A DNA stretch of 32,559 bases from positions 1 to 32,559 of the forward strand of contig SVGO01000015.1 of assembly GCA_015056305.1 (NCBI GenBank), given 5' to 3'. The stretch comes from Clostridiales bacterium (lineage in GTDB: Bacteria; Bacillota; Clostridia; Christensenellales; Aristaeellaceae). The number at the start of each line of letters is the position of its first letter. Position 1 is the stretch's first letter. The notes beneath the pieces are model-generated. The model saw only the letters and a list, made by a program, of their open reading frames with translations. It had not been told where the DNA came from and did not search any database. A program made the translations under genes and the position numbers. This document shows positions 1 to 32,559 of the stretch, one piece after another.

Positions 1-31
1 TTTTTATTTGTCCCCGTCAGTATCTCCTACT

Positions 32-131
32 CTCCCGGAGCGCCTCGGCCAAGTACAGCATTGTACTTGGCTAGGCGAGCCGGCGAGCGCCGCCAGTGGC
101 GAAAGCAGAGCCGCCGGCGAATGCCCGGGAG
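32..131. repeat. multi-branched palindromic element
   Basis: An outer stem CTCCCGG (32-38) pairs with CCGGGAG (125-131). It encloses two hairpins. The first has a perfect 10-bp stem, GCCAAGTACA (48-57) with TGTACTTGGC (62-71), extended by CGCCT (41-45) with AGGCG (73-77). The second pairs GCCGGCG (79-85) with CGCCGGC (112-118) around an inner CGCC-AGT-GGCG. A core in the second arm (88-108) matches 27043-27063 in inverted orientation at 20 of 21 positions. It could be a dispersed REP/MITE-like repeat or the body of a small structured RNA ending at the following terminator. I did not recognise a known RNA family. Confidence 0.5.
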
Positions 132-144
132 CGCTTACCGCAGA

Positions 145-168
145 CCTCAGCTTTAGCTGGGGCTTTTT
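145..168 (+). terminator. rho-independent terminator
   Basis: CCTCAGC (145-151), loop TTTA and GCTGGGG (156-162) form a 7-bp stem with one G-T pair, followed by CTTTTT. It would end a transcript coming from upstream, possibly the folded element at 32-131. Confidence 0.75.
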
Positions 169-307
169 CATATCCAATCAGATAAGGTTTTATTATCCGG
201 CAATCCCAGCGAATGTGCAATATTGTGCTTGCCAAGTGAGACTCGGGTGTTTTTTTGTTCCTTGATTGCATATGCTCCAGAGAAAACCGCAGGAGGGGTG
301 AACGGGC

Positions 308-589
308 GTGCACAGGAAAAAGAGAAACAGGCGAAGGACGCTTTTGTGTGCGCTGCCGGAGGATGTGCTGACTTCGGGCGCTCGCGTGACGATGATGGGC
401 CGAGGCTGTGTGCTCGTGGAGGGACAACGGGGTGTTGTAGAGCTTGGCCAGCTGCGCATCCGCTTGCGCACGGCTCAGGGCATTCTCAGCGTGACGGGCA
501 CAGGGCTGCGACTGAAGGAACTGTCCAGTGATGCGGCGATGATCGATGGGGAGCGCATCGACGCAGCATCATATCCGGAATCGCGTTAG
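308..589 (+). CDS. yqfC: sporulation protein YqfC
   Basis: A 93-residue protein of the YabP/YqfC family, made in the mother cell during sporulation in Bacillus relatives; its biochemical role is unknown. The N terminus is very basic (HRKKRNRRR), followed by a compact beta-rich domain of the kind seen in this family (LTSGARVTMMGRGCVLVEG, then a GVVELGQLRIRL strand pair and a G-LSVTGTGL-L end). The length is normal for the family. The GTG start at 308 is chosen because AGGAGGGG sits at 291-298, nine bases before it. The gene comes directly before yqfD, the usual partner, and yqfD's Shine-Dalgarno overlaps its stop codon. Identification rests on family pattern and gene order. Confidence 0.85.
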   Translation: MHRKKRNRRRTLLCALPEDVLTSGARVTMMGRGCVLVEGQRGVVELGQLRIRLRTAQGILSVTGTGLRLKELSSDAAMIDGERIDAASYPESR

Positions 590-602
590 GAGGGAAATGC
601 GC

Positions 603-1733
603 ATGCATGTGACGGTGAAGATCGAGGGGATCAATCTGGAAAAGCTGCTGCGCATTGCATCTGAGGAGGGCATATGGATTGCTCGGGCGACGAGGATAGA
701 TGCGCGTGGGATGACAGTTCGTGTGCGCGCGGATCAGGCGGCGAGGCTGTATACCCTCTGCGAACGCTGCGGCTGGACGCATGTGACGCTGGACGAGGGG
801 AGGTTCATGCGTCTCGCACGCTTTCTTCGTCGGCGGATTGCGTTTGCGCCCGGCATACTGCTGGGTATTCTTCTTGTTTTCCTCTCCTCGCAGATGATTC
901 TGTCCGTCCGGGTGGAGAATGCGCGGGAAAACGCCGCAGAGATCCGGCGTTTTTTCGAACAGGAAGGTGTGCACCCCGGACGGCTTAAGGCAGCGTTTTC
1001 GCTGGACGAGCTGCGCGCAAAGCTTTCGCACAGACTGCCGGGCCTTTCTCATGCTGCTCTGCGCTATGCAGGCAGTACGCTGGTGTGCGATGTTCAGGCG
1101 GCAACGGAGGGTGAGCAGCTGTCTGTTTCCGGCGATGGAATGGATATTGTCGCGACACAAAGTGGGATTGTCAAAAAGATCTGGGTGTCCAGCGGCACGC
1201 CGCAGGTTGTGCCGGGACAGGCCGTGCACAAAGGCCAGGTGCTCATCAGCGGCCAGGAACGCAGTGAGAAAGGCACGATGCTGCCTGCAAAGGCGCAGGG
1301 TCAAATCACGGCGCGCGTCTTTGCAGGCGGGGAGGCGAAGGTCAGCCTAACGCAAACGCGCAGTGTGGAAACCGGAGAGACGCGTACGCGCGTGACACTG
1401 GCGACTCCGTGGAGCCGTCGTGTGGTGCGCGACGCCCAGCCCTTTGATTCACAGGACACAAGCCGGGAGATCCAGCGCGTGGTTGGGTTGTATCTGCCTG
1501 TGTGGCGCGAAATCGAAACTTATGCCCGTACGCAGGTATTTGTTAGCCCGCGGGATCAGGGGGACTGCGCGTCCATGGCGCAGGGCGCGGCGGAAAAAAT
1601 TGCCAGAGAACAATGCCCGCCAGACGCGTTGATTCTTGACAAATGGGTAAATTATAGTATGATAGATAATGAGTTCATATATGCGAGAGTCGTGCTGGAA
1701 TATGAGGCGCACATCGCAGGCAGAATTCAATAA
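603..1733 (+). CDS. yqfD: sporulation protein YqfD
   Basis: A 376-residue membrane-anchored sporulation protein. The first ~75 residues form a cytoplasmic domain that begins with the family's V-I-G-N-LEKLL pattern. A single membrane segment follows at about residues 80-105 (IAFAPGILLGILLVFLSSQM), then a large outside domain. That domain contains a G-IVKKI-V-SGTPQV-PGQAV-KGQVLISG stretch resembling the biotinyl/lipoyl-like hairpin of the family. ATG 603 is preferred over ATG 597 because AGGAGGG (588-594) is eight bases from 603 but only two from 597. The gene is coupled to yqfC: the Shine-Dalgarno overlaps the yqfC stop. Its 3' end carries an AT-rich promoter for the genes downstream. Confidence 0.88.
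   Translation: MHVTVKIEGINLEKLLRIASEEGIWIARATRIDARGMTVRVRADQAARLYTLCERCGWTHVTLDEGRFMRLARFLRRRIAFAPGILLGILLVFLSSQMILSVRVENARENAAEIRRFFEQEGVHPGRLKAAFSLDELRAKLSHRLPGLSHAALRYAGSTLVCDVQAATEGEQLSVSGDGMDIVATQSGIVKKIWVSSGTPQVVPGQAVHKGQVLISGQERSEKGTMLPAKAQGQITARVFAGGEAKVSLTQTRSVETGETRTRVTLATPWSRRVVRDAQPFDSQDTSREIQRVVGLYLPVWREIETYARTQVFVSPRDQGDCASMAQGAAEKIAREQCPPDALILDKWVNYSMIDNEFIYARVVLEYEAHIAGRIQ
1636..1663 (+). promoter_or_regulatory. sigma-A-type promoter inside yqfD, for phoH operon
   Basis: TTGACA (1636-1641) is a perfect -35 box. A 16-base spacer and TATGAT (1658-1663) follow, in an AT-rich island within an otherwise GC-rich gene. Transcription would start near 1670, about 100 bases before the phoH start. 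This would let the housekeeping genes phoH-pgpH-ybeY/cdd-era be expressed in growing cells independently of the sporulation genes yqfC and yqfD. Confidence 0.65.
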
Positions 1734-1767
1734 CAAGTATTTCGTGCATTACGGGAGGCATGCTCCT

Positions 1768-2778
1768 TTGGTTGAGGAAATGAGTCAGGCTCCGCTCAGC
1801 GGAGCGATCCAGAATCTGTTCGGCGCAGGCGACGAGAATGTGCGTCTGCTTGAGCATCTGCTTGACGTGCATATTGCGCTGCGCAGCGGCGAGATCGTGG
1901 TCGAGGGCGAGAAGGAAGAGGCCGTTGATACCGCCGAACGCGTGCTGGGCAGCCTGGGCGCGCTCTGTGCTCGTAGTGAGCGCGTGGATACGGCGCTGGT
2001 GCAGTATGCGGTGAATCTGGCGATGAAGGACGAGCTCGATCAGCTCGACACCCTGTTCAAGGAGGTGGTCGCCACTACCTTCCGCGGCAGGCCGATCCGC
2101 TGCAAGACGCTCGGTCAGCGCGACTATGTGAAGGCGATCAAGAAAAACACGCTCACGCTGGGCATCGGTCCTGCCGGTACGGGCAAGACGTATCTGGCAA
2201 TGGCGATGGCCGTCTCCGCGCTCAAGAGCAAGGAGGTCGAGCGCATCGTGCTCACGCGCCCTGCGGTCGAGGCGGGCGAGAAGCTGGGCTTTCTGCCCGG
2301 CGATCTGAATCAGAAGGTCGATCCGTATCTGCGTCCGCTCTATGACGCGATGTTCGAGATGCTCGGTGCGGAAACGTGCCAGCGCATGCAGGAACGCGGC
2401 GTCATCGAGGTGGCCCCGCTGGCATATATGCGCGGCCGCACGCTTTCCGATGCGTTCATTATTCTGGACGAGGCACAAAATACCACCCAGGAGCAGATGA
2501 AGATGTTCCTGACGCGCATGGGTTTCAGGTCCAAGATTGTCGTGACGGGCGATCCGTCCCAGATCGACCTGCCGCGCGGCAAGAAGAGCGGCCTGATCGA
2601 GGCGGTGGAGGTGCTTTCCGGCGTGCCGGATATCAGTGTGCAGCGCCTGACGCATCAGGACGTCGTCCGTCATGAGCTTGTGCAGGCGATTGTGCGCGCA
2701 TACGATGCGCACGCAAGGCGCGCAAAGGAGGAAATCAACCATGGAAGAAACGGCGAAGAAGAGCACGACGTGGACTGA
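1768..2778 (+). CDS. phoH: PhoH-family ATPase
   Basis: A cytoplasmic P-loop NTPase of the PhoH family, often linked to RNA metabolism; its precise substrate is not established. The protein has an N-terminal KH-like region (GAGDENVRLLEHLLDV), Walker A GPAGTGKT near residue 134, and Walker B/motif II IILDEAQN near residue 233. VVTGDPSQIDLP follows, as in the RecD/helicase-I-like core. The frame is open far upstream. I choose TTG 1768 because GGGAGG (1753-1758) lies nine bases before it, it gives the usual family length (336 aa), and earlier starts fall at or near the proposed promoter. ATG 1780 is an alternative with a poorly spaced Shine-Dalgarno. The 3' end overlaps the next gene by 38 bases. 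Confidence 0.92.
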   Translation: MVEEMSQAPLSGAIQNLFGAGDENVRLLEHLLDVHIALRSGEIVVEGEKEEAVDTAERVLGSLGALCARSERVDTALVQYAVNLAMKDELDQLDTLFKEVVATTFRGRPIRCKTLGQRDYVKAIKKNTLTLGIGPAGTGKTYLAMAMAVSALKSKEVERIVLTRPAVEAGEKLGFLPGDLNQKVDPYLRPLYDAMFEMLGAETCQRMQERGVIEVAPLAYMRGRTLSDAFIILDEAQNTTQEQMKMFLTRMGFRSKIVVTGDPSQIDLPRGKKSGLIEAVEVLSGVPDISVQRLTHQDVVRHELVQAIVRAYDAHARRAKEEINHGRNGEEEHDVD

Positions 2779-5149
2779 CAGCGTCAGCGCGCGTGTCAAG
2801 CAGGCGCTGTTTTTGCTGCTGGTCTATGCGGCGCTGCTGGTAATCTGCTTCCTGGCGATCTCGCCGGAGCAGTATGATCTGAGCGTGGGCGACGTTTCGC
2901 CCCAGACGATCACGGCCAGCCGCGATATCGTCGACGAGATCACCACCGAGCGCCGCCGCCAGATGGCGTCCGCCGCCGTATCCCCGGTCTATTTCAAGGA
3001 CGACAGCGTGTCCGATACCGTCATGGCCGATATGGAAGAGGCTTTCTCGGAGCTGCGCGCCGTGCGCGAGCTGGGCACACAGATCCGCAGTGCCTGGACG
3101 GACGACAGTCAGTTCTTCAGCGACGAGGATTATGCGCAGGCGCAGAATATGCTCAGCCGGATCAAGCTGAGCAACTATCAGCTGCGCACGGTGATGAACA
3201 CAGCCGAGCGCGATTTTGAAACGCTCTATCAGAGTGTCACATCGGCCACGCGCACGACGCTGGTCTCCACCATCACTGAAGGCCAGATCAACGATGCGAT
3301 CAACAATATCCAGCAGATCGTCGCCTACAATACGCGCACCGATCTGTGGTACAATGTGGCGATTCCCACGCTGCGCACATGCCTGCAGCCTAATATGCTC
3401 ATTGACCAGGAGGCCACGGAGGAGAATCGCCAGCGTGCATATGACGCCGTTGAACCCACGGTTTATAAGCAGGATCAGAACATCGTCATGAAGGGCGACC
3501 GCGTCAGCTCAGAGCAGATTGCCGTGCTTGAGGCGCTGGGGCTCTTGGGCGACAGCTTCGACGCCAGACCCTATGTCGGTGTTGCAGTGATCCTTGCAAT
3601 CATCCTGGCGGCGACGTATCTGTTTATCCTGCTCTTTGCGCCGCAGATGCTCCACGCCGGCAAGAATGCGTTCGTCATGCTCATCGCTGCGGTCATCACG
3701 CTGATCCTCAGCCTGATTTTCGGCCAGTATGTCAGCGTGAACGCCATGCCTGTGATGCTCTCGGCGATGCTGGTGGTTAATCTTCTGGGCGCGCGTCCGG
3801 CATATGTGCTCAATTTTGCCATCTCGATGCTCATCACCTTCCTGACGGTGACCGGCCCGGGACTGGAAACCTCGCAGATGCTCAGCGTGCTGCTGATGAC
3901 CAATATCGGCGGCATGCTCTCGATCTACCTGATGCGCCGCAATCCGGCGCGCGTGTATGTGTTCGTCACCGGCATGATCGTCGGTGCGGCGGATGTGCTG
4001 GTGCTTGTGTGCGTCAGCGCGCTCATGTCCGGCAGCATGGACGGTGTGCTTGGCGGCTCGATGTATGCGATGCTGGGCGCGCTGGTTGCGTCGATCATGT
4101 GCGTGGGTCTTCAGCCGATTCTGGAGGCGGCGTTCAATCTGGTGACGCCGGCCAAGCTCATCGAGCTTTCCAATCCGAATCAGCCGCTGCTCCGCCGCCT
4201 GATGATCGAAACCCCGGGCACGTATCATCACTCCATGATCGTGGCCAATCTGGCGGAGGCTGCTGCAGAAGCTATTGGCGCGGATGCGGTGCTTACCCGC
4301 GTGGGCGCGTATTATCATGACATCGGCAAACTTGTGCGCCCGCTGTATTTCAAGGAGAATCAGATCGGCGAGAATCCGCACGACAAGACCGACCCGCGCG
4401 TGTCCACGGCGATCCTCACCGAGCATACCCGCGACGGCGTGGAGCTTGCGCGCAAGCATCACCTGCCGGAGCAGATCATCGATATGATCCGCCAGCATCA
4501 CGGCGATACGGCGGCGATGTATTTCTACGCCAAGACGGTCAAGCAGATGGGCGAGGAAAACGTCGACATCGACGACTTCCGCTATGACGGCCCGAAGCCG
4601 CAGACCGCCGAGGCGGCGATTCTGATGCTCTCCGATACGGTCGAAGCAGCTGTGCGTTCCATTCCGGAGCCGACACAGGAGAAGATCTCCGCGATGATCA
4701 CCAAGCTCGTTCGCGGCAAGATGGAGGATGGACAGCTCGACGAATGTACGCTGACCTTCCGCGACATCGGCAAGATCTGCAAGGCGTATCAGAATGTGCT
4801 CAAGGGCGTGTTCCATGAGCGCATCGAGTATCCGTCGGTTGATCTCAACCGCCCCAAGCGCCAGCATCATGGCCGCGGCGGCAGAAAACCCGCGCAGCAG
4901 AAGCAGACGAATAAGCCGCTTGATAACAGGGAAAACAAGCCTGCTGCCCAAAAGGCACAGCCTAAGCCGGCTGCACCCAAGGGCGCCCAGCATAAGCAGG
5001 AGGCTAAGCCGGCCGCGAAGCCCGAACAGAAGCAGGATGCAAAGCCTACTGCGAAGACAGAGGCGAAGCCCGAGGCCAGGCCCGCGGTCAACCCAGAAGC
5101 CAAGCCCGAAGTCAAAAATGAAAGCGGGCATATGGAGGCCAAGAAATGA
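2741..5149 (+). CDS. pgpH: 7TM-HD c-di-AMP phosphodiesterase (PgpH/YqfF)
   Basis: An 802-residue polytopic membrane protein of the 7TMR-HD family; PgpH members hydrolyse cyclic di-AMP. One membrane helix at about 20-42 is followed by an extracellular 7TMR-HDED region (about 45-280). A cluster of seven hydrophobic helices spans about 285-475. A cytoplasmic HD domain follows, with the metal-binding HH of TYHHSMI near 496 and HD of YYHDIGK near 526. ATG 2741 has AGGAGG (2726-2731) nine bases upstream inside phoH. The last ~100 residues are an unusual low-complexity tail rich in Lys, Pro, Ala and Gln, with repeated KPEA/KPAA-type units. Its stop overlaps the start of the next gene (ATGA), indicating translational coupling. 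Confidence 0.93.
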   Translation: MEETAKKSTTWTDSVSARVKQALFLLLVYAALLVICFLAISPEQYDLSVGDVSPQTITASRDIVDEITTERRRQMASAAVSPVYFKDDSVSDTVMADMEEAFSELRAVRELGTQIRSAWTDDSQFFSDEDYAQAQNMLSRIKLSNYQLRTVMNTAERDFETLYQSVTSATRTTLVSTITEGQINDAINNIQQIVAYNTRTDLWYNVAIPTLRTCLQPNMLIDQEATEENRQRAYDAVEPTVYKQDQNIVMKGDRVSSEQIAVLEALGLLGDSFDARPYVGVAVILAIILAATYLFILLFAPQMLHAGKNAFVMLIAAVITLILSLIFGQYVSVNAMPVMLSAMLVVNLLGARPAYVLNFAISMLITFLTVTGPGLETSQMLSVLLMTNIGGMLSIYLMRRNPARVYVFVTGMIVGAADVLVLVCVSALMSGSMDGVLGGSMYAMLGALVASIMCVGLQPILEAAFNLVTPAKLIELSNPNQPLLRRLMIETPGTYHHSMIVANLAEAAAEAIGADAVLTRVGAYYHDIGKLVRPLYFKENQIGENPHDKTDPRVSTAILTEHTRDGVELARKHHLPEQIIDMIRQHHGDTAAMYFYAKTVKQMGEENVDIDDFRYDGPKPQTAEAAILMLSDTVEAAVRSIPEPTQEKISAMITKLVRGKMEDGQLDECTLTFRDIGKICKAYQNVLKGVFHERIEYPSVDLNRPKRQHHGRGGRKPAQQKQTNKPLDNRENKPAAQKAQPKPAAPKGAQHKQEAKPAAKPEQKQDAKPTAKTEAKPEARPAVNPEAKPEVKNESGHMEAKK

Positions 5150-6051
5150 AACCGGAAATCATTCTGGAAATCGAGGACGAGCTCGGTCAGCTGGACGATG
5201 ACGCCAGAGCGCTGATGCATCGCTGCTTTGAAAGCGCGAAGACGACCGAGGGCGTACAGACGCCGCTGGCAGTGTTTGTGCGCATCGTGGACGACGAGGA
5301 GATCCGCCGGATCAACCGCGAGCAGCGCAGCAAGGACATGTCTACGGACGTGCTCTCCTTCCCGACGGTCAATTACCCGCAGGGAAAGACCGCCAGAGAC
5401 TGCGAAAAGCTCCTCAGGCGAGAATATGACCCGGAGCTTGGCGCAAGCCTTCTGGGCGATATCATCATCTCTATGGACCATGTGCGCGTGCAGGCGGCTG
5501 AGTATGGCCATAGCGTGCGCCGGGAAACGGGTTATCTGCTCACGCACGGCCTGTTTCACCTGATGGGCTATGATCATATGACACAGACCGATAAGCCTGT
5601 GATGCGCGCCATGGAAGAGCGCGCGCTTGCTGCGATCGGCCTGACGAGGGAGGAAAATGCCGTGACCGACGAGAAGCTGCTGGGGATGGCTGTGGGCATG
5701 CTTGCCTATTCTTATGTGCCGTATTCCCATTATGCGGTCGGCGCGGCGCTTCTGGCCCAAGATGGCCGCGTGTTCACCGGCTGCAATGTGGAGAACGCCG
5801 CCTACGGCAATACCATGTGCGCAGAGCGCACGGCGCTGTTCAAGGCGGTCAGCGAGGGCGCGCAGGCGTTCGAGGCGATCGCCATCGCGGCTCGGGGCTC
5901 CGCGCCGTTCCCGTGCGGCGCCTGCCGCCAGTCGCTCTACGAGTTTGCGCCAGATCTGCGCGTGATGGTCACCTGGGATGGCAATGTCCGCAAGACCACG
6001 CTGCGTCAGCTCCTGCCGGAGGGCTTCGGTCCCTCGTCCCTGGATATCTAA
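5146..6051 (+). CDS. ybeY-cdd: fused endoribonuclease YbeY - cytidine deaminase
   Basis: A 301-residue two-domain protein. Residues 1 to ~165 are YbeY, a zinc endoribonuclease for 16S rRNA 3'-end maturation and ribosome quality control; the zinc ligands are visible as H134-x3-H138-x5-H144. Residues ~173-301 are a complete tetrameric-type cytidine deaminase, which converts (deoxy)cytidine to (deoxy)uridine. It has CNVENAAYGN, C225-A-E227 and P-C257-G-A-C260-R-Q, so all three zinc cysteines and the catalytic Glu are present. In Bacillus these are separate genes with dgkA between them; here dgkA is absent and the reading frame runs through. The ATG overlaps the pgpH stop, with GGAGG 7 bases upstream. 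An internal Shine-Dalgarno/GTG lies exactly at the junction, so free deaminase may also be made. Confidence 0.92.
   Translation: MKPEIILEIEDELGQLDDDARALMHRCFESAKTTEGVQTPLAVFVRIVDDEEIRRINREQRSKDMSTDVLSFPTVNYPQGKTARDCEKLLRREYDPELGASLLGDIIISMDHVRVQAAEYGHSVRRETGYLLTHGLFHLMGYDHMTQTDKPVMRAMEERALAAIGLTREENAVTDEKLLGMAVGMLAYSYVPYSHYAVGAALLAQDGRVFTGCNVENAAYGNTMCAERTALFKAVSEGAQAFEAIAIAARGSAPFPCGACRQSLYEFAPDLRVMVTWDGNVRKTTLRQLLPEGFGPSSLDI
5646..5664 (+). promoter_or_regulatory. internal ribosome binding site and GTG at ybeY/cdd junction
   Basis: GAGGGAGG (5646-5653) is followed, after eight bases, by an in-frame GTG (5662). Starting there gives a 129-residue protein, the usual size of a free-standing cytidine deaminase. 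This is seen in the sequence. Whether ribosomes use it is inference; it may be a relic of the time when cdd was a separate gene. Confidence 0.5.
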
Positions 6052-6075
6052 GGATATAAGACAAAAGAGGTAATC

Positions 6076-6969
6076 ATGAAAGAAAACAACTTCCTTTCGG
6101 GCTTTGCCGCGATCGTCGGCCGCCCGAATGTCGGCAAGTCCACAATGATGAACGCGATGGTTGGCGAGAAGGTTGCTATCGTGTCCAATCGCCCCCAGAC
6201 CACGCGCAACCGCATCATGGGCGTGGCGACTGAGAAGGATCATCAGATCGTCTTCCTCGACACGCCGGGCCTGCATAAGCCGCGCACCAAGCTGGGCGAG
6301 TATATGGTTCGATCTGTGCAGGACGCCATGGACGGCATCGATGTGCTGCTTGTGCTCGTGGATGTGAGCGACGTCGGTCCGCAGGATCGTGCGATTGTCG
6401 AGGAGATGGCGGCGCGCAATGTGAAGAAGATCCTCGTGCTCAATAAGACGGATATCGTCGACGAGGCGAAGCTGATGGCCACCATTCAGTCCTTCTCCGC
6501 GGAGAAATACGATGCGATCGTTCCGATCAGCGCGCGCACGGGCAAGAATATGGCGGAGCTGCGCAAGCTCATCGTTTCCTTCCTGCCGCAGGGCCCGAAG
6601 TATTTCCCGGACGACATGATGACCGATCAGCCGGAACGTCTGATCTGCGCGGAGATCATCCGCGAGAAGGCGCTGCTGCATCTGCGCGAGGAAGTGCCGC
6701 ACGGCATCGGCGTGGAGATGATGCGCATCCAGAAGCTGAGCGATAACATGACCGAGATCCACGCGACGATCTACTGCGAGCGCGCCAGCCATAAGGGTAT
6801 CATCATCGGCAAACAGGGCGCGATGCTGCGCACCATCGGCGCGGAATCCCGCAGGGATATCGAAAACCTGCTCGGCACCCGAATCAACCTGCAGCTGTGG
6901 GTCAAGGTCCGCGAGGACTGGCGCAACCGCATGGACGATCTGCGCACGCTGGGCTATGAGAATATGTAA
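6076..6969 (+). CDS. era: GTPase Era
   Basis: A 297-residue essential GTPase that binds the 3' end of 16S rRNA during 30S assembly. The G domain has G1 GRPNVGKST (residues 15-23), the Q-TTRN switch region, G3 DTPG near 62 and G4 NKTD near 123. The C-terminal KH domain carries GIIIGKQGAMLRTIG near 238-252. The length is standard. The start is ATG 6076 with a modest AGAGG upstream. It lies 24 bases after the ybeY-cdd gene, which also acts in 16S rRNA maturation. recO, commonly next in Bacillus, is missing; a terminator follows instead. Confidence 0.97.
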   Translation: MKENNFLSGFAAIVGRPNVGKSTMMNAMVGEKVAIVSNRPQTTRNRIMGVATEKDHQIVFLDTPGLHKPRTKLGEYMVRSVQDAMDGIDVLLVLVDVSDVGPQDRAIVEEMAARNVKKILVLNKTDIVDEAKLMATIQSFSAEKYDAIVPISARTGKNMAELRKLIVSFLPQGPKYFPDDMMTDQPERLICAEIIREKALLHLREEVPHGIGVEMMRIQKLSDNMTEIHATIYCERASHKGIIIGKQGAMLRTIGAESRRDIENLLGTRINLQLWVKVREDWRNRMDDLRTLGYENM

Positions 6970-6975
6970 TTCTCG

Positions 6976-7003
6976 GCGCGAGGGGAAACCTTCGCGCTTT
7001 TTT
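6976..7003 (+). terminator. rho-independent terminator after era
   Basis: GCGCGAGGG (6976-6984) pairs with CCTTCGCGC (6989-6997) through one G-T pair, closing on a GAAA tetraloop, followed by six T. It ends the yqfC-era transcription unit. Confidence 0.85.
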
Positions 7004-7026
7004 GCAGATGAAAGAAGGGAAAGCAG

Positions 7027-7536
7027 ATGCATATCAAGACAGAGCGTCTGATCATTACGAGATTTACGCCGGATATGGCGCAAAGCGTGCATGAAAACTC
7101 GCTGGACGAGGACAACCGCCGCTTCGTTCCGGACGAGGTGTTTGAAACCGTCGAAGAGGCGCAGGAGACGATCGAATTTCTGATGAGCTGCTATGAGAGC
7201 GGCGAGGGTCCGCTCGTGTATCCGGCGCTGCTGCATGATGGTACGGTCGTGGGCTATGTGCAGGCCGTGCCGCAGGTGGACGGCGGATACGAGATCGGCT
7301 ATCATATCGGCGGACGGTATGCAAAGCGGGGATATGCATCGGAGGCTGTCGCTGCGTTTCTGCCAGTGATCGTGCAGAAGCTGTGTATTGACGGTATTAC
7401 CGGCGTGTGCCTGGCCGAAAATGTGGCGTCAGTCAAGGTGATGGAGAACTGCGGCTTTAAGAAGGCGTATGAGGGCATGGGCGATTATCAGGGCAAGCGG
7501 CAAATGATCTGCCGGTATCGCTGGTCAAGATCATGA
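7027..7536 (+). CDS. GNAT-family N-acetyltransferase
   Basis: A 169-residue acetyl-CoA-dependent acetyltransferase of the RimJ/RimL type, which modifies N termini of proteins or small amines; the substrate cannot be told. The opening M-I-TERLIITRFTPDMAQ is the usual first strand. The acetyl-CoA pyrophosphate loop is YAKRGYASEAV (about residues 98-108), and the late motif NVASVKVMENCGFKK is typical. The ATG has a GAAGGGA site upstream. It follows the era terminator, so it probably has its own transcript, although I do not see a clear promoter in the 50-base gap. Confidence 0.85.
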   Translation: MHIKTERLIITRFTPDMAQSVHENSLDEDNRRFVPDEVFETVEEAQETIEFLMSCYESGEGPLVYPALLHDGTVVGYVQAVPQVDGGYEIGYHIGGRYAKRGYASEAVAAFLPVIVQKLCIDGITGVCLAENVASVKVMENCGFKKAYEGMGDYQGKRQMICRYRWSRS

Positions 7537-7578
7537 CGTGTGTCCTCATGATCGAACGAAATTTCAGAAAATGGAAAG

Positions 7579-7631
7579 AAATCCCTTCCGTATTCCGTCT
7601 TATATGCAAAGACAGAGCGGGAGGGATTTTT
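7579..7631 (+). promoter_or_regulatory. hairpin holding the ribosome binding site of the SH3b gene
   Basis: AAATCCCTTCCG (7579-7590) pairs over all 12 positions (one T-G pair) with CGGGAGGGATTT (7618-7629). An inner stem GTCTT/AAGAC lies within the loop. The second arm contains the Shine-Dalgarno GGGAGGG (7619-7625) of the gene starting at 7635 and is followed by further T. The structure can act as a terminator for the upstream acetyltransferase gene and as a translation block for the downstream gene. Confidence 0.6.
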
Positions 7632-7634
7632 CGT

Positions 7635-8678
7635 ATGAAGCGAGGAACGGTTATTTTGCTTGCGGCGGTCATGTGCATGCTGCTGTGCAGTGCGCTTGCG
7701 GATGATTACGGCAAAGCCATTATTGTGGGAAGAAGCGGATATAAGGTGCATCTGCGCGAGGAGCCGTCCGCGGACAGCGACTCGATGGGTGTGTATTTCA
7801 CAGGTACGCAGGTAAAATGTGAATCCGATCCAAATGCGGAGTGGGTTGCGGTCAAGATCGGACGGGAGCGCGGCTATATGAGGTCCGGATACCTGAAGCG
7901 GGGCGAGGCGGCGGATTACGTGACGCCGCAATTCTGGACGGGTACGGTGACTGCAACCAATTATGCCCGGCTGAGGGCAGGTCCGTCGACCGAGTATCAG
8001 TTGTATGGCACCGTGAAGACCGGCGAGAATGTGACGATCATGGGCGAGACGGATAAGCATTGGTACTATGTCGAGTATAAGGGCGAAAAGGGGTTCATGA
8101 GCGCCAATCTGATCTACACGGGAAAAATGCCGTCTGGCTCGTCAGCTTATACACAGGAATACATGTCTGAGTACGCGAATACATCGGGCTGGCGGGCTGC
8201 GTATCGCACGTATCTGCTTGAGCATGCTGACAGCAGCGATACTTTTGCGCTTATTTACGTGAATGACGACAGCGTGCCGGAGCTTGTGATCGACAGCGGT
8301 GTGGAGGCAGAGGGCTGCCAGATTCTGACGTACTCGGCCGGTCAGGTCAATGTGCTCAAGACGCGACGCCTTGGCTTTACCTATATCGAACGCGGAAACA
8401 GGCTCTGTAATTCGGACGGCATAATGGATCATTACTTTGACGACGTCTATGAAATCCGCAATGGCCGCTGGGCATGCATCGCCCGGGGCGAGTACTTTGG
8501 TTATCTTTCCGGCTGGAACGATATTCTGCAGCGTTATGTCTGCCGGTATTATCGCTGGAACGGACAGACAACTACCCTCGACCAGTATCTCATCAGCCTC
8601 GATGCCGTTTATGACGGACAGCGCGCCGTTGGCGTGGAGGAGGGCTATTCGCTTTCCAATATCCTCATGCAGCTGTAA
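7635..8678 (+). CDS. secreted SH3b-domain protein
   Basis: A 347-residue exported protein. A signal peptide (KR, hydrophobic core, then ALA before DDYG) covers residues 1-22. Two bacterial SH3 (SH3b/SH3_3) domains follow: one around V-LREEPSADSDSMG...GYMRSGYL, the second around ARLRAGPSTEYQ...GFMSANLIY. The C-terminal ~190 residues include FALIYVNDDSVPELVI, a pattern seen in many clostridial secreted proteins of unknown role. SH3b domains often bind cell-wall peptides, so a wall location is likely. The frame is open upstream, but ATG 7635 is chosen for its signal peptide and GGGAGGG nine bases before. That ribosome site lies inside a strong hairpin. No enzymatic domain was recognised. Confidence 0.8.
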   Translation: MKRGTVILLAAVMCMLLCSALADDYGKAIIVGRSGYKVHLREEPSADSDSMGVYFTGTQVKCESDPNAEWVAVKIGRERGYMRSGYLKRGEAADYVTPQFWTGTVTATNYARLRAGPSTEYQLYGTVKTGENVTIMGETDKHWYYVEYKGEKGFMSANLIYTGKMPSGSSAYTQEYMSEYANTSGWRAAYRTYLLEHADSSDTFALIYVNDDSVPELVIDSGVEAEGCQILTYSAGQVNVLKTRRLGFTYIERGNRLCNSDGIMDHYFDDVYEIRNGRWACIARGEYFGYLSGWNDILQRYVCRYYRWNGQTTTLDQYLISLDAVYDGQRAVGVEEGYSLSNILMQL

Positions 8679-8732
8679 GTTCTATTGTTGTCGCTGCTGT
8701 TCTCACTTTTCAACCGAATTAAAACGTATAAG

Positions 8733-8764
8733 TTAAAGGCAGTCCCTTCATGGACTGCCTTTAA
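8733..8764. terminator. bidirectional hairpin terminator between convergent genes
   Basis: TTAAAGGCAGTCC (8733-8745) and GGACTGCCTTTAA (8752-8764) form a perfect 13-bp stem around a six-base loop. It sits between the SH3b gene (+) and the end of the dehydratase operon (-), with A- and T-rich ends that work in both directions. Confidence 0.8.
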
Positions 8765-8802
8765 GCATATGATCGGTTGTGCGCCGCGAAGCGAAGAAGG
8801 GT

Positions 8803-8821
8803 GCAGGGACAATGTCCCTGC
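8803..8821. repeat. short perfect hairpin
   Basis: GCAGGGAC, loop AAT, GTCCCTGC. It lies about 40 bases after the stop codon of the minus-strand operon and before its terminator. Just beside it, GCGAAGCGA-GAAGGG (8785-8800) resembles GCGAAGCGAGGAAGGGG at 26957-26973, suggesting remnants of one dispersed repeat family. Confidence 0.4.
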
Positions 8822-8860
8822 GCGGGGTTCGGAGCAGCCGCCCCGACGTATCCCATGTTC

Positions 8861-10204
8861 TCATCCCACGTTCTTTCTGCAATCCCCGCATGCACCGCCG
8901 CAGCTCCTTGCCGCGGCCTCGTCCTGAGCGATGAGCAGCTCCTGCTGCGCTCGCTTTTTGAGCGCGTCGCCCGCGACGGCGAGCATCAGACGGATGCGGT
9001 TTTCCTGATTGACCTTCGTGGCCGAGAGATCGTAGTCGATGGGCACGATGTTGATGCCCGGATGCACCTGCGTGAGCCTTCGGATCATGCCCTTGCCTGC
9101 GATGTGGTTGGGCAGACAGCCGAACGGCTGCGCGCAGATGATGTTCTCGTAGCCGTTTTCCGCCAGCTCAAGCATCTCGGCAGTGAGCAGCCAGCCTTCG
9201 CCCATCTTGCAGCCGTAGCCGATCACATCACGGACGAGCGACTTCGTGTGCTCGAAAGCGGACGGCACGACAAAGCTGGGGCAGGCGGAGATGGTCTCGA
9301 TGAGCATCTTCTCCATCTTCTGCACATACTTCTTGAGGAAGGTACAGAAGATCTTCTTGAACGGATTGCCGCCGTAGAGCCTGATGTCCTCGATGCGATT
9401 GTCGATCTTGAAGAGGATGAAGCCCATCAGGCCCGGCAGCATGTATTCGCAGTCCTGCGTGCGCAGGAACTCCTCCAGACGATTGTTGCCCAGCGGGGAA
9501 TACTTGACGTAGATCTCGCCGACGATGCCCACGCGCGTCTTGCGCTCGCAGCTGCGGGGGATTGCGTCAAAGTCTGCGACGATTTTCTCCATGTTCTCGC
9601 GGATCTCTTTCTGAGACAGGCCGTGGCCCTGGTTGAACTGACTGATCAGATCGTTGTTCCAGCGCTCAATCAGCGCGTCCGTGTCGCCCTTGGCATATTC
9701 GTAGGGACGGGTTTGGTTCGCCACGTGCATGATGCAGTCGCCGTAAACCAGCGAGGAGATCACCTGACGGATCAGCGGCAGGGTCAGCGTGAAGCCGGAG
9801 CACTTTTCAAGGCCGCTCATGTTGATCGAGATGACCGGAATGTGCTCAAGACCGGCTTTTTTGAGCGCCTTGCGCAGCAGGAAGATGTAGTTGCTGGCGC
9901 GGCAGCCGCCGCCGGTCTGCGTGATGGCGAGGGCGACCTTGTACAGGTCATATTTGCCTGAGTGCAGCGCATCCAGGAACTGGCCGATGACCAGCAGCGC
10001 GGGGACGCAGGTGTCGTTGTGCACATACTTGAGGCCTTCGGCCATGACGCCGGGGCCGTCGTTTTTGAGGATCTCTACGTTGTAGCCGTTGAGATGGAAA
10101 ACCTTCTCCATCAGCGAGAAGTGGAAATCCAGCATGTTCGGCGCAAGGATCGTGTAACCGGCCTCGCGCATTTCTTTGGTGAATTCGACGTGCTTGATGG
10201 CCAT
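8861..10204 (-). CDS. 2-hydroxyacyl-CoA dehydratase D-component-like protein
   Basis: A 447-residue protein resembling the HGD-D-type subunit family of 2-hydroxyglutaryl-CoA dehydratase. These are iron-sulfur enzymes activated by an ATP-driven reductase. Cysteines sit in family-like positions: HNDTCVPALL, GGGCRASNY, EKCSGFTL and AQPFGCLPNHI. The start is ATG 10204, three bases after the stop of the activator gene, with AAAGGAGG inside the 3' end of that gene, so the two are coupled. In many Clostridia the two parts are one ~1400-residue polypeptide; here they are separate. The C terminus ends in an unusual cysteine cluster, C-GG-AC-GD-C. The acyl-CoA substrate is unknown, and the pair may not be a catabolic dehydratase at all. 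Confidence 0.8.
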   Translation of the reverse strand: MAIKHVEFTKEMREAGYTILAPNMLDFHFSLMEKVFHLNGYNVEILKNDGPGVMAEGLKYVHNDTCVPALLVIGQFLDALHSGKYDLYKVALAITQTGGGCRASNYIFLLRKALKKAGLEHIPVISINMSGLEKCSGFTLTLPLIRQVISSLVYGDCIMHVANQTRPYEYAKGDTDALIERWNNDLISQFNQGHGLSQKEIRENMEKIVADFDAIPRSCERKTRVGIVGEIYVKYSPLGNNRLEEFLRTQDCEYMLPGLMGFILFKIDNRIEDIRLYGGNPFKKIFCTFLKKYVQKMEKMLIETISACPSFVVPSAFEHTKSLVRDVIGYGCKMGEGWLLTAEMLELAENGYENIICAQPFGCLPNHIAGKGMIRRLTQVHPGINIVPIDYDLSATKVNQENRIRLMLAVAGDALKKRAQQELLIAQDEAAARSCGGACGDCRKNVG

Positions 10205-10207
10205 GGC

Positions 10208-13162
10208 TTACACCTCCTTTGCGCTTTCAAGCGCGCATTGCTGATCGATTGCCGCAAACAGCGAACGCAGGCGGATGCGCACGGCGCCGAGGTTGGTGAT
10301 CTCGTCGATCTTGATCTGTGTGTAGATCTTGCCATTCTGCTCCAGAATATCGCGCACCTCGTCGGTGGTGATCGCGTCCACGCCGCAGCCGAAGGAAACC
10401 AGCTGAACGAGGTTCATGTCCTTCTGCGTGGTGATGTAGCGCGCGCTGGCGTATAGGCGGGAATGATAGGTCCACTGATTGAGCACGCCTACGGGTTCCT
10501 TTTTCATGTGGTGGGAGAGGGAATCCTCGGTGATCACCGCTGCGCCGAAACCGGCGATCAGCTTGTCAATGCCGTGGTTGATTTCCGGATCGACGTGATA
10601 CGGACGGCCGATGAGCACGATGATGCGGCGGCCCTCGGCACGCGCAATTCCGATCATCTCTTCGCCCTTGCGGCGCATGTCGGCCATATAGCTGTCGTAT
10701 GCACTGTAGGCGGCGTCGCTGGCAGCGCGCACCTCGCGAAGCGTGATGTCCGGGAAATGCCTCTGCAGGATCGCGGTCAGCTTCTTCGGGAATTCGCGGC
10801 GGCGATCCAGACCTACATAGTCATGGATGAAATCGACCTCACGTACGGACGGCATGTTTGCGGAGATGACCTCCGGATAATACGCGACGACAGGACAGTT
10901 GTAATGATTGTCGCCGAGATGCTCGTCGAGGTTGTAGCTCATGCAGGGGTAGAAGATGTGCTTCACACCCTGCCGGATCAGCCATTCGATGTGGCCGTGC
11001 AGCAGCTTCGCCGGGAAGCAGACGGTATCCGAGGGGATCGTCGCCTGTCCGGCGATGTACAGATCGCGCGAGGAGAAGGGAGAGGCGACCACGTCAAAGC
11101 CGAGCTTGGTAAACAGCGCATGCCAGAACGGCAGCAGCTCGTACATGTTCAGGCCCATCGGCAGGCCGATTTGCCCACGCGGCGCGTTTTCGCTGCGCGC
11201 ATCCATGAGCGCTTTGAGCTTTTCCTGCTTGTAGCTGTACAGGTTCAGCGTGCTGACCGTCTTGCTGCCGGCAACGGGCTTGTCGCAGCGGTTGCCGCTG
11301 ATGTAGCGGCGCTTTGCGCCGAAGCTGTTGATCGTGAGCCGGCAGTGGTTTTCGCAGCCATTGCAGCGCGTATGGGTCACTTCATTGCTGAAAGATTCCA
11401 GCGCGTCCAGGCCCAGCACAGTGCTTTCGACCGGGATCAGGCTGCGCTGCTCCCTGGCGTGTAGTGCAGCGCCGTAAGCGCCCATCAGGCCGGCGATGTC
11501 CGGGCGGACAACGTCAACCTGCAGCTCGTTTTCAAACGCGCGCAGCACCGCGTCATTGAGGAACGTGCCGCCCTGCACGACGATATGCTTTCCAAGCTCC
11601 TGCGCGCCGGAGCAGCGGATGACCTTGTACAGCGCGTTCTTGACCACGGAGATGGACAGGCCTGCGGAGATGTCGGTCACGTCCGCGCCGTCCTTCTGCG
11701 CCTGCTTCACGGAGGAATTCATGAACACCGTGCAGCGGGAGCCGAGATCGACCGGTTTGCGCGCGGCCAGCCCCAGCTGAGAGAATTCGGCGATGTCGTA
11801 GCCCAGCGCGTTTGCAAACGTCTGCAGGAACGAGCCGCAGCCGGAGGAGCAGGCTTCGTTGAGGAAGATGTTGTCGATCACGCCATTGTGAATCTTGAAG
11901 CATTTGATGTCTTGTCCGCCGATGTCGATGATGAAGTCGACGTCCGGCATGAAGGCCTTTGCTGCGGTGAAGTGCGCCACGGTTTCAACCAATCCGAAAT
12001 CCACGCCGAACGCGCTGCGGATCAGATCCTCGCCGTAGCCGGTGACCGCGCCCGCGCGGATGACCCAGTCCGGGTGCTCGCGGCGCAGATCGGTGAGGAA
12101 AGCGCGCACATGCGGCACGGGATCGCCGGAATTGGACTGATAGCGGGTATAGAGCAGCTCGCCGCTTTCGGAAATGACGACGGACTTGATCGTCGTGGAG
12201 CCGGAGTCGACGCCCAGATACACATTGCCCGCGTATCCGTCGGGATCGCGGCGGGCGACCTTTGCGCGCGCATGGCGTTCGCGGAAGGTGGAAAGATCGT
12301 CTTCGTTTTCAAAGAGCGCGGGAAGAGCGTGATAGCTCTCCGTGGAATGGAACGCGTCGATGGCCTCGATACAGTCGTCGAGCCGCATGTCTTCCATCGC
12401 CTGATGCGCAGCGCCCAGCGCGACAAAGTAGAGCGAGTTTTCTGGACAGAGGCCGCAAAGGCCCAGCGCCTCGTCAAAGCAGGCGCGCAGCTCGCTCATG
12501 AATGTCAGCGGGCCGCCAAGATAGACCACATTGCCCTCGATCGGGCGGCCCTGTGCAAGGCCTGCGATGGTCTGGTTGACCACAGCCATGAAAATCGAGC
12601 GAGCGACGTCCGCGCGCTTTGCGCCCTGATTGAGCAGGGGCTGCACGTCCGTCTTGGCGAATACGCCGCAGCGGGAGGCGATGGTATAGGTGCGTTCGGC
12701 TCTGGCGGCCTCTTCGTTCATTTCGGAAGGGGTGATCGCCAGCAGCGTCGCCATCTGATCGATGAACGCGCCGGTGCCGCCCGCACAGGAGCCGTTCATG
12801 CGGACCTCGAGCGTGCCCTTGAGGAACAGGATCTTCGCGTCTTCGCCGCCCAGCTCGATGATCGCGTCTGTGCCCGGCAGGAAAAGATCCGCGGCCACCT
12901 TCGTCGCGTAAACCTCCTGCACAAAGGGAATATGGGCGCCCAGCGCAAGGCCCATGCCCGCAGAGCCGGAGATGCTCAGGCGAACGGGCGCGCCGTGTGC
13001 GACGTCATGATCAAGGCGCGTGAGCAGTTCGCGCGTCTTCTGGCTGATGAGAGAATAGTGTCGGTCATAACAGGAATAGACAATCTTGTCCTCGCTGTCC
13101 AGCACCACGCACTTGATGGTCGTGGAGCCGATGTCCAGGCCGATTCGAAGAGTATCAGACAT
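10208..13162 (-). CDS. acyl-CoA dehydratase activase, double ASKHA domain
   Basis: A 984-residue protein with two consecutive BadF/BcrA/HgdC-type ATPase domains and a C-terminal DUF2229-like region. Domain 1 begins GLDIGSTTIKCVVL near residue 8; domain 2 begins GVDSGSTTIKSVV near 310. Each keeps the two cysteines expected to bridge a [4Fe-4S] cluster: NGSCAGGTGAF plus SRCGVFAKTDV in domain 1, and NEACSSGCGSF plus SRCTVFMNSSV in domain 2. The activator family uses ATP to push an electron into the dehydratase. The C-terminal part (from about 650) has PSDTVCFPAKLLHGH and FYPCMSYN. The start is ATG 13162 with AAAGGA upstream; an earlier in-frame ATG lacks a ribosome site. A sigma-A promoter lies about 95 bases upstream. 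Confidence 0.87.
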   Translation of the reverse strand: MSDTLRIGLDIGSTTIKCVVLDSEDKIVYSCYDRHYSLISQKTRELLTRLDHDVAHGAPVRLSISGSAGMGLALGAHIPFVQEVYATKVAADLFLPGTDAIIELGGEDAKILFLKGTLEVRMNGSCAGGTGAFIDQMATLLAITPSEMNEEAARAERTYTIASRCGVFAKTDVQPLLNQGAKRADVARSIFMAVVNQTIAGLAQGRPIEGNVVYLGGPLTFMSELRACFDEALGLCGLCPENSLYFVALGAAHQAMEDMRLDDCIEAIDAFHSTESYHALPALFENEDDLSTFRERHARAKVARRDPDGYAGNVYLGVDSGSTTIKSVVISESGELLYTRYQSNSGDPVPHVRAFLTDLRREHPDWVIRAGAVTGYGEDLIRSAFGVDFGLVETVAHFTAAKAFMPDVDFIIDIGGQDIKCFKIHNGVIDNIFLNEACSSGCGSFLQTFANALGYDIAEFSQLGLAARKPVDLGSRCTVFMNSSVKQAQKDGADVTDISAGLSISVVKNALYKVIRCSGAQELGKHIVVQGGTFLNDAVLRAFENELQVDVVRPDIAGLMGAYGAALHAREQRSLIPVESTVLGLDALESFSNEVTHTRCNGCENHCRLTINSFGAKRRYISGNRCDKPVAGSKTVSTLNLYSYKQEKLKALMDARSENAPRGQIGLPMGLNMYELLPFWHALFTKLGFDVVASPFSSRDLYIAGQATIPSDTVCFPAKLLHGHIEWLIRQGVKHIFYPCMSYNLDEHLGDNHYNCPVVAYYPEVISANMPSVREVDFIHDYVGLDRRREFPKKLTAILQRHFPDITLREVRAASDAAYSAYDSYMADMRRKGEEMIGIARAEGRRIIVLIGRPYHVDPEINHGIDKLIAGFGAAVITEDSLSHHMKKEPVGVLNQWTYHSRLYASARYITTQKDMNLVQLVSFGCGVDAITTDEVRDILEQNGKIYTQIKIDEITNLGAVRIRLRSLFAAIDQQCALESAKEV

Positions 13163-13220
13163 GGTATGCGATCCTTTCTGAAAAATGTCGTATATCGGAA
13201 TATGAATGCTCACACATGAT

Positions 13221-13247
13221 ATAAAATGGCAGAAAACTGCATTTTAT
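13221..13247. promoter_or_regulatory. palindrome at the start of the dehydratase operon transcript
   Basis: ATAAAATGGCAG (13221-13232), loop AAAA, CTGCATTTTAT (13237-13247): an 11-bp inverted repeat with one unpaired G. It begins just after the predicted minus-strand transcription start, so it could be a repressor site or a 5' mRNA hairpin. Confidence 0.5.
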
Positions 13248-13255
13248 AAAAAAGT

Positions 13256-13284
13256 ATTATAATTGAAGTACATTCGGATTTCAA
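13256..13284 (-). promoter_or_regulatory. sigma-A-type promoter of the dehydratase operon
   Basis: Read on the minus strand: TTGAAA (13284-13279), 17-base spacer, TATAAT (13261-13256). This is five of six plus six of six consensus bases with ideal spacing. The start should fall near 13249, giving a leader of about 87 bases. Confidence 0.8.
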
Positions 13285-13382
13285 CGGGTATTCAGAAAGA
13301 GTCAGTTTGTTGTTTAAATCTTTACGCAATCTTTATGCACGATTCCCGGGGGCGGCAGGGGAGCGGAATTGAGTGGGATGAC

Positions 13383-13411
13383 TTGAAGAAATGACCGGAA
13401 TCTGTTATAAT
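13383..13411 (+). promoter_or_regulatory. sigma-A-type promoter of the methyltransferase-plsX genes
   Basis: TTGAAG (13383-13388), 17-base spacer, TATAAT (13406-13411). The start is expected near 13418, giving a leader of about 48 bases to GTG 13466. It is back to back with the dehydratase promoter. Confidence 0.8.
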
Positions 13412-13465
13412 CTCAAGATGGTTGAATGTGTGTACTTGACTGCCGAAGGAAAGGGGATACGGCCT

Positions 13466-14197
13466 GTGGCCAAACTGGAGGCTTACGATAAATCGCTGGA
13501 TTACTCCTATGCGCCGGGCATTTTCCCGGCGACGGAATGCCTGAAAAACGCGCCGGATCGCTGCCTGCGTCTGCTGCTTTCTTCCAGCAGCGAAAAGAGC
13601 GAGGGCGCTAAGAGCCTGCGCGCACAGGCAGAATCGGCCGGTATTCGCGTGGAGATTGCGGACAGAGCGCTGGAGCGCATCAGCAGGAAGGAAAACTGCT
13701 TTGCTGCGATGGTTTACAAAAAGCAGGAGGGCGTTTTCTCCGAGTGTGCGCCGCATATTGTGCTGGTCAATCCCAGCGACAGCGGCAATCTGGGCACGAT
13801 TCTTCGCACGGCGCTGGGGTTTGGCCTTGTGAATATCGCCATCATCCGTCCGGCGGTCGATTCAGACGATCCGCGCGTCACGCGCGCGTCGATGGGTGCG
13901 GCATTCTCGCTGCATGTCCGCCATTTCGATTCCTTCGACGCCTATCGCGCCGAGTTTCCGCAGCGCCGGCTTTTCCCGTTCATGCTCACGGGCGCCGTGC
14001 CGCTTGGAGAAGCGGTCAAAAAGGCCAGCGGCGATTTCTCGCTGGTCTTCGGCAACGAAGCCACTGGCCTGCCGGATGTGTTTGCCGAATATGGAATCAG
14101 TACGCTGATTCCGCACAGCGGCAAGATTGATTCGCTTAATCTGGCGATCGCAGCTGGCATCGGCATGTATGCTTTTACGAACAAGCAGGAGGCTTGA
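13466..14197 (+). CDS. TrmH/SpoU-family RNA 2'-O-methyltransferase
   Basis: A 243-residue SPOUT-class enzyme that methylates ribose 2'-OH in rRNA or tRNA using S-adenosylmethionine. Three family motifs are clear: N-P-S-D-S-G-N-L-G-T-I-L-R-T (motif 1, about 112-125), LVFGNEATGLP (motif 2) and IPHSGKIDSLNLAIAAGI (motif 3, the knotted SAM site). The N terminus KLEAYDKSLDYSYAPGIFP matches a clostridial subgroup. GTG 13466 is chosen because AAGGAAAGGGG (13446-13456) precedes it by nine bases. The in-frame ATG at 13418 would coincide with the predicted transcription start and have no leader. plsX follows four bases after the stop. The RNA target is not known. Confidence 0.88.
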   Translation: MAKLEAYDKSLDYSYAPGIFPATECLKNAPDRCLRLLLSSSSEKSEGAKSLRAQAESAGIRVEIADRALERISRKENCFAAMVYKKQEGVFSECAPHIVLVNPSDSGNLGTILRTALGFGLVNIAIIRPAVDSDDPRVTRASMGAAFSLHVRHFDSFDAYRAEFPQRRLFPFMLTGAVPLGEAVKKASGDFSLVFGNEATGLPDVFAEYGISTLIPHSGKIDSLNLAIAAGIGMYAFTNKQEA

Positions 14198-14201
14198 TGA
14201 T

Positions 14202-15248
14202 ATGATGAAGATTGTTCTGGATGCCATGGGCGGCGACTACGCGCCCAAGGTTAACGTGGACGGCGCGATCGACGCGCTGCGCGAGTTTGACGATATTCAG
14301 GTGCTGCTCGTCGGCCCACAGGAGCTCCTTGAAAAGACCATCGGCGAGTACGCCGATCAGGCGGCATACTCCGCGGTGAAGGAGCGCCTTCATGTGGTCA
14401 ATGCCACCGAGGTGATCACTACCGAGGAGCACCCGGTCATGGCGCTTCGCCGCAAGAAGGATTCCACCTTCAATGTCGGTATGGATCTCGTGCGCCGCAA
14501 GGAGGCGCAGGCCTTTGTTTCCGCCGGCTCGACCGGCGCGGTGATGGCGGGTTCGATGTTCAAGATCGGCCGCATCAAGGGCGTCGACCGTCCGGCGCTG
14601 GCTGCGCCGCTGCCCGTTCCTGGCCGTACGATGCTGCTGGTGGACGCGGGCGCGAATACCGACTGCAAGCCGGAGTGGATCAACCAGTTCGCCATGATGG
14701 GCAGCATCTACATGAAGCGCGTCATGGGCGTTGAGAACCCCAAGGTTGGTCTGGTCAATATCGGCGTGGAGGCTGCCAAGGGCAACGAGCAGGCGCAGCA
14801 GGCCCATGCGCTGATGAGCAATCAGAATGTCTATCAGTTCATCGGCAATATCGAGGCGCGTGATACCATGGCCGGCCTGTGCGACGTGCTCGCCGCGGAC
14901 GGCTTCATCGGCAACGTCGTGCTCAAGAATACCGAGGGTGTGATCTCTGCGCTCTTTGGCCTGCTCAAGCAGGGTCTGATGAGTACCACCAAGGGCAAGG
15001 TTGCCGCGCTTCTGGCCAAGGATACCTTCAAGTCGCTCAAGAACAGCTTCAATTCCGAAGAGGTCGGCGGCGTTCCGCTGCTGGGTGCGGACGGCGCGGT
15101 TATCAAGGCGCACGGCAACTCCAATGCGCGCGCGATCTTCTGCGCGCTGCGTCAGGCGCGCACGGTGGTGTCCACCGGCGTTGTCGAGGAGATTCGCGCA
15201 GGCGTCGCGCTGCTTTCTGCCAACAAAGAGACGACTGAAAACGCATAA
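14202..15248 (+). CDS. plsX: phosphate acyltransferase PlsX
   Basis: A 348-residue peripheral membrane enzyme that converts acyl-ACP and phosphate to acyl-phosphate, the donor for the first acylation of glycerol-3-phosphate in phospholipid synthesis. The family opening M-I-LDAMGGDYAP is intact, and the VSAGSTGA-MAG and LLVDAGAN-DCKPE motifs and the C-terminal GG-PLLGADG-VIKAHG-S region are present. AGGAGG (14187-14192) precedes ATG 14202 by nine bases. It stands four bases after the methyltransferase gene, and acpP, whose product supplies its acyl carrier, is next. fabD and fabG, which separate plsX from acpP in Bacillus, are not here. Confidence 0.96.
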   Translation: MMKIVLDAMGGDYAPKVNVDGAIDALREFDDIQVLLVGPQELLEKTIGEYADQAAYSAVKERLHVVNATEVITTEEHPVMALRRKKDSTFNVGMDLVRRKEAQAFVSAGSTGAVMAGSMFKIGRIKGVDRPALAAPLPVPGRTMLLVDAGANTDCKPEWINQFAMMGSIYMKRVMGVENPKVGLVNIGVEAAKGNEQAQQAHALMSNQNVYQFIGNIEARDTMAGLCDVLAADGFIGNVVLKNTEGVISALFGLLKQGLMSTTKGKVAALLAKDTFKSLKNSFNSEEVGGVPLLGADGAVIKAHGNSNARAIFCALRQARTVVSTGVVEEIRAGVALLSANKETTENA

Positions 15249-15304
15249 GCACCAATCGCTTGATTGATTCTTAGATATTGATTATTGCAAGGAGGAAACA
15301 CACA

Positions 15305-15529
15305 ATGATGGAGAAGCTTGTTGCCATGATCGTCGAGCAGCTGGGTGTGAACGCCGCTGACGTCAAGCCGGAGAGCCGCCTGAAAGAGGATCTGCAGGCA
15401 GACAGCGCGTCGATCATGATGCTGGTCATGGATGTGGAGAATGAGTTTGGCATCGAGGTCGAGGACGACGCGATCGAAAAGGTCAAGACCGTCAGCGATA
15501 TGGTCAGCTACATCGAAGCGAAGATGTAA
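15305..15529 (+). CDS. acpP: acyl carrier protein
   Basis: A 74-residue acidic four-helix protein that carries growing acyl chains on a phosphopantetheine arm. The attachment serine is Ser34 in LQADSASIMM. The usual motif is DSL, so the residue after the serine is Ala rather than Leu, an uncommon variant. The rest (VMDVENEFGIEVEDDAIEKVKTVSDMVSYIE) is standard. AAGGAGG ends ten bases before ATG 15305. It follows plsX by 56 bases and is itself followed by a terminator-like hairpin and then rnc. Confidence 0.94.
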   Translation: MMEKLVAMIVEQLGVNAADVKPESRLKEDLQADSASIMMLVMDVENEFGIEVEDDAIEKVKTVSDMVSYIEAKM

Positions 15530-15598
15530 TGCCGCAAGGCATAGAGAATCTTGAGGCTCAGAGGCTGATGCCAAGAGATTGTTTTGCTAAAAAACAGC

Positions 15599-15626
15599 CC
15601 GCTGCCGGGTTTTGCTCCGGCAGCGG
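15599..15626 (+). terminator. hairpin terminator after acpP
   Basis: CCGCTGCCGG (15599-15608), an eight-base loop and CCGGCAGCGG (15617-15626) form a perfect 10-bp stem. Seven A precede it on the left side, but only CTTT follows, so termination on the plus strand may be partial and let some transcripts continue into rnc. Confidence 0.65.
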
Positions 15627-15637
15627 CTTTCCCGTGT

Positions 15638-15676
15638 ATTTCGCTTGGCGCGAAGGTGTTTTGTGCGAAGCGAAAT
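15638..15676 (+). promoter_or_regulatory. stem-loop in the rnc leader
   Basis: ATTTCGCTT (15638-15646) pairs perfectly with AAGCGAAAT (15668-15676). After a two-base GG bulge, CGCG (15649-15652) can pair with TGCG (15664-15667). The stem lies 31 bases before the rnc start. In Escherichia coli RNase III cleaves a stem-loop in its own leader; a similar control here is inference. Confidence 0.4.
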
Positions 15677-15707
15677 GGACGGGAGCTGCGATGAAAGGAA
15701 TTGAATC

Positions 15708-16385
15708 ATGAACTATCGTGCACTTGAGCAGGCGATCGGCCATACCTTTGCCGACAGCGCGCTGCTCGATCTGGCGATGACGCATCCCTCGTACGCCCTG
15801 CAGCACAAATGCAGGGACAATCAGCGCCTGGAGTTTCTGGGCGACGCCGTGCTGGAGCTGTGCGTCAGCCGCGTCCTGTATCATAAGTTTCCCAAGCTCA
15901 AGGAAGGCCAGCTGACCCGCAGGCGCGCTGCGCTGGTGTGCGAGGCAAATCTCGCGCAGGCGGCTGTGCGCTTTGGGCTGGGTGCTTTTCTCAAGCTCGA
16001 CCGCGGCGAGGAGGTCGTCGGCGGTCGGGAGAATCCCTCGATCCTTGCCGATACAATGGAGGCGGTGATCGCTGCCGTCTATCTGGATGCGGGCATGGAT
16101 GCTGCGGCAAAGCTGGTCGATCTGGCGATGGGTGATTATGAGTCCGCCGCGCGCAGCGATCGTGACGCCAAATCGGCCCTGCAGGAGTATCTGCAGGCGC
16201 TGGGCGAGGAGACGCCCAGTTACGAGATCATCGCGCAGGACGGTCCGCCGCATGCGCGTGTGTTTACGGCCAGGGTGCTGCGCGGCGACGGCACGGAGCT
16301 GGGCCGCGGCCAGGGTGCTAGAAAGCAGCGCGCCGAGGAGGCTGCCGCGCAGATGGCGCTGCAGGCGCTGGGCCAAAAGAAATAA
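15708..16385 (+). CDS. rnc: ribonuclease III
   Basis: A 225-residue double-strand-specific endoribonuclease that processes the rRNA precursor and structured mRNAs. The signature NQRLEFLGDAVLEL lies near residues 38-51. The second acidic pair is in LADTMEAVIAAVYLD near 113-127, so the catalytic residues are kept. The C-terminal double-stranded RNA-binding domain (DAKSALQEYLQALG to the end) includes GARKQRAEEAAAQMAL. ATG 15708 follows GAAAGGA. It precedes smc by 36 bases, the order seen across Bacillota. A possible self-regulatory stem-loop lies upstream. Confidence 0.96.
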   Translation: MNYRALEQAIGHTFADSALLDLAMTHPSYALQHKCRDNQRLEFLGDAVLELCVSRVLYHKFPKLKEGQLTRRRAALVCEANLAQAAVRFGLGAFLKLDRGEEVVGGRENPSILADTMEAVIAAVYLDAGMDAAAKLVDLAMGDYESAARSDRDAKSALQEYLQALGEETPSYEIIAQDGPPHARVFTARVLRGDGTELGRGQGARKQRAEEAAAQMALQALGQKK

Positions 16386-16421
16386 CCGGCAGGGAAGAAG
16401 CAATAGAAAGGAGTCGCAACC

Positions 16422-19400
16422 GTGCGGCTGAAACGACTGGAAATATACGGCTTCAAATCGTTCGCAGACAGAACGGTTGTCGTGTTCGATCAGGGCATCA
16501 CGGGCATCGTGGGCCCCAACGGCAGCGGCAAATCAAATCTGTCCGATGCGGTGCGCTGGGTGCTCGGCGAGCAGAGCGCCAAGGCGCTTCGCGGCGGCAA
16601 GATGGAAGACGTCATCTTCAACGGCACGCAGAAGCGCAAGCGTCTGGGTTATTGCGAGGTTTCGCTCGTCTTTGACAACGAGGACCACGCGCTGCCGGTG
16701 GATTTTACAGAAGTCATGATCACCCGCCGCGTCTATCGCAGCGGCGAGGGTGAATACTACATCAACAAGGCGGCCTGCCGCCTGCGCGATATCATCGAGC
16801 TTTTCCGCGACACGGGCGTGGGCAAGGAAGGCTATTCGATCATCGGTCAGGGACGAATCGGCGAGATTCTCTCCCAGAAGAGCGAGGATCGCCGCGGCAT
16901 CTTCGAGGAGGCCGCAGGCATCGTCAAATACCGCACGCGCAAGGAAGAAAGCGAAAAGCGTCTTAGCAACATGCGCGATAACCTCTCCCGCGTGGAGGAT
17001 ATCATTGCCGAGCTGGAAAGCCAGCTTGAGCCGCTGGCTAAGGCGAGCGAGACGGCGAGGCATTATCTGGCCCTGCGCGACGAACTGCGCGTGCTGGAGT
17101 GCTCGTCCTTCGTCCTTCGCAGCGATCGTGCCAAGGAGCGCATCGAGGACGCAGAGCAGATGCTCACCGGCCTGCGCGAGGCGATTGAGCAGGAAGAACG
17201 CCGTGCAGCAGAACTGACGCTTGTCCGTGACAGCGCAAACGAGACCGCGCAGGAGCTGGACGCGCAGGTTTCCGCATCGCACGACGAAGTGCTTTCGCTC
17301 ACGCGCGAAAAGGAAGCGCGCGAGGGCGAGTTGGCGATGCTGCGCGCCGAGATTGCGCGCATGGAAAAAGATGTGCTCAGCCTCAGCCAAGAGGAGGACG
17401 TCCGCCGTCTGCGCAGCGAAGCGCTGGATGACGAGATCCGCAAAAACGAAGCGGACACGCTGGATGCACGCGCGCAGATCACCGAACTGCAGCGCGCCCT
17501 TCGGACCAAAGAAGCTGCGCTGGAAGCCGCGCAGGAAGCGGCCCGAGAGGCAGAGGAACAGCTGGAAGCGCACCAGAGCGCGATCATCGACGCGATGAAC
17601 CGCTTGAGCGACGTTCGCACCAGCGAGGCAAGGCTTTCGACCATGCGCAGGGAGCTTGAGCGCCGCGGTGAGGAAGCCGCCGCCCAGCGGAAGGAATTAT
17701 CCGTTATCGCAGAACAGCTCGAGGAGCAGCTTGCCGAGGCGCGCGAGGAGCTGGACAGCTTCAAGCAGGCCGAGAGCGAACTGCAGGAAGCCGAACGCCG
17801 CATCGATCAGGAAAATCAGGAGGCGGCGCAGAAGATTGCCCGCATCCAACAGGCGATCACTGAGGCAAATGGTCAGATGCAGGGTGCAGCGAGCCGTCTG
17901 CGCGTGCTGCGCGAGATGGAGCGCGATTATGCAGGCTATCAGCAGGCAGTCAAGCAGGTGCTGCTGCATGCGCGCTCAAACAGCGGTGTGCGCGGCGTCG
18001 TGGCGTCACTGATGCAGGTGCCTAAGGATCTGGAGCGCGCGGTGGAAGCTGTGCTCGGCGGCGCGCTTCAAAACGTGGTGACCAGCGACGAATACGTCGC
18101 CCGCGACATGATCGCCTATCTGCGCAGCAATAAGCTGGGCCGCGCGACGTTCCTGCCGATGACGACGATCACGGGCAGGACGCTCAATCAACAGGAGCGC
18201 CAGCTGCTTAGCATGCCCGGTTGTGTGGGCGTGGCCAGCGAGCTGGTGAGTTTTGCACCGGAATACCGTGGAATTGTGGAAAACCTCCTTGGCCGCACCG
18301 TCGTGGCCGAGAATCTGGACGCAGGCATCGAAATCATGCGCCGCGGCAGGCATGCGTTCCGTCTGGTGACGCTGGAGGGCGACGTCATGCACTCCGGCGG
18401 CTCAATGACGGGCGGCAGCTCCGCTTCGCGCATGACGAGCCTGCTCTCGCGCGAGCGCGAGATCAAGGAGCACGAAGAGCTGCTTGCAAGGCTTGAGGCA
18501 CAGATCAAGGATTATGAGGCGCGTCTGGAGCGTGGAGAGGCTTTCCGTCAGGAGATCAAGCAGCGCCGTGCGAAGGCGTTTGACGCGCTTCATCAGGCGC
18601 AGATCGACGTATCCATCGCCAGCGAGCGCCTGCGTACGCTGACGCAGCAGCGCGAAAACCACGCGCTCCAGGAGCAGCGCTGTGAGCTGCTCAATACGCA
18701 GATTGCGCAGAACCTTGCGCAGATCGACAGCCAGCTGGCCGGCGCGCGCAGCACGCAGGCCGGTGAGGAGCGCACCAGCGATGAGATGAGCCGCCGCACG
18801 GGCGAGCTTTCCGATATTCTCTATGAAAAGCGCGATGCGCTGGATCAGCTCCGCGACGAGGCGCAGACCATGCGTGTGGCTCTGGCTGCCCGCGAGCGCG
18901 ACCTCACGGCCCTCATCGCCGACGGTGCACGCATGCATCGCGAGCAGGAGGACATCGCATCCCAGCTCTATCAGGCGCACGAGAGCCGCGAAAAGCTGAT
19001 TCTCGAGCATCAGAAGGCGACCGAGCAGATGGCCGGAGATACGGCGCTGTCTGCGCGCTGCAGCGAGCAGCTGGACAAGGCGCAGCAGGATCTTTCTGAA
19101 AAGCAGACAAAGCGCGCCGAAACCCAGGAGAAGATCCGCAGCCTGACGCAGGAGATCGACGCTTTGCGCGAGACGCTCTCCCAGGACCAGGATAAGTGCC
19201 ACAAGGCAGAGATGGTGCTCTCGCGCACGCAGACAGAGCTTTCTCAGATGCAGCAGCGCATCTGGGACGAATACGAGCTGACCTATGCGGGCGCGAAGGA
19301 GTATCTGCGCGAGCCGTTTGACCTTGCTGCAAGCGACAGGCGCAGCGGAGAAATCCGCCGCGAGATCCGCGCGATGGGCCCGGTCAATGTCACCGCCGTG

Positions 19401-19991
19401 GAGGATTACCGCGTTTGCCGTGAGCGTTATGAGGAGCTCGCCAGCCAGAGGGACGATCTGCTCAAGGCACAGAACGACCTGCAGGGCATTATCGAGACGC
19501 TCCAGCGCCAAATGGAGCGCCAGTTCATGGAGAATTTCCGTCTGATGCAGACGTATTTCGCCGAGACGTTCGCCAAACTCTTTGGCGGCGGTCATGCGGA
19601 GCTTCGTCTTCTGGATGAAGGCGATGTGCTCGGCTGCGGCATTGAGATCGTGGCGCAGCCCCCCGGCAAGAAGCTGCAGCTGCTCTCGCTCCTTTCCGGC
19701 GGCGAACGCGCGCTGACGGCGATCGCGATTCTCTTTGCGATGCTCAGACTCAAACCTACGCCATTCTGCTTCCTTGACGAGATCGAGGCGGCGCTGGATG
19801 ACGGCAATATCTCCACGTTCGCCGATTATCTGCGCGAATTCTCGCGCGATACGCAGTTCGTCGTCGTCACCCACAGAAAGGGCACGATGGAGCGCTGCGA
19901 CGGTCTGTACGGCGTGGCGATGGAGGAAAAGGGCGTATCGACCATGCTCAGCGTCGAGCTCAAGGACGTGAGCGACGACGCCATGGAATAA
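16422..19991 (+). CDS. smc: chromosome partition protein SMC
   Basis: An 1189-residue ATPase that, with ScpA and ScpB, extrudes DNA loops and compacts the chromosome. The N-terminal head has FKSFADRTVV and Walker A GPNGSGKSNLSDAVRWVLGE near residues 32-51. A long coiled coil spans about 165-510. The hinge is about 519-665 (VRGVVASLMQVPKDLERAVEAV to the Gly-rich MHSGGSMTGGSS). A second coiled coil continues to about 1020. The C-terminal head has the signature LLSGGERALTAIA near 1088 and Walker B CFLDEIEAALDD near 1114. The length is normal. The start is GTG 16422, with GAAAGGAG nine bases upstream. ftsY follows by 43 bases. Confidence 0.97.
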   Translation: MRLKRLEIYGFKSFADRTVVVFDQGITGIVGPNGSGKSNLSDAVRWVLGEQSAKALRGGKMEDVIFNGTQKRKRLGYCEVSLVFDNEDHALPVDFTEVMITRRVYRSGEGEYYINKAACRLRDIIELFRDTGVGKEGYSIIGQGRIGEILSQKSEDRRGIFEEAAGIVKYRTRKEESEKRLSNMRDNLSRVEDIIAELESQLEPLAKASETARHYLALRDELRVLECSSFVLRSDRAKERIEDAEQMLTGLREAIEQEERRAAELTLVRDSANETAQELDAQVSASHDEVLSLTREKEAREGELAMLRAEIARMEKDVLSLSQEEDVRRLRSEALDDEIRKNEADTLDARAQITELQRALRTKEAALEAAQEAAREAEEQLEAHQSAIIDAMNRLSDVRTSEARLSTMRRELERRGEEAAAQRKELSVIAEQLEEQLAEAREELDSFKQAESELQEAERRIDQENQEAAQKIARIQQAITEANGQMQGAASRLRVLREMERDYAGYQQAVKQVLLHARSNSGVRGVVASLMQVPKDLERAVEAVLGGALQNVVTSDEYVARDMIAYLRSNKLGRATFLPMTTITGRTLNQQERQLLSMPGCVGVASELVSFAPEYRGIVENLLGRTVVAENLDAGIEIMRRGRHAFRLVTLEGDVMHSGGSMTGGSSASRMTSLLSREREIKEHEELLARLEAQIKDYEARLERGEAFRQEIKQRRAKAFDALHQAQIDVSIASERLRTLTQQRENHALQEQRCELLNTQIAQNLAQIDSQLAGARSTQAGEERTSDEMSRRTGELSDILYEKRDALDQLRDEAQTMRVALAARERDLTALIADGARMHREQEDIASQLYQAHESREKLILEHQKATEQMAGDTALSARCSEQLDKAQQDLSEKQTKRAETQEKIRSLTQEIDALRETLSQDQDKCHKAEMVLSRTQTELSQMQQRIWDEYELTYAGAKEYLREPFDLAASDRRSGEIRREIRAMGPVNVTAVEDYRVCRERYEELASQRDDLLKAQNDLQGIIETLQRQMERQFMENFRLMQTYFAETFAKLFGGGHAELRLLDEGDVLGCGIEIVAQPPGKKLQLLSLLSGGERALTAIAILFAMLRLKPTPFCFLDEIEAALDDGNISTFADYLREFSRDTQFVVVTHRKGTMERCDGLYGVAMEEKGVSTMLSVELKDVSDDAME

Positions 19992-20034
19992 CGGCGCTCT
20001 GCGATGAGAAAGAATACTGAAAGGGGACAATACC

Positions 20035-21036
20035 ATGGCATTCTTTGGCTTTGGCAAGAAGAAGGAAGAGAAGTTCGAGGCGCAGCAGCCTGCAGCCGAT
20101 CCGGCTGCGCAGGAGGATACGCCTGTTGACGAGGAGAAGAAGGGACTCTTTTCCCGCCTGTGGAATGGCCTTTCCAAAACGCGCACCAACGTTGCCGGCC
20201 GTGTGGACGAGCTGATTGAGGCGACGGAGGAGATCGACGAGGATTTCTATGAGGATCTGGTGGATATCCTGATCATGAGCGATATGGGCGTGCGCACCAG
20301 CGACAAGGTGATCGGGGAACTCAAGGCGCGCATTGAAGCGCAGAAGATCACCGACGCCCGCAAGGCGCGCGAGATCCTCAAGCAGATCCTCAAGGAGATC
20401 ATGGACATGCCGCGCAAGCCCCTCCAGTGGCCGATGATCATGATGGTCGTCGGTGTCAATGGCGTGGGCAAGACCACCACCATCGGCAAGCTGGCGATGC
20501 GCTTCAAGGACGCGCGTCATAGTGTCGTGCTTGCCGCTGCGGATACGTTCCGCGCCGCTGCCGCCGATCAGCTGGAGATCTGGTCCGAGCGCGCGCAGGT
20601 GCCAATCGTCCGCCATGCCGAGGGCGCGGACCCGGCGGCCGTCGTGTTCGATGGCATCCAGAAGGCGAAGGCGAGCGAGGCCGATCTGCTGATCGTCGAT
20701 ACTGCCGGCCGCCTGCATAACAAGAAGAACCTCATGGAGGAGCTTCGCAAGATTTCCCGCATCATTGCCCGTGAGTACGAGGGCGCCGAGGTGCGCACCC
20801 TGCTGGTCATCGACGCGACCACCGGCCAGAACGGCCTGCAGCAGGCGCGCGAGTTCGCCTCCGTTGCGGATGTCTCCGGCATCGTGCTCACCAAGCTCGA
20901 CGGCACCGCCAAGGGCGGCATTGCTGTGGCGATCATGGATGAGCTGAGGCTGCCCGTGCTCTATATCGGCGTGGGCGAGGGCATTGAGGATCTGCAGGCC
21001 TTTGACGCCGGCGCGTTTGTCGATGCGATTTTCTAA
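20035..21036 (+). CDS. ftsY: signal recognition particle receptor FtsY
   Basis: A 333-residue SRP-type GTPase that receives ribosome-SRP complexes at the membrane. A short charged N-terminal region (about 1-45, FGFGKKKEEKF then acidic) replaces the long A domain of enterobacteria. The N domain is about 50-130. The G domain has GVNGVGKTTTIGKLA near 140, DTFRAAAADQL, DTAGRLHNKKNLMEEL, TKLDGTAKGG and the ending GVGEGIEDLQAFDAGAFVDAIF. AAAGGGG precedes ATG 20035. It lies in the rnc-smc-ftsY order; ylxM and ffh, which follow in Bacillus, do not follow here. Confidence 0.97.
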   Translation: MAFFGFGKKKEEKFEAQQPAADPAAQEDTPVDEEKKGLFSRLWNGLSKTRTNVAGRVDELIEATEEIDEDFYEDLVDILIMSDMGVRTSDKVIGELKARIEAQKITDARKAREILKQILKEIMDMPRKPLQWPMIMMVVGVNGVGKTTTIGKLAMRFKDARHSVVLAAADTFRAAAADQLEIWSERAQVPIVRHAEGADPAAVVFDGIQKAKASEADLLIVDTAGRLHNKKNLMEELRKISRIIAREYEGAEVRTLLVIDATTGQNGLQQAREFASVADVSGIVLTKLDGTAKGGIAVAIMDELRLPVLYIGVGEGIEDLQAFDAGAFVDAIF

Positions 21037-21121
21037 GTGACTTAGTTATCTTTCAGCCTCGTCTGATCGGACAGAGGTTTGTAAATGAGTACGGCCTCAG
21101 GCCGGCAGGGAGGTGCGCTTT

Positions 21122-21661
21122 GTGAGAATACTTAAGCGTTTTCTGAGCTTCATTGCCTCGCGCATGTTCTTTCTCACGGTCATCAGCGCGCTGCTGATTA
21201 TCTCGTTTTATCTGGCGATGAATACCGCCAATATCTGGGTGCTCATTGACGACGGCCTGGGCGCGCGCGCCTCGGTTGTGCTCATGAATGAGGATTCGGC
21301 GGATCTGATCAAGTATTTCAGGCAGGAATTCATCAGCCAGGATCCCGTTCTGCAGGTGGGGCTGAGCGATACCTCGCCATATATGGACTATGAGATCCGC
21401 GGCTTTGATCATCGCGTGCGCATGGTCTCCGTCTGGTCCTGGCCATGGGAGAACGTGGCGCGCGCCGAGGTGATCGAGAGCATCCCCGCAATCGACGGCA
21501 CGATCCGCTCCTCCCGGCGCGAGGCTGCGCTTGCCGCCGGCGGCGAGGCGCGCCTGTCCCCGCCGGCTTGGGCGACGTCGCGCTATCGCGTGACGCTCAC
21601 GCGCACGGCGGGCCGCTGGATGATTTCCAACCTGCAGCTGATTGAACAGATTGAAGAATGA
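21122..21661 (+). CDS. membrane-anchored protein of unknown function
   Basis: A 179-residue protein I do not recognise. A basic start (RILKRFL) leads into one membrane segment at about residues 12-34 (ASRMFFLTVISALLIISFYLA). An outside domain of about 145 residues follows, containing ADLIKYFRQEFISQDPVLQ, a Trp-rich VWSWPWENVARAEVIESI stretch and a closing YRVTLTRTAGRWMISNL that suggests an NTF2-like or similar small beta fold. GTG 21122 is preferred because GGGAGG (21108-21113) is eight bases upstream; GTG 21113 overlaps that site. Its stop overlaps the dusB start by four bases, so the two are translated together. Two small hairpins (21057-21077 and 21092-21104) lie between ftsY and this gene. 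Confidence 0.7.
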   Translation: MRILKRFLSFIASRMFFLTVISALLIISFYLAMNTANIWVLIDDGLGARASVVLMNEDSADLIKYFRQEFISQDPVLQVGLSDTSPYMDYEIRGFDHRVRMVSVWSWPWENVARAEVIESIPAIDGTIRSSRREAALAAGGEARLSPPAWATSRYRVTLTRTAGRWMISNLQLIEQIEE

Positions 21662-22632
21662 CGAATTTTGATTTTCTCAAACAGGGCGCGATGCTTGCGC
21701 CGATGGCCGGCGTGACGGATATGCCCTTTCGATTGATTTGCCATGAGATGGGCTGTCCGATGGCGGTCAGCGAGATGGTCAGTGCGAAGGGGTACGTCCT
21801 TGCGCCCAAAGACAACAGGGCTTCGCGCGAGCTGCTCGCCGTCGCGCCCGGGGAAGAAGGCGCAGTGATCCTGCAGATATTCGGTCATGAGCCGGATATC
21901 ATGGCCAAAGCGGCTGAGGAACTTACGCGAGAAGGCCGCTACGCCATGCTGGATATCAACATGGGCTGTCCCGTGCCCAAGATTGTGGGCAACGGGGAGG
22001 GCAGCGCGCTGATGAAGAATCCGCAGCTGGCTGCTGAGATTGTACGCGAGGTGGTGTCTGCGTCCCATGTGCCGGTCACAGTCAAGATGCGTCTGGGCTT
22101 TGACGCAGGGAGTGAAACATATCTGGAGCTTGGCCCCATGGTCGAGCGTGCGGGCGCGGCGATGATCACGCTGCATGCGCGCACGCGCAGCCAGTATTAC
22201 GAAGGCCATGCAGACTGGAGCGCAATCAAGCGCCTCAAGGAGCGCGTATCCATTCCCGTCGTGGGCAATGGCGATGTGACGAGCTGGCAGGACGCGATGC
22301 ATATGATTGGGGAAACCGGATGCGACGGCGTGGCGATCGGCCGCGCGGCGCAGGGCAACCCGTGGATCTTCGAGCAGGTTCGCGATGGTCTGACCGGAAA
22401 GAGCGTGCGTGAAATCCCGGCATCCGAGAAGCTCGAAGTGCTGCTGCGCCATGTGCGCATGCTTGCCGGGATGAAGGGCGAAGCTGTGGCCGTGCGCGAG
22501 ATGCGCCGCCATGTGGTCTGCTACGTCAAGGGCATGCGAGATGCGGCGAAGATCCGAACGAAGGTCAACAGCATCCTGACGATCGACATGCTTGAAGAAG
22601 CGCTCACGGCGTTCATGCTCTCCAGAGAATGA
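21658..22632 (+). CDS. dusB: tRNA-dihydrouridine synthase
   Basis: A 324-residue FMN-dependent enzyme that reduces uridines in the D-loop of tRNA. It has a TIM barrel with the family opening LAPMAGVTDMPFR, the active-site cysteine in DINMGCPVPKIV near residue 103, VTVKMRLGFD, the histidine of LHARTRSQYYEG, and the FMN-phosphate motifs VVGNGDVTS and GVAIGRAAQGNPWIF. The C-terminal helical tRNA-binding domain follows. The ATG overlaps the upstream stop (ATGA). DusB is the usual paralogue in Bacillota, so the symbol is likely but not proven. A strong terminator follows. Confidence 0.93.
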   Translation: MTNFDFLKQGAMLAPMAGVTDMPFRLICHEMGCPMAVSEMVSAKGYVLAPKDNRASRELLAVAPGEEGAVILQIFGHEPDIMAKAAEELTREGRYAMLDINMGCPVPKIVGNGEGSALMKNPQLAAEIVREVVSASHVPVTVKMRLGFDAGSETYLELGPMVERAGAAMITLHARTRSQYYEGHADWSAIKRLKERVSIPVVGNGDVTSWQDAMHMIGETGCDGVAIGRAAQGNPWIFEQVRDGLTGKSVREIPASEKLEVLLRHVRMLAGMKGEAVAVREMRRHVVCYVKGMRDAAKIRTKVNSILTIDMLEEALTAFMLSRE

Positions 22633-22645
22633 CAGAATACGAAGA

Positions 22646-22676
22646 ACAGGATCGGTGTTTTACCGGTCCTGTTTTT
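22646..22676. terminator. terminator between convergent dusB and permease genes
   Basis: ACAGGATCGGT (22646-22656) and ACCGGTCCTGT (22662-22672) form an 11-bp stem with one T-G pair. T residues follow on the plus strand. The gene on the minus strand ends 26 bases away, so the hairpin may serve both. Confidence 0.85.
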
Positions 22677-22701
22677 GTATGCCAATACAAAAAAGTACGT
22701 T

Positions 22702-23466
22702 TTATGCGAGCGCTGAGGCGATGTTGATCAGCGCTGTGAACAGGGACAGCGAGAGCAGCGTACGGCGCTTTTTCCGCGATCCGGACGTCAAACCGGGAAC
22801 CATAGGCAGGATCGTTCCCAGAATCGCGCCCGGCAGCAGCCAGAGCAGGATGTCCGCGTGGGGGAGATTCAGCCGCAGACGGATGAGCATGACGATCAGC
22901 TTGCCTGCCATTGCGCACAGGGCGATGGTCAGCGCCGCGCAGGAAGCCTCGTCCTCGCCGGCGTCAAAGAGCAGCGGATAGATCATCAGCGTCAGCGGCA
23001 CAGCGCCAAAGGAGAGAAACGACGCGAGCAGACCCAGCAGCAGCGCGGCAGGCAGGGATGCCATGCGCGTGATTGACAGCGGCCGGATCGTTCCCGACAG
23101 GCCGGAGAAGTACACCGCGGGCAGGGCGAGGATGGTAAAGAGCAGGGCGTTTTGCAGCAGCATCGCAGAAGAGACAGAGAGCACCGAGAAAAAGCGTGCG
23201 CTGATCAGATCGCCCAGCGCGCCGCCGGTCAGGCTGCCAATCGCAAGAAACAGCAGTTCGTCCTGATGCAGGGGAAGCGGCTTGCTGAGCATGAAAAAGG
23301 CGCTTGTCAGCGCTGCACTCAACGTGCCTGCCGTGCAGAGCATGGCGACGGCAGGCGGCTCCAGCGGGGAGACGGCGTCCAGCAGAGGGCGCAGCAGCGT
23401 GGACGTGCCCAGTCCGTTTGCCGCGCCCAGACAGGTACATATGCACGCGAGAATGAAATAAATCAT
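22702..23466 (-). CDS. TauE/SafE-family membrane permease
   Basis: A 254-residue, almost wholly hydrophobic protein with about seven or eight membrane helices in two halves. The opening [20 protein letters not shown] and the repeat [17 protein letters not shown] are typical of the TauE/SafE (DUF81) family, whose members export sulfite, sulfonates or related organic anions; the substrate here is unknown. ATG 23466 overlaps the stop of the enolase gene by four bases (ATGA), with only a weak CAGG ribosome site, so translation probably depends on coupling to enolase. A short basic loop (SGSRKKRR) near the C terminus should face the cytoplasm. Confidence 0.78.
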
Positions 23467-24737
23467 GCCTGAATCGAACCGAAGCGTGCGGCGCTGCCCA
23501 GTGCATCCTCGATGCGCAGCAGGCGGTTGTATTTGGCAACACGCTCGCTGCGGCACGGCGCGCCCGTCTTGATCTGACCACAATTCAGCGCAACGGCTAG
23601 ATCGGAGATGGTGGTGTCCTCGCTTTCGCCGCTGCGATGGGAGACGATGGTCTTAAATCCCTTTTGCTGGGCAAGCTGCGCTGCGCGGATGGTCTCGCTC
23701 AGCGTGCCGATCTGATTCGGCTTGAGCAGAATGGCGTTGCCGCAGCCCATGGAGATCCCCTTCGCGAGTCGCTTTTCATTGGTGACGAACAGATCGTCGC
23801 CCACAAGCTGGCAGCTTGCGCCAAGCGTCTTGGTCATTGCCTGCCAGGCAGGCCAGTCCTCTTCGCCGAGCGCATCCTCGATGGATCGGATCGGATACTG
23901 GCCAAGCAGCGTCTGCCAATGCTCGGTGAGCTCATGGCTGGTATAGCTGCGTCCGCTCTTGGGCAGGGTATAGCCCCGCTTGTCCTTCCATTCGCTGGCG
24001 GCTGCGTCCAGCGCGAGGGCAATATCCGCGCCCGGGGCATAGCCTGCGCGCGTGATCGCTTCCAGAATCAGCTCAATGGCCTCCGTTTCGCTGCCGAGGT
24101 CCGGCGCAAAGCCGCCTTCGTCGCCGACAGCCGTGGAAAGGCCGCGCTTTTTGAGCAGCGCAGCGAGCGCATGATAGACCTCCGTGCCCATGCGCAGCGC
24201 GCCGCGAAAGCCCTCCGCACCGGAGGGAACGATCATGAATTCCTGAACATCGAGGTTGTTGGCTGCGTGCGCGCCGCCGTTGAGGATGTTCATCATCGGC
24301 ATAGGCAGCGTCACTGCCTGCATACCGCCCAGGAAACGATACAGCGCGACGCCCTGCGCACTGGCTGCTGCCTTGGCGCAGGCCATGGAGACGGCCAGTG
24401 TGGCATTTGCGCCAAGGACGGACTTGTTGTCTGTGCCGTCGAGCGCGATGAGCGCATTGTCGATGGCGCTTTGGTCACCGGCGTCCATGCCGCGCAGCGT
24501 CTTATCGATGCTCGTAGATACGTTTTTGCATGCACGGCGTACGCCTTTGCCGCCATAGAGCTGCATATCCCCATCCCGCAGCTCCAATGCCTCGAATTTT
24601 CCCGTCGATGCGCCGCTGGGCGCGATGGCCGTACAGGTTATGCCGCAGCTGAGGCTGACTTCCGCCTCGACGGTCGGATTGCCGCGCGAGTCGAGCACTT
24701 CTCGGCCCAGCACGCTCACGATTTCAGTTCTGGACAT
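23463..24737 (-). CDS. eno: enolase
   Basis: A 424-residue glycolytic enzyme that interconverts 2-phosphoglycerate and phosphoenolpyruvate. It opens with [21 protein letters not shown]. It keeps the GAS loop ([17 protein letters not shown]), [14 protein letters not shown], the catalytic glutamate region [11 protein letters not shown], the metal ligands in LALDAA, SIEDAL and [10 protein letters not shown], the catalytic Lys of LLKPNQIGT, and [10 protein letters not shown]. Small departures from the common form ([17 protein letters not shown]) suggest a somewhat divergent enolase. ATG 24737 has GGAGG upstream; earlier starts would run into the preceding terminator. The overlap with a permease gene is unusual for eno, which normally sits with other glycolytic genes. 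Confidence 0.95.
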
Positions 24738-24793
24738 ACGATTCCTCCGCGTTTCGTTTTGCTCAGCATGCTCGGTTTTTCCGGAATATATAC

Positions 24794-24822
24794 AAAAAAC
24801 GAAGCCGGACTTGCCGGCTTCG
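24794..24822 (-). terminator. terminator of the second SH3b gene
   Basis: On the minus strand CGAAGCCGG, a five-base loop and CCGGCTTCG (24822-24800) form a perfect 9-bp stem followed by TTTTTTG. It separates the SH3b gene from enolase. Confidence 0.9.
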
Positions 24823-24895
24823 CGGGATGGGAATTCGTTTCGCATCCAATAGAATGACAGAAACGGTCAAGAGAGAGGAAGGGAATGGAAGAGAA

Positions 24896-25798
24896 TCAGA
24901 ACTTGAGGAACCAGGTGGAGATGTAGCCGGTCTGGCCGCCTACTTCGGTCTTGGTCCAGTCGGTGCCCTTGTCAAGCACCGGGATCTTCGTGCCTACAGG
25001 GATGGTGGCCAGCACGGCGCTGTTCAGGCTCGAGCCTTTGCGGAAGTTGACGTAGCTGTTGCCGTTGGGATTGTAGACAGTGGCAGTGCCGGAGGCAGCC
25101 TGATCGGAGACCTTCAGGTACTTGGCCATCATGTAGCCGGTCTGGCCATCCACCTTCACCTTGTACCAGCCGTCGATCTTCGCCAGCAGGGTCACGCTTT
25201 TGCCGTTGCGGTAGTAGCCCAGCGCCTTGGCAGACGTGCTCGGCTCACTGCGCAGGAACAGCACCTGCGTGTCCGAAGGGTTGTTTACGATCGCAGTGCC
25301 GATGGCAGTGCTGCTATCCACGGAGCCGGTCGGCTTGCTGGAGGAGAGCCACAGGCTGGCCATATAGCCGGTCTTGCCGCCGAGCTCAACCTTGCTCCAG
25401 CCGTCTTCGGTGGAGAGCACGGTGACAGCGGTGCCGCGCGGATAGGAACCCAGGATGTCGCCGTTCGGGGCGTTGCGCAGGTTCAGGCCGCGGGTGTTGG
25501 TGTTCACATAGCGGGTGTAGCTGGCAGAGCCTTCCGCACCCAGATACTGGGTGTACATGTAGCCCTTCTGACCGCCGACCTGAACAAACGCCCAGCTGCC
25601 GTCGTAGCCGAGCACCTCCACCTCGGTGCCCCAGCCGTACTTGCCCAGCACCTCGGATTCGGTGGTCGCCTCGGCGCGCAGATTCAGCGTACCGGCGGTG
25701 ACGACGCGGATCTCGTTTTCAGCGTTTGCGCCAAACGGAACCGCCATCGCCATGCACATCATTGCGGCAAGGGCCGCCTTCTTGTTGTTGTTTTTCAT
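24896..25798 (-). CDS. secreted protein with four SH3b repeats
   Basis: A 300-residue exported protein. A signal peptide (KNNNKKAALAAMMCMAMAVPFGANA) ends with ANA before ENEI, about residue 26. Four SH3b/SH3_3 domains fill the rest. Each has an N-LR or N-FR strand, a G-V-VL-DGW turn and a closing GQ/KTGYM-YL: about 30-90, 100-155, 170-230 and 240-300. No catalytic domain is present, so the protein probably binds the cell wall or acts as a spacer. ATG 25798 follows AAGGAGG by eight bases; the longer open frame upstream has no ribosome site. It is related in domain type to the 7635-8678 protein. Confidence 0.85.
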   Translation of the reverse strand: MKNNNKKAALAAMMCMAMAVPFGANAENEIRVVTAGTLNLRAEATTESEVLGKYGWGTEVEVLGYDGSWAFVQVGGQKGYMYTQYLGAEGSASYTRYVNTNTRGLNLRNAPNGDILGSYPRGTAVTVLSTEDGWSKVELGGKTGYMASLWLSSSKPTGSVDSSTAIGTAIVNNPSDTQVLFLRSEPSTSAKALGYYRNGKSVTLLAKIDGWYKVKVDGQTGYMMAKYLKVSDQAASGTATVYNPNGNSYVNFRKGSSLNSAVLATIPVGTKIPVLDKGTDWTKTEVGGQTGYISTWFLKF

Positions 25799-25950
25799 CA
25801 GGAATTCCTCCTTTGTCATTGCGAAGGCGTCCAAGCGGCCGCTCTTGAGCGTCTTCTGCACATATGACGAAACAGCAGAAACGATTATTGCCACATAATC
25901 ATTTCCAACTTCTGGCAGGAAGAATATGATGATGAAGAAAAACAAGAAAT

Positions 25951-25983
25951 AACAAGAAAAAGAACGCATGTTTTTGCATGCGT
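25951..25983 (-). terminator. terminator of the pseudouridine synthase gene
   Basis: On the minus strand ACGCATG (25983-25977), a short A-rich loop and CATGCGT (25970-25964) form a 7-bp stem, followed by TCTTTTTCTTGTT. It lies 22 bases after the stop codon at 26006. Confidence 0.75.
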
Positions 25984-26005
25984 CCAGCCGCTCTGGAATG
26001 TATTG

Positions 26006-26923
26006 TCAGCGGGAAAGGATTGCCGATTCGGGATCAAACGCGAATACGGCGGGATGCGTAAGTTCCATGCGCATGCCCGTGATGGGATGAACGAAGCTGA
26101 GTGACACAGCCGAAAGCTGATGATATGTCAGCCCAAGGGCGCGGGATACCGCTTCGGATGCATCTGTTCTGTATCGCGTGTCGCCCAGCAGCGGACAGCC
26201 GATATGCGTCATATGCACGCGCAGCTGATGTGTGCGCCCTGTGACGGGCGAGAGACGCATGTGTGTAACCATCTGCCCATCGGGCAGAGAAATACGCTTA
26301 AGCGCCTTGTAGCGGCTTACAGCACGCTGTCCGTCCTGCGATACGATCCGGGTGAAGCTGTCCGGATGCTCACGGGCGATCGGCGCGTCGATCTCGCCTT
26401 CACCGGGTTCCGGACAGCCCAGTACCCATGCCTCGTAGACCTTGGAAAATGAGCCTGACCGCATCTGCTGCTGCAGGTGCGCCTGGGCGTAAGGCAGCTT
26501 GGCAAAGAGGACAATACCTGTCGTCTCGCTGTCCAATCGGTGCACGGGATGCGCGCCATAGCCCAGATAGGCATGCACGCGGCCTTCCAGCGTGTCGCTG
26601 CCGCCCGGCGCAGAGGGGGAGGGATGGCACTGCAGCAGCGCTGGTTTGAATACGGCCAGCAGCGCCTCATCCTCATAGATGATTTCAAGCGGAGAACGCA
26701 CGTCCGGCGTAGCCTTTGGCGGCTCATAGCCGTCCAGTACGACGCGCACGATCATTCCTTCGCGCACTTTCTGATTGGAAAAAAAGGGCGCCGCGTCAAC
26801 GGTGACGGCGCCCTGCGCTTTTGCGTTTCGCGTCTGCCTGCCGGAGAGCGCCATTGGTCCGCGCAGCAGCTGCTGCAGCGTGAGTCCGGCCTCTTCTGCG
26901 GTGACGATGTGAATCAATTCCAT
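26006..26923 (-). CDS. RluA-family pseudouridine synthase
   Basis: A 305-residue enzyme that isomerises uridine to pseudouridine in rRNA or tRNA. The N-terminal ~75 residues form an S4-like RNA-binding part (LTLQQLLR, then VTVDAAPFFSNQKVREGMIV). The catalytic domain has HPVHRLDSETTGIVLFAK with the catalytic Asp, then the YEAWV and GRTHQLRVHM-HIGCPLLGD motifs. All core residues are present. RluD-like or RluA-like target choice cannot be told from sequence alone. The gene is separated from the ABC operon upstream by a 224-base region rich in hairpins, and has its own terminator. Confidence 0.9.
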   Translation of the reverse strand: MELIHIVTAEEAGLTLQQLLRGPMALSGRQTRNAKAQGAVTVDAAPFFSNQKVREGMIVRVVLDGYEPPKATPDVRSPLEIIYEDEALLAVFKPALLQCHPSPSAPGGSDTLEGRVHAYLGYGAHPVHRLDSETTGIVLFAKLPYAQAHLQQQMRSGSFSKVYEAWVLGCPEPGEGEIDAPIAREHPDSFTRIVSQDGQRAVSRYKALKRISLPDGQMVTHMRLSPVTGRTHQLRVHMTHIGCPLLGDTRYRTDASEAVSRALGLTYHQLSAVSLSFVHPITGMRMELTHPAVFAFDPESAILSR

Positions 26924-26949
26924 CTTTTACTATTCTCAGATAAGAACGA

Positions 26950-27112
26950 TCTGTATGCGCGAAGCGAGGAAGGGGTTTGGGGATGCCGGGGAACTCGCAT
27001 AGTCGCGCAAGCGCTCCTTGCAATTCCTAACGTTCCGCCTGCCTGCTTCCGCCACTGGCGGCGGCAGGCTTCAGTCCCAAGCAGGTTTGGGCGGCAGCCC
27101 AATGGGTCCCTT
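26950..27112. repeat. GC-rich intergenic element with three successive hairpins
   Basis: Three hairpins follow each other. The first is GCCTGC-TT-CCGCC-ACT-GGCGG-CG-GCAGGC (27041-27069). The second is CCCAA/TTGGG (27078-27093). The third is a short CCC-AAT-GGG (27098-27106). The first hairpin contains the 21-base core that also occurs inverted at 88-108 with one change. The left part has GCGAAGCGAGGAAGGGG, like the segment near 8785. No T-tract follows on either strand, so this is not a classic terminator. It looks like a dispersed extragenic repeat. Confidence 0.5.
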
Positions 27113-27113
27113 G

Positions 27114-27128
27114 AATGCATATAGCGCA
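27114..27128 (+). repeat. 15-base direct repeat, copy 1
   Basis: AATGCATATAGCGCA, identical and in the same orientation as 30913-30927. The two copies flank the four-gene operon: this one lies 20 bases past its last stop codon. An exact 15-mer pair in a window of this size can arise by chance. Confidence 0.35.
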
Positions 27129-27147
27129 AACTGACTTGAGATTGGTA

Positions 27148-27906
27148 TTAAAGTACTTTGCTCAGGAAGTCCTTGGTGCGCGGGTTCTGCGGATGGTCAA
27201 ACAGATCGCGCGGATGGCCCTGCTCGCAGATGACACCTTCGTCCATGAACAGCACGCGGTTGCAGACCTCACGCGCGAAGCCCATCTCGTGGGTAACGAT
27301 GACGCAGGTCATATCGTTTTCGGCCAGGCCCTTGATAACCTCGAGCACCTCGCCGACCATTTCCGGGTCGAGCGCAGAGGTCGGCTCATCAAAGAGCATG
27401 ACTTCCGGCTCCATCGCCAGCGCGCGCACGATTGCAAGGCGCTGCTTCTGGCCGCCGGAGAGGCGGGAGGGCTTGTTGTCGCGCTTGTCGCTCAGGCCCA
27501 CGCGCTCCAGCAGCGCTTCTGCCTTGGCGATGGCCTCGTCCTTGCTCTGCTTGCCCAGCAGGATCGGCGCGAGGGTGATGTTGTCGATGACGGACATGTG
27601 CGGGAAGATGTTGAAGTGCTGGAACACCATGCCCATCTTCTGACGATGCTTGTCAATGTTGAGCTTCTTGTCGGCGATGTCCACGCCGTTAAACCAGATG
27701 TGGCCGCTGGTCGGCTCCTCCAGGCGATTCAGGCAGCGCAGGAACGTGGACTTGCCGGAGCCGGACGCGCCGATCAGAGAAACGACCTCGCCCTTGTGAA
27801 TGGTTTCGGTGATGCCGGAGAGCACCTTCAGGCTTCCGAAGCTCTTGTGCAGATCCTCGACACGGATCAGCTCGGGCGCGCTCTTGTAATCAAAATTCTC
27901 TCTCAT
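27148..27906 (-). CDS. amino-acid ABC transporter ATPase (GlnQ type)
   Basis: A 252-residue cytoplasmic ATPase that powers uptake of polar amino acids. It has Walker [10 protein letters not shown] near residue 38, signature LSGGQKQR, Walker [15 protein letters not shown] and switch VTHEMGF. The length and the ending ([18 protein letters not shown]) are usual for the family. ATG 27906 is chosen because GGAGGG lies nine bases upstream, across the stop of the permease gene; TTG 27912 is too near that site. The two genes are two bases apart. The substrate-binding partner is probably the divergent gene at 31135. Confidence 0.93.
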
Positions 27907-27908
27907 GA

Positions 27909-28574
27909 TCAATCGCCCTCCTTGAGCTTCTTTTCAAGCAGTGCAACCAGCTTGCTCATCGTGAATGTCAGCACGAAATAGATGACGCCGATGATGATCA
28001 GCGGCTCAAGTACCAGATAGGTCTTGCCGGAGATCGTCTGATACTGGGTCATCAGGTCGCCGACGTAGAACGTGGAGGCCAGGGAGGTCTCCTTGGTGAT
28101 GGCGACAAACTCGTTGCACATCGCCGGCAGCACGTTTTTGAACGCCTGCGGCAGGATGATGCGCGTCATGGTCTGACCGGCGGACAGGCCCAGGGAGCGC
28201 GCGGCTTCCGTCTGGCCGCGGTCGATGGACTGGATGCCGGAGCGGAAGATCTCGGACATGTACGCGCCGGAGTTGATGATCAGCGCGACCGCAATACAGG
28301 TGAACTTGGAGAGCTTGAGCGCGGGCAGCATGTCCGGCAGCAGGAAGTAGAAGAAATACAGCTGAAGCAGAAGCGGCGTGTCGCGGATCACCTCGGTGTA
28401 TACAGCAGCGATACCGTTGAGGATTTTCGACTTGGACAGACGCATGATCGCGACGAACGCGCCGATGATGCAGCCGATGAGCACGGAGATAAAGGCCAGC
28501 AGCAGCGTCGTACCCAGGCCGTTGACGAAGTTCATGCCGTACTTGACCAGCAGTCTTTCGATATTGGCGAGCAA
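27909..28574 (-). CDS. amino-acid ABC transporter permease (HisM/GlnP type)
   Basis: A 221-residue inner-membrane subunit with about five helices. The cytoplasmic EAA loop that contacts the ATPase is clear: [20 protein letters not shown] near residues 128-147. The N-terminal [22 protein letters not shown] and [16 protein letters not shown] are family hallmarks. The start is TTG 28574, with AAGGAGG seven bases before it; no ATG is nearby. It is the only permease here, so it would act as a homodimer with the ATPase. It lies 28 bases after the dehydrogenase gene. Confidence 0.92.
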
Positions 28575-28602
28575 GGTTTTTCCTCCTTATAATGGGGTCG
28601 TT

Positions 28603-29691
28603 TTACAGGGATTCCACGCGCGTCATGGCGTCAAAAACCATGTCCGGCGTAATGGGATAGGGGATATGGGCCATATCGGGGCCTGTGGTGGCCTCGATCA
28701 GGGTGCTTTCAAGCGCCTTGCGCTCAAGCGGGACGTTCATCTCCCGCAGCGTGACCGGCGTGCCAAGCGACTTGAGGAAGCGCTGAAGCTCCTTCGCTTT
28801 ATCTGTCTGGCCGTCGAGCATTAGCTGAACCAGCGCGCCGTACGCGACCAGGTCGCCGTGCAGGCAGTCCCTTTCCACATGCTCAAAGAGCTGCAGACCG
28901 TAGCAGACCGCATGTGCGAGCGCGCAGTTGTAGTCGTCGTTGGCCATCAGCGAAACCAGACCGGCGGACACGATGATGCTGCGCGCGCAGATCTCCATCG
29001 CAGAACCCGCTTCATGGCGCAGCACTTCATCAAGCGCTTCACGGCCGTATTGCAGGATCGGACCATAGCAGGTCGAGGAAAGCGCCACGCCGATGGCGGA
29101 CATGTGATCCATGCCCTTGCCCAGTACGTCGCCGCGCGCGGAGAATGTGCTCTCCAGATGCTTGGCGAGCGTGTCGCCCATGCCCGCGCGGAAGTACTTG
29201 TCCGGTGCGTTCGCGGCGATCTCAAGATCCACCAGCGTCAGCGCGGGCGGCGCATCGAAGAAGATAAATCGGTCGAACGGGCCGTCCTCACGGTATACGA
29301 CGGATAGCGCCGTGATCGGCGCACAGTTGGACACCAGCGTCGGCAGGCTGACTAGCGGCTTTTTGAGCAGATCGGCCACGCCCTTGGCGGTGTCGATCGC
29401 TTTGCCGCCGCCCATGCCCACGATGAAGTCGGGAGCTATCGGCGCGATTTCGTCTGCAAGGCGATTCATGGCGCTTTGCGTGCAGGCGCCGCCGAAAGGG
29501 AGCGCCCCCAGCAGTGTCATGTCGCTGCTGCTGAGCGCGGCAACGAGGGAGGGCAAGCCCTTTTCCATCGCCGTCACGCCGCCGACCACGACAAAGCTTT
29601 TACCCAGCTCACAGCACAGCGCCGGGAAGCGGGCGTATACGCCGCGGCCAAAGCAGAAGCGCGGCAGGGTAATGAGATCAGTGATGTACAT
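28603..29691 (-). CDS. iron-containing alcohol dehydrogenase / glycerol dehydrogenase family
   Basis: A 362-residue NAD(P)-dependent oxidoreductase of the group III (iron-type) family. The nucleotide-binding part has VVVGG and the hallmark GMGGGKAIDTAKGVAD near residues 90-105. The metal site is suggested by MGDTLAKHLE, ALAHAVCYGL and CLHGDLVAYG (one Asp, two His). Closest in style to glycerol-dehydrogenase-like members; the substrate could be an aldehyde or a keto acid. ATG 29691 shares its A with the stop of the aminotransferase gene. Its place between an aminotransferase and an amino-acid transporter suggests that it reduces a product of transamination. Confidence 0.85.
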   Translation of the reverse strand: MYITDLITLPRFCFGRGVYARFPALCCELGKSFVVVGGVTAMEKGLPSLVAALSSSDMTLLGALPFGGACTQSAMNRLADEIAPIAPDFIVGMGGGKAIDTAKGVADLLKKPLVSLPTLVSNCAPITALSVVYREDGPFDRFIFFDAPPALTLVDLEIAANAPDKYFRAGMGDTLAKHLESTFSARGDVLGKGMDHMSAIGVALSSTCYGPILQYGREALDEVLRHEAGSAMEICARSIIVSAGLVSLMANDDYNCALAHAVCYGLQLFEHVERDCLHGDLVAYGALVQLMLDGQTDKAKELQRFLKSLGTPVTLREMNVPLERKALESTLIEATTGPDMAHIPYPITPDMVFDAMTRVESL

Positions 29692-30872
29692 TACTTCAGC
29701 AGCTCCGGAATTTTCGCCAGGCGGTCGAGCGCCTCGTAGAGGGTTTCTTCGCTGCGCGCGAAGTGCAGACGGATCAGATGATTGACGTCCTCGCGGAAGA
29801 AGCTGGAGCCCGGCACGGCGGCAACGCCGACATTGCGGATCATCCACTCGCAGAACTCCATGTCGCTTCTGTCGTGGAACAGCATCCCTTCCTTCTGGAA
29901 GTCGCTGATATCCACCATCACGAAGTAGCTGCCCTGCGGCACGGTGTGCTTGAGGCCGATCCTGTCCAGACCGTCGAGGAAGATCTGGCGCTTCTTCGTG
30001 TAAAGCTCGGTCATCTCGTCGTAGTAGCTCTGCGGGAACTCAAGGCCCACCACAGCAGCCTCCTGCAGCGGGGATGCTGCGCCGACGGTCAGGAAGTCGT
30101 GCACCTTCTTCGCGTTTTCGATCACATAGGCCGGTCCGATCAGGTAGCCCAGACGCCAGCCGGTGATGGAGTACGTTTTCGAGAGGGAAGAGCAGCAGAT
30201 CACGTGGTCGGCAATCTCCGGCAGGGAGCCTGCGTAGACGTGCTTGTGCGGCGCGAAGATGATGTGCTCGTATACCTCGTCGGTGATCATATATGCGTCG
30301 TACTTGACACACAGACCGCCGATGTAGAGCAGCTCATCTTTGGTGAAGACCTTGCCGCAGGGATTGGACGGGTTGCAGACGATGATTGCCTTGGGATGCT
30401 GCCTGAACGCATCCTCGAGCGCCGTGCGGTCGAAGTCGAACGTCGGCGGCACCAGCGGCACAAAGATCGGATCCGCGCCAGAGAGGATTGCGTCCGCGCT
30501 GTAATTCTCATAGAACGGAGAGAAGACGATGACCTTGTCGCCCGGATTGCAGACGGTCATCATCGCGCTCATCATCGCTTCCGTGCCGCCGCAGGTCACC
30601 AGAACCTCTGTCTCGGGATCGATCTCGCGGCCATAGGCCTTGCTCTGCTTGCGGGCGAGCGCCTGACGGAAGTTTTCCGCGCCGAACGTGATGGGGTACT
30701 GATGCGGGCCCTCGTCGGCCACCTCGCGCAGGCGATCAGTGATCGCCTTGGGCGGCGGAAAATCCGGGAAGCCCTGAGAAAGATTGATCGCGCCGACCTC
30801 ATCGCTGATGCGGGTCATGCGGCGAATAACAGAATCCGTAAACGTCTGAACACGGCGGCTCAGTTCCGGCAT
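29691..30872 (-). CDS. PLP-dependent class I aminotransferase
   Basis: A 393-residue fold-type I enzyme that moves an amino group between an amino acid and a 2-oxo acid. INLSQGFPDFPPP at the start, the VTCGGTEAMMSAMM helix, NPSNPCGKVF, DEVYEHIIF and the PLP lysine in SSLSKTYSITGWRLGY are all intact, as is the carboxylate arginine region HLIRLHFARSEE. The pattern resembles the kynurenine/methionine aminotransferase subgroup, so aromatic or sulfur amino acids are plausible substrates; this is inference. ATG 30872 follows GAAAGGTG. It is the first gene of the operon, with a likely promoter about 65 bases upstream. Confidence 0.92.
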   Translation of the reverse strand: MPELSRRVQTFTDSVIRRMTRISDEVGAINLSQGFPDFPPPKAITDRLREVADEGPHQYPITFGAENFRQALARKQSKAYGREIDPETEVLVTCGGTEAMMSAMMTVCNPGDKVIVFSPFYENYSADAILSGADPIFVPLVPPTFDFDRTALEDAFRQHPKAIIVCNPSNPCGKVFTKDELLYIGGLCVKYDAYMITDEVYEHIIFAPHKHVYAGSLPEIADHVICCSSLSKTYSITGWRLGYLIGPAYVIENAKKVHDFLTVGAASPLQEAAVVGLEFPQSYYDEMTELYTKKRQIFLDGLDRIGLKHTVPQGSYFVMVDISDFQKEGMLFHDRSDMEFCEWMIRNVGVAAVPGSSFFREDVNHLIRLHFARSEETLYEALDRLAKIPELLK

Positions 30873-30912
30873 AATTATTCACACCTTTCGGCTATTCATA
30901 CACAAATACGCA

Positions 30913-30927
30913 AATGCATATAGCGCA
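30913..30927 (+). repeat. 15-base direct repeat, copy 2
   Basis: AATGCATATAGCGCA, identical to 27114-27128. It lies between the predicted -10 box and the start codon of the aminotransferase gene, so it would be near the start of the operon transcript. Confidence 0.35.
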
Positions 30928-30930
30928 GAT

Positions 30931-30959
30931 ATTCTATCATAATCAATGAAAAGAAACAA
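30931..30959 (-). promoter_or_regulatory. likely promoter of the aminotransferase-ABC operon
   Basis: On the minus strand TTGTTT (30959-30954), 17-base spacer, TAGAAT (30936-30931). The -10 box matches five of six consensus bases and the -35 three of six. The spacing is ideal. Confidence 0.5.
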
Positions 30960-31042
30960 CAGCTAAGCCTCAACTTTTTTCAAAAAAACGCAGATTTAAG
31001 GCCGAATCACGAGGATTGGGTCCTTTTATGCAGTATATTCAC

Positions 31043-31071
31043 TTGACATATGCATACCGTCGTTGTACAAT
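31043..31071 (+). promoter_or_regulatory. sigma-A-type promoter of the solute-binding protein gene
   Basis: TTGACA (31043-31048, perfect), 17-base spacer, TACAAT (31066-31071, five of six). Start near 31078; a small GGAGC-CAT-GCTCC hairpin (31089-31101) lies in the leader. Confidence 0.85.
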
Positions 31072-31134
31072 AGCGCTATCATTCGTTTGGAGCCATGCTC
31101 CGGCGATGAATAATTGAATAGGGGGTAATTCCTT

Positions 31135-31902
31135 ATGAAGAAGCTTTTTGCGCTTGTGCTCGCGATTGCGATGATCATGACCTGCTCTCTGGCGATGGCG
31201 GATCGTCTGGCGGATATTCAGGCGAATGGCAAGCTCGTCGTTGCGACCAGCCCGGACTGGCCGCCGTATGAGTACATCGACGACGAGGGCAACGTGACCG
31301 GCACCGACGTGCTGATGGTCAAGTGGATGGCCGAGCAGCTGGGCGTTGAGCTGGAGCTGCAGGAGATGGCGTTCGACGCCTGCCTCGCCGCTGTTGCCAT
31401 GGGCGACGTAGACATGGTCGTGGCCGGCCTGACCTATGATGAGGAGCGCACCAACGCGATGGACCTCACCGGTATCTACTGGAACGAGGGCGATCAGGGT
31501 CTGCTCGTCAAGAAGGGCATGGGCGCCACCTTTAATTCCGCTGAAGCCTTCGACGGCAAGAATGTCGCCGCGCAGAACGGCACCAACCAGCAGATCATGG
31601 TCGAGGAGCAGCTCACCGGCGCGACTCTCGAGCTGATCACCAAGATCCCGGACGGCGTGAACATGGTCAAGAACGGCCGTGTCGACGCTCTGGCAATCCC
31701 GAAGACCGTGTATGACAGCGTGCTGGCCGAGAACGACGATCTGGAGATCGCCGAGTTCGCTTTCGATTTCGAGGGCGGCAACTACATCGCCAGCGTCAAG
31801 GGTGAGCAGGCCCTGACCGATAAGATCCAGGAGCTGATCAATCAGATCAACGAAGAGGGTCTGTATCAGAAGTGGGTCGACGAGATCCTGCTCGCGAAGT
31901 AA
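31135..31902 (+). CDS. amino-acid ABC transporter substrate-binding protein
   Basis: A 255-residue secreted receptor of family 3 (HisJ/GlnH type). A signal peptide occupies about residues 1-22 (KKLFALVLAIAMIMTCSLAMA before DRL). The mature part starts with GKLVVATSPDWPPYEYIDDEGNV and has the MAFDACLAAVAMGDVDMVVAGLT and AAQNGTNQQ motifs of the family. A Cys lies in the signal region, but the preceding residues (IMT) do not fit a lipobox, so the protein may not be lipid-anchored. GGGGG lies nine bases before ATG 31135. It is divergent from the permease and ATPase operon and has a strong separate promoter and terminator, which would give excess receptor. Confidence 0.93.
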   Translation: MKKLFALVLAIAMIMTCSLAMADRLADIQANGKLVVATSPDWPPYEYIDDEGNVTGTDVLMVKWMAEQLGVELELQEMAFDACLAAVAMGDVDMVVAGLTYDEERTNAMDLTGIYWNEGDQGLLVKKGMGATFNSAEAFDGKNVAAQNGTNQQIMVEEQLTGATLELITKIPDGVNMVKNGRVDALAIPKTVYDSVLAENDDLEIAEFAFDFEGGNYIASVKGEQALTDKIQELINQINEEGLYQKWVDEILLAK

Positions 31903-31916
31903 TCTTCAAAAGCATC

Positions 31917-31944
31917 AAAAGGACCGGAATACTCCGGTCCTTTT
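31917..31944 (+). terminator. terminator after the solute-binding protein gene
   Basis: AAAAGGACCGGA (31917-31928), loop ATAC, TCCGGTCCTTTT (31933-31944): a perfect 12-bp stem ending in T. Confidence 0.92.
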
Positions 31945-32046
31945 CCTTTGCCCGAAATCTGCGTGCGGTTTATTCCGCCGTATGTATTTGCGCGGCTTAT
32001 GCGATTCTCAAATCAGATTAATCTCGTGCAAAGCAATGAAGGGAGT

Positions 32047-32154
32047 CTGAGGGTTCGGATTCTCCGAACTGGGACAGGAGTGAATGACAGCCCTGTGGGC
32101 TGTCAGAGCTGTCCTGACCGACGAGCATCGAGCGAGGAGAGAGAAATCCCTCAG
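32047..32154. repeat. folded intergenic element, clostridial palindromic-repeat type
   Basis: The outer stem CTGAGGG (32047-32053) pairs with CCCTCAG (32148-32154). Inside, GTTCGGA/TCCGAAC (32053-32069) forms one hairpin. GGACAG/CTGTCC (32072-32077 with 32109-32114) encloses a perfect 9-bp hairpin TGACAGCCC/GGGCTGTCA (32085-32105). The segment after it (CGAGCGAGGAGAGAGAAATCC) resembles common extragenic repeats of Bacillota. The rest of 31945-32226 shows no gene. Confidence 0.5.
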
Positions 32155-32226
32155 GCAGGTTTAAGCGGAAGCACAACGTATGTCATGGGTGTTCCTGTGC
32201 AAATCTATTTGAGATCAGCATGAATC

Positions 32227-32252
32227 AAAAAAGACTGCCCTTTCGGACAGCC
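32227..32252 (-). terminator. terminator of the TctA-family gene
   Basis: On the minus strand GGCTGTCC (32252-32245), loop GAAA, GGGCAGTC (32240-32233), followed by TTTTTT: an 8-bp stem with two G-T pairs. Confidence 0.85.
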
Positions 32253-32268
32253 TTTTCTTTTTGATGGA

Positions 32269-32559
32269 TTACTTGCCTTCAGCCCTGGCAGCAGCCTTGG
32301 CAGCAGCTTCGCGCTTGTTGATCTTCTGCTGATTGTAGATAGAGAAGAGGACGGTAGCGACAGCAACCACGAAGAAGCCGATGGCGATCGGATGACCGGT
32401 GATGGCCAGGAAGTTGCCGTTGTTCAGGTCCATGAAGCGGACGAAGTTCTGCTCGCACATCGGTCCAAGGATGAGCGCGAGGAGGATCGGGCTGAGCGGG
32501 AACTCAAGCTTGTTCATGATCCAGCCGATCACGCCGAACACCACGCACACGCCCACGTC
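32269..32559 (-). CDS. TctA-family tripartite tricarboxylate transporter permease (C-terminal part)
   Basis: The last 96 residues of a large membrane permease; the start lies beyond the window. FGVIGWIMNKLEFPLSPILLALILGP is the characteristic late motif of TctA, the ~500-residue main permease of TTT transporters for citrate-like and other carboxylates. A second helix (PIAIGFFVVAVATVLFSIY) follows. The tail is basic and alanine-rich (KREAAAKAAARAEGK). TctA works with the small subunit TctB and a secreted receptor TctC, which would be expected upstream, outside the window. Confidence 0.85.
   Translation of the reverse strand, partial: DVGVCVVFGVIGWIMNKLEFPLSPILLALILGPMCEQNFVRFMDLNNGNFLAITGHPIAIGFFVVAVATVLFSIYNQQKINKREAAAKAAARAEGK

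Follow-up and report, generated by a model that had tools for sequence, protein, structure and literature searches.

In Staphylococcus aureus, ybeY, dgkA, cdd and era follow each other in this order in one operon (PMC6738653), and from Clostridia proteins are known in which YbeY is fused to Era (PMC6738653, PMC10582724). The YbeY of E. coli interacts with Era and S11 (PMC5101352). In S. aureus, Era showed a weak interaction with YbeY and none with Cdd or DgkA (PMC6738653), which speaks against an old direct contact between cytidine deaminase (CDA) and Era. From Caulobacter, 75 in-frame internal starts that give two isoforms have been reported (PMC4117421), and translationally coupled neighbouring genes are treated in the GeneTack survey (PMC3711429). 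No account of a YbeY-CDA fusion was found in the literature searched.

The locus described here lies in a stretch of 32,559 nucleotides from a Clostridiales bacterium of the family Aristaeellaceae, and we call this whole stretch the window. Around era it has the neighbours of the S. aureus operon, arranged alike, but there the genes are separate and dgkA stands between ybeY and cdd. The original prediction had given the order ybeY, dgkA, cdd before era for Bacillus; we can point to it in S. aureus. Like the YbeY-Era fusions, the window gene comes from Clostridia and places YbeY N-terminal to the product of an era-cluster neighbour, but the partner is CDA, a metabolic enzyme and not a ribosome GTPase, and an internal start is kept. 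As in the Caulobacter genes one frame carries two starts, of which the second would give a short C-terminal product; unlike theirs, this predicted product is a whole enzyme that has its own gene in close relatives. As in coupled genes, stop and start lie close together in the split relatives, whereas in the window the two frames have merged. The tetrameric CDA of the B. subtilis type, e.g. 1jtk, which we take to be a tetramer, agrees with the window CDA in its catalytic motifs and in the tetramer-type family model (a sequence match only) and differs in that the window CDA bears an N-terminal YbeY. Fusion of YbeY to a neighbour, namely Era, and in-frame internal starts are thus already known; what is new, as far as the literature was searched, is that the partner is CDA, that this join has been gained and lost repeatedly, and that an inner start is conserved. 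The features on which the rest of the text depends are the following.

5146..6051, forward strand: ybeY and cdd fused in one reading frame of 301 aa, free of internal stops and frameshifts
5194..5631, forward strand: YbeY domain, residues 17-162 (Pfam PF02130, E 5e-39, 133.6 vs 25; TIGR00043)
5545..5577, forward strand: YbeY zinc motif HGLFHLMGYDH (H134, H138, H144)
5646..5653, forward strand: SD-like GAGGGAGG in the coding frame, 8 nt upstream of the GTG, pairing energy -11.9 kcal/mol
5662..5664, forward strand: GTG in frame (codon 173), where a free CDA of 129 aa may start
5662..6048, forward strand: CDA part, residues 173-301 (TIGR01354, PF00383), tetrameric type
5663..5665, forward strand: TGA in another frame, inside GTGA, like the stop/start overlaps of some split relatives
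5818..5826, forward strand: CDA catalytic C-A-E (C225, E227), from motif reading and alignment
5911-5925, forward strand: second CDA zinc motif P-C-G-A-C, from motif reading and alignment
6076..6969, forward strand: era (GTPase and KH domain), the downstream neighbour, SD pairing -6.7 kcal/mol

The fusion at 5146-6051 is genuine. As the original prediction held, the frame is continuous; its 301 codons carry two domains that both match their models: the YbeY part scores 126.6 bits with TIGR00043 of NCBIfam (cut-off 45), and the CDA part 138.2 bits with TIGR01354, the tetrameric CDA model (NCBIfam, cut-off 113.65), while dCMP_cyt_deam_1 (Pfam PF00383) matches residues 174-270 with E 7.7e-18. The catalytic and zinc residues, said to be intact, do not vary among 71 aligned fused proteins, neither H134, H138, H144 and R61 of YbeY nor C225, E227, C257, C260, N214 and E216 of CDA; their roles we assume to be those of the corresponding residues in E. 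coli YbeY and B. subtilis CDA. The first part is accordingly a predicted YbeY endoribonuclease, with family models, the zinc motif H-x3-H-x5-H and the conserved arginine all present, and the second a predicted tetrameric cytidine deaminase, with its family model, C-A-E and P-C-x-x-C. At the junction the YbeY tail IGLTREE is followed by two residues and then by the CDA start VTDEKLL. Upstream the fused gene adjoins the gene of a 7TM-HD protein, whose stop its own ATG overlaps (ATGA, 5146-5149), and downstream it adjoins era. The genome itself (93% complete, 159 contigs) contains a single match to the fused protein, which is the only source of YbeY found there.

The best reading of this locus, and in our judgement the probable one, is a gene with two products. 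Ribosomes starting at ATG 5146 would make the 301-aa YbeY-CDA protein, others starting at GTG 5662 behind its strong internal SD would make an additional free CDA of 129 aa, and a single mRNA of the ybeY-cdd-era cluster would serve for both.

The fusion is far from peculiar to the window. In a sample of 250 genomes of the family, the window's own included, where states were read from match rows and then recounted, 233 had a match to the fused protein and 17 had none. Of the 250, 191 are fused, so that the outcome named as refuting the original prediction, a lack of relatives with the same fusion, did not occur. Of the 191, 187 gave a single unbroken match; the other four (G029, G040, G080 and G222), with matches that cross the junction but are partial or frameshifted, were counted as fused. 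Of the remaining genomes with a match, 22 had neighbouring genes separated by a stop or by a change of frame, one (G042) had them about 790 bases apart, 11 more had them apart, and eight could not be assigned a state. In the order sample of 297 genomes, the 26 family members with a match were all fused and one member had no match; among the matches listed for the 270 genomes outside the family, one is fused (G258) and four (G282, G283, G288 and G501) cover both genes with stop codons between. The phylum sample of 299 genomes holds at least three fused genomes besides the window's own (G605, G779 and G792), and among its listed matches TAA separates the two genes in G560. One candidate, G307 (match 21-221), was rejected, being a YbeY with a different short tail. 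Since fused genomes also occur outside the family, YbeY and CDA seem to have been joined on several occasions; in this one family the fused form is the usual state.

The picture is more mixed within the genus. Of its 29 genomes, nine are fused, 14 have the genes adjacent but separate, and three are without the locus; in two (G116 and G206) era follows ybeY and CDA is on another contig, and in G818 the junction is in frame and CDA is broken shortly after its beginning. A relative (L031/L109) that is 87% identical has its fusion at the same position and in the same frame, and L002 and L003, from other genomes, are likewise fused at this position. In 13 of the 14 split genomes the frames of ybeY and cdd are shifted, cdd lying in relative frame 2 in 12 of them and in frame 1 in G213, while in G165 cdd is in frame behind a TAA. 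The CDA of the split genomes starts at or near the same place, preceded by an SD, and in five of them (G244, G238, G151, G827 and G177) stop and start overlap as ATGA, the ATG in G177 being two codons ahead of the aligned position. The junction of Ca. Ventricola gallistercoris (L044), which is split, is identical to that of G151/L120. From an AGG codon to the start there are 11 nt in the split G135 as compared with 12 nt in the window, a difference of one base. Judged by these arrangements, the fusion is labile within the genus.

Trees of YbeY, CDA and Era were built from 80 and 206 protein rows and from 19 DNA rows. They place the window in a subclade of seven rows, of which four form two fused pairs and the other three are split, within a wider split clade; support for this subclade is 100 in the 80-row tree and 91/98 in the 19-row DNA tree, and Era alone does not resolve it. 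A single fused clade in the subclade, although the tree prefers the two pairs, is not rejected by the AU test (p 0.0505 for three genes, 0.097 for era, 0.0505 for ybeY and cda together). The ancestor of the subclade comes out as not fused under three rate models (P fused 0.00, 0.08 and 0.28), and the window's own fusion is probably a recent and local event. At the base of the family, the two-rate model fits best (lnL -52.5) and favours a split ancestor with repeated fusions, whereas the equal-rates model (lnL -60.4) favours a fused one; both concern 193 family rows from fetched loci, a set enriched for fused loci, in which G818 and G222 were coded as fused in spite of a frameshift inside CDA. 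We infer that adjacent ybeY and cdd fuse and split repeatedly by small indels at the junction. The history first proposed, loss of dgkA followed by one simple read-through fusion, is plausible in its first half and, in the form given, finds no support in its second: genes have joined and separated more than once, fused and split forms stand side by side among close relatives, and the event in the window was probably a local one. The DgkA family was not found in the genome itself, and of 81 sampled genomes of the order (this one included) 10 have it and in 71 it was not found. Since it is so rare, and since in other families of the order ybeY still adjoins dgkA (L243) and dgkA still adjoins CDA (L241), it is plausible that dgkA was lost before the fusion.

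The original prediction also placed GAGGGAGG and an in-frame GTG (5646-5664) between the domains, giving a free deaminase of normal size. Both are found there, GAGGGAGG at 5646-5653 and GTG at 5662-5664, which leaves 129 aa. The window gene has both a start codon and an SD at the internal position, and GTG 5662 aligns with the cdd start position of most split relatives. With the anti-SD tail the internal GTG has a duplex energy of -11.9 kcal/mol, compared with -9.3 for the ATG of ybeY and -6.7 for that of era, and a scan of the 24 other in-frame ATG, GTG and TTG codons of the gene gives -6.9 as the strongest value. The probability of being unpaired averages 0.57 at the GTG, at most 0.56 at the 24 other starts, 0.80 at the ybeY ATG and 0.53 at the era ATG; the folding of the junction RNA was in no way unusual (z 1.23). 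Against synonymous shuffles the window SD stands at 0.021, in a hand-picked set of 14 lineages that is biased, having been chosen for SD.

The same position was surveyed in 157 clean fused genes of the family as fetched, with G818 and G222 left out; the fused genes fetched come from 39 genera. Elsewhere in these genes there are 2690 in-frame start codons, of which 4.8% reach -9; this serves as the background. All nine clean fused genes of the genus have ATG, GTG or TTG at the CDA start with an SD of -9.3 or stronger. In a group of other genera (g2, g4, g6, g17, g18, g19, g32, g36, g38, g39, g45, g47, g49 and g50) a start is present in 21 of 38 fused genes, in 15 of the 21 with an SD of at most -9. 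In the remaining genera it is present in 21 of 110 (three of the 21 with such an SD) and absent from 89, and from this absence we take free CDA to be dispensable there.

These fused genes bear on the strongest of the rival explanations, in which the two activities are mostly separate proteins: the internal start would give nearly all of the CDA, and the CDA tail on YbeY would be a neutral passenger, derived from neighbouring genes whose frames happened to agree. The alternation of fused and split forms among close relatives is what a nearly neutral join would produce, and in two genomes of the order, G325 and G335, the partner of YbeY is instead Era, with CDA absent between them, so that YbeY may be prone to join the next gene along, CDA being no special case. 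However, many fused genes in the 39 genera have no internal start and the CDA motifs are invariant in the 71 aligned proteins, and the fused CDA must therefore work there. We regard a purely passive tail as unlikely, if still worth weighing.

A second rival makes the internal start the passive element: only the 301-aa protein would be made, and SD and GTG would be a decaying remnant of a recent two-gene state. The window's fusion seems recent and its own SD could therefore be such a relic, which counts against the two-product reading; the subclade ancestor was, as noted, inferred not to be fused, the start has been lost in many fused genera, and the SD overlaps the codons of TREE, residues common in the genus. 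Against this, of the three starts at the locus the internal one has the strongest SD, and in four diverged fused clades (the L007 clade of the genus, g6, g18 with g32, and g19; mean pairwise identity at 4-fold sites 0.33-0.63) SD and start stay while the linker residues vary. The two residues before Met in g6 are PP, SS, DP, KP, TS and FP, with CGGAGGA and ATG kept in six of six; in g18 and g32 the codons under the SD spell E-G-E, R-G-D or K-G-G instead of E-E; one gene each of g32 and g2 has GTG where its sisters have ATG; and the start of the L007 clade is TTG, a codon that accounts for 2.9% of those for Leu in the sampled genes of the genus. From member to member the junction is retained in 58 of 58 comparisons in these four clades and in 72 of 72 in six site-keeping clades, which were picked with the site in view, as against 4 of 33 for chance SD and start sites in the same genes of the six. 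Over all 18 clades tried, the figures are 74 of 90 for the junction and 288 of 863 for controls, whose retention is high where residues are fixed (g17, g4 and g20); in g31 the junction site is kept in just two of 18 comparisons.

A synonymous-shuffle test with the amino acids fixed, applied to all 157 fused genes and so free of clade choice, shows SDs stronger than expected in the 22 genes with ATG (median percentile 0.10) and no bias in the 106 without a start (0.54), with per-genus p values of 0.0017 for ATG and 0.018 for any start. As a class, the 25 GTG genes have no such bias (median percentile 0.46), and a tree-based independent-pairs test of SD and start together (12 pairs) was not significant. 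The restriction of the bias to genes that keep ATG argues against a relic. Conservation beyond protein constraint is seen in fused relatives of part of the family and is lost in most other genera, so that the claim of a ribosome site kept at the junction has gained good comparative support. In the genus and several other genera, ribosomes probably initiate at the internal start and selection probably maintains it, whereas elsewhere it is lost; it looks like more than a relic, and we infer that it is in use in the window organism as well; a mere remnant there is improbable to us.

Very improbable is programmed frameshifting that would join the frames in the split relatives, so that all members make the fused protein: an upstream SD can stimulate frameshifting, and cdd lies in one relative frame in 12 of the 14 split forms, but in all 14 split genes of the genus a slippery X XXY YYZ heptamer is absent within 45 nt before the ybeY stop, and a start codon behind an SD is the simpler route. 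A base missed between two genes in a draft genome of 159 contigs, where the spacing in the window and in a split relative differs by a single base, is scarcely credible, and sequencing error an unlikely cause, considering the fusions at the same place in other genomes (L031/L109, L002, L003) and their wide spread in the family.

If the gene does have two products, free and fused chains would co-assemble into tetramers, and their proportion would set the number of YbeY arms per CDA tetramer. Mixed tetramers are to be expected because the CDA model is of the tetrameric type. Whether the internal site works as a stoichiometry dial, with zero to four YbeY arms on mixed tetramers and nucleoside salvage physically tied to 16S rRNA maturation, is a more speculative step, which we put forward tentatively and think rather doubtful.

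In a family of gut Clostridia, an RNase of ribosome maturation and an enzyme of nucleoside recycling seem usually to be one protein, and their genes would fuse and split at a point where a single base of spacing makes the difference, with the ribosome-binding site staying in place. A family in which CDA is joined, separate, or joined with or without a start of its own is a natural experiment on the physical link behind a gene neighbourhood. The dial, if true, would offer a functional reason for something so far unexplained, that cdd persistently lies close to ybeY and era.

The ybeY part of the fused gene is preceded by a gene whose product carries a long C-terminal tail of low complexity, rich in K, P, A and E:

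window 2672-5149, 7TM-HD protein gene, upstream neighbour of ybeY

The TGA of this gene shares bases with the ATG of ybeY in an ATGA, an overlap of the type that is also found at the junction of the separate ybeY and cdd genes in some relatives.

In other families of the order, ybeY adjoins dgkA at one locus (L243, genome G314) and dgkA adjoins the cytidine deaminase (CDA) gene at another (L241, G252), and these adjacencies are remnants of the old gene order. YbeY-CDA fusions are also present in other families (L061 in G605, L062 in G779, L063 in G792 and L070 in G258), and are apparently independent in origin. Two members of the same genus as the window have era directly after ybeY (L124, G116; L126, G206), and in both genomes a more distant CDA, with 52% identity, is located on a separate contig. 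At L244 (G818:C334) the ybeY-CDA frame is fused, but broken just within the CDA part, and the break is either natural or a sequence error.

A single frame joins YbeY to Era in two genomes from the same order as the window (L246, G335; L247, G325), and at L248 (G311) the two are neighbours, yet separate. The YbeY of L245 (G307) carries a C-terminal tail without the CDA zinc motifs, which may be a degenerate CDA remnant. Judged by eye, the protein of L249 (G527) resembles a pyrimidine-nucleoside phosphorylase and has a CDA joined at its C-terminal end, a further nucleoside-salvage fusion of CDA within the phylum.
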